Shown here piece by piece: positions 1 through 64,000 of a stretch of DNA of 64,000 nt (its first letter is position 1; each line of letters opens with the position of its first letter). The stretch spans positions 434,001 to 498,000 of the forward strand of contig NZ_ATWF01000002.1 of assembly GCF_000421105.1 (NCBI RefSeq), given 5' to 3'. The position numbers were made by a program, and so were the translations under genes. Under the pieces are notes generated by a model, which saw only the letters and a list, made by a program, of their open reading frames with translations, ran no database searches and was not told where the DNA came from. The stretch comes from Limisalsivibrio acetivorans (GTDB taxonomy: Bacteria > Chrysiogenota > Deferribacteres > Deferribacterales > Geovibrionaceae).

Positions 1-926
1 CAGAAAAATACGACAGAAACTGGATGGAGAATGCAGGTGCTCCGTATATGGATTTTGACAAATATACAGGATTAATCGACGAGATAGCATCCTTTGGCAG
101 AAATCCCACCGTGGAGCTGGTTCACAGAGGGGAGCCCCTTCTGCATAAAAGACTTGTGGAGATGGTGGAATACGGCAGCAGGAAAGGAATTAAGATCTCC
201 CTTGTAACCAACGCCCTTGAGCTTGATGCGGACAAATCAAAGTCACTTCTGGATGCGGGCCTTACAAACATGTGGTTCAGTATGGACGGTGCGGACAGGG
301 AAACCTACGAAAGCATCAGAAGAGGTTCTAACTATGAAAAGGTTATAAAGAATATCCATGCATACATAGATACAGCGGAGAAGAGTTCCTCAAACACCTT
401 CACTGCAATGAAATACGTCCTATCCGAAGCTAATGCAGGGGGGCGGGAGCGCATGGCCGATATGTGGCTGGACAAGGTGAACTATCTGGTTTTTCAAATA
501 ATGAAGAAACACAACAGTGACGGCGAGTTCAGCATCATACGTGATACCAATGCAGAGAACCTGAATATAAAGGAGCGGATGCCTTGCCTGCACCTTTTCC
601 ATACGGCACTTGTTACCGCACAAGGGAACGTGGGTCCCTGTACAAACCTGTATAACGAAAAACCGGAGCATATCATAGGAAATGTATTCGAAGAGAACTC
701 GCTCTATGGTGTATGGGCCGGCGAAGAGTTCCGCAGGAGAAGGGAACTTGCCCTTGAAAAGAGATACAGCGAGATACCTCTATGCAACATATGCGACGGT
801 TTCATAGCGGTACCCTACCTTCTGGATAAGAGGATGGAAGGAAACCGCTTTATCATCCACGACGACTTCGGATATATCTACACAAAGGCAGATGACAAAA
901 AACTGTACCCGAATTTCACTTTCTAA
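1..926 (+). CDS. Radical SAM/SPASM-domain protein, 5' end outside the window
   Basis: The reading frame is open to the left edge (in-frame codons from base 3), so the ATG at 24 is probably internal and the CxxxCxxC cluster-binding loop lies outside the window. What remains shows a radical SAM barrel (NPTVELVHRGEPLL, the GGEPLL-like strand; SLVTNALELD; MWFSMDGADRETYE) and a C-terminal SPASM-type region whose cysteines (PCLHLF, GPCTNL, LCNICDG) would bind an extra Fe-S cluster. Such enzymes modify peptides, proteins or sugars by 5'-deoxyadenosyl chemistry; the substrate is unknown. It converges on the methyltransferase with an 11-base overlap. Family assignment is firm, function is not. Confidence 0.85.
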   Translation, partial: EKYDRNWMENAGAPYMDFDKYTGLIDEIASFGRNPTVELVHRGEPLLHKRLVEMVEYGSRKGIKISLVTNALELDADKSKSLLDAGLTNMWFSMDGADRETYESIRRGSNYEKVIKNIHAYIDTAEKSSSNTFTAMKYVLSEANAGGRERMADMWLDKVNYLVFQIMKKHNSDGEFSIIRDTNAENLNIKERMPCLHLFHTALVTAQGNVGPCTNLYNEKPEHIIGNVFEENSLYGVWAGEEFRRRRELALEKRYSEIPLCNICDGFIAVPYLLDKRMEGNRFIIHDDFGYIYTKADDKKLYPNFTF

Positions 927-1770
927 GCCTGTATACTCCGCCTATTCCTGCAAAGAGCTTATCTTTCATAGGAAAACCTCTACCACTGAACTGGAGTGAA
1001 TCGAGGAACTCCCTTGATTCCTCCGGAAGTCTCTCATCCTTGAGGGCGTCCATATACTTATAGCGGAGCATCTCCATCTCCCTTTCGCTTATGTAGCCGC
1101 CGGCAAACTCAGCATCGAAACCTACATTCCGGCATAGGGATATAAACTCTTTGGGTACAAAGGGTTTTGAGACGGGACAGTTCTCGCCGTCCGTCGTTCT
1201 GGAAAAGGCTTCCTCGGGACTGAGCCCTTCAAAATGACCTTTTTTGATCATCCTCTCATAAACTGTGAAAAGATGAAACCAGACGCTCTCCCTGTTGTAC
1301 ACCATAACAACACCTGTACCGCTCGGCCTGAGAACTCTGTAAAGCTCCTTTAAAACATCTGCGGGGGAGCTGCTGTGATGGATAACACCGGAGGAATGGA
1401 CATGGTCAATACTCCCTACATCAATTGGAATACTCTCCCCTTCCTGAATTTTTATAAGCTCTACCCTTTTACTGTCAATACCGTAAAGCTTCAGCCTGTC
1501 TTCAAGGAGCCCCAGAGCCTTCGAGGATATATCCAGTGAAAATACTTTACTGGCACCACCTTCCATCAGGTATCCGATGGTGTCATCACCGGGTCCGCAG
1601 CCATAGTCAAGTACAGTCTGCCCCCCTCTGTCACCATAAAGATCCATAAGCTCTTTCATCTTGGGATAGATATCGCTCCTCCAGAGCAGATACCTTTCCG
1701 ATTCTTCCTTTGATGTAAATGGAGTAGAGTTCACAGTATGCTCTTCCCAGTATCTCTCTATATCGTTCAC
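916..1770 (-). CDS. Class I SAM-dependent methyltransferase
   Basis: This is a 284-aa methyltransferase. The SAM-binding loop is VLDYGCGPGDDT, followed by the acidic end of strand 2 (VFSLDIS) and a Methyltransf_11-like motif (HVHSSGVIHH, ELYRVLRPSG). An open frame extends to 1917, but that would overlap the upstream radical SAM gene by 125 bases. I chose the GTG at 1770 because it is preceded by GAGGTGG at about 4 bases and lies 22 bases after the upstream stop. It is the last gene of the 7517-to-916 block. Substrate is unknown; the context suggests methylation of a sugar or of the modified protein. Confidence 0.85.
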   Translation of the reverse strand: MNDIERYWEEHTVNSTPFTSKEESERYLLWRSDIYPKMKELMDLYGDRGGQTVLDYGCGPGDDTIGYLMEGGASKVFSLDISSKALGLLEDRLKLYGIDSKRVELIKIQEGESIPIDVGSIDHVHSSGVIHHSSSPADVLKELYRVLRPSGTGVVMVYNRESVWFHLFTVYERMIKKGHFEGLSPEEAFSRTTDGENCPVSKPFVPKEFISLCRNVGFDAEFAGGYISEREMEMLRYKYMDALKDERLPEESREFLDSLQFSGRGFPMKDKLFAGIGGVYRLRK

Positions 1771-1792
1771 AGTCCACCTCTGTCTATTACAG

Positions 1793-2773
1793 CTATTCCC
1801 AGCTGTCGTTGTCTGTTTTATGCCAAAAGTTCGGAAAAAGGCTCCATACGCTACACCTTTCACAGAACTCAAGTTCCTCAGGTCTGTTCTGCAGATGAAG
1901 CCTTCTGTATTCTGCAAGCTTTTCCCCTTTCCATATACCCTCGAAGTCCTCCTCCATAATATTCCCCAGGGGGTTCTTCTCCCCTGTTACGTGGATAAAA
2001 CACTTTGAAACATCTCCGTTCGGTTCTATTTTTGTAGCGTACCACAGCCATGCGCAAGGGTACCTGACCCCGGGGCAATCAACTTCCGCTTCGATCCTGT
2101 TACCGTAACGGTCAACATCTATCCCGGTAACCTCATTCTCATTCACAAGCCCGGCCCAATTGCCAAAACCCCGCACATACACCTTATCAGTAACCCCTTC
2201 CCATCTTTCGAGAAAATCCTTGAACTCATGCTCAAGCTCGCTGATTCCAATGATATGGGTCTGGATAAAAAGGTGGTCGGCACCCCTTTTATTTCTCGTT
2301 TCCACAAGGGTTTCGAGGTTTCTGCAAACGTTTTCGTAATCAACTGCTCCCGTAAGCCATTTATAGGTTTCTGCAGAACCTGCATCAAGAGAAAATGAGA
2401 GGTTGTCTATACCGCTGTCCACAATTTTCTCCGCACGTTCTTTATCAATGAGAGTTCCGTTCGTAGCCACAACTATATGAGCATCCGGGCAAAGCCTGCG
2501 GGAGGTAAAGAGATACTCATCCGCCTTGGGGTGTTGGAACGTTTCACCGTATGCACTTAACTCAAGGCTTATCTTCCTGCCTGCCATGTCTCTGCACGCT
2601 TTTTCAAAGACCTCATCGGTTATGTAGCGTTCCCTTTCAACCCTTTGGCTGAACATAGGGCACATCCGGCAAAGCCTGTTGCACTGCCATTCCCCCAGAG
2701 ATATACCTACGGCCTGGGGAAAATCTGGACGCAAAAACTCTCTTCTGTCTTCATCTCTGTTCTTTGATATCAT
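1793..2773 (-). CDS. Radical SAM/SPASM-domain protein
   Basis: This 326-aa protein has the complete radical SAM motif CNRLCRMCPM near residue 31 (CxxxCxxC, ligating the 4Fe-4S cluster), ELSAYGETF as the GGE-like strand, and VVATNGTLI and LSFSLDAGS barrel strands. A C-terminal SPASM-like region carries cysteines at CPGVRYPC, SKCFIH and FCERCSVW. Members with this C-terminal layout act on peptides, proteins or small molecules. The ATG overlaps the end of the 687-aa glycosyltransferase gene by 4 bases (ATGA), so the two are translationally coupled. A second radical SAM/SPASM protein lies at 1-926. Its substrate cannot be read from the sequence. Confidence 0.88.
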   Translation of the reverse strand: MISKNRDEDRREFLRPDFPQAVGISLGEWQCNRLCRMCPMFSQRVERERYITDEVFEKACRDMAGRKISLELSAYGETFQHPKADEYLFTSRRLCPDAHIVVATNGTLIDKERAEKIVDSGIDNLSFSLDAGSAETYKWLTGAVDYENVCRNLETLVETRNKRGADHLFIQTHIIGISELEHEFKDFLERWEGVTDKVYVRGFGNWAGLVNENEVTGIDVDRYGNRIEAEVDCPGVRYPCAWLWYATKIEPNGDVSKCFIHVTGEKNPLGNIMEEDFEGIWKGEKLAEYRRLHLQNRPEELEFCERCSVWSLFPNFWHKTDNDSWE

Positions 2774-4833
2774 CGGGAGATACCCTCAATTATTTTCCTG
2801 AACGAACTGACCATTTTTGACGGGTTTATATGAAAGTGATACATATGGAGCTTGCTGTAGTCCCTACCAACCTTTTCCCTCAGCTCCTTATCTTGTATGA
2901 ACCTGCCGGCATTCTCTATATACTCTTCCACTGTGGAGCTTACAGGGAAAAGCCTTACAGCCTCCGCCATTCTCTCTGCGTTTTCCTCGTTATCTCTGCG
3001 GACAATTTCCACAAAGTTGTTCATGGTGCTTCTTATATCATCTTCGCTTACATTATAGGTACTGTTCAGGCTTATCTCAATCTTACCCTTTGATCTGTAT
3101 TCTCCTAGGGCCTCTCCCATGGCAAAGGGAAAGGGGTTAAGCACAAGGTCAATAATCCTTCCGTATATATGAGGGTTAACAACACCAGGGAGATAAAGCC
3201 TTTCGAGCAGATCGTTTTCACCGAAAATCCTTTGAAGCATCTGGCTGGTACCGACTCCGCAAGCTATATATATCGTATCCGGGTTATTCTTCATAATCTC
3301 CACAACTGCCTGTAAATACTCCTCAGACTCAACCTTCATCAAGCGACCGATATACCCGAGCTTCACAGTTTCCGAAGGATACTTACGCATGTGGGTCTGT
3401 AGCTCGAATTCGTCAACCTCAGGGTTATAGAAAGGCTCCATCATGTAATGCTGAAGGGGCTTGAAGTTGTATCCCTTTAACTCTATATAATCCTGATCCT
3501 CCTGCAGAACCGTCACATGGGTCATCCTTTCGTCGATGCCGGGGATGTCGTAGGTGTAGTTTCCGTGGGACCAGAAGATCTGTCTGGGGGCAGTTCTGGA
3601 GGTAAACAGGAAGTTGAACTGCTCCCTGTTGTTCCCTGCAAGGACAAGGATATCTATATCATCCTCAATAATCCTCTCCCTGAGCCGGAGGCATTTGTTA
3701 ACATGGCTGTAGTAGTGCCCCTTGTTTCTGTCATCAATAAGCTCGTGGTTACTCACATAGTTCGCCTTCAATAACCCGAGATCGCCCACAATCTCTTTCT
3801 TGGATTTGCTCTTCTCTACATACTCAAGGTCGTAAATATTCATCTCGAATTCAGGCGCATTCTCCATAAGAGAATGAAGGAAGGAGAGCGTAATCTTTAT
3901 GGGGGAGCTCAGCACAACCCTGTCCACAAGGATCCCCACCTTCATCTTATCCTTGCGTTTAAAGGGTTTCTTAACCGGTTCTATCCCGTTCCTTGCACAG
4001 TAGTCCTTAACGTACTCCGCAAACGGGAGCTCCACCTCTTCATTGAACCTGGCAAACTGCTCGTCGGTCTGGGCGATATTAAGGTATATGTGAGACAGAG
4101 GGAAATGGAGGAAAAAGACAAGCTCATCCTCCTTCTTCTCCATAGCTTTATAGAAGAACTCCTTCCATTTGTCGTAGAACTTCATGAAGGAGAACTCGTG
4201 GAGATACACATTCCACATCACAGAGACCACCCACAGGAGGGATGATTTCTGCTCATATGTGCTCTTCTGCCAGAAGGAGTTTTTATAAACATTATTAAGC
4301 ACTTCATCCACCATCTCTGCGGAATCCTCAAAGAGAAGCTTCATGGAGTGCAGAACAGCATTTACATTCTGTTCTGATGACATGATCACATGGAGATCAA
4401 GGAAGAAAAGGGATGATATATAGCTTTTTCTTGCTGCCTTGAAGGGCTTTGTGAAGCACTGGGCAGTGAACATCATGGAATGGATAAGAAGCTTTCGCCA
4501 ATCGTTCTTCTCACCCTTGAGAAGCTTCTTCATCTTATCCTCTATCCCTTTAACAGCAGGGGTCGAGAGTTTTTTTAACCCAGCCTTGTGCATTATCCGC
4601 CCAAGGCTCAGATAATCGAAGAAAAACTGCTCATGCTCAAGGTTGGGTATGAGAAAATCGTCCCTTATTCTGATTAGCAGTGCCTCGATCTCTTTTTGTC
4701 TGGCTAAAACATCCTCATCGGATGATCCAAGCACAGCCTCATCGAGCTTCTGGATTATAGCCCCCACCTCATGGCTCTTTATCTCATCTATCTTCTGCAT
4801 GCAGAACTGAACAGTATTGTCGATATCTGTCAT
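2770..4833 (-). CDS. Two-part glycosyltransferase-like protein (helical N-terminus plus GT-B, SPINDLY/GT41-like)
   Basis: This 687-aa protein has two parts. Residues 1 to about 295 are helix-rich with no recognised motif, possibly a degenerate helical-repeat (TPR-like) domain. From about 298 (KMKVGILVDRVV) a GT-B-like fold begins, with IDILVLAGNN, IFWSHGNYTYDIPGID, VKLGYIGRL and a C-terminal donor-site-like segment DLVLNPFPFAMGEAL that recalls the LDTFPYNGGTT region of GT41/SPINDLY-type transferases. The arrangement resembles the Caulobacter flagellin glycosyltransferase FlmG (TPR plus GT). With pseudaminic acid genes and a flagellin nearby, transfer of a nonulosonic acid to flagellin is a reasonable inference, not a demonstrated role. 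Confidence 0.65.
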   Translation of the reverse strand: MTDIDNTVQFCMQKIDEIKSHEVGAIIQKLDEAVLGSSDEDVLARQKEIEALLIRIRDDFLIPNLEHEQFFFDYLSLGRIMHKAGLKKLSTPAVKGIEDKMKKLLKGEKNDWRKLLIHSMMFTAQCFTKPFKAARKSYISSLFFLDLHVIMSSEQNVNAVLHSMKLLFEDSAEMVDEVLNNVYKNSFWQKSTYEQKSSLLWVVSVMWNVYLHEFSFMKFYDKWKEFFYKAMEKKEDELVFFLHFPLSHIYLNIAQTDEQFARFNEEVELPFAEYVKDYCARNGIEPVKKPFKRKDKMKVGILVDRVVLSSPIKITLSFLHSLMENAPEFEMNIYDLEYVEKSKSKKEIVGDLGLLKANYVSNHELIDDRNKGHYYSHVNKCLRLRERIIEDDIDILVLAGNNREQFNFLFTSRTAPRQIFWSHGNYTYDIPGIDERMTHVTVLQEDQDYIELKGYNFKPLQHYMMEPFYNPEVDEFELQTHMRKYPSETVKLGYIGRLMKVESEEYLQAVVEIMKNNPDTIYIACGVGTSQMLQRIFGENDLLERLYLPGVVNPHIYGRIIDLVLNPFPFAMGEALGEYRSKGKIEISLNSTYNVSEDDIRSTMNNFVEIVRRDNEENAERMAEAVRLFPVSSTVEEYIENAGRFIQDKELREKVGRDYSKLHMYHFHINPSKMVSSFRKIIEGISR

Positions 4834-4902
4834 AACCTACCCGTTTTATAATTATTCTGTGGATTATTTAGCAATCAGCAGACCAACGAAGGGGAAAATA
4901 CT

Positions 4903-6123
4903 TCATCCGTATAGAATCCTGCGCAGGAGTGGTGATCTTGCCACAAAGAACTGCTTAATCCAGTAAAGACTGTCCCTCGTTCGGTTCTTCTCAAGGTACT
5001 TCTTCGTTTTTGAACAGCCGAAGGGCTTCTTACCACCTAGAGCAGAGTTAACAACAGCTTCGGTAAGGGCGGCATATGTATATTTATCCGATGCGATCAC
5101 ATCCTCATAGGCCTTCAGAGCCACCGATTTGCGCATCTCCTCATCATGAAGAATCCGCACAACGTCATCGATATTGCTGAAATCCTTCCTGAGCTCGATA
5201 TAGTGCTTCCCCTTCTCCAGCACACCGTTGTAATCACCCTCAATAAGGACCTGACAAGCTCCCGCCTGGATACACTCAAACTGTCTCGGCGACAGGGCAA
5301 AATACTCTATCTCACCGTCCCGGCCGGGGAAAAGAAGCCCTTCAGCCTCGGCGAAGGATGCCTCCGGGTGCCTCTCCATGTATTTTGTGCACTCCTTCAT
5401 CAACGAGCCGTCGTAATCAAGGATGGACGCCCCACCCTCCACACCGGGCATGTACCTGCACCTTTTCAGGAATTCATGCCAGCTCAACCCCTTAAGCACA
5501 TCCTCCGGACGGGAGGATATATCAAGCTTGAGGGAATCGGAATAGCTGCGGAAAACCTCTCCTGCCTGATACTTGAGCTGTGCATGACTCCCCAGCCAAT
5601 ACTCCGGCTTCCATGCACGGTATCCGATATCGATGTCCCTTTTGATGTCCTTTTTATGTGCCTTATCCTTTAGCTCGGGATCCACGTACCCGGTAAGCAC
5701 CTGATGGTAAGCTTCTATGGGTAGATGCATATCCCTGTATATCCCCATGGCCGTTTCCGGCTTAGCGAGGGTAAACACTTTAGTAGTGCCTGTATTCTTC
5801 ATGAAGCGGCAGAGCTGTTTTGCCCTGAAATACTCATCCTGAGGCATGATCCCCTTAACCGCATCGTAATCCCTGAACACCGAGCACCGCTCCATTAGCC
5901 TGTGGAAACGGTCGCTGTTCCAGCGTGTTGCGAGGAGGGTGTTGTGGAAAAGGATAAGATCGATTCCCGCATCCCTCAGATATTCCGGTGCAGGCATATC
6001 CTCAATATTTAGGTAGAAGGCGTTGTGCTCTGAATACTCCCTGAAAGCATAAAGATGACGATAAACGGCCGTGCGCTCCAGATAGCGAGTATAGGCGTAA
6101 ACTATCAGTACATTATACTTCAT
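4903..6123 (-). CDS. Putative glycosyltransferase (family 1-like C-terminal domain)
   Basis: This 406-aa soluble protein begins with a Rossmann-like strand (MKYNVLIVYAYTRYLER) and has a C-terminal segment typical of Glyco_trans_1_2 domains: SPRQFECIQAGACQVLI, then YNGVLEKGKHYIELRKDFSN and an alternating helix ending at residue ~360. That element normally places the donor-binding glutamate in an E-C-x-A-x-G setting, here FECIQAG. No signal peptide or membrane segment is seen. The gene overlaps the WbqC-family gene by 11 bases and precedes the 687-aa glycosyltransferase by 69 bases. Donor and acceptor are unknown. Confidence 0.65.
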   Translation of the reverse strand: MKYNVLIVYAYTRYLERTAVYRHLYAFREYSEHNAFYLNIEDMPAPEYLRDAGIDLILFHNTLLATRWNSDRFHRLMERCSVFRDYDAVKGIMPQDEYFRAKQLCRFMKNTGTTKVFTLAKPETAMGIYRDMHLPIEAYHQVLTGYVDPELKDKAHKKDIKRDIDIGYRAWKPEYWLGSHAQLKYQAGEVFRSYSDSLKLDISSRPEDVLKGLSWHEFLKRCRYMPGVEGGASILDYDGSLMKECTKYMERHPEASFAEAEGLLFPGRDGEIEYFALSPRQFECIQAGACQVLIEGDYNGVLEKGKHYIELRKDFSNIDDVVRILHDEEMRKSVALKAYEDVIASDKYTYAALTEAVVNSALGGKKPFGCSKTKKYLEKNRTRDSLYWIKQFFVARSPLLRRILYG

Positions 6124-6811
6124 CGTCGTTACCGAAGGGGTTCTTTGCGCCCATATTGAATATCCAGTCTATGATGCTCAATCCCTTAAGGAAGCCTTCC
6201 CCCCTTTGCTCGTAAACGGGATGAACGAAATTCTGCCGTATCAGCTCCACGCCGAGCTTTTCGTAAATATCGCTATCGAGATACTCCTCCGCACCGTCAC
6301 CGCTCATGTAAACCGAGCATCCGGAGGCTAGGGTAAGCCGGGCAAGCTTTTCATTGGATTCCCCCGACACATCGAGCTTTGATGATATGAGGATACCGGA
6401 GGTATCTATACCGAGAAATGTGCAGATCTCTTTAATGACATAAGTATTATACAGAGCAAGATTATTTTCCGGATAATCGAGGAGTGCGAATACGAAATCC
6501 CTGTGCTCCTTGTAGTACGAAGCCTTTGCGTAGGCGGAGCTTATCTTCCCCCTGAGGCTTTCACGCCAGCTGGTATCCTTAAAATATGTCTCGTTTATAT
6601 CTTTGACTCCGTCACGCTCAACGGGCGCCGTGAGCCAGTTTTTGTCATTATTCAGCCGTAAATAAACCCGATTAGACCAGCACCCTCTGGAGGTTCTGGG
6701 AAACTGGGCATCATCGAAGATAACGAACCTGTCCGCCCGGCTTATCTTCTCGAAATATCCAAGCCACGGAAAGAAGTTCGGCTGATGAACGGCGCAAACC
6801 TCAGCGGACAT
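6113..6811 (-). CDS. WbqC-family protein
   Basis: This 232-aa protein matches the WbqC-like family through the N-terminal signature HQPNFFPWLGYFEKI, then DRFVIFDDAQFPRTS and NRVYL, and ends with SIIDWIFNMG. WbqC proteins occur in O-antigen and amino-sugar gene clusters; their reaction is not settled. The ATG at 6811 is preferred over one at 6829 because GGGAGGGAG lies directly upstream of 6811 while 6829 has no ribosome binding site. It overlaps the deacetylase-like gene by 11 bases and the downstream glycosyltransferase by 11 bases, so all three are coupled. Confidence 0.85.
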   Translation of the reverse strand: MSAEVCAVHQPNFFPWLGYFEKISRADRFVIFDDAQFPRTSRGCWSNRVYLRLNNDKNWLTAPVERDGVKDINETYFKDTSWRESLRGKISSAYAKASYYKEHRDFVFALLDYPENNLALYNTYVIKEICTFLGIDTSGILISSKLDVSGESNEKLARLTLASGCSVYMSGDGAEEYLDSDIYEKLGVELIRQNFVHPVYEQRGEGFLKGLSIIDWIFNMGAKNPFGNDDEV

Positions 6812-7517
6812 TCTCCCTCCCGCACTCATACAGGAATGAGTCGTACCACTCCATACACTTTATCCTCCGTAGCTCGGCACATCTCACTATCCGCTCCCTC
6901 GGCATCATCGGCTTATCCTGCCACCAGACGGGGTGTGTAAGCACCTGTATGCTTCCGGACTCCTCATACAGGAAATCGGCAAGCCTCCTGTGCCGCCAAT
7001 AACCGTTGCTGTCGGAGCAATACGCACACGATTTACGAAATATTTCGGAGTAGGCATTCACCATACCTTCGATAACATGCTCCGTATGGTTATCGATGCT
7101 TGTTTTATCGGGGTTGTGGAGTGAGAACGCCTCAACCTTTCTACCGGCAATCACTTCCAGAATCCCTTTTTCCAGCGCAAGCCCCCTTCCGGCGGCGGGA
7201 TCAAAATGAAGCCCTATATCATGCCCCATACCTGCTATGCTCCTGATAAGCTCCGCAGTGGGATCCTCAAGGATGCTGTAGAACAATGAGCCTGTCTGGA
7301 AGAAGAATGTAGAACGCACACCCGCATCCCTCTCTATCTCAGCAATTCTGAGGGCACGTTCGGGTGAATAGTCCACGTCATGACGCCAGAACGCCTTGTT
7401 GTCCGAGGGCTCCTCACGGTAGAAGGCGAAACGGAACCTGTGCTTTGCTTTATACAGGAGCTCCTTATAGTGAACTTCGGTAAAATCTTCAATGTGGTAG
7501 TTTTTTTCCATATCCAT
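6801..7517 (-). CDS. Polysaccharide deacetylase-like protein
   Basis: About 238 aa, related to NodB-fold carbohydrate esterases: FWRHDVDYSPERAL supplies the Asp motif, GHDIGLHFDP the metal-binding His motif and VLTHPVWW the C-terminal His motif. These enzymes remove N- or O-acetyl groups from sugars using a divalent metal. There is no signal peptide, so it would act in the cytoplasm on a sugar precursor. The frame also has a TTG at 7529, which lies too close to the G-rich stretch upstream; the ATG at 7517 is my choice, and 7511 is possible. It is the first gene of the leftward block. Confidence 0.75.
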   Translation of the reverse strand: MDMEKNYHIEDFTEVHYKELLYKAKHRFRFAFYREEPSDNKAFWRHDVDYSPERALRIAEIERDAGVRSTFFFQTGSLFYSILEDPTAELIRSIAGMGHDIGLHFDPAAGRGLALEKGILEVIAGRKVEAFSLHNPDKTSIDNHTEHVIEGMVNAYSEIFRKSCAYCSDSNGYWRHRRLADFLYEESGSIQVLTHPVWWQDKPMMPRERIVRCAELRRIKCMEWYDSFLYECGRENVR

Positions 7518-7568
7518 TAAATCGTTCAATCCCCCCGCTTGATTAGCCTAAGATTAGCCCCTGCAAAA

Positions 7569-7597
7569 ATTATATAAAGAAAAATATAAAAAAAGTC
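7569..7597 (-). promoter_or_regulatory. Candidate sigma-70 promoter for the leftward block
   Basis: On the minus strand a perfect TATAAT lies at 7574-7569 in an A/T-rich tract, about 52 bases before the start at 7517. A weak TGACTT box is 18 bases further upstream. It sits in the 140-base divergent space between the deacetylase-like and SDR genes. Confidence 0.35.
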
Positions 7598-7598
7598 A

Positions 7599-7626
7599 TT
7601 GTAACGGCGATCACTTCCGATACTAT
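7599..7626 (+). promoter_or_regulatory. Candidate sigma-70 promoter for the SDR-aminotransferase-AsnB operon
   Basis: TTGTAA (7599-7604) and TACTAT (7621-7626) are separated by 16 bases, each matching four of six consensus positions. The SDR gene start follows at 7658 with an AAGGAG ribosome binding site. The space between the two divergent genes holds nothing else that I recognise. Confidence 0.35.
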
Positions 7627-7657
7627 TATAGACGAATCTTTATTTAAGGAGTCATCG

Positions 7658-8629
7658 ATGGATATCAGAGGAAAGAAGGCACTGGTTATCGGCGGGGCAG
7701 GTTTTATAGGTTCCCATGTTGTGGAGGAGCTTCTAAAGCATGATGTAGCCGAAGTCATTATATACGACAACTTTACAAGGGGCTCAGAGGACAACATAGC
7801 CACAGCCCTGAACGACCCCCGTGTGAGGGTTTTCCATCTGGGTGGTGATATATTACACTCGGATATACTTGAGGAGGCGATCAAGGATGCGGATCTCGTT
7901 TTCCACCTGGCCGCCCTCTGGCTTCTGCACTGCTACGACTACCCCCGAAGCGCCTTCCATGTGAACGTGGAGGGGACCTTCAATGTACTTGAGCTCTGCG
8001 TTAAGCACAACGTTGAGAAGCTTATATATTCCTCCTCCGCATCGGTTTACGGCGATGCCATCAAATCCCCCATGAAGGAGGACCACCCCTTTAACAACAA
8101 CAACTTCTACGGCGCAACAAAGATAGCCTGCGAGCAGTTCTGCAGGGCGTTCCATCACCGCTACGGCCTCGACTATGTCGGGCTCCGCTATATGAACGTG
8201 TACGGCGCAAGGCAGGACTACAAGGGTGCATACATCGCCGTTATCATGAAGATACTCGACCGTCTGCAGGAGGGTATGCCCCCCGTTGTCCACGGGGACG
8301 GTAAGCAGTCCTATGATTTCATATACGTCTCCGATGTGGCAAAGGCAAACGTCTGCGCCGCAATCTCCGACGCCACGGACGATTTCTACAACGTGGGCAG
8401 AGGGGTCAAAACAACCATAAAGGAACTGGCCGAAACCATATTAAAGATAACCGACTCAAAGCACGAGATAGAGTACCAGCCTGCGGACAGGGTCTTTGTG
8501 ACCAGCAGAGTAGGCTCCACCCGAAAGGCGGAAAAGGAGCTGAACTTCACCGCTGATATAGATCTGGAAGAGGGGCTCAGAAGGGTTGTCCAGTGGCGAC
8601 TTGAAAGAGACGGACGCGGGTTCGAATAA
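7658..8629 (+). CDS. NAD-dependent epimerase/dehydratase (extended SDR)
   Basis: This 323-aa extended short-chain dehydrogenase has the NAD-binding motif GGAGFIGSH near residue 13, IYSSSASVYG with the catalytic Ser, and YGATKIACE as the Y-x-x-x-K pair. Its closest general resemblance is UDP-glucose 4-epimerase and sugar-nucleotide dehydratases. AAGGAG lies 7 bases before the ATG. The stop codon overlaps the next ATG (TAATG), so it is coupled to the aminotransferase. The pair would convert an NDP-sugar to a keto or epimeric intermediate and then to an amino sugar; the exact sugar is not determinable. Confidence 0.88.
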   Translation: MDIRGKKALVIGGAGFIGSHVVEELLKHDVAEVIIYDNFTRGSEDNIATALNDPRVRVFHLGGDILHSDILEEAIKDADLVFHLAALWLLHCYDYPRSAFHVNVEGTFNVLELCVKHNVEKLIYSSSASVYGDAIKSPMKEDHPFNNNNFYGATKIACEQFCRAFHHRYGLDYVGLRYMNVYGARQDYKGAYIAVIMKILDRLQEGMPPVVHGDGKQSYDFIYVSDVAKANVCAAISDATDDFYNVGRGVKTTIKELAETILKITDSKHEIEYQPADRVFVTSRVGSTRKAEKELNFTADIDLEEGLRRVVQWRLERDGRGFE

Positions 8630-9807
8630 TGAAGATACCGATAACAAAGCCGTATTTCGACAACTGTGAGAAGAAGGGAGTTCTGGAACCTATTGAGTCT
8701 GGCTGGCTTGTACAGGGTCCGAAGGTGGAGGAGTTCGAAAACCTCTTCCGTGAATTCACAGGCTCAAAATATGCTGTAGCCACAACAAGCTGTACTACCG
8801 CTCTGCACCTCTCCCTCGAGGCGATGGGTGTCGGTCCGGGGGACCGTGTACTAGTCCCCGCATTTACCTATGCCGCCTCCGCCAACGCCGTACTACAGTG
8901 CGGTGCAGAGCCTGTATTCTGCGATATAGATGTGTATTCATTCAATATGACTGTGGCGTCACTTAAGAAGGCTCTACAGCTTTATATGAAGCCCGCAGCT
9001 GTTATGCCGGTGAATATGTTCGGCCTCTGCGCTCCACTGCCGGAGATTGCCGAGATCTGCGCAAAGGAGCGCATAAAGGTTGTGGAGGATTCCGCCTGCG
9101 GCTTCGGCGCATTCATAGGTGATAAGCATTCAGGCACCTTCGGCGATGCTGGCTGCTTCTCCTTCCACCCACGCAAAGCGATAACCACCGGCGAAGGGGG
9201 GATGCTGGTCACGGAAGATCCCGATATTGCCGCCAAGGCTGCCTCCATGCGCAACCACGGAACCGCCGGCTCGGACCTCCAAAGACACATGGAGGGTATA
9301 AGCACCCTGCCAGAATTCTCGGAGAAAGGGTTCAACTACCGTATGACCGATATTCAGGCCTCCATCGGAATCTGTCAGATGAAAAAGGCTCAATACATTC
9401 TGGGGGAACGGACGAGGATTGCTGATATATACAGAGCAGAGCTTAAGGGTACTGCGCTCAGCTCCGCCTCTATTCCAGACGGTTACACCCACGGCTGGCA
9501 GTCCTGCGTATTTCTATACACCGAAGGGGAGGAGCCATACTCCCTCGAGCTGGAGGATGTGGACAGGCTGAACGGAAGGCGCAACCTTCTCATGCGATCA
9601 TTGCAGGAGAAGGGTATCTCCACAAGGCAGGGGAGCCATGCAGTTCATAACCTCAACTTCTACAAAGAGCATTACAGGTTCAAAAGGGAGCATTTCCCCG
9701 GTGCGGATATGGCGGAGAAGCTCAGTATCGCCCTTCCACTGTATGCGGGAATGACGGACAGGGCGATCGAGTACGTAATAAACAGCGTAAAGGAGCTTTG
9801 CGGATAA
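8629..9807 (+). CDS. DegT/DnrJ/EryC1 sugar aminotransferase
   Basis: This 392-aa PLP enzyme belongs to the DegT/DnrJ/EryC1 family. The N-terminal QGPKVEEFE, TTSCTTALHLSL (phosphate binding), VEDSACGFG (Asp against the pyridine N) and GCFSFHPRKAITTGEGGM (Schiff-base Lys within HPRK) are all visible. It transfers an amino group, usually from glutamate, to a keto-sugar nucleotide. It overlaps the upstream SDR gene and the downstream AsnB gene by one base each (TAATG), so the three are likely translated together. The specific amino sugar is unknown. Confidence 0.9.
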   Translation: MKIPITKPYFDNCEKKGVLEPIESGWLVQGPKVEEFENLFREFTGSKYAVATTSCTTALHLSLEAMGVGPGDRVLVPAFTYAASANAVLQCGAEPVFCDIDVYSFNMTVASLKKALQLYMKPAAVMPVNMFGLCAPLPEIAEICAKERIKVVEDSACGFGAFIGDKHSGTFGDAGCFSFHPRKAITTGEGGMLVTEDPDIAAKAASMRNHGTAGSDLQRHMEGISTLPEFSEKGFNYRMTDIQASIGICQMKKAQYILGERTRIADIYRAELKGTALSSASIPDGYTHGWQSCVFLYTEGEEPYSLELEDVDRLNGRRNLLMRSLQEKGISTRQGSHAVHNLNFYKEHYRFKREHFPGADMAEKLSIALPLYAGMTDRAIEYVINSVKELCG

Positions 9808-11762
9808 TGTGCGGCATAGCCGGAATCTTCACCCCCCGGGGGAGCAAAGGCAGCGGAATAATAAAAAGGATGACAGACAGCATCGCCCACAGGGGGCCTG
9901 ACGATGCGGGCTACCTCGTGGCAGGTTCAGAGGGATTAAAGCATTACCTCGATCCGAATCTACGTGATATGCGTATTGATGCGGACCTCCTCCCCGAGGA
10001 GACAAAGCCGTGGAATCTTGCCATCGGTCACCGCAGGCTTAGGATTATCGATCTCTCCCCCAACGCTCACCAACCGATGAATGAGGGGAACGGAAGATAC
10101 TGGATAGCCTACAACGGTGAGACATACAACTACCGTGAATTGAGGAACGAGCTTGAGGCCATGGGTGAGAGCTTCTTCAGCACATCGGATACCGAGGTTG
10201 TCCTGAAAGGGTATATCCGGTGGGGTGCAGAGGTTCTCAACAAGCTCAACGGCATGTTTGCCTTCGTTGTATACGACAGCTCCGAGGGCTCCCTCTTCAT
10301 AGCAAGAGACCGGTACGGTATAAAACCCCTGTACTACACAGATACGGGCTCCACCTTCCTCTTCGCCAGCGAGATCAAGGCGCTCCTTGAACATCCGGAA
10401 TGCAAAGCAGAGATCGATCCCGCCGGTCTGAATGAGTATTTCACCTTTCAAAACAACCTGGACGGCCGCTCCATCTTCTCAGGCATAACCCTAATGGAGC
10501 CTGGAACATACATAACCATTAACCGTGATGGTGTCCGCAAAAGCACAAAATACTGGGACTATTCCTTCAGCGAGCCGGATGACTCCATGAGCTTTGAAGA
10601 GGCGAGGGACAAAACACGCGAGCTTATGGAGAAGGCTGTTCAAAGACAGATCGTCGCCGATGTTCCCGTAGGGAGCTATCTCAGCGGTGGAATGGACAGC
10701 GGTTCCATAACAGCTCTGGCAAGCCGCCATATTGACCGTATAACCACCTTCACCGCAGGGTTTGAACTATCCAGAGTAACCGGGGTAGAGGCCACATTTG
10801 ATGAGAGGAGGGATGCGGAGGTTATCGCAAACACCTTTCTTACAGAACATTACGAGCAGGTCATAAACGCAGGGGATATGCCCTGGGTCATGCCCCGCCT
10901 TGTGCGCCACCTTGAGGATATCCGCCTCGGCATGAGCTATCCGAACTACTACATAAGCCGCCTTGCATCCAAGTTCGTAAAGGTCTGCCTCTCCGGCGCA
11001 GGGGGGGATGAACTCTTCGGCGGGTACCCGTGGCGCTACTACAGGGTGTGCAACTCTGTAAACAAGGAGGAGTTCTTCAAAAACTACTACAACTTCTGGC
11101 AGAGGCTCGTACCCGACAACGAGAAGAAGGACTTCTTCCGCCCGGAACTGTATTCAAGGATCGATAGAACGGACTGCTACCCTCTGTTCAGAGAGGTCTT
11201 CGGCAAAAACGGGAACGCAGAGTACATCACGCCAGAGGATCACGTGGCAAACTCCCTCTACTTCGAGGTGAAAACCTTCCTCCACGGCCTCCTAATTCTT
11301 GGCGACAAACTGAGCATGGCAAACTCTCTGGAGGAACGCTTCCCATTCCTCGACAACGAGCTGGTGGATTTCGCCATGAAGATACCCGTACGCTACAAGC
11401 TAAAGGATCTAGCAAACGTCCACCGCATTGACGAAAACGAGACCAGACGAAATATGAAGTACATGCGAAAATACAACGACGGCAAGAACGTTCTTCGTGC
11501 CGCCATGAAAAGCTTCCTACCCGAAAAGATAGTAAACAGGAACAAACAGGGCTTCTCCGCCCCTGACGAGAGCTGGTACAGGGGTGAGAACTTCGAATAC
11601 GTAAGGGAAACGCTCCTCAGCAGTAATGCGCATATAGACAGGTACATAGAAAGAGGGTATATAAATCGTATAATAGAAGAACATGCAGGGGGTGAGAACC
11701 ACCGTCTGCTTATCTGGTCGTTCATCTGCTTCGAGGAATGGTGCAGACAGTTCGGCTTCTAG
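9807..11762 (+). CDS. asnB: Asparagine synthetase-type glutamine amidotransferase
   Basis: This 651-aa protein has an N-terminal class II glutaminase domain and a C-terminal ATP-pyrophosphatase synthetase domain. The ATG at 9807 was chosen because the mature protein must begin Met-Cys (MCGIAGIF), Cys2 being the nucleophile; it overlaps the upstream stop as TAATG. RHRGPDD-like AHRGPDDAGY, YNGETYNY and DTEVVLKGY follow, then the P-loop YLSGGMDSGS. It has about 30 extra residues near 50-75 compared with typical AsnB. In glycan clusters such enzymes (WbpS type) can amidate uronic acids, so the substrate may be a sugar carboxylate and not aspartate. Confidence 0.85.
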   Translation: MCGIAGIFTPRGSKGSGIIKRMTDSIAHRGPDDAGYLVAGSEGLKHYLDPNLRDMRIDADLLPEETKPWNLAIGHRRLRIIDLSPNAHQPMNEGNGRYWIAYNGETYNYRELRNELEAMGESFFSTSDTEVVLKGYIRWGAEVLNKLNGMFAFVVYDSSEGSLFIARDRYGIKPLYYTDTGSTFLFASEIKALLEHPECKAEIDPAGLNEYFTFQNNLDGRSIFSGITLMEPGTYITINRDGVRKSTKYWDYSFSEPDDSMSFEEARDKTRELMEKAVQRQIVADVPVGSYLSGGMDSGSITALASRHIDRITTFTAGFELSRVTGVEATFDERRDAEVIANTFLTEHYEQVINAGDMPWVMPRLVRHLEDIRLGMSYPNYYISRLASKFVKVCLSGAGGDELFGGYPWRYYRVCNSVNKEEFFKNYYNFWQRLVPDNEKKDFFRPELYSRIDRTDCYPLFREVFGKNGNAEYITPEDHVANSLYFEVKTFLHGLLILGDKLSMANSLEERFPFLDNELVDFAMKIPVRYKLKDLANVHRIDENETRRNMKYMRKYNDGKNVLRAAMKSFLPEKIVNRNKQGFSAPDESWYRGENFEYVRETLLSSNAHIDRYIERGYINRIIEEHAGGENHRLLIWSFICFEEWCRQFGF

Positions 11763-11787
11763 ATTGCGAATACACGGAGGTATTTCA

Positions 11788-12726
11788 ATGAAGGTACTCA
11801 TAACCGGAGGAGCGGGCTTCATCGGCTCTCATCTGGCGGAAAGGATTCTGGCTCAGGGTGATGAGGTTCTCGTAATAGACAACTTCCTCACAGGGCGGCG
11901 TGACAACCTTAAGGAGCACAACAGCCTCGAGCTGAGGGAGTTCAGCATAGCGGAACGTGACAAGGTTTTCAAAGCCTTCGACGATTTCACCCCCGATGTC
12001 GTAATCCACGCCGCCGCATCCTACAAGGACCCGGAAAACTGGCTGGAGGATTCCCTCACCAATGTAGCCGGAACCGCAAACATCGTGCAGGCCTCCCAGG
12101 CGGCGCAGGTGAAAAAGATAATCTACTTCCAGACAGCCCTCTGCTACGGCCTTAACCCCGAGGAACAGCCAATAACCCTAGACCACCATATAGAAAGCGG
12201 AAACAGCAGCTACGCCATCAGCAAAACCGCAGGGGAGCAGTATGTTGCACTCTCCGGGCTTAACCATGTGATATTCCGCCTCGCAAACGCATACGGCCCC
12301 CGCAACATGAGCGGCCCCCTGCCTACATTCTTCCACAGGCTATCAACGGGCAAACCCTGCTTCGTTATGGATACCCGCAGGGACTTCATCTTCATCGAAG
12401 ACCTCGCCGATGTTGTTATGAAATCCGTAAACGGAGAGGGGGGGACGGGGGCATATCATATATCCTCCGGTTCGGACTACTCCATCAAGCAGCTCTTTGA
12501 CGAGGTTGTAAAAGCTCTCGACATTAAACTTGAGGAGGATGTGGAGGTTCGCCCCAGACACGCAGACGATGCATTCACAATCCTTCTGGACCCTTCAAGG
12601 ATGCAGAATGATTTCGCATACATAATAAATACCCCCCTAGAAGAGGGTGTACGCAGGGCAGTGGAATACTATAAAGAATACGGTATCTCAGAGACCTACA
12701 CACACCTTAAGCAGCTGAAGAAGTGA
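11788..12726 (+). CDS. NAD-dependent epimerase/dehydratase (extended SDR)
   Basis: This 312-aa SDR has GGAGFIGSHLAE at residues 7-18, VIHAAASYKDPENW, and YAISKTAGEQY containing the catalytic Tyr-Lys pair. An earlier in-frame codon exists at 11683 but lies inside the AsnB gene; the ATG at 11788 has CGGAGG 8 bases upstream and starts exactly before the Rossmann motif. It differs clearly from the SDR at 7658 and is likely a UDP-glucose epimerase or GDP/dTDP-sugar dehydratase relative. It lies between the two amidotransferase genes in the same operon. Confidence 0.87.
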   Translation: MKVLITGGAGFIGSHLAERILAQGDEVLVIDNFLTGRRDNLKEHNSLELREFSIAERDKVFKAFDDFTPDVVIHAAASYKDPENWLEDSLTNVAGTANIVQASQAAQVKKIIYFQTALCYGLNPEEQPITLDHHIESGNSSYAISKTAGEQYVALSGLNHVIFRLANAYGPRNMSGPLPTFFHRLSTGKPCFVMDTRRDFIFIEDLADVVMKSVNGEGGTGAYHISSGSDYSIKQLFDEVVKALDIKLEEDVEVRPRHADDAFTILLDPSRMQNDFAYIINTPLEEGVRRAVEYYKEYGISETYTHLKQLKK

Positions 12727-12729
12727 TAT

Positions 12730-14424
12730 ATGTGCGGAATAATCGGAGGCAATGTCCCACCTGAAAAAATCCTTTCCGGGTCTTCCAGACTTCGCCATAG
12801 AGGACCCGATGCCTCCGGCTATATCCAGTTTTCCGATGTAACCCTTGCCCACCGCCGTCTCTCCGTTATAGATCTATCAGAAAAGGCGAACCAGCCTATG
12901 ACCAAGGACAACTACAGCATCATATTCAACGGCGAGATCTTCAACTTTCAGGAACTTCGCAGAAAGCTTGAGGGGTATGGAGCAGTATTCGAAACCCTCT
13001 CCGACACCGAGGTTATCTTAGAGGCATACCGCAAATGGGGGAGCGCATCCCTGAACCTGCTGAACGGGGATTTCGCCTTCTGCATCCTGGACAGGGAGAG
13101 AAGAAAGCTGTTCCTCGCCAGAGACCGCCTTGGCAACAAGCCCCTCTACTACACCAAAACCCAGAATGGTGAATTCTTCTTCGCCTCGGAGCTTCAGGCG
13201 TTCAGAGGCGTTGTCCCCACCATAATAGACGAACAGAAGGCAGGGAACATAATTGTCTTCTCCATAAACGACAACGATGAAAGAACATTACTCAAAGGTG
13301 TTTACAACCTACCCCCAGGTCATTTCATGGAGTACAGCATCGAATCCGGCGCGTTAAGCAGTATGAGCTACTGGGAGCTGGAAGAGGAGATACGGAATGA
13401 GGATGAAACCGACCTGCTTGATGAGTTCCACGAGCTGCTGGAGGATGCCGTAAGGCTTAGGCTAATCGCGGATGTTCCTGTGGGGTGCCTGGTTTCCGGC
13501 GGGCTTGACAGCTCCGTAATCGCCATGCACATAGCAAACCTCGGCGGGAACATAAAATGCTTCAGCTCGGTGTACGACAATCATCCCGAGATAGACGAAA
13601 AAAGATATGTGACAAAGCTGGGGGAGAGTCTCGGGCTTAATATCACCTTTATACACCCCGATGTTTCCGGCAGACAGGATTTCCGGCGTATAGCGGAGAT
13701 TCAGGGGGATCTCTTCCGAAGCTTTTCCATCTTCGCCCAGTATGAAACCATCCGCAGAGCCTCCGAGGAGGTAACCGTTGTCCTCGGCGGGCAGGGGGCG
13801 GATGAGCTTTTCGGAGGGTACTACCACCACTGTGCCAGATTCCTCGCCCGAAGGCCGGAGGAGTTTGAAAACCGGAAAAAGCTCTACGGAGCCACCTATG
13901 CGGAGAAGGAGATGGAGCTTGGCAGAAAATTTCTGCTCCCCGATGATCTTAAGCTTGAGGTGTTCCGCAAGGACAATGAACAGCGGCTGAACAAGGTTCA
14001 AAGACACCTCAGCTTCGAGCCGGAATGGAACCTCCTGCTTGAAAAATTCGATAGCGACATCCTCCGTGCCCTACGCAGGGAAACGGACAGCCTGAACCTT
14101 CCTGCCCTTCTTCGATACGAGGACAGAAACGCCATGGCAAGCTCCGTGGAGAACAGAACCCCGTTCACCGATTACCGGATAGTAGAGTTTGTCCATTCCA
14201 TCCCCGAACATCTTCGCTTCGGTAACGGACTCAGCAAGCTTTTCCTGAGAAAGTATGCGGCAAGGTTCCTGCCGGAGGAGATAACCTCCAGAACGGATAA
14301 GAAGGGATTTGAGGCTCCCCAGAGCCTATGGATGAAAAGGATAGGTTTCGGTGCAGTTACAGAACTGGCCGAATTCCGTCTTGCTCTCCTTGATGAGTTG
14401 CGGCGTTTCTACGAAAGAGCCTGA
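12730..14424 (+). CDS. asnB: Asparagine synthetase-type glutamine amidotransferase (second copy)
   Basis: A 564-aa protein with the class II glutaminase nucleophile at Cys2 (MCGIIGGN), LRHRGPDASGY, FNGEIFNFQEL and DTEVILEAYR, then the synthetase P-loop VSGGLDSSV. It is shorter than the 651-aa AsnB-like protein upstream and not a recent duplicate by eye. The ATG follows the SDR stop by three bases. Its 3' end overlaps the convergent DUF354 gene by 16 bases. As with the first copy, the setting among sugar-nucleotide genes makes amidation of a sugar acid as plausible as asparagine synthesis. Confidence 0.85.
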   Translation: MCGIIGGNVPPEKILSGSSRLRHRGPDASGYIQFSDVTLAHRRLSVIDLSEKANQPMTKDNYSIIFNGEIFNFQELRRKLEGYGAVFETLSDTEVILEAYRKWGSASLNLLNGDFAFCILDRERRKLFLARDRLGNKPLYYTKTQNGEFFFASELQAFRGVVPTIIDEQKAGNIIVFSINDNDERTLLKGVYNLPPGHFMEYSIESGALSSMSYWELEEEIRNEDETDLLDEFHELLEDAVRLRLIADVPVGCLVSGGLDSSVIAMHIANLGGNIKCFSSVYDNHPEIDEKRYVTKLGESLGLNITFIHPDVSGRQDFRRIAEIQGDLFRSFSIFAQYETIRRASEEVTVVLGGQGADELFGGYYHHCARFLARRPEEFENRKKLYGATYAEKEMELGRKFLLPDDLKLEVFRKDNEQRLNKVQRHLSFEPEWNLLLEKFDSDILRALRRETDSLNLPALLRYEDRNAMASSVENRTPFTDYRIVEFVHSIPEHLRFGNGLSKLFLRKYAARFLPEEITSRTDKKGFEAPQSLWMKRIGFGAVTELAEFRLALLDELRRFYERA

Positions 14425-15506
14425 AGTCCGCCTTCCATATATCGGCCAATCTTCTCCGCAAGCTTCGCCGCAGAGCATTCCCCTCTGCTGAAATAATCCC
14501 TGTTGTCACGCTTAACACCGAGGTTCCGCTTAACTATATCAAGAGCCTCATCGGCATCATTTGTCCAGCTCATCATTCCGTTCTCTATGAGATAAACATC
14601 GTGGAAGAGGAGGAGTGAACGGAGACTGAGCACGGGAATACCGTAGCACGCCGCCTCAAGGTTCATAGTTCCACCTCCGCCGACAAGGAAGTCGATAAAC
14701 GGATAAAAGCTTTCGATGGGGAGCTTCTCCTCAAGCACAACGGCGTATTCCCCAAAACGCTCCTTGAGGGGCTCTATTTCATATCTCGGCAGGATGACGA
14801 TGTTTGCATCCACCTCATCCGCTATGCGGGGGATAAGCTCATACAGAACGCTCAGTTTTTCATGTACATAATGCGCCTTGAACTCCTCCTCCCGTATCAT
14901 TATGGTGGGCTTTGAGATGTCCAGTCCGTAGCGCCTGCGGAAGTCGTTCTCCTCATTCTTTTCCAGGGAATTCATCCAAAGGCACACATCTATGAAGTCG
15001 TGGGTTATAACCCTGGCCGGATCCACACCCATCCTTGAGAAAACATCACGGGGGATAACAAAGGGGTGGAACAGCAGGGAGGAGAGCATGACGGTGAGCT
15101 TTGTCACGATGGTTATGTCCTCGTAGCGGAACTCGCTCCCACGTATGGGGGTATCGCAGAAATTGATGACCTCCATTCCAAGCCCGAACCCCGTCTGGAT
15201 GCTGTCCACGACGCTTCCGCACAAAACCGCATCGGGCATGCCTGTTTTATCGAAGAGTTCGAGGAATTCGAGCTGACGGCTGGTCCTAGCCCGGAACTTA
15301 CCCGCCACCGTTTCACCGCCGTAGTTTCCTGTGAGATGATAATCCAAACCCCGCATATCGAGCACCGACTTTGCCTCGGTATAGTTCTCCGAGTATCTGG
15401 TGGTTACCAGAGTATCAAGCCCCGCATCGTGCAGATGGGGCATAAGGTAGCTGAAAAAGAGTGCGTATTTCGGCGTTGCGGCATCGATCCAGATGAATTT
15501 GCTCAT
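14409..15506 (-). CDS. DUF354-family protein (glycosyltransferase-like)
   Basis: This 365-aa protein resembles the DUF354 family: an N-terminal IWIDAATPKYALFFSYL strand-loop, then TTRYSENYTEA, a central PDAVLCGSVVDS and a C-terminal GGGGTMNLEAACYGIPVLSL that looks like a GT-B donor-binding loop. DUF354 proteins have a GT-B-like fold and occur in archaeal and bacterial glycan clusters, but no activity is established. It is the last gene of the long leftward block, coupled by a 4-base overlap to the Gfo/Idh/MocA gene. Its role may be transfer or maturation of the sugar made upstream. Confidence 0.75.
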   Translation of the reverse strand: MSKFIWIDAATPKYALFFSYLMPHLHDAGLDTLVTTRYSENYTEAKSVLDMRGLDYHLTGNYGGETVAGKFRARTSRQLEFLELFDKTGMPDAVLCGSVVDSIQTGFGLGMEVINFCDTPIRGSEFRYEDITIVTKLTVMLSSLLFHPFVIPRDVFSRMGVDPARVITHDFIDVCLWMNSLEKNEENDFRRRYGLDISKPTIMIREEEFKAHYVHEKLSVLYELIPRIADEVDANIVILPRYEIEPLKERFGEYAVVLEEKLPIESFYPFIDFLVGGGGTMNLEAACYGIPVLSLRSLLLFHDVYLIENGMMSWTNDADEALDIVKRNLGVKRDNRDYFSRGECSAAKLAEKIGRYMEGGLQALS

Positions 15507-16567
15507 TTCCTTCCCAGTCTCGAATGGGTGAAGTGGTTGCCGTTCAGAACAACCTCCTCACCTGTTTCCATCGATTCATACAAAGCGTTTATAAAGCGTA
15601 AAGACTTAAGTCCTTCATGGCCGTCAATTACCGGCTCCTTCCCCTCATTTATACATCTAACGACATCCTCAAGGTATCGCTTATGGCCAAAGCCGTATAC
15701 GTTGGGGGGATTCTCACTATAGTTCATAAGCACCTCTGCGTCCCCTTCGGAGGGCTCGGTAAACTGCCATAGGCGCATACTGTTAACTGCGAAACCACCT
15801 ATCTCCACAAGGCCTGTTTCGCCAAGGATGGAGATACTCCCCTCCTGATCCTTGGGCCTTGCCGCCGTGGTAACCTCCACCACGCCGAAGGAGCCGTCCT
15901 CGAACTCCACCGTGGCAACGGCTGTGTCCTCGGTCTCGGTGTCCACCAGAAAGGCCTTCCCCCTGGCGGAAACCTTAACCACATCGCCCATCATCCACTC
16001 GAGCAGATCCAGATGATGACTGGACTGGTTGGCAAGAACTCCGCCGTCCAGCGCCCATGTACCACGCCATTCAGCCATGTCGTAATACTCCTGGGTTCTG
16101 CACCAGCGCACACGCACGGTGCCGAGCACCTTCCGCCCGAAGCGTCCAGCCTCCACAGCCTCCCGAAGCTTCATTACGGGGAGGTTGTAGCGGTTCTGCT
16201 TAACCACAAAAAGGCGGTGACCATTTCTCTCCGCCGCATCTATCATAACCTCGGCATCCTCCACTGTGAGGGCCATAGGTTTTTCTACTATAATATCTTT
16301 TCCATAACCGGTGAGCTCCATAAAGTGTTCTGCATGGAGGCCGGACGGGGTGAGTATGCAGAAGACATCCGGCTCCTCCTTCTCCGCCATCTCATGCATA
16401 TCCGCATAGGCGGGCAGACCGTAGCGTTCTGCAACTTCATTCCTGCGTTCTTCGACAGTATCGCACACTGCGCAGAGCTGTGCCCCTTTTACATCTCCGG
16501 TCAAAAGAGATGCGTACCGCTGGGCTATCCTGCCGCACCCAACTACTGCAAATCTGAGTAATGACAT
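15503..16567 (-). CDS. Gfo/Idh/MocA-family NAD(P)-dependent sugar dehydrogenase (WbpB/WlbA-like)
   Basis: A 354-aa oxidoreductase with the dinucleotide motif AVVGCGRIAQRYA, the conserved catalytic-lysine motif VEKPMAL and GTWALDGGVLANQSSHHLDLL, a segment typical of WbpB/WlbA-type UDP-N-acetylglucosaminuronate 3-dehydrogenases. A TTG at 16579 is possible but GGAGGG lies 4 bases before the ATG at 16567, one base after the aminotransferase stop. It would supply the 3-keto substrate for the neighbouring aminotransferase. No UDP-sugar 6-dehydrogenase (WbpA) is present here, so if the WbpB reading is right the uronic precursor comes from elsewhere. Confidence 0.82.
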   Translation of the reverse strand: MSLLRFAVVGCGRIAQRYASLLTGDVKGAQLCAVCDTVEERRNEVAERYGLPAYADMHEMAEKEEPDVFCILTPSGLHAEHFMELTGYGKDIIVEKPMALTVEDAEVMIDAAERNGHRLFVVKQNRYNLPVMKLREAVEAGRFGRKVLGTVRVRWCRTQEYYDMAEWRGTWALDGGVLANQSSHHLDLLEWMMGDVVKVSARGKAFLVDTETEDTAVATVEFEDGSFGVVEVTTAARPKDQEGSISILGETGLVEIGGFAVNSMRLWQFTEPSEGDAEVLMNYSENPPNVYGFGHKRYLEDVVRCINEGKEPVIDGHEGLKSLRFINALYESMETGEEVVLNGNHFTHSRLGRK

Positions 16568-16568
16568 C

Positions 16569-17660
16569 CTACCCTCCAAAACTCTTTATACAATCAGCTA
16601 CGTATTCCGCCTCTTCCGCTGTAAGGTGCTCACCCATGGGGAGTGAAAGGAGCTCCTTATCCGTTCTGCATGCGAAGAAATCTTCACACCCGTCCGCCTT
16701 AAAGGCGGGCTGTTTAGGCAGAGCCACGGGGTAGTGTATGCCGGTCTGGATCCCCTTCTCTGTGAGGTATTCACGAAGTACATCACGCCTTTCGTGGCGG
16801 ATAACAAACAGGTGCCACACATGGCGAACACCTTCACGCACAACGGGGAGGACAGCATCCGTTCCTTTGAGCTTGTCCAGATATATCCCTGCAATACGGT
16901 TTCTCGCACCGATCCATTCATCCAGATACTTCAGCTTAACGGAGAGCACCCCCGCTTGCAGACCGTCCAGGCGGCTGTTGCGCCCCTGAAAGTCATGATA
17001 AAACTTGCTGGTGCGGCCGTGATCTATGTATTGCCGTATCCTTGAGGCCATATCCTCATCCTTAGTCACCACAGCTCCACCGTCTCCGTAGGCTCCGAGA
17101 TTTTTCCCCGGATAGAAGCTGAACGCTCCCGCATCACCCATAGAGCCGGTTCTTTCTCCGTTATACTCCGCACCATGGCTCTGGGCGGAATCCTCCAGAA
17201 CCTTAAGGCCATGCTTGCAGGCGATCTCCATGATCTTGTCCATCCATGCGGGCTGGCCGTAGAGGTGGACGGGGATGACGCAGGATGTGTTCGGGGTTAT
17301 AACCGATTCCAGGCTTTCCGGGGAGATGGTGTAGTCCTCCAGACAGTCGCAGAACACAACCTTGAGCCCGTTGCGGACCACAGCCTCGGCCGTTGCAATG
17401 AAAGTATTCGCAGGGATAACAACCTCACTCCCCTCGGGGAGGTTCATGCCCCAAAGGGCGGCCTCAAGGGCGTCGGTTCCGTTTCCGGTTCCCACACAGG
17501 CCTTCGTCATTGTATATTCGGCAAAGGCGGCCTCAAACTCCGCAGGGTATGCTCCCCCCACAAAGGCCCCCTTATCTATTATTTCATGGAGCTTCTGATC
17601 CATCTCGTGCTTCATCTTCCGGTACTGCCCCGGAAGGTCCAAAAACTTTACTTGCCGCAT
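16569..17660 (-). CDS. DegT/DnrJ/EryC1 aminotransferase (WbpE/WlbC-like)
   Basis: This 363-aa PLP aminotransferase has TGNGTDALEAAL for phosphate binding, VLEDSAQSHGAEY with the Asp that contacts the PLP nitrogen, and GAFSFYPGKNLGAYGDGG with the Schiff-base Lys in PGKN. The PGKNLGA form is characteristic of 3-aminosugar transaminases such as WbpE/WlbC and FdtB. GGAGG lies 11 bases before the ATG. Flanked on both sides by Gfo/Idh/MocA genes and followed upstream by a hexapeptide acyltransferase, it fits a 3-acetamido sugar pathway. Confidence 0.87.
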   Translation of the reverse strand: MRQVKFLDLPGQYRKMKHEMDQKLHEIIDKGAFVGGAYPAEFEAAFAEYTMTKACVGTGNGTDALEAALWGMNLPEGSEVVIPANTFIATAEAVVRNGLKVVFCDCLEDYTISPESLESVITPNTSCVIPVHLYGQPAWMDKIMEIACKHGLKVLEDSAQSHGAEYNGERTGSMGDAGAFSFYPGKNLGAYGDGGAVVTKDEDMASRIRQYIDHGRTSKFYHDFQGRNSRLDGLQAGVLSVKLKYLDEWIGARNRIAGIYLDKLKGTDAVLPVVREGVRHVWHLFVIRHERRDVLREYLTEKGIQTGIHYPVALPKQPAFKADGCEDFFACRTDKELLSLPMGEHLTAEEAEYVADCIKSFGG

Positions 17661-18622
17661 CTTGATATAACCTCCAGAGCGTTCATAACGTTGATAATCG
17701 AGCCCTTGCCATGCTCCGGCTCCTCACCGGTTTCAACACATCTGATGAAGGAGTTTATGGCGTTCTCAAGGGGCTGGGATACAGGGATATCGATAACCCG
17801 TTCCTCACCGTAGCGGTACTGAACAAGGTGCTTATGCAGGGCGTTTGCGTCCAGATCCTCCTCCATGATAACACCACGGTCGTATACCTTGAGCTTGTCG
17901 GGGGCTGTATCATCATAGACCGCCATCATGTCCTCGCCGCCGATGATCATCTCTCGCACCTTTACTGGGCTGAGCCAGGATACGGCTATGTTAATGATGG
18001 GGCCGTCCTGAATGTCGAAGTTTATATTTGCAAGGGCATCGTTGGGGAAATCCCTGTATTTGCGCCTTGTCACTGTTACGTTACGGATATCGAGGCCGAA
18101 GAGGTAGTCGATGATCGAGAGATCATGCACCGCAAGATCCCATACAACGTCAACACTGTGCTGAAATAACCCGAGGTTGATCCGCCTGCTGTTCACGTAT
18201 ACCACATCCCCGAACTTACCCTCATCGAGGAGGTTCTTAAGCTTCTTGACGGGGTCGGAATAGAGGAATACATGATCCACAAATGAGATCAGTCCTCTGT
18301 CCTGCGCCTTAACGATTATCTCGTAGGCGTGGCGTATATCTGTGGTGAAGGGTTTTTCCACGAAGATATGTTTGCCGTGCTCAAGGCACTCCATGGCAAT
18401 CCTGTGGTGTGTCTGGGGGGGAGTGGCTATGAAAACCGCCTCGCAGTCGGATTTAAGAACATCGTCCAGCGTCTTATCCGGATCGGTTCCGTAATCCTCC
18501 TGTCCAGCCTTTGCCCTTTCAGGCGTTGTGTCGATGATATACTCGGGGGATGAACCCACAGAGTCGAGCGTTCTGGCAACGTTGCGCCCCCAGTAGCCGT
18601 ATCCTATCAATGCCGTTTTCAT
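17648..18622 (-). CDS. Gfo/Idh/MocA-family oxidoreductase
   Basis: A 324-aa NAD(P)-dependent oxidoreductase: ALIGYGYWGRNVART for nucleotide binding, IATPPQTHH and the catalytic FVEKPFTTD, with VWDLAVHDLSIIDYL supplying the His. Its start overlaps the acyltransferase stop by 4 bases and its end overlaps the aminotransferase gene by 13. It differs from the other Gfo/Idh protein at 15503. One of the two likely oxidises C3 of an NDP-sugar; whether the second acts on the same route or on a separate sugar is not clear. Confidence 0.83.
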   Translation of the reverse strand: MKTALIGYGYWGRNVARTLDSVGSSPEYIIDTTPERAKAGQEDYGTDPDKTLDDVLKSDCEAVFIATPPQTHHRIAMECLEHGKHIFVEKPFTTDIRHAYEIIVKAQDRGLISFVDHVFLYSDPVKKLKNLLDEGKFGDVVYVNSRRINLGLFQHSVDVVWDLAVHDLSIIDYLFGLDIRNVTVTRRKYRDFPNDALANINFDIQDGPIINIAVSWLSPVKVREMIIGGEDMMAVYDDTAPDKLKVYDRGVIMEEDLDANALHKHLVQYRYGEERVIDIPVSQPLENAINSFIRCVETGEEPEHGKGSIINVMNALEVISRCGK

Positions 18623-19155
18623 TTCACTGCTCCCCTTGAAACCGCCCTCTGGCCATACACAAGCTCATCATCCGCCATATCCTTTGCAACAAGGCTTCCG
18701 GCTCCAGCCATCGCTCTCTCGCCGATGGTTACACCGCAGAGAACAACACTCCCTGCGCCGATGCTTGCATAGTCCTTTACAACGGTTTCGGTTATTTCAT
18801 ATTCCTGTATCAGCTCCCCGCTGTTGGTGCATGAACGGGGGTACAGATCGTTTGTGAAGGTTACGTTGGGGCCTATGAAAACCCCCTTGCCGAGGCTGAC
18901 CCCTTCGGGTATGAAAACAAAGGGCTCGAGCTTGCACCGCTCTCCGAGGGTAACGCCGGGGCGGATCTCCACAAAGTTGCCTATCTTACACTCCGCACCG
19001 ATCCTGCACCCGTAAATATTCACGTTCGCCCACAGGTTTACACCCTCACCGAGGATGCAGTTCTTCACTATTATGTTGAACTCGGGTATATGAAGGTCCT
19101 GCGGGGTTTCGTTATCGAATTCGATTCTTTCATTTCTTACAAGTATATAGCCCAA
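18619..19155 (-). CDS. Hexapeptide-repeat N-acetyltransferase (WbpD/WlbB-like)
   Basis: A 178-aa left-handed beta-helix acyltransferase. Hexapeptide turns run from about residue 28 to 160 (NCILGEGVNLWANVNI, IGNFVEIRPGVTLGE, YASIGAGSVVLCGVTIGE), and the GPNVTFTNDLYPRS loop is typical of WbpD/WlbB and FdtC acetyltransferases that N-acetylate 3-amino sugars. The start is TTG at 19155, with AGGGGG 6 bases upstream and no usable ATG near the N-terminus. Together with the downstream oxidoreductase and aminotransferase this forms the standard oxidation-amination-acetylation trio. Confidence 0.85.
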   Translation of the reverse strand: MGYILVRNERIEFDNETPQDLHIPEFNIIVKNCILGEGVNLWANVNIYGCRIGAECKIGNFVEIRPGVTLGERCKLEPFVFIPEGVSLGKGVFIGPNVTFTNDLYPRSCTNSGELIQEYEITETVVKDYASIGAGSVVLCGVTIGERAMAGAGSLVAKDMADDELVYGQRAVSRGAVK

Positions 19156-19164
19156 AACAACCCC

Positions 19165-20151
19165 CTATACCCTACCGGACCAGCTTCGAAGCTCCTCTAT
19201 GGTGAGGAAGTGCTCATTGGTGTCTGATTTATAGTGGAATTCGGGGTCAACCAGCGCTCCGCCCGGGGTGAAGTGTTTGGCGTTGTCCCACCAGTTGAAG
19301 TTGGGATATATGATAAAATAGTTGTCGTACTCATAGGTTGTGCGGGAATCCTCCATGGTTATCATCTCCTCATGGAGCTTCTCCCCCTCCCTTATTCCAA
19401 TCTCCTTCTGCTCTGCCTCCGGAAGCATCGCCTCTGCGAGGTCGGTGACACGGAAGGAGGGTATCTTGGCAACGTATATCTCCCCCCCCTTCGATTCGTT
19501 TATAGCACGGATAACCATCTGAACCCCCTGCTCAAGGGTGATCCAGAAGCGTGTCATACGGAAATCGGTGATGGGGAGCTCCCTTGCGCCGCTATCCACT
19601 AGCCTGCGGAAGAATGGGATCACAGAACCCCTGCTTCCGGCCACATTGCCGTAGCGCACAACACTGAATGTGGTCCTCTTTGAGCCGGAATAGGCGTTTG
19701 CGGAGGTGAACAGCTTATCGGAAACAAGCTTGGTGGCACCATAGAGGTTAACAGGATGAACCGCCTTATCTGTGGAGAGTGCGATAACCTTGTCCACATT
19801 GCGGTCTATGGCGGCATCTATGATGTTCTGCGCTCCGTAGATGTTGGTCTTTATCGCTTCGAGGGGGTTATATTCAGCGGCGGGAACCTGCTTCAACGCA
19901 GCGGCGTGAACCACCACATCAACGCCGTCCAGCGCCCTGTACATCCGCTCCCTGTCACGCACATCCCCGATGAAGAATCGCATACGCCCGCTGAAGGAGC
20001 TGAACTCCTCCTGCATCACATACTGCTTGTACTCATCACGGGAGTAAATAATTACCTTCTTAGGATTGCAGTTTTCAAGGATATAACGGGTGAAAACTTT
20101 GCCGAAGGAGCCTGTGCCCCCAGTTACCAGAATGGTTTTATCGCTGAACAT
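19165..20151 (-). CDS. pseB: UDP-N-acetylglucosamine 4,6-dehydratase (inverting), PseB
   Basis: A 328-aa SDR of the PseB/FlaA1 type, the first enzyme of pseudaminic acid synthesis. It converts UDP-GlcNAc to the 4-keto-6-deoxy-L-arabino-HexNAc. Visible motifs are ILVTGGTGSFGK for NAD(P), IYSRDEYKQY, HAAALKQVP and LYGATKLVSDK with the Lys of the active site; DxxK-type chemistry is supported by LSTDKAVHP. The ATG is preceded by GAGGTGA at 9 bases. A 126-base gap with its own candidate promoter separates it from pseH, so pseB may start a second transcript. Confidence 0.93.
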   Translation of the reverse strand: MFSDKTILVTGGTGSFGKVFTRYILENCNPKKVIIYSRDEYKQYVMQEEFSSFSGRMRFFIGDVRDRERMYRALDGVDVVVHAAALKQVPAAEYNPLEAIKTNIYGAQNIIDAAIDRNVDKVIALSTDKAVHPVNLYGATKLVSDKLFTSANAYSGSKRTTFSVVRYGNVAGSRGSVIPFFRRLVDSGARELPITDFRMTRFWITLEQGVQMVIRAINESKGGEIYVAKIPSFRVTDLAEAMLPEAEQKEIGIREGEKLHEEMITMEDSRTTYEYDNYFIIYPNFNWWDNAKHFTPGGALVDPEFHYKSDTNEHFLTIEELRSWSGRV

Positions 20152-20201
20152 CGCTGTGTCACCTCTGCTCTTTTATGCAAAAACTTCATGTGGAGCAATG
20201 T

Positions 20202-20231
20202 ATTATAAAGACAATGCCCCGAAGGGTGAAA
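20202..20231 (-). promoter_or_regulatory. Candidate promoter upstream of pseB
   Basis: A perfect TATAAT lies at 20207-20202 on the minus strand, about 50 bases before the pseB ATG; the -35 region (TTCACC, 18-base spacing) is weak. A CCC-TTCG-GGG hairpin lies in the spacer. The rest of the 20152-20277 gap shows no gene. Confidence 0.4.
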
Positions 20232-20277
20232 AACTTTCCCGTTTAAGTTTTAGCATATTCCATGCCGTGCAGAGGCT

Positions 20278-20811
20278 CTAACCCCGCCCTTCGGCCTCCT
20301 GCTCTGTTATCCCCATAAGGAGGACATCGAGCCATTCGCCGTTTTTATGTATATATTCTCGAAGTTTACCCTCATGCCTGAAACCGTGCTTCTCATAGAA
20401 CTCCACAGCCTTATCGTTCCCCTCTATGACCTCAAGCTTAAGGGTATGCAAACCAAACTCCTTGAACGCAAGGAAGAAGAGCGCATTTATCAGTGTCTCC
20501 CCTGCACCTCTGGCATCGGGGGCGGAGTATATACCGAGCTTTGCGCTTCTGTGCTTTTCACTAATACACCCGATATTTACGACACCAATGGGCTCATCAT
20601 GCCTCTTAACGAGGAAGTGCTGTTCGCAGGACTGTCCCTCAAGGCTCCCCACGAAGCAGTAATGCTCATCCTCACCTATCTCATGATCCGTATACATCCA
20701 GTGGCGTATCTCAGGATCGTTTCTCCATCTTCGAACCAGCTCGGATTCTTCCTTCTTCAACACAACAAAATTAATCAGCTCGCAGAAACCTAAATCCCTT
20801 CTTTCTATCAT
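20278..20811 (-). CDS. pseH: GNAT N-acetyltransferase, PseH type
   Basis: A 177-aa GNAT acetyltransferase. In the pathway it would acetylate UDP-4-amino-4,6-dideoxy-N-acetyl-altrosamine at N4. SELVRRWRNDPEIRHWM is the usual start of PseH-like GNATs; GIYSAPDARGAGETLINAL is the acetyl-CoA loop and LHTLKLEVIEGNDKAVEFYEKHGF the C-terminal motif. I chose the ATG at 20811, which directly follows the pseI stop and has AAGGGGA upstream; in-frame starts at 20826 and 20841 lack a ribosome binding site. It is the last gene before the 126-base break in the cluster. Confidence 0.85.
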   Translation of the reverse strand: MIERRDLGFCELINFVVLKKEESELVRRWRNDPEIRHWMYTDHEIGEDEHYCFVGSLEGQSCEQHFLVKRHDEPIGVVNIGCISEKHRSAKLGIYSAPDARGAGETLINALFFLAFKEFGLHTLKLEVIEGNDKAVEFYEKHGFRHEGKLREYIHKNGEWLDVLLMGITEQEAEGRG

Positions 20812-20812
20812 A

Positions 20813-21886
20813 TCATTCCCCTTCATCTTCAAAGAGTTCAAAGGAAGCAGGAGTTCCTCTGTCTATATCCTGAGCCGCTGTTTTCCCAAGCAGCTCCCTG
20901 TAATGCTTTGTATGCAGACCACCAGCCGGCCGTATGGAGCGCAGGTTCTTCTCTGTGATAAGCTCACCCTTCTTAACGTCTTCAACGATGAAGAGTGATC
21001 GGGAGAAGGCTCTGCTACCTTTGGCCTTTTCGGTGAGCTGATAGTCGGGCTTACCAATGCTCGCCTCCGCCATTCGTACCTGACGCACCATCTCCGCAAA
21101 CTTCGCAGGCTCCATGGAGAAAGGGGCATCGGGTCCGCCCATGCTTCGATCTATTATGAAATGCTTCTCGATAACCTTTGCCCCGAGTGCAGCGGCAGCA
21201 ACGGGGACCGTGTGCCCCTCTGTATGATCAGAGACACCGGTAAGCACTCCGAAACGCTTACGCATATCCGCCATGGTGCTCAACTTCGCATCCTCCACTG
21301 GTGCGGGGTATGCGCTGGTGCATTTGAGTAGGATTATCTGGTCATTACCCGTACTGCGCACCGTCTCCACCGCTAGCTCGATATCCTCAAGCTCTGCAAT
21401 GCCGGTGGAGATTATTACAGGCTTACCCTTGGAGGCTGTGTACTCTATGAGCGGTATATCATTTATCTCGAAGCTGGCTATCTTGTATGCGGGTACATCC
21501 ATACCCTCTAAAAAGTCCACCGCTGTGAAATCAAACGGGCTCGAGAAACAGAGCATACCCAGTTCACCGGCCAGTTTTTTCAGTTTCGGCTGCCACTCCC
21601 AAGGTGTGTAGGCCTCTTTGTACAGGTCGTATAAAGTTCTTGAGTCCCAAAGGGTTCCATGGTTTATGGTGAAAAGGTCATTGTCGCAGTCTATGGTGAT
21701 AGTATCCGGGGTATAGGTTTGAAGCTTAACGGCATCCGCCCCCGCCTCAGCCATGGCACGGATGGTGGATTCCGCCACAGTGTAATCCCCGCCGTGGTTG
21801 CAGGAGAGCTCCGCAATGATCAGTGCGGGGGATTCATCGTCCAGAATCCTTCCGCCTATTCTTACTTCCCGCTTATCTCTTTCCAT
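20813..21886 (-). CDS. pseI: Pseudaminic acid synthase, PseI
   Basis: A 357-aa NeuB-family enzyme that condenses 2,4-diacetamido-2,4,6-trideoxy-altrose with phosphoenolpyruvate. The TIM-barrel part shows IIAELSCNHGGD, GADAVKLQTYTPDT, LKCTSAYPAP and SDHTEGHTVPVAA-GAKVIEKHF, all PEP and metal binding motifs; the C-terminal SAF (antifreeze-like) domain follows (about residues 290-350). EL.CNH and TPDTIT favour pseudaminate over sialate or legionaminate synthase. The ATG has GAGGA upstream and lies 25 bases inside the formyltransferase-like gene. Confidence 0.92.
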   Translation of the reverse strand: MERDKREVRIGGRILDDESPALIIAELSCNHGGDYTVAESTIRAMAEAGADAVKLQTYTPDTITIDCDNDLFTINHGTLWDSRTLYDLYKEAYTPWEWQPKLKKLAGELGMLCFSSPFDFTAVDFLEGMDVPAYKIASFEINDIPLIEYTASKGKPVIISTGIAELEDIELAVETVRSTGNDQIILLKCTSAYPAPVEDAKLSTMADMRKRFGVLTGVSDHTEGHTVPVAAAALGAKVIEKHFIIDRSMGGPDAPFSMEPAKFAEMVRQVRMAEASIGKPDYQLTEKAKGSRAFSRSLFIVEDVKKGELITEKNLRSIRPAGGLHTKHYRELLGKTAAQDIDRGTPASFELFEDEGE

Positions 21887-22461
21887 AGCTTCCTCAGCTC
21901 TGTTATGGTTATATCCTCACCCGTCTCTTTTACCCTTTTCTTTAACTCTACCAGTTCGTCAGGCGCATGGTAGCTCCCCTCATCCTCTCTGGGGATAGCC
22001 TTCAGCCTCCGTTCACGTATGTAGCTCCAGTTGAAATGGAACATATCCAGCAGACGTTCAACCAGCATCTCCTTGAGAGTGGCGAGGGTCTCCCTATCCT
22101 CATCGGGCTCAATGCGTTCCTGCACAAGTATATCGCCGTTGCGCAATTCACTGTCCACTACCCTGTGCATGCTCACACCCTTTGGCGTACCCTCTATACA
22201 GCTCCACAGCATGGGATCGTAACCCCTGTTCCACGGGAGGTAGGAGGGCTGGAGGTTTATTATCCTGTTCCTGAATTCATCCAGAAGATTACCGGGGATG
22301 GAATGCTCATAGAATACGGATATTATAAATCCGGGGTCAGATTCCAAAGCCTCGGCAAGGGTTATACCCCCTGTGTGGACGGTAACCTTTCGTTCCCGCT
22401 CCTCAAGCCATTCGGCAAGAGGGTTTGCCTGTGTGCTGTCTGTCAGCAGCAGTATATTCAT
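21862..22461 (-). CDS. Formyltransferase-fold protein with altered catalytic residues
   Basis: A 199-aa protein of the formyltransferase fold (PF00551 type), as used by sugar N-formyltransferases and Fmt. The family core INLQPSYLPWNRGYDP-LW is obvious, followed by GTPKGVSMHRV and NGDILVQ. In E. coli Fmt the catalytic set is Asn106, His108 and Asp144; here the Asn is kept, the His aligns with Gln (N-L-Q) and the Asp of LDTGD aligns with Arg (LRNGD). It is embedded in the pse operon with 4- and 25-base overlaps. It could formylate a pseudaminic precursor by another mechanism, bind sugar without catalysis, or transfer another group. Confidence 0.75.
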   Translation of the reverse strand: MNILLLTDSTQANPLAEWLEERERKVTVHTGGITLAEALESDPGFIISVFYEHSIPGNLLDEFRNRIINLQPSYLPWNRGYDPMLWSCIEGTPKGVSMHRVVDSELRNGDILVQERIEPDEDRETLATLKEMLVERLLDMFHFNWSYIRERRLKAIPREDEGSYHAPDELVELKKRVKETGEDITITELRKLWKEISGK

Positions 22462-23354
22462 CGCACTCTCTCCAGAATAAATTCAGCGGCCCTTCTGGCA
22501 CCCTGGCCATCGACCAGCTCCCTTGCGGAGGTATTCACACCCCTGCCCAGGACCGCCGCATGCTTCCTTAGAAGCCCTTCGAATCCTTCATCATAAGCCC
22601 TTCCGGCACTTTTGAAAACCCCGCTGCGCTCCCATGCCCTAAGGTTGTTCTCCTGATTCTCCGCAACGGAGAAGATGCATCCCGTAAGCCCCGCTCTGGC
22701 CAGCTCATATGTTGTCTGGCCGGCGGCGGAGAAGGCGCAGGATGAGATCTGCATAAGCTTAAGCATCTCCTCTGCGTCCAGATCAAAGAAGGTATTCACC
22801 CTCACCGAGCTCACCGGAGGCTTCACCGAAAGGACGTTCAGCGTCTCATCCGTCTGCTCAAGGAGCACCCGGCAGATCTTTTCCAACACATTCCCCGGCG
22901 TACTCCCCCCAGCACTCACAAAGATCCCCTGCTCCCCCTCCATGGGGGTGAGATCCCAGAAGGGTTTCCTGAGCAGAGCGTATTCAACGCCGAGGAGGGT
23001 ATCATCCCGGTTATAGGGGAGCTCTTCGGCATAAAGTGCACCGTTTATAACAACGCCCGGAGGGTACTCCAAACGCATATAGTCATCCAAAAAAACATCC
23101 AGACCGTTATCAAGACCCTTAAGGTATAAGGCATCCGGTTCATAGGAGTCTATTACACATATATCAAAGCCGGACGGAGGCGTATCCTCCTGCCACTGCT
23201 CCGCTTTTATGCCGCATCCCGCACCGTATGTTCCGTCCACATAAACCACAGGATCCTCACCACGCTCACGCAGGGCATCCCTGAGAGCCAGACATCTGCC
23301 GAGGTGACCGAAACCTGTTTTACCACCCGCAGCGGTGAAGATACCGATCCTCAT
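22458..23354 (-). CDS. pseG: UDP-2,4-diacetamido-2,4,6-trideoxy-altropyranose hydrolase, PseG
   Basis: A 298-aa GT-B-fold hydrolase that removes UDP from the nucleotide sugar. The N-terminal G-G-K-T-G-F-G-H-L-G-R-C-L stretch carries the catalytic His of PseG (H17 equivalent). IFVSAGGSTPGN and the nucleotide-binding AGQTTYELARAGL follow. The start overlaps the pseF stop by 4 bases and the end overlaps the formyltransferase-like gene by 4. Its position between PseF and PseI matches known pse clusters. Confidence 0.9.
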   Translation of the reverse strand: MRIGIFTAAGGKTGFGHLGRCLALRDALRERGEDPVVYVDGTYGAGCGIKAEQWQEDTPPSGFDICVIDSYEPDALYLKGLDNGLDVFLDDYMRLEYPPGVVINGALYAEELPYNRDDTLLGVEYALLRKPFWDLTPMEGEQGIFVSAGGSTPGNVLEKICRVLLEQTDETLNVLSVKPPVSSVRVNTFFDLDAEEMLKLMQISSCAFSAAGQTTYELARAGLTGCIFSVAENQENNLRAWERSGVFKSAGRAYDEGFEGLLRKHAAVLGRGVNTSARELVDGQGARRAAEFILERVR

Positions 23355-24175
23355 CCAAGCTCACGTTTGAGTAAGGATGCCGAGTACTTCATATCCTGCC
23401 TCTCAAGGAGCTTGACCGCTTCCTCCAGCTCCTCTTTTTCATCGGAAAAAACACGCTTCTGCATAACGGAGGCGTTTATATCCCTCAACCACGGCTTATC
23501 ATTGAATAGCTCCACGATATCCTTAAGCCCGAAATCCTCACCCAGATAGTCGTACACGGTGCATATGAGGTTGTAATCCTCGGGAGTATCCAGAGTTATG
23601 CGGATGTCCGGTGCGATAAGGCTGTGGTCCGGACAACGGTAGGAGGCGGTTGTGAACGCTCCGCTCTTATATATATAAGGGGTGACATGCTCACGGTAGT
23701 CATCCCTTTCGGTCTCTTTGTAAGCCCTATCCAGAGCTTCGAAGGTGAAAATCTCCGTATCCATGCCGTGGGGGAAGGTCCTCTCGGCGGTATTTGACAT
23801 ATAGTCACGCCCGCTTCTTCTGAACTCCTCCAGCATCATATCGATAACAACGGGGTCGATGCATGGGCAGTCCGCCGTGATGCGGACGATTATATCAAGG
23901 CTGGAAGCGGCGGCCGCTCCGTAGTATCTGGCAAGAACATCATCCTCGCTCCCCCTGAAAAGCTCCGCACCGGATCTCTCTGCAACAGGTATAACCGCAT
24001 CGTCCACACTGTTTGTTGTAGTTGCAACGACAACATCGTTCGCAGAGGATGCTCTGCATCTTTTAACAACCTGCCCGAGTACGGTGGTGTCGCCGCCGTA
24101 GGGGAGCGGTTTCAGGATCTTGGCAGGGAGCCTTGAGGAACCCGTTCTCGCCTGTATGACAATTCCGGTTCTCAT
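23351..24175 (-). CDS. pseF: CMP-pseudaminic acid cytidylyltransferase, PseF/SpsF-like
   Basis: A 274-aa nucleotidyltransferase. The N-terminal IVIQARTGSSRLPAKIL is the CTP-binding signature of the SpsF/PseF family; VVATTTNSVDD, DVLARYYGAAA and ITADCPCIDP are the remaining nucleotide and metal motifs. It activates pseudaminic acid as CMP-Pse. It is somewhat longer than typical PseF (about 230 aa), with an extra helical C-terminus rich in Glu and Lys from about residue 235. Four-base overlaps on both sides tie it to pseC and pseG. Confidence 0.87.
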   Translation of the reverse strand: MRTGIVIQARTGSSRLPAKILKPLPYGGDTTVLGQVVKRCRASSANDVVVATTTNSVDDAVIPVAERSGAELFRGSEDDVLARYYGAAAASSLDIIVRITADCPCIDPVVIDMMLEEFRRSGRDYMSNTAERTFPHGMDTEIFTFEALDRAYKETERDDYREHVTPYIYKSGAFTTASYRCPDHSLIAPDIRITLDTPEDYNLICTVYDYLGEDFGLKDIVELFNDKPWLRDINASVMQKRVFSDEKEELEEAVKLLERQDMKYSASLLKRELG

Positions 24176-25317
24176 CCAAGCTCCTCCAGTGTTTTGTTTA
24201 CAACATCTATAACTCTATCCGTCTCCTTCTCGCTCATCAGAGGAAACATCGGCAGGCTTATCACCTTCTTGTAGAACTCCTCGGTCTCCGGAAGGCTGAA
24301 ATCCTCAAAGCCGTTCTCCCTGTAAAAGGGATGCTGGTAAACAGGAACATAGTGCACCTGGGCGAGGATACCCTCCGCATGGAGCCTTTCGTAGAACTCC
24401 TTCCTGTCGACACTCACCCTGACGGGGTAAAGATGGTAGCTGTGCATGGTTCGAGGTCTGTACGGCGGGGTTTCGATAAGCTGGTTCTCCATGAACGCTT
24501 CGTCGTACTTTATGGAGATATCCCGGCGTTTCTCGATGAACATGTCGAGCTTCTTAAGCTGGCTTACGCCGAGAGCTGCCTGTATATCGCACATGCGGTA
24601 GTTGAACCCGAGCTCCTGCATCTCCATATACCAGCCGCCATGGGACTCCTTCTCGAAATCCGTTCTGGTAATGCCATGATTGCGGAATCGGCAGAGGCGT
24701 TCGGCGGTGTCCGTATCGTTGGTGAGCACAGCTCCCCCCTCCCCTGTGGTGAAATGCTTTACCGGATGGAAGCTGAAAACTGTCATATCCGAATAGGCAC
24801 AGGAGCCTGTCTTTGTATCCTTGTATACAGCACCCGGGGCGTGGGATGCATCCTCGATAACCTTAAGCCCCTTATCGGAGGCTATCCCGGCGATACGCTC
24901 CATATCAGCAGGCTGGCCAGCATAGTGCACGGGAACGATCAGGGTTGTGGTCTCATCTATGAGTGCTTCGATATTATCTGGGTTAATATTCCCCGTATCC
25001 GGCTCTATATCTGCAAATCGGGGGGATGCGCCTAGATACAGGCCGGCATTGACTGTGGCGGCGAAGGTCATTGCGCTTGTGATGAAAGTGTGTCCCGCAT
25101 CGAGCCATGCGGCGTGGTATGCGGCGTGCAGTGCGGAGGTTCCGCTATTGAAGACCACGGCGTAGTCCGCATCGAACCTTGACGCCAGCTCCTTCTCGAA
25201 AAGCTCCACAAAGGGGCCTCCTGTTATCATATCCCCCTTCAGAGATTGAATAACCGAATCAATATCGTCCTTATCTATCCACTGCCTGCCGTAGGGTATC
25301 TTCTCTCTGCCGGACAT
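24172..25317 (-). CDS. pseC: UDP-4-amino-4,6-dideoxy-N-acetyl-altrosamine transaminase, PseC
   Basis: A 381-aa PLP aminotransferase, second step of pseudaminic acid synthesis. MSGREKIPYGRQWIDKDDI is the usual PseC N-terminus; VFNSGTSALHAAY binds phosphate, VIEDASHAPGA carries the PLP-nitrogen Asp, and TVFSFHPVKHFTTGEGG holds the Schiff-base Lys (HPVKH, a PseC hallmark). It is the first gene of the leftward pse block; GGGAGG lies 9 bases before the ATG. A weak promoter (TAAAAT at 25358-25353) is possible in the short space upstream, just beyond the flagellin-side terminator. Confidence 0.93.
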   Translation of the reverse strand: MSGREKIPYGRQWIDKDDIDSVIQSLKGDMITGGPFVELFEKELASRFDADYAVVFNSGTSALHAAYHAAWLDAGHTFITSAMTFAATVNAGLYLGASPRFADIEPDTGNINPDNIEALIDETTTLIVPVHYAGQPADMERIAGIASDKGLKVIEDASHAPGAVYKDTKTGSCAYSDMTVFSFHPVKHFTTGEGGAVLTNDTDTAERLCRFRNHGITRTDFEKESHGGWYMEMQELGFNYRMCDIQAALGVSQLKKLDMFIEKRRDISIKYDEAFMENQLIETPPYRPRTMHSYHLYPVRVSVDRKEFYERLHAEGILAQVHYVPVYQHPFYRENGFEDFSLPETEEFYKKVISLPMFPLMSEKETDRVIDVVNKTLEELG

Positions 25318-25393
25318 AAGATAACGCCTCCCTTCTGATATGCATACTTCGTATTTTACACTCTATTGAACTCTTATTAAAGGATTTTGGAGG

Positions 25394-25424
25394 AAAAAAG
25401 AAGGGGGCCTTTAAAGGCCCCCTT
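25394..25424 (-). terminator. Rho-independent terminator after the DUF2292-like gene
   Basis: A perfect 24-base palindrome (25401-25424, GGGGGCCTTT/AAAGGCCCCC core) is followed on the minus strand by CTTCTTTTTT. It ends the flagellin-side transcript before pseC. Confidence 0.9.
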
Positions 25425-25434
25425 TGAATGGTAT

Positions 25435-25602
25435 TTAGATTTTAAGTGACTGAGTCTTTCTGACTATAGTAACCTTGCCGTTTTCAAATTTAACCTCTAC
25501 GGAGCCGTAGAAATTGCTTTGAAACATTTCCCGCAGAATCTCCTGAAGCTGATCAAGCTGGGAATTTTCCGGTTTATTATTACGTACACTCATTGCAGCC
25601 AT
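25435..25602 (-). CDS. DUF2292-like small protein (55 aa)
   Basis: A 55-aa reading frame with an excellent ribosome binding site (GGAGG, 6 bases before the ATG) lies between the flagellin and the terminator. The C-terminal half, YGSVEVKFENGKVTIVRKTQ, matches the pattern of DUF2292 small proteins (YGSVxIxxxDGKxxQIEKTE); the N-terminal half is a short amphipathic helix (QLDQLQEILREMF). Function is unknown. The gene is 48 bases downstream of the flagellin stop and probably shares its transcript, ending at the 25401-25424 hairpin. The coding case rests on the Shine-Dalgarno sequence, family pattern and context. Confidence 0.8.
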   Translation of the reverse strand: MAAMSVRNNKPENSQLDQLQEILREMFQSNFYGSVEVKFENGKVTIVRKTQSLKI

Positions 25603-25650
25603 TGTTTACCTCCCTGTATCATTCTGTAACGTCCCTGTCCGAATGACCCG

Positions 25651-28047
25651 TTAGCCCTGAATGAGCTGGAGAGCCATCTGCGGTATCTGATTCGCCTGGC
25701 TAAGCATCGCTATGCCGGACTGATTAAGAATCTGATACCTGGTAAAGGTTGCCATCTCAGAAGCAACATCAAGATCACGGATCCTTGACTCACTAGCTGT
25801 CATGTTCTCTCTGGCAGTTTCGAGGTTGTTGATGGTGTACTCGAGCCTGTTAATCTGAGAACCGATAGTTGCTCTGATGGTAACAACCTTATCAAGGGCT
25901 GCATCAATATCGGGGATCGCTCTTTGAGCGAGATCCTGCGATACCAGGGTTGTATTCTCTATACCCAGACCTTCAACATCGAGCTGAGGTATGGAAACGG
26001 AGAGCTGCTGTCCTTCGTTGGGCCCTATCTGGAGATCCGTGGAGTTGTCCACAACGTGGAGGAAAAGCTCCTTGGAGGATTCATCCGTATTCTCGGAGAA
26101 TGATATCTCCTGATTGATAGTATCCCAGGACTCGTTTACGCCTGCTCTGGAATCGATGATAATCTCGATACCGTCCACAATGCCGTAAACTCTGTCGTTT
26201 CCTGTTTCATCAGTACCGATGAGTTCGCCTGTGTGGGCATCTTTAACAGTTACGTGGGTAGTATTGTTTGTGGGTTCCTGAATCTCAGCAAGGGAGAATC
26301 CGTCGATGAGCCTCTGATCACCGCTGAATGCAAGTTCTCCCTGCTCGCCTGTGAGAGCAGTCTGGATTATAAAGGTACCCTTAACGCTTCTTTCGCCATC
26401 GGAATCGGGAACAGAAACGTAGTCCACAAGGTGGCTGTTTACGTTACTGCTCTCTGAGCCCATATCAAGGCCATCCACTATAGCCTCTTCGATCTTCTTC
26501 TCAACATCGGCGATGGTGTCATCACCCTCAAGGAAGATCGTAGCGCTCTTTCCGTTACCCCAAATGGTAAGCTCCTGCTTGTTGTCGAAGACGTTGTTTC
26601 CATCCGCATCCACGAATCTGGCGATATCCTTCATCTTTGTTGTGGATGTTGCGGCATCTCCGGACCCTCTGATTTCGAGGTCAAAGGCATCTGAAGATGT
26701 TCTTCCTGCTGCGGGGCTGGAGTCGTTACTCTGCTCCTTGAAGTTGAGGGTCATATTACCGATGTCAAGGTTACCTGTGCTGTCGTTGAGCTGGGCGTAG
26801 TAGAGCTTGACTTCGTTGTAGTCCACAACTGTGTCGCCGTTATCCGCAGTGGTAAGGGAGCTTGCGCCTGTGAAGTAGATTGTGGGGCCATCCTGCCCTT
26901 CGGGCCCGCCGGTTATCTGCACACTACCGCCTCCGGAGGAGGAGAAGTTGCCCGTTGCGACGCCGCCTGTAAGGGAGAAGAGAACCTTGTCGCCCGCCTG
27001 AACCGCACCGTTTGAGGAAAGGGTTACGGTGAAGTCGATGGCGATGGAGTTTCCGGCTGTGTTTGTAAGCCCTGCTGTGGTGGTATCGACAAGGAACGTG
27101 GAGTTACCCGCATTCGCCGCCGCACTAACAGTTACCCAGTCGCTTATGGAGCCGGTTTTTGCGTCTACGAAGCGTACGTTTACGCTTCCGTTCTTGGAGC
27201 TGCTTGCGGAGAAGTTCTCGGCAAATTCAACCTCAAGATAGCCGCTCGCACCGCCGGAAGCGGATACGTTTGTGGCGTTCACGAGGAAGGATGAACCGGG
27301 CTGCTCGTAGTAAGCAAGGGTGCTCATACCAGATACATCGCCGGTTACATTACCGCTTACCTTTACGCTGAAGTAGGCAGTTCCTGTGGAGGGGAGTGAC
27401 TCGGGGTTGTTCACGAAAGCAACGTTTGTGTTGTTTCCGCTGGATCCGCCGCCTGTCACGATCTCCGATCCGATGACATCTTCACTGAGTGTCATGATGT
27501 CGGTTTTGAACTTCTGGTTGGTACCGGGGGTGGTGTTCAGCGATATCTTGTAGTTCCCCTCAGCAACATCATCACGAACGATCGCTTTGATCTTGTTGTT
27601 GCTGGCGGACCAGAGTGCTGTTCCGTCACCATTAAGAAGTTTCTTTGTGTTGAACTCGGTTGCGGAGGAGATTCTGTTGATCTCATTCTTGAGCTGATCA
27701 ACCTCTTTCTGAATCTCGATCCTGTCGTTTGAGGTGTAGGTTCCGTTTGAGGCCTGCACTGCAAGCTCCCTCATTCTCTGGAGCATGGAGCTAACCTCGC
27801 CGAGAGCGCCTTCCGCCGTCTGGAGCATGGAGATACCGTCCTGTGCGTTCATAGATGCACGCTTGAGACCGGTGATCTGTCCTCTCAGTTTTTCGGAAAT
27901 CGCAAGGCCTGAGGCATCATCTGCGGCATGATTGATACGGAGACCTGATGAAAGTTTTTCCAGGGATTTACTCAGCTGATTCTGAGTATTGCCCAGATAC
28001 CGCTGGGTGTTCAGCGACATCGTGTTCTGATAAATCCTAAGTGCCAT
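25651..28047 (-). CDS. fliC: Flagellin with a very large variable region
   Basis: A 798-aa flagellin, well beyond the usual 280-500 aa. The conserved N-terminal D0/D1 ([37 protein letters not shown], about 1-165) and C-terminal D1/D0 ([18 protein letters not shown], ending at QMALQLIQG, about 700-798) are intact. In between lie about 530 residues rich in Ser, Thr, Asn and Gly, forming the surface D2/D3 domains and likely O-glycosylated. An upstream in-frame extension to 28095 was rejected: the ATG at 28047 has AAGGAGG 6 bases before it and begins at the known flagellin N-terminus. The pseudaminic acid genes follow immediately downstream. Confidence 0.95.
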
Positions 28048-28118
28048 GTCATCCTCCTTGATTCTTTCAATAGAGGCACGCGCTTCCTTGCGCACATTAA
28101 CAATCGTACACTTTCATT

Positions 28119-28192
28119 TTTTCTAAATAGAAAAGATCCATATTTTTTTGAAAAACATGATCCCAGGAGTGGTTTAAGTAAAAAAGATCCAT
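28119..28192. promoter_or_regulatory. Repeated elements upstream of the flagellin gene
   Basis: Within the 306-base flagellin/response-regulator space a perfect inverted repeat TTTTCTA-AA-TAGAAAA lies at 28119-28134, and the 11-mer AAAAGATCCAT occurs twice (28131-28141 and 28182-28192), 51 bases apart, close to five helical turns. This looks like an operator arrangement. No canonical sigma-28 promoter was found for the flagellin, and the rest of the space is A/T-rich without a gene. Confidence 0.35.
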
Positions 28193-28353
28193 TCAGAATC
28201 AAGATCTTAAGCTTTTTAGCGCCAGAAAGGTTTTGTGCAGAAAAATAGATCATTAGGAGTATTTTATATCGTTCCGGCTGACCGGGGCATATTGATGTAG
28301 CAAACCTTATCAATAAACGTTAAGCTTGAGTTGCAGCCAATTTGGGAGGTTAT

Positions 28354-28716
28354 ATGTCTGAGTCTGACAAGAATATCCGAATCCTCTATGCGGAGGATGA
28401 AGAGCTCACAAGGAAGCTGATCAGCAGAAAACTTGGAGCTCAGTTCACTGTTACAGATGTGGAGAATGGAAAAGCGGCCCTTGAAAGATATAACACCGAA
28501 CAATTCGACCTGCTCGTCACCGACCTTTCGATGCCTGTTATGGACGGCTTCCGATTAATCGAAGCTGTGCGTGCCCATAATGAGGACTTCCCCATCATAA
28601 TCACCACAGCCTACAGGAGCGAATGCGAGCATCTGCAGGACAGGATAAAGGTCTGCCCTAAGCCCCTCGACCTGCAGGGGCTCATCAGCGAAATCAGGAA
28701 TACTGTCAGCCCCTGA
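28354..28716 (+). CDS. Single-domain response regulator (CheY-like receiver)
   Basis: A 120-aa receiver domain with no output domain. The acidic pair is in ILYAEDEEL, the phosphorylation Asp in LLVTDLSMPVMDGF, the switch Thr in IIITTAYR and the conserved Lys in VCPKPLD. An upstream TTG at 28342 is rejected in favour of ATG 28354 with GGGAGG 4 bases before it. It is divergent from the flagellin gene and its end overlaps the convergent rseP gene by 11 bases. Being single-domain next to a flagellin it may act in chemotaxis-like or phosphorelay signalling, but its partner kinase is not in the window. Confidence 0.9.
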   Translation: MSESDKNIRILYAEDEELTRKLISRKLGAQFTVTDVENGKAALERYNTEQFDLLVTDLSMPVMDGFRLIEAVRAHNEDFPIIITTAYRSECEHLQDRIKVCPKPLDLQGLISEIRNTVSP

Positions 28717-29770
28717 TAATCCTCGCAATATCATTATAGAATGCGAAAAACATAAGTGAAAGGATGAGCAGAAGCCCTACCGTGTTCGCCATCTCCCTTA
28801 TCCTCATACTTACCGGTTTTCTCATAATCCCCTCAATAAGGTTAAAGAGAAGGTGACCGCCGTCCAGTATTGGTATGGGTAGCAGGTTCAGTATGCCGAG
28901 GTTTATGCTTATCGCCGCCATGAAGGCGAGAAATGCTGTAATACTCGTATCCGCCGCATCGTTTGCCGTCTGCAGGATGAATATGGGTCCACCCACCGAA
29001 TCCGCCGGAACCGCACGCTGGAATATCTTAACGACACTCTTTATGATGAGACCCGTTACTTCATAGGTTTTAACGAAGCCCTTCTGCAGTGATTCCAAGG
29101 GACCGAAGGTGATCGATTCTGTTTCTCCGGAGGCTCTTACGCCAATAACGCCGATGTTTATTGTCTCGCCGAAGACGTTCTTCTCCTCAACCTGCTTGGG
29201 TGCAATGGAGAAGGTGAGCTCTTCGCCGTCACGGAGTACAGTAAAATCTATCTCATCCCCCGGGCGTTCGCTTACATAGGCGGCCATCTCATCCCAGAAC
29301 TTAATATCCCTTCCGTCTATGGCAACAACCCTGTCACCCTCCTGCAGTCCAGACTGAGCCGCAGGCATGTCCGAAACAATCTCACCCAAGCTGGCTATAT
29401 GCCTCGGCACACCAACCATGAAGATAACAGAGTACACAAGGGCGGCCAGAAGAAAGTTTGCCAAGGGCCCTGCAAAGATGATCAGGGAGCGTGCATGGAG
29501 GGGCTTATTGTTAAACGCCCTCTCTTTCATCTCCGGAGAAGCTTCCTCCTCCTCTTCGAAATCGGGGCTTTCGCCGTACATCTTGACATACCCGCCAAGG
29601 GGTATCGCCGATAGGGCATACTCCGTCTCACCCCACTGCCATTTAAGCAGCCTGGGACCGAAACCTATGGAGAATCGCTCCACATAAACACCGAAATACT
29701 TAGCCACAAGGAAGTGACCGAGTTCGTGAAAGAAAATTAGCAGACCTAATAGTATAATTGCGGAAATCAT
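28706..29770 (-). CDS. rseP: Site-2 intramembrane zinc protease RseP
   Basis: A 354-aa S2P-family membrane protease that cleaves transmembrane anti-sigma factors or signal peptides. HELGH at residues 15-19 (FFHELGHFLVA) and the C-terminal NLLPIPILDGGHLL give the zinc ligands. A PDZ domain occupies about residues 120-205 (GEIVSDMPAAQSGLQEGDRV). Membrane helices flank both ends. The start overlaps the dxr stop by 4 bases, the usual dxr-rseP order. Confidence 0.93.
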   Translation of the reverse strand: MISAIILLGLLIFFHELGHFLVAKYFGVYVERFSIGFGPRLLKWQWGETEYALSAIPLGGYVKMYGESPDFEEEEEASPEMKERAFNNKPLHARSLIIFAGPLANFLLAALVYSVIFMVGVPRHIASLGEIVSDMPAAQSGLQEGDRVVAIDGRDIKFWDEMAAYVSERPGDEIDFTVLRDGEELTFSIAPKQVEEKNVFGETINIGVIGVRASGETESITFGPLESLQKGFVKTYEVTGLIIKSVVKIFQRAVPADSVGGPIFILQTANDAADTSITAFLAFMAAISINLGILNLLPIPILDGGHLLFNLIEGIMRKPVSMRIREMANTVGLLLILSLMFFAFYNDIARIIRG

Positions 29771-30879
29771 CCGTTCATCCTTTTAACTGAATATCTGGCG
29801 GTTTCCCTCGCCTTTTTATCGGTTTCGAAAACCTCTTCAAGGGTGCTGAAATCGCCCGTATCGAATATGGAAAGCGTCTCCTCAATTACTTCGGCTATCC
29901 CAAGGTATGAGACATTTCCGAGGAGAAATTGTTCAACGGCAATCTCGTTCGCCGCGTTCATGACTATCATAGGACCGTTGTTGTCCTTTTTCAGCACTTC
30001 CAGCGCAAGGGCGAGGCACCTGTATTTATCATAGTCAGGCTTCCTGAAATCAAGCCTGCCCACCTCAAACAGATCCAGAGGCTTAACGCCGCACTCAAGC
30101 CTTGAGGGGAGCCCCATGGCAAAGGAGATGGGTGTTCTCATATCGGGCCAGCCGAGCTGGGCCAGCGTACTCCCGTCTATGAACTGCACTGCGGAATGTA
30201 TTATGCTCTGGGGGTGAATAACCACATCAAGAATCGAAGGGTCTATATCGAAAAGGAACCTCGCCTCGATGAGCTCAAGCCCCTTGTTCATCATAGTCGC
30301 CGAATCAACGGTTATCTTGCTCCCCATGCTCCAGTTCGGATGGTTCAGCGCCTCGGAAACACCCACATGCCCCAGCGCATCGTTGGGAGTATTGCGGAAG
30401 GCTCCGCCGCTGGCTGTGAGGATAACCTTCTGCACATCCTCGATCCTCTGACCCATGAGACATTGGTGTATGGCGGAATGTTCGCTGTCCACGGGGATAA
30501 CCGATGCTCCGGTTTCTTTCGCTCTATCCAGAATAATTCGTCCGGCGGCAACGATCGATTCCTTATTTGCAAGGGCAAGGTCAATTCCCCGGTTCACCGT
30601 CTCCCATGCGGGGACGATTCCCGCCGCACCAACGGCTGCAACGAGGACAAGATCCAGCTCCTGCTCACGAATTAGCTTAACAAGTGACTGGGCGCCACCG
30701 GCGGCCAGGCATACGGCATCCACACCGAACTCCGCCGCCTGTTCTTTGAGAAGCTCCTCACTTGAGTTTGCACAAAGGAATGATATATCGAAGAGTTCCC
30801 TGTTTAAACGGATGACATCAAGGGCCTGCCGGCCTATGGAACCTGTGGAGCCGACAATACCGATACGCTTCTTCGTCAT
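29767..30879 (-). CDS. dxr: 1-deoxy-D-xylulose 5-phosphate reductoisomerase
   Basis: A 370-aa NADPH enzyme of the MEP isoprenoid pathway that turns DXP into MEP. IGIVGSTGSIGRQALDV binds NADPH, ANKESIVAAG is the conserved loop, VIPVDSEHSAIHQCL carries the metal-binding Asp/Glu, and LTASGGAFR plus NHPNWSMGSKITVDSATMMNKG-type segments are present. It overlaps cdsA by 4 bases. With ispE at the right edge of the window it shows that isoprenoids come from the MEP route here. Confidence 0.95.
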   Translation of the reverse strand: MTKKRIGIVGSTGSIGRQALDVIRLNRELFDISFLCANSSEELLKEQAAEFGVDAVCLAAGGAQSLVKLIREQELDLVLVAAVGAAGIVPAWETVNRGIDLALANKESIVAAGRIILDRAKETGASVIPVDSEHSAIHQCLMGQRIEDVQKVILTASGGAFRNTPNDALGHVGVSEALNHPNWSMGSKITVDSATMMNKGLELIEARFLFDIDPSILDVVIHPQSIIHSAVQFIDGSTLAQLGWPDMRTPISFAMGLPSRLECGVKPLDLFEVGRLDFRKPDYDKYRCLALALEVLKKDNNGPMIVMNAANEIAVEQFLLGNVSYLGIAEVIEETLSIFDTGDFSTLEEVFETDKKARETARYSVKRMNG

Positions 30880-31670
30880 ACCGCCAGCCTGATGTAATAG
30901 TAGAGGACGGGGGCAGCAAAGATAAGGGAATCGGTTCTGTCAAGGATACCACCATGCCCCGGAAACAGGGTACCGCTGTCCTTAATGCCCGAACGACGCT
31001 TGAACATCGATTCGGCCAGATCGCCAATAACACCGGCGGCAACGAGGATTATACCTGTCACGACAATATTGAATACACCTATACCCATAAAGAAGTATGA
31101 ATAAAGAGCAGCACCGGTAATCCCGCCTGCAAAACCTCCGATAAGACCCTCCACGCTCTTCTTGGGGCTTATCTTTTCATAGAGCCTGCGCTTGCCGAAA
31201 CGGCTTCCCACATAGAATGCGAAGGTATCGTTCATCCACGTTACGGCAAAGAGATAGAATAGCCAGTGGTAGTTCTCCATCCTGAGCAGAACCAGAAAGG
31301 AGGCAAGGAAAGGGTAGTATATGATAATGAGGAGGGTTACCCCCACCGTACGGTAGGTGTCCTCCAGCGGTTTTTTCCCAAAAAGTTTCGAAAGGAATAC
31401 AAGCATCACGGAAAGGAAGATGGCAAAGCCTATGCTGTCCCCTGTGCCGATGTAGAAGCCCGCCGGTATAATAACAGCTGAAGCCAGAACAGGTATGGCG
31501 AGCGGTTCATGCTGTGCTGCGGAGGCCATCCTGTAAAACTCCCATGCACCGGCGGCTATGAATACGGTCATAACGGCAAGGAAGAAAAGCTCGCCGAAGT
31601 GGATGATAGCATAGATCACCGGAGGAATAACGAGTACGGCGGTTACAATCCTTTTGCTCTTATCGCTCAC
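30876..31670 (-). CDS. cdsA: Phosphatidate cytidylyltransferase
   Basis: A 264-aa integral membrane enzyme making CDP-diacylglycerol for phospholipid synthesis. The CDS signature spans the C-terminal part: VTWMNDTFAFYVGSRFGK, KSVEGLIGGFAGG and KDSGTLFPGHGGILDRTDS. About seven hydrophobic segments precede and surround it. The start is GTG at 31670 with GGAGG 5 bases upstream. It lies in the frr-uppS-cdsA-dxr-rseP series. Confidence 0.94.
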   Translation of the reverse strand: MSDKSKRIVTAVLVIPPVIYAIIHFGELFFLAVMTVFIAAGAWEFYRMASAAQHEPLAIPVLASAVIIPAGFYIGTGDSIGFAIFLSVMLVFLSKLFGKKPLEDTYRTVGVTLLIIIYYPFLASFLVLLRMENYHWLFYLFAVTWMNDTFAFYVGSRFGKRRLYEKISPKKSVEGLIGGFAGGITGAALYSYFFMGIGVFNIVVTGIILVAAGVIGDLAESMFKRRSGIKDSGTLFPGHGGILDRTDSLIFAAPVLYYYIRLAV

Positions 31671-31685
31671 ACAGCCTCCGGCGGT

Positions 31686-32420
31686 TTAATCAGACTTCGG
31701 CGAATCGATCTGATCCGTCGTTTTGCCGAACCTGCGCTCCCTTCCGGCAAAGCTCTGCACCGCCTCATCCAGATCGGCTCTGGAAAAGTCGGGCCAGTAT
31801 TTGTCGGTGAAGTACAGTTCGCTGTATGCAATGCGCCACAGCTGAAAGTTACTTATGCGCATCTCGCCGCTGGTCCGGATAAGGAGATCCACATCGGGAA
31901 TCTCTGGGTTGTAAAGATAGCTCTTAAAGAACTCTTCATCTATATCTTCCGGCTGTAGCGTTCCGTTCTTTGCTTCCTCTGCCATGCGTCTGGCCACGTC
32001 GATTATCTCCGAGCGTCCACCATAGCTGAGGGCAAGGTTAAGCACCATGCCACCATTGGAAGATGAACGTTCAATGGCGGCCTCCAGCTTCTTCCTTGTT
32101 CCTTCGGGGAGAAGAGCCATACGGCCGGAAGCGGTCAAACGTATGTTATTGCTGAGTATTGTTTCAAGTTCCCTCTCGATGTAATCATCGAGCAGACGCA
32201 TAAGGAAGCCCACCTCATCACCGGGGCGTTTCCAGTTTTCCATGCTGAATGCGAAGAGGGACAGATAGGAAATACCCACCTCGGCGGAGTAGAGGGCTAT
32301 ATCTTTCACAACCTCTACCCCTTTGCGGTGTCCCATAACCCTGGGCATTCCCCTTTTCTTGGCCCATCTCCCGTTGCCGTCCATTATGACGGCAAGGTGA
32401 CGGGGGAGACTCTCAGGCAT
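31686..32420 (-). CDS. uppS: Undecaprenyl diphosphate synthase
   Basis: A 244-aa cis-prenyltransferase that makes the C55 lipid carrier for cell-wall and glycan assembly. HLAVIMDGNGRWAKKRG contains the catalytic Asp and substrate-binding Arg; SLFAFSMENWKRP and DLLIRTSGEMRISNFQLW are the other signatures, and ELYFTDKYWPDF is near the C-terminus. Its ATG overlaps the frr stop by one base, so translation is coupled. Confidence 0.95.
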   Translation of the reverse strand: MPESLPRHLAVIMDGNGRWAKKRGMPRVMGHRKGVEVVKDIALYSAEVGISYLSLFAFSMENWKRPGDEVGFLMRLLDDYIERELETILSNNIRLTASGRMALLPEGTRKKLEAAIERSSSNGGMVLNLALSYGGRSEIIDVARRMAEEAKNGTLQPEDIDEEFFKSYLYNPEIPDVDLLIRTSGEMRISNFQLWRIAYSELYFTDKYWPDFSRADLDEAVQSFAGRERRFGKTTDQIDSPKSD

Positions 32421-32977
32421 TATATCTCCATTACATCCTTTTCTTTTGCATCGAGAACCTCATCCAGTCGTTTAATGTTCTCATCTGTGAGCTCCTGAAC
32501 ATCTGCCTGATAGGCTTTGAAGTCGTCCTCAGAGATCTCCTTGTCCTTCTCGAGCTTCTTGAGCTGATCGTTTGCATCCCTGCGGATATTCCTGACGGCG
32601 ACCTTAGCCTCCTCCGCAAGTTTTTTGACAACCTTCACGATTTCCTTCCTCCGCTCCTCTGTGAGCTGGGGGATGGGGAGACGGATGAGCTTTCCATCGT
32701 TCTGGGGGTTGAGCCCGAGATTACTCTGGTTAATAGCCTTTTCGATAACGGGGATCATTGTGGGATCCCAGGGCTGTATAACGATGAGACGGGGCTCAGG
32801 CGCACTAAGCGTTGCCACACCAGCGAGGGGCGTGGGCGCTCCGTAGTAGTCCACTTTAATATTATCAAACATGGAGATGGAAGCACGGCCAGTTCTAACA
32901 GCCTTATACTCCTCCCTCAGGTGATCAACGGTTTTCTCCATCTTCTCTTTTGCATCTTTAATTATTGAATCCGGCAT
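32420..32977 (-). CDS. frr: Ribosome recycling factor
   Basis: A 185-aa ribosome recycling factor, the normal length. [37 protein letters not shown] and [18 protein letters not shown] are the conserved segments; the N- and C-terminal helices make the three-helix stem. A TTG at 32983 is closer to the upstream gene, but the ATG at 32977 has GGAGGG 6 bases before it. It splits post-termination ribosomes with EF-G. It follows pyrH by two bases. Confidence 0.95.
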
Positions 32978-32979
32978 TT

Positions 32980-33693
32980 TCAACCCTCCACAATTGTTCC
33001 TAATTTGTCACCGGTGACTATCTTCTTCATGTTGCCTTTGCCGTAAAGGTCAAAGACAATAATGGGCATTTTGTTGTCCATGCACATGCTTATGGCTGTG
33101 GAATCCATAACCTTCAGCCTCTCGTTTAGAACGCTGAGGTAATCGATTGTTTCATATTTTACTGCATCGGGGTTGTTAACGGGATCGCTGTCGTAAACGC
33201 CGTCCACCTTGGTTCCTTTAAGGACAACGTCCATATTCATCTCCGATGAACGCAGCGTTGCGGCGGAATCCGTCGTGAAATAGGGGTTCCCCGTTCCGGC
33301 GGCGAATATAACCACCCTCCCTTTCTCGAAATGGCGCATCGCTCTGCGGCGTATGAAGGGCTCTGCTATCTGGCGCATCTCTATGGAGGACTGCACCCTC
33401 GTTTCGCACCCGATCTTCTCCAGAGCATCCTGCAGGGCAAGGGCGTTCATAACGGTTGCGAGCATACCCATATAGTCCGCTGTTACACGGTCTATATTGC
33501 CAGCAGCTGAGGAAACACCACGGAAGATGTTTCCGCCACCAACCACAATGCCGATATTTACGCCGAGGTCATGGACCTCTTTGACCTCTGACGCAATGAA
33601 GTTGAGCGTATCGAAATCAACGCCGAACTCATGGTCCCCCATAAGGGCTTCCCCGCTGAGTTTAAGAAGAATCCTTTTGTACTTCAAATCCAT
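32980..33693 (-). CDS. pyrH: UMP kinase
   Basis: A 237-aa bacterial UMP kinase of the amino-acid kinase fold that phosphorylates UMP to [45 protein letters not shown] and [14 protein letters not shown] are the family signatures. In many bacteria rpsB and tsf come just before pyrH; here a small membrane-protein gene and lepB take that place. The stop is two bases before the frr ATG. Confidence 0.95.
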
Positions 33694-34032
33694 TTAGTCT
33701 TCCTTTTCATCCTTTATGTTCCTGTCAACGGAAATGGTATAGTCAAACTCAACCTCCTGACCGAAGGGGTACATAACACTCTCGCTGTATTCGAGCCTGT
33801 AGTTGAGTTTGTTAACATACTCTGTCACTTCAACATCGTCCTCGTAAGTGATGCCGATATTCATATCCTTAGCGGCGCTGTCGATGTTCCTGGGTATAGT
33901 CGTCATCACAGAACCACCGATAGCCTTAACAAAAGCATTCTTAAATATGTAGTATTTAACCCATGGCCTTGCCGTGATAAAGATCAGATAAGCAACTATA
34001 GCAAATACAGCAAGCTTAATGAACAGGCGCAT
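33694..34032 (-). CDS. Small membrane-anchored protein between pyrH and lepB
   Basis: I do not recognise this 112-aa protein. It starts with a single hydrophobic helix (residues 3-22, LFIKLAVFAIVAYLIFITA) that probably anchors it in the inner membrane, followed by about 90 polar residues predicted to lie outside the cytoplasm. GGAGG sits 5 bases before the ATG, and it abuts the pyrH start. The position next to signal peptidase I and the layout recall DUF4845-type proteins, but no motif supports that identity. Confidence 0.75.
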   Translation of the reverse strand: MRLFIKLAVFAIVAYLIFITARPWVKYYIFKNAFVKAIGGSVMTTIPRNIDSAAKDMNIGITYEDDVEVTEYVNKLNYRLEYSESVMYPFGQEVEFDYTISVDRNIKDEKED

Positions 34033-34109
34033 TTTGTCCTCCGATTATCCGCATACTTCAGTAACATACAAGGATCTGATCATAATTATTACACGAAAGC
34101 GGGTCAAAT

Positions 34110-34793
34110 TCAATGAATCAGTTTCAGGATCCTGTCAAACCTGTCGTACTCAGGATTGAGGAACCGGAAGAAACGCAGAGGCATCTTTGACCAGGCTGAA
34201 CCGTACTCCGGTGTTTTCAGCGACCAGTAGATTAAAAACGCCTTCCCTTTGATGCTGTCCTTATCGATAAAGCCCCAGAAACGGCCATCATAGCTGGCAT
34301 CACGGTTATCACCCATAACAAAATACTTATTATCCGGCACCGTGAAGGGGTCGATATTATCCCTGTTGGACATAACATCCGGATAAACGTTCTTATCCTT
34401 GATCTGCTTGTAATCCTCCTGAAGCGCTTCACCGTTAAGGAAAACCTGCTTATCGACAATCTTAATCCTGTCGCCGGGTTTGGCTATTATCCTCTTGATA
34501 AAGCTTTTTTCGGGCTCAAGGGGGTACTCGAAAACGATCACATCGCCGTTATCCGGCTCGCTGAACTTATATGCGAGGCGGTTAACAAGGATATAATCGC
34601 CTATGAGGAGGGTATCCAGCATGGAGCCGGATGGTATCGTATAGGTTTGTACTATGAAAGCTTTTATAATAAGGGCAATGACAACCGCCACAACGAGGGA
34701 GTCGAAAAAGCCCTCTTTCTTCTTTTCCTTCCCGGGCTTTTTCTCCTGGGAATCCCCTTCGGGATTATTCTTCTTTGCTTCGTCAGACGGCAT
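34110..34793 (-). CDS. lepB: Signal peptidase I
   Basis: A 227-aa signal peptidase I, which removes signal peptides from exported proteins. The catalytic Ser is in TIPSGSML, shortly after a single N-terminal membrane segment (SLVVAVVIALIIKAFIV); the Lys general base is in KSFIKRIIAKPGD; box E is VMGDNRDASYDGRFWGFI. The N-terminal 30 residues are Lys/Glu-rich. Of two ATGs (34799 and 34793) I prefer 34793 because GGAG then lies at a normal distance. It follows lepA by 14 bases, the common lepA-lepB pairing. Confidence 0.93.
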   Translation of the reverse strand: MPSDEAKKNNPEGDSQEKKPGKEKKKEGFFDSLVVAVVIALIIKAFIVQTYTIPSGSMLDTLLIGDYILVNRLAYKFSEPDNGDVIVFEYPLEPEKSFIKRIIAKPGDRIKIVDKQVFLNGEALQEDYKQIKDKNVYPDVMSNRDNIDPFTVPDNKYFVMGDNRDASYDGRFWGFIDKDSIKGKAFLIYWSLKTPEYGSAWSKMPLRFFRFLNPEYDRFDRILKLIH

Positions 34794-34807
34794 CTTCATC
34801 TCCGTAT

Positions 34808-36610
34808 TTAATCTTCACCGATCTTAAGGACAGCGAGGAAGGCCTCCTGCGGAATCTCCACGTTGCCCACCTGCTTCATCCGCTTCTTACCCGCCTTCTG
34901 CTTCTCAAGGAGCTTTCGCTTTCTTGATATATCACCGCCGTAGCATTTGGCGGTAACGTTCTTCCTGTATGCCTTTACAGTGGAACGGGCGAGGATCTTG
35001 TTCCCCACTGCGGCCTGAATGGCGATATCAAACATCTGCCTGTGGATAAACTCCTTGAGCTTCTCAGTGAGGTCACGCCCCTTGTAGAAGGCGTGGTCCT
35101 TATGGACGATGATGCTGAGAGCATCCACGGATTCGCCGTTAAGAAGTATGTCAAGCTTCACAAGGTCGGATGTTCTGTAGCCTGAAAAGTCGTAATCGAA
35201 GGAGGCGTATCCCCTTGAGATCGACTTAAGCTTGTCGTAGAAGTCCATAACAACTTCGGAGAGGGGTATCTCATACTCCAGAATCACACGCCCCATGTTC
35301 AGATAGCGCATGTTGTTCTGGATACCCCGCTTAGCGACGAGGAGCTGCATAACACCCCCCACAAACTCCTCGGGAAGGATTATTGTGGAATTGATTACGG
35401 GCTCCTCAATAAAATCTATCTCAGAAACATCGGGGAGGTCCGATGGATTGTCCACCTCTATCTGCTCCCCATCCTTCTTTGTAACCTTATATATAACCGT
35501 GGGTGCGGTTGTAACCAGATTAAGACCGAACTCTCTTTCGAGCCTCTCTTGTATGATCTCCATGTGGAGCAGACCGAGGAAGCCGCAGCGGAAGCCGAAA
35601 CCGAGTGCGGCGGAGCTTTCCGCCTCGTAGCTGATGGAGCTGTCGTTAAGCATCAACTTATCGAGGGCGTCTCTAAGATCCTCATAGTCTTTGGAATCCA
35701 CAGGATACATACCGCAGAATACAACGGGCTTAACCCTCTTAAAACCGGGGAAGGCCTCCTTGGCGGGCACTGTGGAGTGGGTGATGGTGTCACCAACATC
35801 CACATCGTTGATATCCTTGATGGCTGCGGTGATGAAACCGACCTCTCCAACGGATATCTCCTCCACCATAAATGGTTTAGGGGTGAACACACCCACCTTA
35901 TCGATGGTGTACTCCTTCCCTGTGGACATCATCTTGATCTTCTCTTTTGGCTTAATGCGCCCGTCTATAACACGGATAAGAACCACAACCCCCTGATAAG
36001 TGTCGTACCAGGAATCGAATACCATCGCCTTAAAGGGTGCATCATAGGTTCCCCTCGGTTCCGGAACCTGTGCCACGATCCTTTCGAGTATCTCAACGGT
36101 GCCGATATTATCCTTTGCGCTTGCAAGAACCGCATCGGTGGCATCGATGCCCACAATATCCTCGATCTCCGCCTTAACCTTGTCCGGGTCTGCGGAGGGG
36201 AGGTCTATCTTGTTAATAACGGGGATAAGCTCCAGCTCCTGATCCACAGCCATATATGCGTTTGCGATGGTCTGCGCTTCCACGCCCTGGGCAGCGTCCA
36301 CAACTATAAGCGCACCTTCACAGGCGGCGAGGCTTCGGGAGACCTCATAGGTGAAATCGACGTGTCCGGGGGTATCGATGAGGTTGAGCTGATAGCGGTT
36401 CCCGTCCTGGGCCTCATAGTAGAGGCGGACGGTCTGGGCCTTGATGGTTATCCCACGTTCCCGCTCAATGTCCATGCTGTCCAGCACCTGGGCTTTCATG
36501 TCCCTGTCCTCAAGGCCGCCCGTGTTCTGGATAAGCCTGTCCGCAAGGGTGGACTTACCGTGGTCGATATGTGCAATGATACTGAAGTTTCTTATGTATT
36601 TCTTATCCAT
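34808..36610 (-). CDS. lepA: Translation elongation factor 4 (LepA)
   Basis: A 600-aa ribosomal GTPase of normal length. G1 is [16 protein letters not shown]2 includes [11 protein letters not shown]3 DTPGHVDF, G4 NKIDLPSAD; the C-terminal LepA-specific part has [13 protein letters not shown] near the end. LepA back-translocates or otherwise rescues stalled ribosomes. AGGATTAT precedes the ATG. A CTGCAGG-tgatc-CCTGCAG hairpin lies in the leader (36636-36654 area), and a TTGAAT-18-TATTAA pair further upstream could be its promoter. Confidence 0.96.
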
Positions 36611-36715
36611 ATAATCCTGTTTTTCGATTTAAGCCCCTGCAGGTGATCCCTGCAGAGATTTTATACATAGGTTGATATTAATACTACACTGTGCGGGGGT
36701 TATTCAAGAGCAAAG

Positions 36716-37918
36716 TTAACCAACCAGCGTGTTGAGCTGGAAGAGTGGCTCCATAATAGAAACCACGATAAAACCGATGATTACACCAATGAACATTATG
36801 AATACGGGCTCAACAACGGAGACAAAGCGGGATGTGTACTGTTCGGTCTTTTTGCCGTAGAAGGTGCTCACACGCTCAAGTAGCCCCGCCATATTACCCG
36901 ACTGCTCACCAGTGGCCGCTGCTGCCTCGAAGAGCTCGGGAAAACCGCCAGCCTTCGACACGGCAGAGGAGAACTTCTCACCCGACTTAACGTCATCTTC
37001 GATGCGGACTATCTTCTCTGTGAAGGCCCTGTTCCACATAACACCGGCAGAGTTCGAAAGAGCCTGGGTAAGGGGGAGCCCTTCCTTCAGCTGGAAGGAG
37101 AGTATATGGGCAAACCTGGCTATGAGAACCTGACGTACGAAGCCGATGCGCAGGATCCTTTTATCAGTCTCCATGCGAAACTTAGGGTTATTGACATAAA
37201 GCCACCTCAGGGCTACAACGGCGGCGAGTAAGAATACAAATATGAAAACACCGTACTCCCGCAGTATCTCTGCGATCCCCACAAGCATCTTTGTGGTGGC
37301 GGGGATGTCTGTTCCCGCAGAGGCGAATATATTCTCAAGCTTGGGGACTACGTAGCTCAACAGGAAGCCCACAACACCCATACCGAGTACAAGTACGGCC
37401 ACAGGATACATCAGAGCAGAGGTGAGCTTATCCTTAACCTGCCTCTTCTCCTCTTCGAATGTCGCAATATCCATGAGCACCGAGGAGAGCTTCCCCACAT
37501 CCTCCGATGCACGGATCATGTTGACGTACATATCCTCAAAGAAGTTGGGAAATTTGGCCAGTGCCTCGCTGAAACGGTTACCCTCAGATACGGACCCAGC
37601 AACATCGAGCAGCATGTTACGAACCTTCTGCCCCCCGATGGAACCGGAGAGTATGCGCAGAGCGCTCACAAGGGGTATTCCGCTTCCCAGAAGAAGGGAG
37701 AGCTGGAAGAATATATCTGGGAGGCTCTTTTTACTGCCTCCGGGGAGGAAGGGGATAGAAAAGCTTCTCCCTTTGCGGCTCTTCACCTGCTGGATATCGG
37801 AAACGATGATCCCTTCACCCATAAGCTTAGCAAGGACGGCACTCTTGGTGTCACCCTCACGAACCCCTTTGGCCTTTTTGCCTTTTTTATCTATACCGTT
37901 GAAGCTGTAGGTGGGCAT
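36716..37918 (-). CDS. gspF: Type II secretion inner-membrane platform protein GspF
   Basis: A 400-aa polytopic membrane protein with two repeated GspF domains (about 67-190 and 270-395): FFQLSLLLGSGIPLVSAL and FAHILSFQLKEGLPLTQAL are the repeated signatures. Three hydrophobic segments are visible. It is the platform on which the pseudopilus is built. It overlaps gspE by one base and is the last gene of the gspCDEF operon. Adjacent lepA has its own leader. Confidence 0.95.
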   Translation of the reverse strand: MPTYSFNGIDKKGKKAKGVREGDTKSAVLAKLMGEGIIVSDIQQVKSRKGRSFSIPFLPGGSKKSLPDIFFQLSLLLGSGIPLVSALRILSGSIGGQKVRNMLLDVAGSVSEGNRFSEALAKFPNFFEDMYVNMIRASEDVGKLSSVLMDIATFEEEKRQVKDKLTSALMYPVAVLVLGMGVVGFLLSYVVPKLENIFASAGTDIPATTKMLVGIAEILREYGVFIFVFLLAAVVALRWLYVNNPKFRMETDKRILRIGFVRQVLIARFAHILSFQLKEGLPLTQALSNSAGVMWNRAFTEKIVRIEDDVKSGEKFSSAVSKAGGFPELFEAAAATGEQSGNMAGLLERVSTFYGKKTEQYTSRFVSVVEPVFIMFIGVIIGFIVVSIMEPLFQLNTLVG

Positions 37919-39369
37919 CAGTCGATCCTGGTTACCGTGATAAGCTCCATGGGGGTGGTAACGCCATGGCGTACAAGCTCCGCACCGTAGTCGAACATCC
38001 TCTTGTAGCCGTTATTCTTAGCCGTTGCGGCCAGCTCGCCGGAGGAGGCTCTGCGGTTTATGAGGCTTCTTATCTCATCGTTAACGCTCATTATCTCGAA
38101 TATACCTGTCCGCCCCTTATAGCCCGTACCGAAGCATGCATCACAGCCTTCACCGATGTAATGCTCATCAAGCTCATACCCCTCACCCTGGAAGTAGTCA
38201 CGCACATAGTCATCGGACTTAACCTTCCTGCGGCATTCGGGGCATATCCTCCTCACGAGCCTCTGACCCATGGTACAGAGGAGGGACGAGGATATGAGAA
38301 AGGGCTCCACATCCATATCAATCAGTCTGGCAACGGCTGTGGGGGCGTCGTTTGTATGCAGGGTGGAGAGGACAAGGTGACCTGTAAGCGAAGCCTGAAC
38401 AGCTGCCTCGGCGGTCTCTTCGTCTCGAATCTCACCCACGAGGATAACATCGGGGTCCTGTCTCAGGAATGATCGGATCGCACTGGCGAAGGTTACGTTT
38501 ACAGCCTGATTCACCTGAACCTGCGTAATGTTCTCCATATGGTACTCCACCGGATCCTCGATGGTCATAATATTCGAATCATCGCTGGCTATCTCCAGCA
38601 GAGATGCGTAAAGGGTTGTGGTCTTACCCGAACCCGTGGGCCCCGTCACAAGGATAATGCCGTTCGGCTTATTCAGGTTGCGCCTGTACAGATCCAGAAG
38701 ATGATCCGCAAGGCCGACATTTTCAAGGGTTACAAGGCTCTTCGAACGCTCCAATATACGAAGAACCGCCTTCTCCCCTGTAACAGAGGGGACGGTGGAA
38801 ACCCTCACATCGATGGTTCGGTTACCTATCTTGAGGTTTATACGTCCGTCCTGCGGCTTCCTGCTCTCCGCCACATCGAGGTTTGAGACAACCTTGATAC
38901 GGGCGATGATCGGGTCCTGAATCTTTTTGGGGAATTTTTTAACAGTCTTCAGCTTGCCGTCCACACGGAGGCGTACTGCAAAGCTGTTGTCCATCCCTTC
39001 AAAGTGGATATCACTAGCACCCTTCTTAACCGCCTGAATCATAAGCTGGTTAACGAGCTTAATGATCGGTGCATCATCGTAGGAAGCGGAAAGGATATTC
39101 GCCGTTTCGTCATCCTCAAGGGTCTCCTCATCGGACTCGAATTCATCGGAGACCTCGCCTCCGAGGTGCTCGAGGATCTCAAACACACGCTCACGGCTGA
39201 CCTGCTCAAAGGAGGGGTTAAGCCCGAGGCTGAAAGCGAGGAAACGGGCTTTTACAAGCCCGTTGTCATCGGCGAAAAGAAATTTTAATCCGTCTTCATC
39301 CACAGGAACAAAATCGCTCCTGTCGGGAAAACGAAGGTAGCTGTCTATGGCCTTTTCGTAATCTGTCAT
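37918..39369 (-). CDS. gspE: Type II secretion ATPase GspE
   Basis: A 483-aa secretion ATPase. The Walker A motif is GPTGSGKTTTLYASL, the Asp box IMTIEDPVEYH, the Walker B region DPDVILVGEIRDEETAE and the His box LVLSTLHTND. A tetracysteine zinc module near the C-terminus (CPECRRK and CDACFGTG) is typical of GspE. It powers pseudopilus assembly from the cytoplasm and binds GspL. The N-terminal N1E region (about 1-140) is present. Confidence 0.96.
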   Translation of the reverse strand: MTDYEKAIDSYLRFPDRSDFVPVDEDGLKFLFADDNGLVKARFLAFSLGLNPSFEQVSRERVFEILEHLGGEVSDEFESDEETLEDDETANILSASYDDAPIIKLVNQLMIQAVKKGASDIHFEGMDNSFAVRLRVDGKLKTVKKFPKKIQDPIIARIKVVSNLDVAESRKPQDGRINLKIGNRTIDVRVSTVPSVTGEKAVLRILERSKSLVTLENVGLADHLLDLYRRNLNKPNGIILVTGPTGSGKTTTLYASLLEIASDDSNIMTIEDPVEYHMENITQVQVNQAVNVTFASAIRSFLRQDPDVILVGEIRDEETAEAAVQASLTGHLVLSTLHTNDAPTAVARLIDMDVEPFLISSSLLCTMGQRLVRRICPECRRKVKSDDYVRDYFQGEGYELDEHYIGEGCDACFGTGYKGRTGIFEIMSVNDEIRSLINRRASSGELAATAKNNGYKRMFDYGAELVRHGVTTPMELITVTRID

Positions 39370-41210
39370 CAGTAATCTTTCTTTAACTGCTCTGTAGTCT
39401 GGTCCTTAAATTCCTGCTGTTGAGCTTTTTTCTGTTCGGTGAGCTTCTGTGCCTCACCATCAGTGTCTATGATATATGATGATATAAATACCATAAGGTT
39501 TGTTTTTTCGAAATCCGTACCCTTATTCTTGAAGAGCCATCCGAGAAGCGGGATCTTGGAAAGCCCGGGAACGGCGGAGCGTGTGGCTGTGGAGTCGTCC
39601 TTGATAAGGCCGCTTATAACCATCGTGGCGCCGTCCTTGAGCTTGACCCTTGTCTTCGTGCTTCTGGTCAGGGTTACGGGTGCGGTGTTGTCAAAGGTAC
39701 TTGCGCTCACCTTCTTAACCTCCTGCTCGATATTCAGAGTAACCTTGTCATCGGCGGAGATGTGGGGGAGTATCTTGAGCTTAACACCCACGTCACGATA
39801 GTCGTAGGACTGGACGGGGTTGTTGTTTGAATCGTATTTCGTGCTTGTGAGGAAGGGTCTGTTCTCACCCACGAATATCTCAGCCTCCTCGTTGTCGAGT
39901 GTCAGGATCTGGGGATTTGAAAGGATGTTTATACCCGAAGCACTCTTTACTGCGTTAACGAGCAGACCGAGGGTCGGGAACTGGACACCTTCATAGGTAA
40001 TAACATCACCCAGGATTCCGAGGCTGAAACCGCCGGCGAGTGCGCCGAGGCTGGGGGACTTACCCTCAAGTACGGGCCCCATATAGCCAGTTAGCGCACC
40101 ATCGGAATCGAGGTAGCCGATGTTTCCTGCCGTTGAATCGCTTCCAGCACCGGCAAGCCACTCAACGCCGAACTTGTTTCCGCTGTCCAAGGTTGTTTCA
40201 AGGATAAGTGCTTCTACATAAACCTGCTTTCTGGGTACATCAAGCTTCTTTATAAGTGATTCTATCTTCTGGTAGAGCTCCTGATCCCCGAAGGCGATTA
40301 TGGAGTTTGTTGCCTTATCCGAAGCTACCTGAGACTTGATAACTTCTTTCTTCTTCGGATCCACAACGGAGTCCAGAAGCTTGTTAAGCACCTTCTCAAT
40401 ATCCACGGCGGAAGAGTTGTTCAGGTAATAAACCCTGGGTTCATTCTGTGTACCGGCGGTGGGGCTGTCCATCTGCTCAATGATGTAGCTTATCTTGCGG
40501 AAATCCTCGGGGCCTGCGGCGATAATCATCAGGTTTGATGAATCATCGGAGACGATAACGGGATCACCGGATGTCATATGGTTCTTATTGAGCTCGGAAT
40601 AAAGCTGGCTGAGCCTCTTATCTATGTTGCTCGCAATTGCGTTCTTAATCTCTACAGTGTGTATCTCATATCCTGCGGCGTTCCTCTCAAGATTATCCAC
40701 AACCTTCAGGATCTTCCGAACCCTTGTGGCTGTGTCATGGAGGATGAAGGCGTTAAGACCGTTGAGGATCTGAGCATCACCCTCCCTTGATTTCAGGCTT
40801 TTGAGCATTGTGGCAAGCATGCGCACATTGAAGTTTTTAACAGGAACAACCGTTGTGGTAACCCCTATCTGACTGCTGCTGACCTTTTCACTGAAGCCGT
40901 CGTCATACTCCTTGGCCTCGTTGTTACGCATTATCTGGATAAAGTTCCCCTTATCCGCAATGGCGAGACCGTTTAGGGAGAGAGTAGTATAGAAGATCTC
41001 CATTATGTCATCAGTTTCCATCTTCATACCAGACTGGATGGTGAGTTCCCCTTTGAGGTCCCTCTCCTGATAAACAAAGTTTTTACCCGTAAATTCCGCC
41101 ACGAACTGGACGAAATCCTTCAGCGTCATGTTGTTGAAATTAACATCATACTGCCCGAAGGCGGGTACCGTAAGCATAATAAAAAGTAAAGCCGCTGCAA
41201 TTAATCTCAT
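39369..41210 (-). CDS. gspD: Type II secretion outer-membrane secretin GspD
   Basis: A 613-aa secretin, on the short side for GspD (usually 650-700). It begins with a signal peptide (MRLIAAALLFIMLTVPAFG) and has N0-N3 domains (about 25-330) followed by the secretin pore domain; VPGLSKIPLLGWLFKN is the secretin signature. The C-terminus after residue 570 is short and Gln/Lys-rich, with no clear S-domain. It forms the outer-membrane channel. It overlaps gspE by one base. Confidence 0.95.
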   Translation of the reverse strand: MRLIAAALLFIMLTVPAFGQYDVNFNNMTLKDFVQFVAEFTGKNFVYQERDLKGELTIQSGMKMETDDIMEIFYTTLSLNGLAIADKGNFIQIMRNNEAKEYDDGFSEKVSSSQIGVTTTVVPVKNFNVRMLATMLKSLKSREGDAQILNGLNAFILHDTATRVRKILKVVDNLERNAAGYEIHTVEIKNAIASNIDKRLSQLYSELNKNHMTSGDPVIVSDDSSNLMIIAAGPEDFRKISYIIEQMDSPTAGTQNEPRVYYLNNSSAVDIEKVLNKLLDSVVDPKKKEVIKSQVASDKATNSIIAFGDQELYQKIESLIKKLDVPRKQVYVEALILETTLDSGNKFGVEWLAGAGSDSTAGNIGYLDSDGALTGYMGPVLEGKSPSLGALAGGFSLGILGDVITYEGVQFPTLGLLVNAVKSASGINILSNPQILTLDNEEAEIFVGENRPFLTSTKYDSNNNPVQSYDYRDVGVKLKILPHISADDKVTLNIEQEVKKVSASTFDNTAPVTLTRSTKTRVKLKDGATMVISGLIKDDSTATRSAVPGLSKIPLLGWLFKNKGTDFEKTNLMVFISSYIIDTDGEAQKLTEQKKAQQQEFKDQTTEQLKKDY

Positions 41211-41219
41211 CAGTGCACC

Positions 41220-42119
41220 TTAGTTTATTTCAACGAAAATTGTTTTCTTCTCGCCCTTGCGTTCTATATCCAGAGTTACTGCGGAAATATCCTCCACAGA
41301 ACCCATCATGCCGAAGAGAACCTCCGGCGTTTTAAGCTCCTGACCGTTTATGCGCATGAGAACATCACCGTTCTGGAGACCCACACGGCGCAGGACCGAA
41401 TCCTTGCGCATCCTTGTGAGTCTGTATCCGATGAGCTCCCCACCCCTTTCATAGGGGCGCATAAGAACCGACTTGATGATGCTGTTTATATCCCCCATCT
41501 GCTCCACGAAGTCCTCTCTGGGGATGGTTATCTTATCGGTGGAAGCAGAGGGCTGATCCTCTTCATAGCGTGCATCATCACCTTCGTCATCATCGTTTCT
41601 GCTTATAGTTATTGCTGATTCCCGCACACGCTCCATCTCTGCCCTGTCATAAAGGTTGAGACGACTCTTACGTCCGTTCACATTGATCATGGCGTAATCA
41701 CGTCCCAGCTTAGAGAGTTCAACACCGTTTATCGTTTCACCTTCAATAAACACGAAGGTTTCCCGCTCTACGCTCATTACAGCAACGGACTGCTCACCCT
41801 CGCCCCCGAGCATGATTCCGAGGAGCTCAACATTCGCCGGCGGGGGAGCGGATGCCTCCTGTGCTTCGGAGACTTTTTCCTCGGTTTCTGCCACTTCTAC
41901 AGGCTCCTGTCTCTGCCCTGTGAGGATATCGAAAACGTTCCTCTCAAGGATAAGCTCAGTATCCGCAACCTGGGAACTGTTGTTTTCAGCTGCCTGAACC
42001 TGCACAGGCGCAGGGATAAGACCGCTGTGGCGATAGCTCATATAGCCGGAAACCAGCACAGACACGGCAAAGCCGATGAAGACGGGATATATATACCAAG
42101 GTATCTTAATATTTTCCAT
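41220..42119 (-). CDS. gspC: Type II secretion protein GspC
   Basis: A 299-aa bitopic inner-membrane protein. A membrane segment (about 7-27) is followed by a Pro/Glu-rich linker, an HR domain (about 93-155, NVELLGIMLGG and FIEGETINGVEL) and a C-terminal PDZ domain (about 225-299, LIGYRLTRMRKDSVLRRVGL). GspC links the inner-membrane platform to the secretin. It is the first gene of the leftward gsp operon. A GGTTAAA-ataa-TTTAACC hairpin (42179-42196) lies about 60 bases upstream and could be part of its promoter. Confidence 0.92.
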   Translation of the reverse strand: MENIKIPWYIYPVFIGFAVSVLVSGYMSYRHSGLIPAPVQVQAAENNSSQVADTELILERNVFDILTGQRQEPVEVAETEEKVSEAQEASAPPPANVELLGIMLGGEGEQSVAVMSVERETFVFIEGETINGVELSKLGRDYAMINVNGRKSRLNLYDRAEMERVRESAITISRNDDDEGDDARYEEDQPSASTDKITIPREDFVEQMGDINSIIKSVLMRPYERGGELIGYRLTRMRKDSVLRRVGLQNGDVLMRINGQELKTPEVLFGMMGSVEDISAVTLDIERKGEKKTIFVEIN

Positions 42120-42178
42120 GATCTCAGAAATACCATGTTTCCTTAAAAAATCAATTAAATTGTATGTAAAATGCCCTA

Positions 42179-42196
42179 GGTTAAAATAATTTAACC
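42179..42196. promoter_or_regulatory. Inverted repeat upstream of gspC
   Basis: A perfect 7-bp inverted repeat GGTTAAA-ataa-TTTAACC lies between the CPBP protease gene and gspC. On the minus strand a TACAAT box follows toward gspC. It may be an operator or a promoter element; there is no T-run to call it a terminator. Confidence 0.35.
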
Positions 42197-42243
42197 ACCC
42201 ATATTGAACCGATGCTTACTCGAAAACCGAGTTATCAAAAAGT

Positions 42244-42639
42244 TCAAGTGATCATTACATTCAGATTATAAAAAGAATGTATAAGGATGGGGATATACAC
42301 ACTGCGGTACTCTGTATAGAGCCTCCCGAAGATAAGCGAAGGTATGTACACAAGGGCGGAATGCAGGGGGGAGGATGTTATAAGATGCATGGCGGAAAAG
42401 AGCACAGATGTGCCTAGATTTCCATATGTAAGCCCCCATAAACCCCCATTAATCCGCCTTTCGGCATAATCCTGAACCACACCACGGAAGAAAAGCTCCT
42501 CGGCAACGGGGGCGAGGATGAGGAAATGGAAGACCTTCTGGCCATCGAACCGGAACTCCGCCCCGGTGAAGATGATCCTGAAAGCAAAATATGAAAGTCC
42601 CGCTATGAATGCGGCGGCGGTGAGTCTCTCCCGTTTCAT
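42244..42639 (-). CDS. Short CPBP-type (Abi/CAAX-like) intramembrane protease
   Basis: A 131-aa membrane protein of the CPBP glutamic-protease family, about half the usual length. The catalytic EExxxR box is APVAEELFFRGVVQDYAERR, a second motif is VLFSAMHLITS and the third LIHSFYNLN. Three or four hydrophobic segments surround them. It sits at the divergence point of the two gsp operons, upstream of gspC on the same strand. CPBP proteases process membrane or sorted proteins; no substrate (for example a C-terminal sorting-signal protein) is evident in the window. Confidence 0.82.
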   Translation of the reverse strand: MKRERLTAAAFIAGLSYFAFRIIFTGAEFRFDGQKVFHFLILAPVAEELFFRGVVQDYAERRINGGLWGLTYGNLGTSVLFSAMHLITSSPLHSALVYIPSLIFGRLYTEYRSVYIPILIHSFYNLNVMIT

Positions 42640-42704
42640 TTATAAAATTTAGCACGTATGAACAAACTTCAAAACTATTTATATCTGCACCTGTCATTAA
42701 GGTA

Positions 42705-42733
42705 TTGAATTAGACAGGCTATAAGCCTATAAT
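42705..42733 (+). promoter_or_regulatory. Sigma-70 promoter of the gspG-N operon
   Basis: TTGAAT (42705-42710) and a perfect TATAAT (42728-42733) are separated by 17 bases, directly upstream of gspG, whose ATG at 42760 has AGAGG 5 bases before it. A short AGGCT-ataa-AGCCT hairpin overlaps the -10 region. The leader is about 20 bases. Confidence 0.75.
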
Positions 42734-42759
42734 CCCAAAAAAATTCCCAGAGGTACTGT

Positions 42760-43194
42760 ATGAAAAGCAGAAAAGGCTTCACAATTATTGAGGTGCTTGT
42801 GGTTATCGTTATCCTCGGACTGCTCGCCACCTTCCTTGTTCCTAAAATCATGGACAAACCGGATGAAGCCAGAGTAGCCAAGGCAAAGAACGATATCCTT
42901 GCCATTGATTCCGCACTTAAGATGTATAAGCTCGACAACGGTGTATACCCCACCACAGAGCAGGGTCTTGAGGCCCTCGTGGAGAAGCCCGAGATAGAGC
43001 CTATCCCTAAGAACTACCGCAAAGGTGGGTATCTCGATTCCTCAAACGCTCCCACCGATCCATGGGAGAATCCCTATGTTTACAGGAGCCCCGGCGATGA
43101 CGATCGTGATTACGACATCATCTCACTCGGTTCCGACGGCAAAGAGGGTGGCGAGGAATACGCATCCGACATTAAGAGCTACGAGATCAAATAG
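42760..43194 (+). CDS. gspG: Major pseudopilin GspG
   Basis: A 144-aa pseudopilin. The prepilin cleavage site is [14 protein letters not shown] (Gly at -1, Glu at +5), followed by a hydrophobic helix. [24 protein letters not shown] and [10 protein letters not shown] are hallmark GspG segments, the last including Ca2+ ligands. It forms the pseudopilus shaft. It is the first gene of the plus-strand operon; gspH follows by two bases. Confidence 0.96.
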
Positions 43195-43196
43195 TA

Positions 43197-43616
43197 ATGA
43201 ACAGACGGGGATTCACCCTCGTTGAGCTTATTATTGTTATGCTCATCCTCGGGATAGGTGCCATGACCGTAACGCCGATTATGGTGGAGAAGGCCGTGGG
43301 CGTTCCCGAGGAGGTTAAGTTCTTTAATGAGATACTTGCAGAACTCGAGAAGGAAGCCGTTGAGCTGGGCAGACCCGTTCAGCTCAGGGGTTTTCAGGGT
43401 TCTGCAAATGTTGTTATGCCCGACGGTGAACGCAGAAGCATCCCCGGCGTGGATACAGTTTCAAACATTACTATCAACGATGTGGAGCCGGCATCTAACG
43501 AATACATAATACATATTTATCCCAAACATATATGCGATCATTTCATTATAGAATTCGGCGAAGAACGATCCCTCGAATCACTTCCGCTCCTTCTTAAAAC
43601 AAGGATAGTTAAATGA
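43197..43616 (+). CDS. gspH: Minor pseudopilin GspH
   Basis: A 139-aa minor pseudopilin with cleavage site RRG-FTLVELIIVML and Glu at +5. The remainder is a small beta-rich domain with little conservation. The order G-H-I-J-K supports the assignment. Its stop overlaps the gspI ATG by 4 bases. Confidence 0.85.
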   Translation: MNRRGFTLVELIIVMLILGIGAMTVTPIMVEKAVGVPEEVKFFNEILAELEKEAVELGRPVQLRGFQGSANVVMPDGERRSIPGVDTVSNITINDVEPASNEYIIHIYPKHICDHFIIEFGEERSLESLPLLLKTRIVK

Positions 43617-43939
43617 AAAAAGGATTTACACTGCTCGAGATTCTTATCGCACTCGCCCTGCTCTCCCTCGGCATGATGGGGATATACACCCTTATCCGTC
43701 AGTCGCTGGAGTTCAACAGCTATTCACAGGAGAAGATCCGCCTTCTCGGAAGGGGATACGAAAGGGTTATCCTCCTCCTTAATGACACATCGGGACTGGA
43801 GGAAAAGGTTACCTTCGACAATATAACCTACACCTTCGACATAGATAAAAGCCCCACAATGCTCCAGAATATTGAGGAATGTGTTCTGACCGTTGAGGAC
43901 GGTACATCCTCCGCCACACTGGTGTACTATGAGAGATAG
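43613..43939 (+). CDS. gspI: Minor pseudopilin GspI
   Basis: A 108-aa minor pseudopilin. The cleavage site is KKG-FTLLEILIALALLSLGMMG, with Glu at +5. GspI nucleates the pseudopilus tip with GspJ and GspK. It overlaps gspH by 4 bases and gspJ by 11. Confidence 0.85.
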   Translation: MKKGFTLLEILIALALLSLGMMGIYTLIRQSLEFNSYSQEKIRLLGRGYERVILLLNDTSGLEEKVTFDNITYTFDIDKSPTMLQNIEECVLTVEDGTSSATLVYYER

Positions 43940-44480
43940 ACGGGGATTCACCCTTGCGGAACTGGTTATCGCAGTTGCTGTGGCTGCCCATGTACTCGTG
44001 GCGGCTTACGGGATTTTCCGTTCAATCATCGATACCAGAGACTTCTCCGTATCATCCTCCGAAGCGGCGGTTCTTAATGTTAAGCTGACAAAGGTCCTGT
44101 CCGCCGATTTCCGTCAGGCGGTTCGGGGGAGCGTTGAGGCGGTCAGCTTTCTGGACGATTTCAAGCTTGTTATGGAGACCCACAACTCCCTCTTCTTCAA
44201 CGGCGCAATACCCGTTGAGGTATCCTACTACGTAGAGGATGACGATCTTTTCAGGGAGGAGCGGATGCCCCTCATGGATTTTGTGGACAAGATGGTTATC
44301 ATCCCCTCTGTGGAGGACTACGAGGTCCTCTTCCACGACGGGGATGAGTACTCGGAGAACGCCCCCGCAGAGGTGCGCTTAGTGCGCATGAGCCTAAGAG
44401 CCGGCGGAAGGCTTATCGAGTCCGTGGCGGGGAGCTACCACGACAACACATACATCAATGCAGAGGGGATAGGGCAGTGA
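43929..44480 (+). CDS. gspJ: Minor pseudopilin GspJ
   Basis: A 183-aa minor pseudopilin. A longer frame begins at 43893, but the ATG at 43929 puts the prepilin motif RRG-FTLAELVIAVAV at the proper position and only overlaps gspI by 11 bases. Glu at +5 is present. The body is a beta-rich domain. It overlaps gspK by 4 bases (GTGA). Confidence 0.85.
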   Translation: MRDRRGFTLAELVIAVAVAAHVLVAAYGIFRSIIDTRDFSVSSSEAAVLNVKLTKVLSADFRQAVRGSVEAVSFLDDFKLVMETHNSLFFNGAIPVEVSYYVEDDDLFREERMPLMDFVDKMVIIPSVEDYEVLFHDGDEYSENAPAEVRLVRMSLRAGGRLIESVAGSYHDNTYINAEGIGQ

Positions 44481-45391
44481 ACAGGCGTGGAAGCGTACTC
44501 GTATTCGTGCTTATATTCATATCCTTCGCCGTGAGTGTTGTTCTCTTCATGCATGAGCGAAGTGGTGAATCACTCGCCGAAACGGCATCTCTACAGGAGG
44601 AATACCAGACCTCCATCTTCGCCATGACGGCCGTAGAGGCTATTCGAGAGCTACTTGAAGATGACGGCAACAACTACGACGATGCCGGCGAGGACTGGGG
44701 ACTGCTCCCCATGATACCCATACCCGGCGGGTACGTCTCCATCTCCATAAAACCCCTTAACGGAAGGCTCAACCTGAACATGCTTGATGAAGAACAGGAT
44801 GAAGAGGGTGAACGAATTCTGGCTGGATGTGTCCATATACTAGAGGAACTGGATATCAATGCTGATACCTGCGCCATGATAAAAGACTGGCTCGACACCG
44901 ACAGCGAGATGACAGCAGGCGGCGAGGAAAGTTTTCGCTATGATGCTGAAGGTAAAGAATATTTAACCAAGAACGGAGCACTTGAAACGCTCCACGAATT
45001 AAGGTATATCAATAGAGCGGGCGAGCATTACGGCGAGCTTGCACAGTATTTCACAATCGGCGGCGACAGCAAAGTGAACCTGAACTTTGTGAGCGAGGAG
45101 GTCCTCGCAGGCGCCGTCCCCGCACTGGAGCCCTATGCGGGTGATATTATCAAGTACAGGGAACAGCACGTTTACAAGGATGTTTCGAACATACGTGAAG
45201 CGGCTGAAATCCCCGATGATATCTACAACGACAACCTGAAATATCTATCAGTAAAAAGTTCTTTATTTTACGTAAAGACTGAAGTAACCTTGGGTGAAAA
45301 CAGCCGCTTCTACCACGTTTTATTACAAAGGAACGGCAAAAAAACTAAACTTTTAAAGTATATTGAAGGTACAGATGCCCCCTTCTTCTGA
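44477..45391 (+). CDS. gspK: Minor pseudopilin GspK
   Basis: A 304-aa GspK, the pseudopilus tip. It begins NRRGSVLVFVLIFISFAV, a prepilin-like segment lacking Glu at +5, as is normal for GspK. The insertion domain typical of GspK (about 60-270) contains RINLNMLDEEQ-like Asp/Glu-rich stretches (GRLNLNMLDEEQDE) and VNLNFVSEEVLAG. The start is GTG at 44477. It overlaps gspL by 17 bases. Confidence 0.9.
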   Translation: MNRRGSVLVFVLIFISFAVSVVLFMHERSGESLAETASLQEEYQTSIFAMTAVEAIRELLEDDGNNYDDAGEDWGLLPMIPIPGGYVSISIKPLNGRLNLNMLDEEQDEEGERILAGCVHILEELDINADTCAMIKDWLDTDSEMTAGGEESFRYDAEGKEYLTKNGALETLHELRYINRAGEHYGELAQYFTIGGDSKVNLNFVSEEVLAGAVPALEPYAGDIIKYREQHVYKDVSNIREAAEIPDDIYNDNLKYLSVKSSLFYVKTEVTLGENSRFYHVLLQRNGKKTKLLKYIEGTDAPFF

Positions 45392-46385
45392 AAACAGAAC
45401 GCTTCTTAAAGACAACAAACTGCTCCGTATCGAAGGAGGTTCTGCGGACTTCCCTGCTGATACGGATGAACTCTCCAGCGGATATACTCTGTTCGTGGAT
45501 GATTCATACTTCTTCTGGCTCTCCATGGAGTTGCCCCAGGCGGGAAAGAAGAAGACCGATGCCTTTGTGAGGAACTATCTCTCAACATTCTTTCCTGAGA
45601 ATATGCTCACATCCTACGGCTATGTCCAGCGTGACGGAAAGGCGTATATTTACGTACTCGCCCCCGCACTGGTTGATCTCATCGAAACAAACCCACAGAT
45701 ATTCAGGAAGGCGGGGAGCGTTACCACGCCGATGCTTGAGCTCATCGCAAAAAACAGCGATTTCCGTTACCATGACGGCAACAGGGTATACAGCATCTCC
45801 GACAGTCTCATAACCCAGCAGCCGGAAAATCCCGACGAAATGGATACACCCCTCACCTTCGAGGATGGAATCCGCATAGAAGTTACGGCATTCAACATGA
45901 AGCTTCCCGGCGTGGGGCGTGAAAAGCTGGCCATCGAAAAATATAAAGTTCCGGCCGCTGTTCTTCTCATTGCCTATGTACTCTTCGCCACCGGCGAATA
46001 CTTCTATGCAAAGGCCGCACAGAACGATCTTGAGGCTTATGAAAAAAGACTAAACAAGATATATATCGATACCGGCGTTGCAACGAAAGCTGACCCCTAT
46101 GGCTCCCTGCTCTTTCATGCAAAGGGTGGTGGTGACACAAGTGGGGGTATCGATGTTCTTGACACCCTTGAGCTTATAAGCGATTCCGCAACAAAAGGGA
46201 AGGTGGGACTTGAGTCCCTTGTCATAAAAGAGAATTCCGTTACATGCACAGGTAAGGCTGTGGACTTCCAGTCCGTTGAGGGTTTTAAAACGAACCTCGA
46301 AACCAACGGCGGTGTTACCGCCTCTGTGGACGATACGGACAAGATAGAGGACGGCATTAAATTCGTTGTGAGGTTTGACCAATGA
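45375..46385 (+). CDS. gspL: Type II secretion protein GspL
   Basis: A 336-aa GspL. The cytoplasmic actin-like domain (about 1-190) binds GspE; a membrane segment (AAVLLIAYVLFATGEYFY, about 197-214) leads into a ferredoxin-like periplasmic domain (about 215-336). I prefer ATG 45375 (GAAGGT 4 bases before) over a TTG at 45363. The order K-L-M-N and the topology carry the call, since GspL is poorly conserved. Confidence 0.8.
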   Translation: MPPSSENRTLLKDNKLLRIEGGSADFPADTDELSSGYTLFVDDSYFFWLSMELPQAGKKKTDAFVRNYLSTFFPENMLTSYGYVQRDGKAYIYVLAPALVDLIETNPQIFRKAGSVTTPMLELIAKNSDFRYHDGNRVYSISDSLITQQPENPDEMDTPLTFEDGIRIEVTAFNMKLPGVGREKLAIEKYKVPAAVLLIAYVLFATGEYFYAKAAQNDLEAYEKRLNKIYIDTGVATKADPYGSLLFHAKGGGDTSGGIDVLDTLELISDSATKGKVGLESLVIKENSVTCTGKAVDFQSVEGFKTNLETNGGVTASVDDTDKIEDGIKFVVRFDQ

Positions 46386-46849
46386 GCTCGAATGTAAAGG
46401 AAACCGTACTCATCTGGGTCGTGATCGTCACAGCTGTCTTCCTCCTGTTTTACTGGACGCACCTCTTCTTCCAGTCACAAAAGGAAGGCTACATCGCCAG
46501 CACAGCAGCCGTTGCAGAGAGAACCGAGAAGGCCGCAGAGCTTGCTGCATTAGTCGAAACAGGAAACGGCAGCAGAAACGTCCAAAGCGGTCTGCTCTCC
46601 TTCGTTCAGGCCGTGAGCTCCCGTGTGGGCATAAACTCAAAGATATTCGACCTCAAACCGATAAGCTCACCCCAAGGAAGAGAGACTGTAAGCATCAAGA
46701 TGCAGGCTCTTAACTACTCCGAGCTGGTCTCATTTCTGGAGAGGCTTGACGGGTACGACAATACGGGTATACGATCCTTCTCCATGAACAAACGTTTCGA
46801 CAACCCCCAGCTTGTAGATATAAATCTGGAGATCACCAAATCAAGATGA
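46382..46849 (+). CDS. gspM: Type II secretion protein GspM
   Basis: A 155-aa bitopic protein. A membrane helix (about 9-30, LIWVVIVTAVFLLFYWTHLFF) is followed by a coiled segment and a ferredoxin-like periplasmic domain containing LNYSELVSFLERLD, common to GspM. It pairs with GspL in the platform. Four-base overlaps tie it to gspL and gspN. Confidence 0.8.
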   Translation: MSSNVKETVLIWVVIVTAVFLLFYWTHLFFQSQKEGYIASTAAVAERTEKAAELAALVETGNGSRNVQSGLLSFVQAVSSRVGINSKIFDLKPISSPQGRETVSIKMQALNYSELVSFLERLDGYDNTGIRSFSMNKRFDNPQLVDINLEITKSR

Positions 46850-47556
46850 TCAAGAAATCTGCCATCGCTATCGCCATATTTCTGCTGAGTGTACTTGTAT
46901 TTACCCCCATGTTCTTCCCATGGAACACCGTGGCGGAGTATTATATCCGCAAGGCTGTGAGTGATAACCGCATACCTGCAAGGATAGATAGTATCAAGGC
47001 AGGCCCGGGCGGAGCAGTAATAAGCGGCATCAGCATTGAAGATATCGAAATAACACAGATAAGGGCGGACTACTCTCTCCTTTCCGTAATAACCAAGAGT
47101 GCGGATGTATCCGTAAATTCCCCCCTCGGCACAATCGAGACATCCATCGACTCAGGTAGTGTTGAGGCCAGAGGACTGCTGGACATGAAAAACATCGGCT
47201 CACTTTTGAACCAGAGTCTTGATGGTGATATGGCAGTTCAGCTGAACATGAACCTCAATGAGCAGACAGGGGATATCGTCCTCACATCCGACTCCTTCAC
47301 CGTTCCCACAGACTTCGGCCCCATGCCGCTCAAAAACCTTCGTGGAGAGGGAACGATCAATAAGAATACTATCGACGTCACAAGCCTAACCTCCGAAGGG
47401 AATGCAAAGCTCGACATAACTGGCAAAATAACAATAAACACCAGAGACATCGGTCGCTCTATGATGAATATGAGCGGGACAGTAGACGTAATGGGAGCAA
47501 AGCAGAACATCACAGCCAGAGGCCTGGTTCGTAATCCAAGGATTACAGCCAGATAA
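46846..47556 (+). CDS. gspN: Type II secretion protein GspN
   Basis: A 236-aa protein with one N-terminal membrane segment (AIAIAIFLLSVLVFTPMFF) and a beta-rich periplasmic part built of short strands, as in GspN. Recognisable elements are RLDSIKAGPGG-like (ARIDSIKAGPGGAVISGI) and NLRGEGTINKN. GspN is not universal in T2SS. It is the last gene of the operon; no gspO prepilin peptidase follows. Confidence 0.75.
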   Translation: MIKKSAIAIAIFLLSVLVFTPMFFPWNTVAEYYIRKAVSDNRIPARIDSIKAGPGGAVISGISIEDIEITQIRADYSLLSVITKSADVSVNSPLGTIETSIDSGSVEARGLLDMKNIGSLLNQSLDGDMAVQLNMNLNEQTGDIVLTSDSFTVPTDFGPMPLKNLRGEGTINKNTIDVTSLTSEGNAKLDITGKITINTRDIGRSMMNMSGTVDVMGAKQNITARGLVRNPRITAR

Positions 47557-47596
47557 GTCTTTAACCATAGTCCTTGCAGGCAAATTCCTCGTATTA

Positions 47597-47881
47597 CTTT
47601 CAAATTGGAAATACCTATAAACTCTATTCCAGAAATATACCTATATGTTTGTCAGGTAAAATATTATCCCTCAAAATGAGATTTTGAGGGGTTGTTAAGG
47701 GGTGGTTTGTTCCTCGCAGATTGTAATAGCAATCTGCGCGAACCAAAAGTAAGTCGTGCTTTAGCACGAAACCTAATTATTGGTGACAAGTTTCAAATGT
47801 GATTATCTAAAGAATAAGACTAAGAGGAAATTTTTTGGGAAAACTTTCCCCTTAGGATCCCCTTAAAAACCCATTTGAAAG
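47597..47881. repeat. Structured intergenic element with inverted terminal repeats and hairpins
   Basis: The 358-base space after gspN holds no gene but is highly structured. A 14-base repeat GGGTTGTTAAGGGG (47689-47702) is matched, 13 of 14, by CCCCTTAAAAACCC in inverted orientation (47859-47872). Outside these, CTTTCAAATTGG (47597-47608) and CCATTTGAAAG (47871-47881) are also inverted. Four hairpins lie within or beside it: 47668-47690 (10-bp stem), 47715-47738 (9-bp), 47754-47769 (7-bp) and 47821-47854 (about 14-bp, one bulge). It could be a MITE-like or REP-like element, or a set of convergent terminators. Confidence 0.55.
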
Positions 47882-47914
47882 ATTATAATAGTGGTTAATA
47901 TATAACATGGCCAG

Positions 47915-48769
47915 TTACTCCCCACCCATTATTTCCTCAAAGAAGTAGAACACTCCCCACCTGTTCTCACGCCTCATCATGATATGCCTGCTCCCCACAT
48001 TCACCTTTTCGGCATACTTGTAAAGCTTATCACCATCCTCGTTGAGTACATATCGATCTTTATACTCTAAGGGTGTGCAGTTGTCCGGAAAACTGTCAAC
48101 CTCGGTGAGTTTTTCATTATGAAAAAGAGACGTGCGGCCATCCGGCTCGCTCATGTGGAGCCCCTTCTCTGTTTCACAGAAACGCTTATCAAAACCACCC
48201 ATGCGGATACCTTTGATAAATACAGGCTCTCGCCCTACAGCTGTAATTGTTCCGTTGTCCATGAAGACATCGAACCCATCTGTCCTGACTACACCCTCTA
48301 TCTCTAGGGGACATTCACCGTCAGATATAATCCATTCGCCTGAACAGCAGGCATCAGTACCGCTGTTTTCGACAGCGCATTCATCGGGCTTTCCAACTTC
48401 GGACGTCTTAATTACAGGCTCCTTGCCGGCTAGTGATGGGATATAGTTAACCGACACAAAGGTGTTTCCATCGAATCCAGTAATCCTGCCGTTATGCGCA
48501 TTAATACGGCTCAGGTTCCTTTTCATATTATGAACGTATATAAATCTTTTTTCTATTATGCTGAAGACGACCAAGTGTCCGGAAGCTATAAGAACAGCGT
48601 TGGTTCCATGGAGATGGGCGAAATTAACAGGATAGCGCAGAGCGCCTTTGATAACCTCTTCTTCGGTGCCCAGGTGGTGTACTGCGAAGTTTTCTTTATT
48701 GAATGTAAGTATATATGGAGGTGCTACACTATAGGGAGGAGTTTTTTTTTCTGGTATATCTCTGCGCAC
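47915..48769 (-). pseudogene. C-terminal part of a split lipoprotein-like gene
   Basis: A 284-aa frame that I do not recognise; it consists of repeated short strand-turn units (GHLVVFSIIEKRFIYVHN, NGRITGFDGNTFVSVNY, NGTITAVGREPVFIKGI) suggestive of a beta-propeller-like fold. Its only start is a GTG at 48769 with no spaced ribosome binding site, and it overlaps the 193-aa frame by 46 bases across the A9 run at 48742-48750. A -1 shift at that run joins the two frames into one protein of about 460 aa. It could be a phase-variable gene, a frameshifted pseudogene or a sequencing error. Confidence 0.6.
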
Positions 48770-49305
48770 GCCTCGGCATCATATACGGCAAAACCCTCTT
48801 TCCCCTTTGTCTGGAGGAGGTTTCCTGCTACTGTGAGGCTGGAATATCCATCCTCAGTAAGCATGGAGGGGCAGTTGTCCGATGAGAGGAAGAGCCTGTC
48901 ACCTTTGAGGAAAGCGAAAAGGCCGTTACTGTAGCCGAAGTCCTCTGCTTCGTTCGCAATAAGAGCCTCTGCGGGTTTCTTCTCGTACATAACCACGGAG
49001 TTAAGGATGATATCGTTCTCGGGGAACTGTGACACGAACTCTGCGGGATCGGCCGATGCAGAGATTTTTTCGGATAATTTTGATCTTAAATCGGCAGATT
49101 CGAGGGGAGTGGTTCCGAAGGAACTTGTCTGAACGTTTGCAGTGGTACAGGAGATAACAAGAATAAAAACCGGAATGACCAGTTTAAAGATTCGTAGAAA
49201 CCAGCTTGGCCTGCATAGAGATGGAAACACCTCTGTGCACAGAGCATTGCGCTCGTCCATAGTCAATTCTGCGTCGATTTGATTCACCGTTCTTCCCCCG
49301 GACAT
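48724..49305 (-). CDS. N-terminal part of a split lipoprotein-like gene
   Basis: A 193-aa frame starting with an ATG that overlaps the murB stop (TAATG). Around residues 35-53 is a hydrophobic run ending in a lipobox (FKLVIPVFILVIS-C), so the protein is probably an outer-membrane or inner-membrane lipoprotein; the real start may be nearer the signal peptide. After it, strand-turn units (GLFAFLKGDRLFLSSDN) resemble those of the frame at 47915. It ends right after the run of nine A residues (YQKKKLLPIV). Function is unknown. Confidence 0.6.
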   Translation of the reverse strand: MSGGRTVNQIDAELTMDERNALCTEVFPSLCRPSWFLRIFKLVIPVFILVISCTTANVQTSSFGTTPLESADLRSKLSEKISASADPAEFVSQFPENDIILNSVVMYEKKPAEALIANEAEDFGYSNGLFAFLKGDRLFLSSDNCPSMLTEDGYSSLTVAGNLLQTKGKEGFAVYDAEACAEIYQKKKLLPIV

Positions 49306-50168
49306 TATTCGAAGCCGAGGTATTTCACCTCCTCTTCGAGTTCATAGCCCGTTTCTTTTTTTACAGTTTCCTTAACAAAAAGTATCAGCGAACGTATATC
49401 GTCCGCCGAAGCATCTCCGGTATTCACAATGAAGTTTGCATGCTTAGGGGAAACCATTGCACCGCCGTGGGTTTTTCCCTTCAGCCCGCATTTCTCGATT
49501 AAAGCACCGGCGTAGCTGCCTTCCGGCCTTTTGAAGACCGACCCGCATGAGCGAAACTCAAGGGGCTGTTTTTCTGCGCGTCTGTTAAGAATATCTTTTC
49601 TCTTGGCCATCAGTGCTGTCCCGTCACCTTCTGCCAAGTTAAATTCAGCACTCGTTACAATGCTACCGGAGATATTCGCTGCTTTGCGGTATGCGAACCC
49701 TGCTTCGGATGAGTTGATCGAATAGCTCTCACCCTCCAGATTAACGAGATCGATTCTCGTTACAATGTCTTTGATCTCCGTTCCGAATGCTCCCGCATTC
49801 ATCCCGATCGCCCCGCCGACACTTCCAGGGATCCCGCTGAGCGACTCTGCACCGCTCATGTAAGATCTTATAGTATATAAGATCATTGAGTCAAGCAAAA
49901 CTCCCGCTCCAACGAAAATTTTCTCATGTTTTTTGAAAATAAGCCGATTCAAGTTCCGTAGTGTGAGAACAAGGCCGGAAAAACCTTGATCAGAAATAAG
50001 GACGTTGCTCCCGTATCCTATTATTGCCAATGGTATAGAATGATCGTTTACGAAGTGTAGACAGCTCTTAAGTTGATCAGTAGTTGACGGTGCACAGAAG
50101 TACCTCGACTCACCCCCAACACCATAGGAACAGTACTTTTTTAGACTAACACCCTCTTGAATGTTCAT
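49305..50168 (-). CDS. murB: UDP-N-acetylenolpyruvoylglucosamine reductase
   Basis: A 287-aa flavoenzyme that reduces UDP-GlcNAc-enolpyruvate to UDP-MurNAc for peptidoglycan. FAD-binding IGYGSNVLISD, LSGIPGSVGGAIGMNAGAFG, and the C-terminal FRSCGSVFKRPEGSYAGALIE, holding the catalytic Ser, are clear, as is KHANFIVN. It is of the shorter MurB type. The ATG at 50168 has no good Shine-Dalgarno sequence. Its stop overlaps the lipoprotein start. Confidence 0.95.
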   Translation of the reverse strand: MNIQEGVSLKKYCSYGVGGESRYFCAPSTTDQLKSCLHFVNDHSIPLAIIGYGSNVLISDQGFSGLVLTLRNLNRLIFKKHEKIFVGAGVLLDSMILYTIRSYMSGAESLSGIPGSVGGAIGMNAGAFGTEIKDIVTRIDLVNLEGESYSINSSEAGFAYRKAANISGSIVTSAEFNLAEGDGTALMAKRKDILNRRAEKQPLEFRSCGSVFKRPEGSYAGALIEKCGLKGKTHGGAMVSPKHANFIVNTGDASADDIRSLILFVKETVKKETGYELEEEVKYLGFE

Positions 50169-50177
50169 ATAATCAAT

Positions 50178-50963
50178 CTATTTGCTGATTTTTGTGCCTG
50201 CAAGGGCATCCTGACATGCGCATTCTCTATCTACCGAGTAGTATTCAGGGAGTTTTGTGACGATGGAGCGTATCTTATCCATGCTCCCCTTCATCGTCTC
50301 CACAACCTCATCGGTGGTGAGCTTGTTCTCTGTTGTTCCGGCGGCGTAATTGGTTATTACGCTAGTGTTTGCGTAACAGATCTCCATCTCCCTTGCCAGC
50401 GGTGCCTCGGGAAAGAGCGTCATACCGACGATATCCGCACCGATGATGTCGAAATACCTGATCTCCGCCGCAGTCTCAAGGCGTGGCCCGTTCGTGCAGA
50501 TGTACGTTCCGCCATCCTTTACAGGAACGGATGCAGCACCGGCACATGAATTAAGCATAGCTCTGAGCTCTGGGCAGAAGGGCGCTGTGAAGTCTATGTG
50601 ATGGATAAGCCCCCTGTCATAGAATGTGTGTGCCCTGCCGGAGGTGTGGTCTATGGCGTTGTCGGGGATGACGACATCACCCGGCTTAACCCCCTTTATT
50701 CCCCCCACTGCGGTGAAGGCGAGCATCCTTTCTATACCCAGCTTCTTAAATCCGGCTATATTTGCTCTGTAGTTTACTGAGTGCGGGGGCATATCATGCT
50801 TACGGCCGTGACGGTTGAGGAAATAGAAATCTACGCCTCCGAAGGTGAAGTGCCTGTAGGTATCCGAGGGTTCACCCCAATCAGTCAAAACCTTCTCTTC
50901 GCCTATAAAGTTGAACCCTTCGATCTCATAGAGGCCGCTTCCGCCCATGATTCCTATCTTCAT
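50178..50963 (-). CDS. mtnP: S-methyl-5'-thioadenosine phosphorylase
   Basis: A 261-aa purine nucleoside phosphorylase of the MTAP family. IGIMGGSGLYEIEG, LNRHGRKHDMPPHSVNYRAN, TAVGGIKGVKPGDVVIPD and CTNGPRLETAAEIRYF carry the phosphate and nucleoside contacts; TLFPEAPLAREMEICYA follows. It cleaves methylthioadenosine (possibly also inosine or adenosine) to free base and sugar phosphate in methionine salvage. It lies between lolD and murB with 9-12 base gaps. Confidence 0.9.
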   Translation of the reverse strand: MKIGIMGGSGLYEIEGFNFIGEEKVLTDWGEPSDTYRHFTFGGVDFYFLNRHGRKHDMPPHSVNYRANIAGFKKLGIERMLAFTAVGGIKGVKPGDVVIPDNAIDHTSGRAHTFYDRGLIHHIDFTAPFCPELRAMLNSCAGAASVPVKDGGTYICTNGPRLETAAEIRYFDIIGADIVGMTLFPEAPLAREMEICYANTSVITNYAAGTTENKLTTDEVVETMKGSMDKIRSIVTKLPEYYSVDRECACQDALAGTKISK

Positions 50964-50974
50964 CCTCTTTCCCC

Positions 50975-51625
50975 CTAGCTTTTATCTATGGCCACGATCC
51001 TGTCGCAGCTTTCGGCTATCCTGTTGTCGTGGGTCACCATAAGAACCGATGTACCTTCGCTCTTAACGAAATCGAACATCGCCAAAACCTCTTCGCTGTT
51101 CTTCCTGTCGAGGGAGCCAGTGGGCTCGTCTGCAAGGATGAGTCTTGGCGAATTCATCATAGCCCTTGCTATGGCTGTTCTCTGCTGTTCGCCCCCGGAG
51201 AGTTCCACAGGAAAGTGGGTCATACGGTCGCTGAGACCAACCTTCGCCAAAAGCTCCTCAGCCCTCGGCATAGCCTCTTCACGTGACATCCCCTGTATCA
51301 TGGCGGGCATCAGAACGTTCTCAAGGGCAGTGAACTCATCGAGGAGATAGTGGAACTGGAACACAAAGCCCACCTCGCTGTTACGGTATGTATCGAGAGC
51401 TTTCCCTTTCTTGGTGAGGATATCCTCTCCGCCGAACATGACAGAGCCGGAATCGCACTTCTCAAGGCCTCCTACGATATGCAGAAGGGTAGACTTACCC
51501 GCACCGGAGGGTCCGACGATGGCAACCTGTTCACCCTCCTGAACAGTCATGCAGAAGTCCTGCAGTACATGGAGGGTATACTCCCCTTTTCTGAAGCTTT
51601 TGTTGAGGTTTATTATCTCGAGCAT
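50975..51625 (-). CDS. lolD: Lipoprotein-releasing ABC transporter ATPase LolD
   Basis: A 216-aa ABC ATPase: Walker A GPSGAGKSTLLH, Q-loop FVFQFHYLLDEFTALENVLMP, signature LSGGEQQRTAIARAM, Walker B LILADEPTGSLD. The LLDEFTALENV segment is characteristic of LolD. A GTG at 51634 is possible, but GAGGGG is correctly spaced for the ATG at 51625. It follows the permease gene by one base. It drives release of lipoproteins from the inner membrane to the periplasmic carrier LolA. Confidence 0.92.
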   Translation of the reverse strand: MLEIINLNKSFRKGEYTLHVLQDFCMTVQEGEQVAIVGPSGAGKSTLLHIVGGLEKCDSGSVMFGGEDILTKKGKALDTYRNSEVGFVFQFHYLLDEFTALENVLMPAMIQGMSREEAMPRAEELLAKVGLSDRMTHFPVELSGGEQQRTAIARAMMNSPRLILADEPTGSLDRKNSEEVLAMFDFVKSEGTSVLMVTHDNRIAESCDRIVAIDKS

Positions 51626-51626
51626 T

Positions 51627-52859
51627 CTATTCACCCCTCAGCGCTTCTATGGGATCAAGGCGTGCCGACTGTCTTGCGGGGAAGAGTCCGGCGAGGTATG
51701 TGATAACCAGTGCGCAGACTGTCACAAGGGCGAACACACCCGGATCCAGAACAACGGGTATGCGGTCCATGAAATATACATCCTCAGGAAGGCTTATTAT
51801 CTTATAGTTCTTGAGCACGTAGCATATGATAAAGCCTATGATGTTCCCGAGCACCGTACCGACAATGCCCACCACAAGCCCCTGACGTATGAATATCCTG
51901 TATATCCCCCGCTCGGGGATGCCCATGGCACGCAGAATGGCTATATCCCGCTTTTTATCCTTAACGGAGACGGTTATCATGCTCACAATATTAAACGAGG
52001 CAACGATGATGATGAGCGTCAAAATTATGAACATCGCTATCTTCTCAAGCTTCAATGCAGAGAAGAGGTTCTTGTTAAGGCTCAGCCAGTCCCTCGCCCA
52101 ATAGGGAAATTCGAGATTATCCTGAATCTTGGAGGCAAGCTCCTTCGCATTGCCGAACTCCTCCGCCTTAACACTGAACCCAGTTACGATATCCCCGACG
52201 CCGAAGAACTCCTGCGCAATGGGGAGATCGATATAGGCGAGGGACGAGTTGTACTCGTACATCCCCATATCGAAGGTTCCGGCGACTGCAAAATGCTTCA
52301 TCTTGGGTGTCATGCCAAAGGGCCCCTTCTTCCCGAAGGGGGAGACCATCACCACCTCATCCCCTGGTATAACACCAAGGGAATTGGCTAGTTCCCTTCC
52401 GAGGACGATATTCGGACGCCCCTCGTCGTTCTTATAGTTTATGTCGAGGAGTTCCCCCTCCTTCATAAACTTGCTGATGGCCGAGACCCGCATCTCCTTC
52501 TCTGCATTAACACCACGCACCACAACACCGCTTACGTTATTACGGCTTGTGAGCAGAACCTGATTAAGCAGAAACGGCGACACCGCCTCGACCCCGTCCG
52601 TTACCTTGAGCTTACCCTGTATCAGCTGCCAGTCGTCCACGGGGTTGGCATCAAGACGGTTTACGATTATATGTGCATTTGCGCCCAGTATCTTATTGCG
52701 CAGGTTGTCTCCGAAACCGATCATCACGTTTATCACCACGATAAGCGTGGCGACACCCACCATGATCCCGATAACGGATATGGTGGAGATGAAGGAGAAT
52801 ATCCTGTTTTTCTTCCTCGAACGCAGATACCTGAGTGCGATGAGGTTCTCTATCCTCAT
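51627..52859 (-). CDS. lolC: Lipoprotein-releasing system permease (LolC/LolE family)
   Basis: A 410-aa membrane protein: one N-terminal helix (FSFISTISVIGIMVGVATLIVVINVMIGF), a large periplasmic MacB-like domain (about 50-265), then three C-terminal helices in the FtsX fold, with RAMGIPERGIYRIFIRQG as the coupling region. The ATG at 52859 is preferred (GGGAG 5 bases before). It is the only Lol permease here, so it may act as a homodimer, as in many non-enteric bacteria. Confidence 0.9.
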   Translation of the reverse strand: MRIENLIALRYLRSRKKNRIFSFISTISVIGIMVGVATLIVVINVMIGFGDNLRNKILGANAHIIVNRLDANPVDDWQLIQGKLKVTDGVEAVSPFLLNQVLLTSRNNVSGVVVRGVNAEKEMRVSAISKFMKEGELLDINYKNDEGRPNIVLGRELANSLGVIPGDEVVMVSPFGKKGPFGMTPKMKHFAVAGTFDMGMYEYNSSLAYIDLPIAQEFFGVGDIVTGFSVKAEEFGNAKELASKIQDNLEFPYWARDWLSLNKNLFSALKLEKIAMFIILTLIIIVASFNIVSMITVSVKDKKRDIAILRAMGIPERGIYRIFIRQGLVVGIVGTVLGNIIGFIICYVLKNYKIISLPEDVYFMDRIPVVLDPGVFALVTVCALVITYLAGLFPARQSARLDPIEALRGE

Positions 52860-52860
52860 A

Positions 52861-54411
52861 CTACTCCCATTCAATAGTTGCGGGTGGTTTGGAGCTTATA
52901 TCGTAAACCACCCTGTTTATCCCTTTAACTTCGTTGATTATCCTGTTGGAAACCCTCGCCAGCACATCCTCGGGAATCCTTGCCCAATCCGCCGTCATGC
53001 CGTCGGTACTGTAAACAGCACGTACAGCGGCGGCGTTCTCGTAGGTACGCTCATCCCCCATAACACCCACAGTGTTAACGGGGAGCAGTACCGTAAACGC
53101 CTGCCATATGGAGTTGTACAGATCCGCCCTGTGCAGTTCCTCTATGAAAATGGCGTCCGCCTTGCGGAGTATGTCGCACCTTTCCTTGGTAATCTCTCCC
53201 AGCACACGCACGCCAAGCCCAGGCCCGGGGAAGGGGTGACGCTGGATAATCTCCTCGGGGAGCCCAAGCTGAAGCCCTACCTCTCGTACCTCATCCTTGA
53301 AGAGCTCACGGAGTGGCTCAACAAGTTCAAACTGCATATCATCGGGGAGTCCGCCCACGTTGTGATGGGACTTGATGGTGGCAGAGGGACCCTTGAATGA
53401 TACGGATTCTATTACATCCGGATAAAGAGTGCCCTGTGCAAGGAAATCGAAATCGCCCAGCTTTCTCGCCTCCGCCTCGAATTCTCGGATGAACTGGTTG
53501 CCGATGATCTTACGTTTCTTCTCCGGATCGGTAACACCAGCAAGGAGATCGAGGAAACGATCCTCAGCATCCACATGCACAAGATTCATCTTGAAGTGAT
53601 TACCGAAGGTCTCAACAACCTGCTCACCCTCACCCAGACGAAGAAGACCGTTGTCCACAAAAACGCAGTGGAGGTTGTCGCCGATGGCCTTCTGGATGAG
53701 TGCCGCCGCTACGGAGGAGTCAACACCACCGGAAAGACCACAGAGAACCTTTCGATCCCCTATCCTTTCACGCAGACGCTCAACCTCTGCCTGTATAAAG
53801 TTTCCGGGTGTCCAAACCTGCAGACATCCGGCTATCTCCGTAACAAAGTTCTCAAGGATAACCTTACCCTGCTCCGTATGTACCACCTCGGGGTGGAACT
53901 GTATCGCATAGACCTGCTTGTCATCGTTACCCATGGCGGCAACGGGTGCATTGTCCGTATAGCCGATAACCTTGAAGTCCCCGGGCATCTTCTCCAGCCT
54001 GTCGCCGTGGCTCATCCATACGGTGAGCTTTCCATCACCCTTAAGCCCCTTGAAAAGGAGTGATTCGCTGTCGTAGTTAAGCTCGGAACGTCCGTATTCC
54101 CTGTGAGCCGAGGCGGCAACAACTCCGCCGAAGTTCTGCCCCACAAGCTGCATACCGTAGCATATGCCGAGGATGGGAAGCCCCATATCGAAGACACGTG
54201 TATCAACGAGGGGTGCATCCTTATCGTATACGCTGGAGGGTCCGCCGGAGAGGATTATACCCTTGGGGGCGAACTCCTCTATCTTCTCGAACTCAACATT
54301 GCAGGGGAAGATCTCGCAGTACACCCTCGCCTCACGAACACGTCTGGCGATAAGCTGTGTATACTGTGAACCGAAATCGAGTATTAGTACCTTTTCTGAA
54401 TGAATATCCAA
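52861..54411 (-). CDS. guaA: GMP synthase (glutamine-hydrolysing)
   Basis: A 516-aa GMP synthase: class I glutaminase with Cys in [10 protein letters not shown] and the His/Glu in [11 protein letters not shown], then the ATP-pyrophosphatase P-loop [14 protein letters not shown] and a C-terminal dimerisation domain ending in PPATIEWE. The start is TTG at 54411, with AGGAG 7 bases before it; a TTG at 54441 would run into guaB. That gives [17 protein letters not shown], the expected N-terminus. It follows guaB by 14 bases. Confidence 0.95.
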
Positions 54412-54425
54412 ATCTAAACTCCTGT

Positions 54426-55901
<1,476 letters not shown>

Positions 55902-55961
55902 TCACCTCGTGTTGAATTGAATGTGTACTGCGGAGCGCTGGATAAGCGTTCCTGATTTATT

Positions 55962-56774
55962 CTAGTATCCCCAGTCCCTGCTGTAGCGGAAATCCCTGCC
56001 GATGGTTCGTTGGCTCACCTTGGCGATAACGGGGATCTTCCGCTTGAACTGGTTCCTTCTTATCCTTTCGGTAACTTTATCTATAAAGCTCTCTTCAAAG
56101 CCTTCCTCGAGGAGGTCACGCTTTCTATTTCTCTTGTCCACCATCTCGTAAAGAAGCTTATCCACATCACGGTAGCTGAAACCGAGCTCCGATTCATCGG
56201 TCTGATCCGGCCAGAGATCCGCTGTGGGCTTCTTGGTGATAACCCTCTCGGGAATATTAAGGTATTCGGAAAGCTCCCAGACCTGTGTCTTGTAGAGGTC
56301 GCCGATGGGGTTTATGGCGCTGGCGAGATCCCCGTACCACGTACCGTACCCGAGGAGTAGCTCGGTCTTATTGCTTGTTCCGAGGACGATGCCCCTGTGC
56401 TTCGCCGAACGGTCGAAGAGGGTCACCATACGCATCCTTGCAAGGACGTTTCCGATACGCATCTTGTCCATATCGGGGTTTGCATCCATATACGGCTCTG
56501 CATAGGGGGTAATATCCGCCACCTCGAAGTTGAGCCCGAAGGCATCGGCAACAAGGCGTGCATCGGCGAGGGACTCACCACTGCTCAGCTTATAGGGGAG
56601 CGCAACGGCAAAGACGTTCTCCGGACCCAGAGCCTCTGCGGCTATGGCGGCGGAAAGGGCGGAGTCTATACCTCCTGAGAGACCGAGGACGACGGTTTTA
56701 AGGCCGATCTTCTCCGTCTCCTCCCTTACAAACTGGGTGAGTATCTGTTTTGTGAGTGGCAGGTTAAGCTTCAT
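55962..56774 (-). CDS. nadE: NAD synthetase, synthetase subunit
   Basis: A 270-aa NAD synthetase domain without an attached glutaminase. The P-loop is [44 protein letters not shown] is the NaAD/ATP-binding stretch and [19 protein letters not shown] the lid. It joins ammonia to nicotinate adenine dinucleotide. AAGGAGG is 7 bases before the ATG. The next gene upstream overlaps by 11 bases and encodes a nitrilase-type protein that would supply ammonia from glutamine, so the two may act as a complex. Confidence 0.93.
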
Positions 56775-57603
56775 CGCTGAACCTCCTTCTTAGAAAATTC
56801 ATAAGTATGGCAGGCTTTTCATCCCGGAAGAAGGGGTTTGCTATCCTTGCCCTTCTTATATCCCTCTGATCGAGTTCCACGCATGAGCCCGTTTCTTCAA
56901 ACATAGGCAGAGCGGCCCGTTTTTCGCCAAGGGCTGAATATACCTCGGAGCCCCCCCAGAATGCCACGCCGTCCTCTACGCCCACACGGTTCACGAAGAT
57001 AAGATTCACCGTGAGCACCGTGGAGGTGTACCGGTTCGACATCTGCCATAGATCAGCCGCATGGAGTGCATCGCCGGAAACGCCCCTTGCGGGGCTGTTG
57101 GAGAGTATGAAAAGGTTCTGTACGCCGGACTGGCTCATTATGTAGGACGAGCTTATGTGAAGGGAATCCTCGCAGAGGAGCATTCCGCACTTACCGAACT
57201 TCGTATCGAAGCTTAGAAAGCGGTCACCCGCCGCGAAGTATCTCGCCTCTTCGAACATCGTATAATCGGGGAGGTACACCTTACGGTGTATGTGCTTAAT
57301 CTCGCCATCCTCAAGATAGGCTGCGGCGTTATAGAAAAGGCTCTCCTCACTCTCATAGACAAAGCCGAAAACTATGGATATTGTCTCAGAAAGCTTGATA
57401 AGCCTCTGTATCTCGGGGTCATCCTCCCTGAGCGCAACATCGGAGACGAGGTCCTGCAGGTAGTAGCCCGTAAGGGATAGCTCTGGGAAGACGATCATAT
57501 CGCATCCGGCAGTAAGAGCCTTTTCAATCTCCGCCTCATGCTTTATAAGATTCTTCTCCACATCCCCGAGAAAGGGGCGGATCTGGGCGAGGTAAACACG
57601 CAT
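56764..57603 (-). CDS. Carbon-nitrogen hydrolase, probable glutaminase partner of NadE
   Basis: A 279-aa nitrilase-superfamily amidase with the complete Glu-Lys-Cys triad: [29 protein letters not shown] and [18 protein letters not shown]--.DL, KVYLPDY-FEEARYF and [11 protein letters not shown] all resemble the glutaminase domain of two-domain NadE. A frame open to 57711 was rejected: ATG 57603 has GGAGGA upstream and begins at the nitrilase N-terminus. It overlaps nadE by 11 bases. Other amidase substrates cannot be excluded. Confidence 0.85.
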
Positions 57604-57607
57604 CTTT

Positions 57608-58087
57608 TCAATCCTCCTCCCGGATAAAGGTTCCGCTCTTGCCTCCGGACTTCTTGAGGAGCCGGACATCGCCGATGACCATCTCCTTATCAACAGCCTT
57701 ACACATGTCATAGATGGTGAGAGCGGCTACGGAAACACCTGTAAGCGCTTCCATCTCCACACCCGTCTGGCCGGCAAGCTTTGCGGTGCATTCTATATTG
57801 ATTCTGGAATTCTCTTCATCCGTAGAGAAGTGCACATCCACTCCAGAGATGCTAAGGGGGTGGCACATCGGGATAAGGTCCGGCGTTTTCTTAACCGCCA
57901 TAATCCCCGCAACACGAGAGACCTCAAAGACATCACCCTTCTCCATCCTGCTCTCAAGAACAAGCTTCAGGGTTTCGGGCTTCATGGAGACCCAGCCTGC
58001 CGCTGTGGCCTCTCTTTTGGTAACGTTTTTGGCCGTTACATCAACCATTCTGCTTCTTCCCTCTTCGTCAAAGTGGGTAAAGGACAT
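57608..58087 (-). CDS. moaC: Cyclic pyranopterin monophosphate synthase MoaC
   Basis: A 159-aa MoaC, which with MoaA makes cyclic pyranopterin monophosphate in molybdenum cofactor synthesis. [38 protein letters not shown], and [27 protein letters not shown] are the family signatures; the catalytic Lys is in [14 protein letters not shown] is 4 bases before the ATG. No other moa gene is nearby. Confidence 0.95.
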
Positions 58088-58106
58088 CGTATCCCCCGTA
58101 TATTTT

Positions 58107-58895
58107 CTAATGCGGATAGCTTACGAAAAGCTGTTCCAAAGGGTTTGAACTCTTCACATACTCCCAGAGTGTCTCTTCATTCTGCCGCAGGCGGTTGAGG
58201 TCCGCTTCCTTGCGGTCTATGGTGAAGACAGCATAATCATCATACCCTTCGATATCCCCCTCGTTAAAAACAGGAACACGGAAGACGAGGGAATAGTTAT
58301 CCGCCTCGTAAAGAACCATCTTCAGGAGTATAAGCTCCACAAACTTCTTCATTATATCGGAAAGCGGGTTTTCCTTCATTGAAGGAACCGCCTTTCCGGC
58401 GGCGTCCACCGCTGTATAAAGAACGGAGACCCTTGCAGTTCCGTTATTCTTTTTGCCGTCAATTATCTTAAGGAAGGGTACTATATTCCTCCGCTTGGCG
58501 TAGACAGAATCCTTCACCATGAGGTTAAACTGGGAAGCGAGGTTGTTTATATCCACCATAAACTTCTTCTCAATATCACTCTTGGTGATGTGCTCATCCT
58601 TAAGCTCATATCGGAATTCAACATACTTCTTACTGACAAAGGCGTCTTTCCGGTTATACAGGCGTACCTTATACCACTCCCCTCTACGGGAGAGGACAAC
58701 GATCTTGCTCCCCCTGCGGAGTCTGGCGAGGACACGGCTCTCCGTATCCGGCTTCTCACGGGCGAGGACGCCGTTGGTGGTAATATGCCCCAGAACCTCT
58801 ATGATCCCCTCGGTCTCGCCTATCTGAACAGGCTCGTCCACTGCCGCAAAAGCCGGCAGAGTCAGGAGCATCACAAAAAGGAGTATCCTAGACAT
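58107..58895 (-). CDS. Exported protein with bacterial SH3 domain
   Basis: A 262-aa protein with an N-terminal signal peptide ([15 protein letters not shown]) and a bacterial SH3 domain at about 37-95 ([38 protein letters not shown]), which often binds peptidoglycan. The remaining 165 residues are not recognised. I prefer ATG 58895, inside the ychF stop region, over ATG 58922; it gives a proper signal peptide although neither has a good Shine-Dalgarno sequence. Its job is unknown, probably periplasmic. Confidence 0.8.
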
Positions 58896-59982
58896 TGAAG
58901 CGGAAGTAGATGATATCCCCATCCTGCACCACGTATTCCTTTCCTTCGAGTCTCATCTTACCCTTCTCCTTGGCAATCTGCATGGAGCCAAGCTCCTCGA
59001 AGTCGGAGTATGAGGTAACCTCGGCACGAATAAAACCGCGCTCTATATCGGAATGGATCTTACCAGCGGCCTTCTGTGCGGAAAGCCCCTTTGTAATGGT
59101 CCACGCCTTAACCTCCTTCTCCCCTGCTGTGAAGAAGGTGAGAAGGTTCAACAGTGTGTAGCCTGTTTCTATCATAGCCTCAAGGCCGGAACGTTCAAGC
59201 CCCATGCTGTCAAGGAACTCTCTGGCCTCTTCGGGGTCAAGCTCTGCTATCTCCGATTCTATGGAGCCGGAGATCTTCACAACCTCGGCGTTCTCCCCCG
59301 AAGCAAGCTCACGAACCTTTTTTACCGCCTCGTTGTCCTCGTGGAGTGTTTCCTCATCCACGTTCGCAACGTACATAACGGGCTTTGCCGTTATGAAGGG
59401 GTATTCCTTGAGCTCCGCCACGAGGGCCTCATAGCCTTCGATACTCCTGATAAGCTTACCTTCGGAAACCTCGGCCAAGAGTTTTTCCATTATATCGAGC
59501 TTCTTTTTAAGCTCCTTATCACCGCTTTTCGCCGCCCTCGATGTTCTCTGGATAGCCCTCTCAAGCATCTCCATATCGCTCATGAGCAGTTCGGTGTTGA
59601 TAATCTCTATATCACGCAGGGGATCAACACTCCCCTCCACATGCACCACGTTGGGGTCATCGAAACAGCGTACCACATGGGCAACAGCGTCCACCTCACG
59701 GATATGGGAGAGGAACTGATTTCCAAGCCCTTCCCCTCCGCTGGCTCCTTTAACAAGGCCTGCGATGTCGATGAACTCCATGGCTGTGGGTACAACGGAT
59801 TGAGGCTTAACCTTCTCCACGATAAAGTCCATACGCTCATCGGGAACAGGAACCATGCCTCTGTTTGGATCGATGGTGCAGAAGGGATAGTTTGCACTCT
59901 CCGCTCCCGCCTTTGTCAATGCATTGAAAATGGTGGACTTGCCGACGTTGGGAAGCCCTACTATTCCGCAGTTAAAACCCAT
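58888..59982 (-). CDS. ychF: Redox-regulated ATPase YchF
   Basis: A 364-aa P-loop ATPase of the Obg family that prefers ATP. G1 is GLPNVGKSTIFNALT, G3 DIAGLVKGASGGEGLGNQFL, and the noncanonical G4 NVDEE; a coiled helix (about 130-180) and the TGS domain (about 280-364, TFFTAGEKEVKAW) complete it. Universal, function linked to stress and ribosomes. The ychF promoter must lie in the 59983-60075 space, which contains a GCCGG-CCGGC hairpin but no clear box pair. Confidence 0.95.
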   Translation of the reverse strand: MGFNCGIVGLPNVGKSTIFNALTKAGAESANYPFCTIDPNRGMVPVPDERMDFIVEKVKPQSVVPTAMEFIDIAGLVKGASGGEGLGNQFLSHIREVDAVAHVVRCFDDPNVVHVEGSVDPLRDIEIINTELLMSDMEMLERAIQRTSRAAKSGDKELKKKLDIMEKLLAEVSEGKLIRSIEGYEALVAELKEYPFITAKPVMYVANVDEETLHEDNEAVKKVRELASGENAEVVKISGSIESEIAELDPEEAREFLDSMGLERSGLEAMIETGYTLLNLLTFFTAGEKEVKAWTITKGLSAQKAAGKIHSDIERGFIRAEVTSYSDFEELGSMQIAKEKGKMRLEGKEYVVQDGDIIYFRFNV

Positions 59983-60075
59983 TTATCTGATAACCTCAGT
60001 TGTTATTTTAGAAAGATACATAATGCCTTAAGTTCTTCAAAAGTTCAATGCCGGAACGGTGCCCGGCACAGGTAT

Positions 60076-60105
60076 AAAAAAAGCGGGCCCCGCTGGGAGA
60101 CCCGC
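60076..60105 (-). terminator. Rho-independent terminator of hppA
   Basis: On the minus strand GCGGGTC (60105-60099) pairs with GGCCCGC (60089-60083), a 7-bp stem with one G-U pair, followed by TTTTTTT (60082-60076). It lies 31 bases after the hppA stop. Confidence 0.85.
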
Positions 60106-60135
60106 CCTTGATTCTATACTTTGCGTATGCCTCTA

Positions 60136-62157
60136 TCAGCCCGCAAGAAGGGGGGCGATAATAAGGGATACGATGCTCATAAGCTTAACAAGGATGTTCA
60201 TAGCGGGACCGCTTGTATCCTTGAAGGGGTCACCCACAGTGTCGCCGACTACTGTGGCCTTGTGCTGCTCGCTTCCTTTGCCTGCACTGCCCCAGTCACC
60301 CTTTTCAACAGCCTTCTTGGCGTTATCCCATGCACCGCCGGCGTTAGCCATGAGGAGTGCGAGGAGTACACCGGAAAGGGTAGCACCGGCAAGAGTACCG
60401 CCGAGGGCGTGCTTGCCGAGGACGAATCCTACGATAACGGGTGAAAGTATTGCCACAAGACCGGGGAGCACCATCTCCTTGAGAGCTGCGCCTGTGGAGA
60501 TGTCTACGCAGGTCTTGGGATCGGGCTTAGCACCCTCTTTACCTTCGAGAAGGCCGGGGATCTCCCTGAACTGCCTTCTGATCTCGTCAACCATTTTACC
60601 AGCCGCCTTACCAACGGAGGTCATGGTCATAGCCGCAACGAGGAAGGGGAGGAATCCGCCGATGAAGAGTCCTATAACAACCTGGGGATCGGTGATGTTG
60701 ATAACATCTATCTCCGCACTGCTGCTGTATGCCGCAAAGAGTGCGAGGGCTGTAAGAGCCGCAGAACCGATAGCGAAACCTTTACCAACAGCCGCTGTGG
60801 TGTTTCCGATGGCATCGAGGTTGTCGGTTATCTTTCTAACATCAGGGCCGAGCTCTGCCATTTCGGAGATACCGCCTGCGTTGTCTGCGATGGGGCCGTA
60901 TGCGTCAACGGTCATGGTAACACCAACGGTCGCAAGCATGCCAACAGCCGCAATACCGATACCGTAAAGTCCGGCAGCCGCGTTCGCCACGAAGATAGCG
61001 CCGCAGATTAGTGCAAGGGGGATAACAACACTCTCAAGACCAACGGCGAAGCCATAAATAATGTTGGTTGCCGCTCCGGTCTCGGAGGCTTTTACGATCT
61101 TCTTAACAGGACCAGCAGCGGTGTAGTACTCGGTAACGAGACCGATGGCTATACCTGCAAGCGTTCCAGAAAGAAGTGCCCAGAAAACGCCGGAGCTGAT
61201 GGAGAAGCTAGTTATTACAAAGAAGGCCGCTATAAGGAAGAGACCTGCACCGATGAAGGTGGAGTAACGAAGCGCCGCTGCGGGCTCGGTGTTCTTGAGC
61301 ATCTTCATGGAGAAAACACCGACGAGGGATGCAACAAGACCAACTACGGCGAGGAAAACGGGGAGGAACATAAGGTTTGCCGTGAGGTCAAGACCGCCGA
61401 GCTTCTGAAGAAGTGCAGGGCTTGCTGTGGCCGCAATGGCAACAGTTGCGATGATGGAGCCTGCATAGGATTCGAAGATATCCGCACCCATACCGGCGAT
61501 GTCACCAACGTTGTCACCAACGTTATCTGCGATAACACCGGGGTTTCTGGGGTCGTCCTCGGGGATTCCGGCCTCAACCTTACCCACGAGGTCTGCACCT
61601 ACATCCGCCGCCTTGGTATAGATACCGCCGCCCACACGGGCGAAGAGGGCGATGGAGGATGCTCCCATTGCGAATCCGTTGATATACTGAGCGTTTTCAG
61701 GATCACCAAAGATCATGAAAAGGATGCCCACACCGAGAAGCCCAAGGCTTGCCACTGCAAGACCCATAACAGCACCGCCGTTGTATGAAACGGAGAGAGC
61801 CTTGGCAACACCGCCCGTTCTGGCGGCCTCACTGGTACGAACATTCGCTCTGGTGGCGGACTTCATTCCGAAGAATCCGGCCATAACGGAGCAGATAGCT
61901 CCAAACAGGAATGCACCTGCGGTTTTTATACCGAGGTCACCGGCAAATACCATAAGTACGAAAACAATTGCCACAAATACTGCGAGAACCCTGTACTCCC
62001 TACCGAGAAACGCCATGGCGCCGTCGTGGATCATGTCGCTGATTTCTCTCATCTTATCGTTGCCCACGGGCTGCTTCTTAACAGAACCGTAGATAACGAA
62101 TGCGACAACGAGTCCTACTACGCCGAGCAGGGGAGCAAGGAACGTCAAGTTTGACAT
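60136..62157 (-). CDS. hppA: Membrane-bound pyrophosphatase, K+-dependent type
   Basis: A 673-aa, about 16-helix pump that couples PPi hydrolysis to H+ or Na+ transport. The substrate site [20 protein letters not shown] and [19 protein letters not shown] is intact. In the [10 protein letters not shown] motif an Ala precedes the second Ala and a Gly stands three positions on, the pattern of K+-dependent enzymes (K+-independent ones have Lys at the first position). ATG 62157 has AAGGAGG 7 bases before it; a GTG at 62160 is also possible. It is monocistronic, between two terminators. Confidence 0.95.
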
Positions 62158-62193
62158 CACAAAGCCTCCTTAGTTGTTACTGTATATTCTCTT

Positions 62194-62227
62194 AAAAAAA
62201 ACGCCCCGATATAAGGATCAGGACGTT
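62194..62227 (-). terminator. Rho-independent terminator overlapping the end of pth
   Basis: On the minus strand AACGTCCTGAT (62227-62217) pairs with ATCGGGGCGTT (62210-62200), an 11-bp stem with two G-U pairs and a 6-base loop, followed by eight T. The pth stop codon at 62220-62218 lies inside the stem. Confidence 0.85.
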
Positions 62228-62811
62228 TTATTTTCAGAATCGTCTATTTCTTCCTCAACAACGCTTTTGTTGTTGAAGCTGTTCATTGCGGCCTGTATGC
62301 CGCTTTTCAAGAACTCTTCGCAGGCATCTGCACCCAGCTTTACAAAATCATCCAACGGCTCTTCGCTGGTGAACTTGCCCAGAACATGCCCCACAGTCCC
62401 CCTTCGCTCCGTTTTGCCTATCCCCATCTTAAGCCTGGGAAAGTCCTTGGAGCCGATGGACTGTATAATCGATTCGATGCCGTTGTGCCCACCGGAGGTT
62501 CCACCCCGCTTCAGCTTTATCTTACCGAAAGGTATGTCCAGATCATCCTGAACAACCAGTACATCTGCGGGCTCCATCTTATAAAAGCGGAAGAGCTGTC
62601 CGACACTCTGACCGCTGAGATTCATATATGTGAGGGGTTTAAGGAGCCAATGCTTCTCACCCCCGAGGACGAAATCACCGTAAAGGCCCTTGAATCCGTC
62701 CCCGTAGGAAACCCCGAATCTGTCTGCAAGTTCATCCGCAACCATGAAACCGAGGTTATGCCTTGTTCCGGCATACTTTGTTCCCGGGTTTCCGAGTCCG
62801 ACTATAAGCAA
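62218..62811 (-). CDS. pth: Peptidyl-tRNA hydrolase
   Basis: A 197-aa Pth that releases tRNA from dropped-off peptidyl-tRNA. The start LIVGLGNPGTKYAGTRHNLGF holds the catalytic His, KPLTYMNLSGQSV and VVQDDLDIPFGK the other conserved residues, and KLKRGGTSGGHNGIESI the glycine-rich segment. The start is TTG at 62811, immediately after the prs stop. An acidic, Ser-rich tail of about 15 residues is unusual but harmless. The order prs-pth is common (ctc is absent). Confidence 0.95.
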   Translation of the reverse strand: MLIVGLGNPGTKYAGTRHNLGFMVADELADRFGVSYGDGFKGLYGDFVLGGEKHWLLKPLTYMNLSGQSVGQLFRFYKMEPADVLVVQDDLDIPFGKIKLKRGGTSGGHNGIESIIQSIGSKDFPRLKMGIGKTERRGTVGHVLGKFTSEEPLDDFVKLGADACEEFLKSGIQAAMNSFNNKSVVEEEIDDSENKTS

Positions 62812-62812
62812 A

Positions 62813-63763
62813 TTATCCGCGCCCCATCTCGAAAAGGGAGCTGATGCTCTCCTTGTTCTGTATTCTGCTTATCGCCTTGGCGAATATTCCGGCAACGCTC
62901 AGCTTCTCCACCTTGGAATTCGTCTTCTCCTGACCGAGCTCAACGGTATCTGTTACGATAACCTTATCGAGCACGCTGTTTGTAATGCGCTCGAGGGCGG
63001 GGCCGGAGAGTACGCCGTGGGTAGCCGTTGCGCATACCGACTTCGCACCGTTTGACAGGCAGGCCTGCGCCGCCTGGGTAAGCGTACCGGCGGTATCGAT
63101 CATATCATCAACTATAATAACGTGCTTATCCTTAACATCACCCACAACGTGCATCGCCTCTGCTGCGTTGGGTGCGCTTCTTCTCTTGTCCACGATGGCA
63201 AGGCTTGTCTCAAGAAGCTTTGCGTAAACCCTAGCACGAACCGCTCCTCCAGCATCGGGGGAAACAACCACGTAGTCATCGCCCATCATCTTGTTCTCTA
63301 TGAAATATTTCACGATAACGGGGGAGGAGTAGAGGTTGTCCACCGGGATATCGAAGAATCCCTGAATCTGACCCGCATGGAGGTTCATGGTCATAACCCT
63401 GTCGAAACCGGAGGTCTCGATAAGGTTTGCCACAAGCTTCGCTGTAATAGGAACACGGGGCTCGGATGTTCTATCCTGCCTTGCATAGCCGAAGTAGGGG
63501 ATAACAGCTGTGATGGTGCTTGCAGAGGCTCTCTTGAGTGCATCCGCCATTATCATCAGCTCCATCAGGTTCTTATCCTGAGGGTAGTTGGTGGACTGGA
63601 TAACGAACACGTCACGTCCACGCACACTCTCATTTATCTTAACGCGTATCTCACCGTCACTGAATGTGCTGACTACGGCATCGCCGAGCCGTACCCCAAG
63701 CTCCGTTGCGATCCCCTGAGCCAGGGATCTGTTTGCGTTGCCCGTAAAAAGCAGAATATCCAT
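62813..63763 (-). CDS. prs: Ribose-phosphate pyrophosphokinase
   Basis: A 316-aa class I PRPP synthetase. FSDGEIRVKINESVRGRDVFVIQST, PYFGYARQDRTSEPRVPITAKLVAN (ATP binding), DLHAGQIQGFF-like NLHAGQIQGFFDIPVDNL, and DDMIDTAGTLTQAA (the PRPP loop) are visible. ATG 63763 overlaps the ispE stop (TGATG) with GGAGAGG upstream; a TTG at 63766 is less likely. It makes PRPP for nucleotide, His and Trp synthesis. Confidence 0.96.
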   Translation of the reverse strand: MDILLFTGNANRSLAQGIATELGVRLGDAVVSTFSDGEIRVKINESVRGRDVFVIQSTNYPQDKNLMELMIMADALKRASASTITAVIPYFGYARQDRTSEPRVPITAKLVANLIETSGFDRVMTMNLHAGQIQGFFDIPVDNLYSSPVIVKYFIENKMMGDDYVVVSPDAGGAVRARVYAKLLETSLAIVDKRRSAPNAAEAMHVVGDVKDKHVIIVDDMIDTAGTLTQAAQACLSNGAKSVCATATHGVLSGPALERITNSVLDKVIVTDTVELGQEKTNSKVEKLSVAGIFAKAISRIQNKESISSLFEMGRG

Positions 63764-64000
63764 CAAGCCTCTCCTCTGAGATAAGTTTTATATATCATGT
63801 ATTTCGGAAATATGCTCCTGAAGGTGTCGTGGGCTTTGTCAAGCTTTGCAGAGTTGGAGAAAAGCCCGAACAGAGTGGAACCGCTTCCGCTCATGAGCGC
63901 ACCGTCCGCTCCGTTATCAAGGAGAAGCCTCTTAAGCCTTCCAACTGCGGGGTATTTCCCGAATACAACGGGCTCCATGGTGTTTTCCAGCATGTTTATA
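63763..64000 (-). CDS. ispE: 4-diphosphocytidyl-2-C-methyl-D-erythritol kinase, 3' fragment
   Basis: The C-terminal 78 residues of a GHMP kinase, continuing beyond the right edge. NGADGALMSGSGSTLFGLF is the conserved ATP-stabilising motif of IspE near the C-terminus. The stop overlaps the prs ATG (TGATG), the usual ispE-prs order. IspE phosphorylates CDP-ME in the MEP pathway begun by dxr at 29767. Confidence 0.88.
   Translation of the reverse strand, partial: INMLENTMEPVVFGKYPAVGRLKRLLLDNGADGALMSGSGSTLFGLFSNSAKLDKAHDTFRSIFPKYMIYKTYLRGEA

Follow-up and report, generated by a model that had tools for sequence, protein, structure and literature searches.

Within the 64,000-nt stretch of Limisalsivibrio acetivorans DNA that was analysed (NZ_ATWF01000002.1, positions 434,001–498,000; referred to as the window, and its genome as G000), one gene of a pseudaminic acid operon encodes a formyltransferase-fold protein in which catalytic residues are replaced. 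The best explanation, to which we assign a probability of about two in three, is that this gene descends as a pseJ orthologue together with the operon pseC-F-G-J-I-H-B, that its product has lost formyltransferase activity and is now a fold-intact pseudoenzyme, and that PseH acylates the sugar. By ancestry the protein (window PseJ) is a PseJ, whereas its activity is probably no longer that of one. The computed evidence consists of homology, predicted fold, residue losses, co-occurrence with PseH and faster evolution.

Window pseJ and its operon

The gene occupies positions 21862–22461 on the minus strand, exactly where the first-pass annotation had placed it, starts with ATG and encodes 199 aa. 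In the order of transcription, and all on the minus strand, the operon comprises pseC (24172–25317; TIGR03588, 475.6 bits), a PseF-type cytidylyltransferase gene (23351–24175; PF02348, 93.1 bits, with the name taken from operon position), a PseG-like hydrolase gene (22458–23354; TIGR03590, 76.3 bits, under the cut-off of 153.55), window pseJ, pseI (20813–21886; TIGR03586, 484.6 bits), pseH (20278–20841; TIGR03585, 159.4 bits with a cut-off of 93.1) and pseB (19165–20151; TIGR03589, 536.5 bits). PseB, PseC, PseH and PseI all exceed their NCBIfam cut-offs, which places window PseJ in a pseudaminic acid operon. The 5′ end of window pseJ shares 4 bases with the end of pseG, and its 3′ end shares 25 bases with the start of pseI. 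Both overlaps are consistent with translational coupling, in agreement with the earlier proposal of a coupled gene between pseG and pseI. The reading frame is open with a GC3 of 0.61 (0.56–0.67 in the neighbours), and dN/dS comparisons involving window pseJ are saturated.

Upstream of the operon, at 25651–28095, lies an ORF that was named flagellin-like by eye from its sequence; its 814-aa product has an unusually extended central part. Downstream of pseB (16569–19155), genes for an aminotransferase, a Gfo/Idh oxidoreductase and a hexapeptide acetyltransferase resemble a second amino-sugar pathway.

Family and predicted fold

Window PseJ matches PF00551 (Formyl_trans_N) with 47.9 bits (the gathering score is 26.1), and with 29.7–48.6 bits it stays below the cut-offs of 150–777 of the NCBIfam equivalogs fmt, PRK07579, ArnA, PRK06988 and PurN. 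Its top sequence match in the PDB is PseJ from Anoxybacillus kamchatkensis (6ci2, E 2.1e-28), followed by the formylation domain of LgrA (E 2.9e-21). The AlphaFold2 model, predicted from the protein's own sequence and 54 relatives, has a mean pLDDT of 95.4 and a pTM of 0.88. When the predicted structure was compared using Foldseek, PseJ came first (6ci4, E 6e-19, TM 0.84/0.88), and in VIA-align LgrA came first (Z 25.3) with PseJ at 23.7–23.8. In the PseJ tree, window PseJ groups with the PseJ proteins of G001, G004 and G007, which belong to its own family (support 97/90).

The formyltransferase fold claimed in the first-pass annotation is therefore borne out by the PF00551 match and by the similarity of the predicted fold to PseJ, and the pathway position that it proposed is right, with the gene inside a pse operon and PseJ as the closest solved relative. 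It missed that this pathway has a formyltransferase of known structure (PseJ 6ci2, 6ci4, 6ci5 and 6edk) and that PseH is encoded in the operon too. The window protein looks like a variant of PseJ with replaced catalytic residues and not like new chemistry.

G000 contains seven PF00551 places above the cut-off, and the six besides window PseJ keep His and Asp, one of them (L205) with Tyr instead of Asn. A second PseJ that takes over in this genome was considered and rejected, as those six places match window PseJ at approximately 34 bits at most. Two formyltransferase-fold ORFs with intact His and Asp (G000:C2:422850–423188 and 426536–426856, in frames of 262 and 308 aa) sit about 7–11 kb before the window.

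Replacement of catalytic residues

The catalytic residues of E. coli PurN are named as His108 and Asp144 in one account (PMC3261824), and Asn106, His108 and Asp144 are given as the catalytic triad in another (PMC4786211). Window PseJ was aligned with 11 sequences from genomes of its order, PseJ, LgrA and 80 loci from public contigs, giving 94 rows; the 80 loci are the best 80 of at least 234, and the sampling leans to sequences near the query. Within these 94 rows, and with that sampling, the catalytic Asn (Asn69, codon 22255–22257 on the minus strand, as for the following) is kept in 94/94; the catalytic His, found in 93/94, is missing in window PseJ only, where it is Gln71 (CAG, 22249–22251); and the catalytic Asp, found in 91/94, is Arg107 in window PseJ (CGC, 22141–22143) and Asn in L038 (G001) and L024 (G039). 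A one-residue insertion beside the Asp loop, aligned at Arg100 (22162–22164), faces a gap in 93/94 rows, again with the best 80 of at least 234 loci. The Asn-x-His motif region of window PseJ is INLQPSYLPWNRG, with Q71, and the second loop is HRVVDSELRNGD, with R107. N69/H71/D107 presumably correspond to the E. coli Fmt numbering, through the alignment with PseJ and LgrA. The kept Asn, the His-to-Gln and the Asp-to-Arg replacements had all been described correctly in the first-pass annotation, and the relatives have His and Asp at these places. A single sequencing error was rejected for R107: at least two base changes separate CGC from each of the Asp codons, and therefore no single base-call error explains it.

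The alignment that had been proposed along with that description contains no alternative His or Asp in register at the catalytic places of window PseJ, and none of the 93 aligned relatives (80 of them the best 80 of at least 234) carries the Gln/Arg pair. Scans of Campylobacterales (9/298 genomes matched) and of the family of G164 (6/299) yielded 13 PseJ-like sequences above 200 bits, all of which have His and Asp; five or more of these 13 had already been counted in the set of 80 loci. The weaker matches L197 and L198 are other formyltransferases and also have both residues.

At 35 well-conserved columns of the same alignment (best 80 of at least 234 loci), window PseJ is changed at 9, the next highest count is 5, and 81/94 rows are changed at two or fewer. 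Among the changed columns are the His/Asp pair and positions in the loop that follows, and the replacements include A81Y, N84M, Y130K and Q158R; Gly, Pro and Trp are preserved at their conserved columns. Besides the catalytic Asn, 25 of the conserved columns are intact.

Co-occurrence of PseJ and PseH

The 6ci series of PseJ structures includes, according to the PDB title, a soak with UDP-4-amino-4,6-dideoxy-L-AltNAc. From this title and the family name of PseH we infer the same amine for both enzymes, so that PseH and PseJ appear to act on the 4-amine of this sugar nucleotide. In the window and in G001 the gene order is pseC-F-G-J-I-H-B, the Asp of PseJ is replaced in both, and their PseH proteins, encoded in the same operon slot, are sisters (87/85). 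In G004 and G007, from the same family as the window, the order is pseC-F-G-J-I-B with approximately 80 bases at the pseH slot; PseJ is intact in both, and neither genome has a strong PseH match. In G003, also of this family, PseJ adjoins PseI only and is intact, and the genome likewise lacks a strong PseH match.

PseH was scanned for at 50 of the 80 loci (themselves the best 80 of at least 234), hand-picked with operon context preferred. Genomes with at least 80 bits were taken as PseH-positive (the TIGR03585 cut-off is 93.1, and four of the 11 positives are at 81–88 bits), five genomes at 60–78 bits were set aside, L021, from a genome that is 57% complete, was omitted and L110 (52 bits) was counted as negative. 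His or Asp is lost in 3/11 PseH-positive and 0/45 PseH-negative sequences (Fisher p 0.006, kinship ignored), or in 3/11 and 0/50 when the five intermediate genomes are taken as negative (p 0.005); with these as negative and window PseJ removed, p is 0.025, again with kinship ignored. The losses are few, and they come from phylogenetically non-independent sequences. All three PseJ proteins that lack the Asp (window, L038 and L024) come from PseH-positive genomes. Both residues are kept in 8/11 PseH-positive sequences, and therefore PseH does not force the loss. The pattern is compatible with an ancestor whose operon encoded both PseJ and PseH; one line would later have lost pseH, and others the catalytic function of PseJ; alternatively, pseH may have been gained separately.

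The scheme inferred from these comparisons, which covers the loss of activity, the shared substrate, the direction of evolution and any remaining role, would run as follows. Two enzymes would serve one 4-amine, with PseJ formylating and PseH acetylating it, and since both are encoded in one operon, one of them would be dispensable. The window lineage would have kept PseH together with a PseJ that is devoid of the catalytic His, Asp and other conserved residues and preserves its fold; G004 and G007 would represent the opposite outcome, with pseH absent and PseJ intact. Because PseH is kept and the catalysis of PseJ would be lost, the flagellar pseudaminic acid is expected to carry the N-acetyl group made by PseH. 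Window PseJ would then persist as a pseudoenzyme devoid of catalysis that perhaps serves in binding or as a scaffold.

Evolutionary rate and retention of the gene

In rate trees of eight or nine genomes each (six for pseG), the pseJ branch of the window has 1.42 changes per site, 2.6 times the 0.55 on the G004/G007 side, and the same ratio for pseC, pseF, pseG, pseI and pseB is 1.3, 0.6, 1.2, 0.9 and 1.2. In a larger PseJ tree two branches are flagged as long, namely that of the window (2.0) and that of G028, which is also PseH-positive. Site counts against G004 or G007 gave 35–39 window-only changes versus 14–26 (p 0.0013 to 0.13), and in counts against G001 there was no excess for the window with two of the five outgroups. 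PseJ of the PseH-positive genome G001, in which Asn replaces the Asp, shows no acceleration on the tree (ratio 0.8).

The restriction of the faster change to pseJ among the pse genes compared, and the alteration of Y130K, Q158R and other conserved columns beyond the His/Asp pair, would also be expected of a decaying relic, whose function went with the catalytic residues and whose frame has just not yet been disrupted. We regard this reading as unlikely. Simulated neutral change bears on it in both directions: after 18 missense changes, the excess by site counts, the frame stays open in 44% of runs, whereas after 170, approximately the excess by the tree, it does so in 0.05%, which would argue against a relic if the tree estimate is right. 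The open frame with its coupled start and stop, the neighbour-like GC3, the confident predicted fold and the kept Gly, Pro and Trp columns also speak against decay, and we consider retention of the protein the more probable alternative.

Gene fusions and G-tracts in relatives

In G039, PseJ and PseH are fused in a single frame of 358 aa (L024 907–1980) whose PseJ half has the Asp-to-Asn replacement, and in G037 a further PseJ-PseH fusion (L017 922–1998) has an intact PseJ part. These fusions hint that the two proteins are able to function next to each other. PseG-PseH fusion ORFs of 506–529 aa are present at L138, L143, L146 and L147 (G032, G021, G028 and G014).

Runs of nine G were found in the f6 (Mucispirillum-type) genomes G016, G037 and G035, which hold both enzymes. 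In G035 the run lies near the 3′ end of pseJ (L126 9340–9348), at a break in the reading frame, and the C-terminal portion that is thereby missing is found in another frame; in G037 it lies at the pseJ/pseH junction (L017 1433–1441), in frame, and yields the fusion; and in G016 it lies inside pseH (L125 8817–8825), in frame. The three operon stretches checked in PseJ-only f6 genomes (G029, G036 and G041) have no such run in pseJ, and the run of G041 is elsewhere. The runs suggest a phase-variable choice between formyl and acetyl. In a Helicobacteraceae genome with an intact PseJ, the PseH match is split over two frames (L167; G195:C48:10865–11334).

Retention of a non-catalytic partner for the PseH pathway could be one of several outcomes of the formyl/acetyl choice within one phylum, the others being absence of pseH beside an intact PseJ and phase variation of pseJ or pseH by simple repeats. 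The G039 fusion suggests that an inactive PseJ can serve PseH directly, as a substrate-holding or assembly domain, and window PseJ might do likewise as a separate chain; we put this forward tentatively, as a reading that is less likely than not.

Residual or altered catalysis

Of the three options offered in the first-pass annotation, the non-catalytic one fits the comparative evidence best, and nothing points to new chemistry or re-wired catalysis. An enzyme that transfers formyl or another acyl group through other residues (e.g. Glu105, Asp110, His99 or Gln71/Arg107) is an improbable reading: Asn69 is retained, as is the invariant His99, and a Glu at position 105 is rare (3/94, with the best 80 of at least 234 loci), but the same replacements occur in no relative found (the 94 rows so sampled, plus Campylobacterales and the family of G164), the amine would already be served by PseH, and the active-site loop has the insertion and the further losses A81Y and N84M. 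A weakly active, ordinary PseJ is very improbable, although single active-site mutants of related transformylases can retain some activity and the Asp-to-Asn PseJ proteins of G001 and G039 are otherwise well conserved, since window PseJ is devoid of both residues and several other conserved ones are gone too.

Comparison with known systems

The choice of formyl or acetyl on pseudaminic acid alters the flagellar surface, and if PseH is accompanied by a retained but inactive PseJ, annotating the latter as a formyltransferase predicts the wrong sugar. These operons form a natural series (PseJ only, both enzymes, PseH with a dead-looking PseJ) for testing enzyme replacement by species. One account describes pse genes without PseH in Geobacillus flagellin islands and formyltransferase genes in some island types (PMC5109656), and formyltransferases are reported in enterobacterial flagellin islands in another (PMC4875605).

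Among close relatives, PseJ of G004 and G007 has the same place in the operon and forms the sister group of window PseJ in the tree, but differs in its intact His and Asp and in an operon without PseH. PseJ of G001 (L038, a Deferribacterales MAG) shares the operon with PseH and a replaced Asp; unlike window PseJ, it has Asn at this place, keeps the His and is not accelerated on the tree. The formylation domain of LgrA (linear gramicidin synthase) has the same fold as window PseJ, with Z up to 25.3, but is part of a peptide synthetase and keeps the His and Asp that window PseJ has lost. PseJ of Anoxybacillus kamchatkensis (6ci2, 6ci4, 6ci5 and 6edk) is alike in sequence, fold, length class and place in a pse operon. 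It has Asn, His and Asp, whereas window PseJ has Gln and Arg for His and Asp together with the insertion in the Asp loop, and, unlike in the Anoxybacillus case, the window operon also holds PseH.

Follow-up and report, generated by a model that had tools for sequence, protein, structure and literature searches.

When a gene is found split at a poly-A run, the split is usually put down to an error, a pseudogene, or a phase switch. In Blochmannia, ancient homopolymer frameshifts that are conserved between species, with purifying selection acting downstream of them, were reportedly described by Wernegreen et al. in 2010. The tssM1 gene of Citrobacter rodentium and the tssM3 gene of Yersinia pseudotuberculosis are cellular, non-mobile envelope genes with a poly-A run (A11 and A9, respectively), an early stop, and both a long and a short form; slippage on the A9–A11 runs of tssM genes has been measured at 15–25% (PMC4256274). 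In Thermus thermophilus dnaX, slippage on an A9 likewise leads to long and short products (PMC1088944, PMC3711429), and GeneTack assigned two-ORF dnaX genes with 10 A residues to transcriptional realignment (PMC3711429).

Here, we examine a lipoprotein gene of the Geovibrionaceae whose reading frame breaks at a run of nine A residues. The aligned sequences place the frame change at or very near this A9 and mark the joined product as the conserved, selected form. With moderate confidence, we consider that both frames belong to a single gene, which encodes a beta-propeller-like lipoprotein and is expressed by recoding through RNA-polymerase slippage at the run.

The A9 run and its two frames

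The window is the whole stretch of DNA that was analyzed, 64 kb in length, and belongs to a genome of 2.97 Mb in three contigs with about 50% GC. It contains one homopolymer of at least nine residues, which is also its longest: an A9 on the coding (minus) strand, that is, T9 on the plus strand (Table 1). A reading made from the sequence only had claimed that frames of 193 and 284 aa overlap at this run and that a -1 shift joins them into about 460 aa. The run is present as claimed, the coordinates and frames were verified, and either a -1 shift or a count of 10 A in the mRNA joins the frames into a product that computes to about 462–463 aa.

Table 1. Positions in the window of the lipoprotein gene, its run, and the preceding gene
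Feature	Position	Strand	Remarks
murB	49305..50168	-	Directly upstream of the lipoprotein gene; Pfam MurB_C, FAD_binding_4
Upstream frame, truncated lipoprotein (short form), 193 aa	48724..49305	-	Stop TAG 48724-48726
Hydrophobic segment and lipobox (FKLVIPVFILVISC)	49147..49188	-	Predicted acylated Cys codon 49147-49149; read by eye
A9 slippery run	48742..48750	-	Phase CAG AAA AAA AAA CTC; frame change site
Downstream frame (-1), 284 aa	47915..48769	-	C-terminal portion of beta-propeller-like domain, without signal sequence

The upstream ORF starts at an ATG that overlaps the murB stop (TAATG), reads across the tract in frame 0, and ends five codons past the A9. The second frame lies at -1, and the two overlap by about 45 nt with the run inside the overlap; both are intact, with no further lesion across 462 codons. 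The only early start of the downstream frame is a GTG at 48769, 28 nt before the tract end, and the next start lies 167 nt past the A9. Elsewhere in the window (45363–47556), convergent neighbors resemble type II secretion genes, of which only the T2SS M protein matches Pfam, below the cut-off.

Conservation and selection in the family

Our sample comprised 12 Geovibrionaceae genomes from four genera, here called g1 (the window genus, represented only by the window genome), g2 (the sister genus, three genomes), g3 (five), and g4 (three). The family has four named genera, of which, by elimination, Geovibrio probably corresponds to g2, Seleniivibrio to g3, and Limisalsivibrio to g1. The order of murB and the lipoprotein gene is common to all four. 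In every genome of g3 and g4 the gene is a single intact ORF of 464–503 aa without a homopolymer longer than 7, so the unsplit homologues, to which the sequence-only reading had pointed as a comparison, are one continuous protein in two other genera rather than the two separate proteins that it had named as a refutation.

In g2, the gene is split in all three genomes at GAT-A9-CAT, around codon 105; in the window, the split falls around codon 186. The four split genomes of g1 and g2 share a run of exactly A9 and the same direction of shift (-1), but the run occupies either of two sites, separated by about 80 codons. The -1 frame of g2 opens within the run, and frame 0 meets a stop 9 nt past it, which confines the shift to the run itself or the three codons that follow. 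At both junctions, the read-through sequences align unbroken to the intact homologues. The three g2 species, in which synonymous sites are near saturation, share the 19 nt of TTTGAT-A9-CATC without a single difference. The conservation of AAA codons in g2 is only modest evidence, since 3 of the 13 other invariant Lys residues are also encoded by AAA in all three, and for this reason we lay the weight on frame and recurrence. A MurB tree groups g1 and g2 against g3 and g4 (100/99), which, the tree being midpoint-rooted, is to be read as a split of an unrooted tree. From these sequences, the frame break would have arisen either once, the site moving afterwards, or twice in the same gene.

Among g2 genomes, dN/dS is 0.08–0.10 upstream of the run and 0.07–0.08 downstream (pairs with a computable dS only). 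The first 70 codons past the run, a stretch without a conserved start, give about 0.08; as a control, the other two frames of the same DNA have apparent ratios of 2–4 and contain stops. Because dN/dS is low both before and after the tract, these 70 codons among the latter, the fusion protein is itself under selection. At the level of sequence comparison, this shows selection acting on the joined protein and speaks against both a pseudogene and a free-standing downstream protein.

The latter would apply if the locus encoded two separate proteins, the second made by re-initiation or coupling. The GTG just upstream of the window tract would suit such an arrangement, as would a genuine coupled overlap at ATG-A9 elsewhere in g2 (L090/L127), but conservation of the start is lacking: two g2 species (genomes G007 and G004) have their first start 209 nt past the tract, with the codons before it under selection, and G001 has a GTG at +50. 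Moreover, the second piece lacks a signal sequence but retains Cys residues that are invariant in the family, the intact homologues are a single protein, and both junctions fall inside a beta-rich domain. We therefore regard two proteins as extremely unlikely, and the earlier claim that the downstream frame is unlikely to be translated alone is in line with the unconserved start and the selected codons that precede it in g2.

An assembly error or a recent pseudogene in the window genome must also be weighed, as g1 is represented by one genome. The same gene is, however, split at A9 in three independent g2 assemblies, one of them a single contig, which removes the assembly error that the sequence-only reading had foreseen as a refutation. 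The other coding-region A10 tracts examined in the window genome, those of dnaX and of a CheW-like gene (L079), stay in frame, strong purifying selection acts on the g2 copies, and the window frames are otherwise free of lesions. Error or decay is in our judgment very improbable.

To place the split in its genomic setting, poly-A tracts were located by pattern search of genomes. The window genome has 23 tracts of at least nine (18 A9 and 5 A10), most of them intergenic or terminator-like, and only the lipoprotein A9 splits a gene in the middle of its coding region. The same was found in g2, where 30 of 30 A9 tracts were examined in G004 and 29 of 32 in G007. It is most unlikely that chance or sequencing error would make the same gene the sole split gene in both genera. 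Several other tracts that might have split a gene were set aside: at L062 and at L090/L127, neighboring genes overlap, the second gene of L090/L127 starting at ATG-A9, and at L081, L074, and L103 (T-sense) the frames appear to be due to chance or to lie antisense. As a separate observation, L079 (window genome, contig C2, 318563-318572) encodes a CheW-like chemotaxis protein with long acidic repeats, and its A10 lies in frame in the middle of the gene.

Candidate mechanisms of the frame change

In the reading that we prefer, RNA polymerase would stutter on the A9, such that a fraction of the mRNAs would carry 10 A residues (or 7 or 13). Slipped mRNAs would give the full lipoprotein of about 463 aa as a minority product, and unslipped mRNAs would give a truncated lipoprotein of about 190 aa, ending just past the run, as the main product. 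Since A9 has been kept although A10 would be in frame, a mixture made up mostly of the short form would seem, as with tssM1 of C. rodentium, to be favored or at least tolerated. Genes expressed by slippage are marked by a homopolymer of about nine at the frame transition, here A9 in four genomes, and by a conserved transition with purifying selection on both sides, here seen in three g2 species, with g1 adding a single genome and another site.

One observation stands against polymerase slippage, namely the uniform -1 direction, which by the GeneTack rule points to the ribosome (PMC3711429). Programmed -1 ribosomal frameshifting, in which tRNAs would pair anew on A_AAA_AAA inside the A9, taking some of the ribosomes into the -1 frame on a faithful mRNA, ranks second among the readings, at a low probability. 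The heptamer is in frame in all four genomes, in agreement with the X_XXY_YYZ pattern, and a shift of -1 in every genome is what ribosomal sites are expected to show (PMC3711429). Seven A residues would nevertheless be enough, and nine have been kept; neither a conserved downstream structure nor a clear SD-like stimulator was found in the window or in g2. RNA folding gave nothing significant at the window site (z 0.79 and 0.07), and the g2 signals are weak and not alike. In E. coli, heptamers that lack a stimulator shift at a rate of about 0.3% (PMC4066793). We prefer transcriptional slippage because nine residues are kept where seven suffice for the ribosome, because no clear stimulator was found, because that rate compares poorly with the one measured for tssM, and because of dnaX.

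The dnaX gene of the window genome (L132/L069, contig C1, 2116747-2118381; identified by Pfam) has an A10 at codon 487, and the shifted frames end within about five codons. An A10 at that codon is present in 11 of the 12 family genomes (relatives' loci L133-L143), and the two remaining frames meet stops close by. In G009, the run is A9 and the frame is broken, and the long (tau) form would need realignment. This layout is shared with the transcriptional-slippage site of Thermus dnaX (PMC1088944, PMC3711429). By analogy, it suggests, although it does not prove, that the RNA polymerase of Geovibrionaceae slips productively on such runs.

The sequence-only reading had offered phase variation or programmed slippage, and the two halves of that proposal have fared differently. 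Slippage is well supported by the A9 split in four of four genomes in one direction and by purifying selection on the read-through product, and phase variation is weakened by the invariance of A9 in three g2 species. Under phase variation, replication slippage would toggle the run between A9 (off) and A10 (on) in a population, and a homopolymer in a lipoprotein gene is the classic form of such a switch. An alternating on state would also be compatible with low dN/dS, a measure that, taken by itself, would not separate slippage from phase variation. A contingency switch should, however, show mixed lengths, and the run is exactly A9 in each of the three g2 species, although their synonymous sites are close to saturation. 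Phase variation would also require every one of the four genomes to have been caught in the same off state, and the dnaX runs of the family are length-stable. We rank phase variation third and consider it unlikely.

Returning to polymerase slippage, we put forward as a tentative extension that the lipoprotein may be held at a fixed short-to-long ratio by slippage, and that this control may have been kept while its site moved by about 80 codons between sister genera. What selection would then maintain is the presence of an out-of-frame A9 within the N-terminal part, whatever its exact place.

Predicted fold and comparison with known systems

The lipobox, LVISC, occurs only in the upstream ORF; judged by eye, the hydrophobic segment ends at its Cys, as in a lipoprotein, and this Cys is invariant in an alignment of 11 intact homologues (C72 of homologue L009). 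The n-region before the hydrophobic segment (window 49147-49305) is unusually long, at about 40–50 aa, and is conserved in Geovibrionaceae; order-level relatives are without it. For the lipoprotein, there was no Pfam family above the cut-off and no PDB sequence match, and weak matches below the cut-off were disregarded.

For the intact Denitrovibrio homologue, AlphaFold2 gives an all-beta model (mean pLDDT 74), and the downstream window piece alone is also modeled as all-beta (mean pLDDT 76). The junctions map to residue 128 (g2) and residue 206 (g1) of the homologue model, both inside the beta-rich domain, and each piece would thus lack part of that domain. With the intact-homologue model, Foldseek placed eight-bladed propellers and several BamB structures among the best matches (E about 1e-10), at a TM of about 0.3-0.45 and a high rmsd. 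Given these low TM values and the high rmsd, we claim only a lipid-anchored, propeller-like lipoprotein, as a predicted resemblance of fold and with no finer function. BamB, the beta-propeller lipoprotein of the outer-membrane assembly complex, resembles the modeled homologue in the Foldseek matches and in its lipid anchor; it differs in the weak superposition just given, in an identity of about 10%, in that other propellers match equally well, and in the lack of a sequence-family match, TIGR03300 (BamB/YfgL) having no match in any of the 12 Geovibrionaceae genomes.

The Geovibrionaceae would allow productive slippage by the polymerase to be tested cleanly in a cellular gene that is not mobile, with the gene intact in two genera and slippery in two, at two sites, and with dnaX as an internal comparison. 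If both forms are needed, control of the short-to-long ratio of the tssM type would reach a propeller-like lipoprotein, and the family would also illustrate how recoding can persist in a gene although its site has changed position.

Blochmannia are AT-rich endosymbionts, whereas here a genome of balanced composition has few tracts and one split gene, and the sites in the two genera differ. Thermus dnaX shares the A9 and the two products, and the family's own dnaX has the same layout with A10; in Thermus, however, the long form is the one encoded in the genome and slippage shortens it (PMC1088944, PMC3711429), whereas the lipoprotein gene encodes the short form and slippage would extend it. The genome likewise encodes the short form of tssM1 (PMC4256274), and the lipoprotein gene is, like tssM, a cellular, non-mobile envelope gene with a poly-A run and an early stop. 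The tssM genes belong to another protein family, their transcriptional frameshifting is experimental where ours is inferred, and the parts of PMC4256274 consulted do not report relocation of the site. The class of mechanism is already known, and the gene and its relocated site appear to be new: this is a recurrent, selected frame transition at A9, and probably a new member of the slippage-expressed genes, in which the relocation of the site is unusual.
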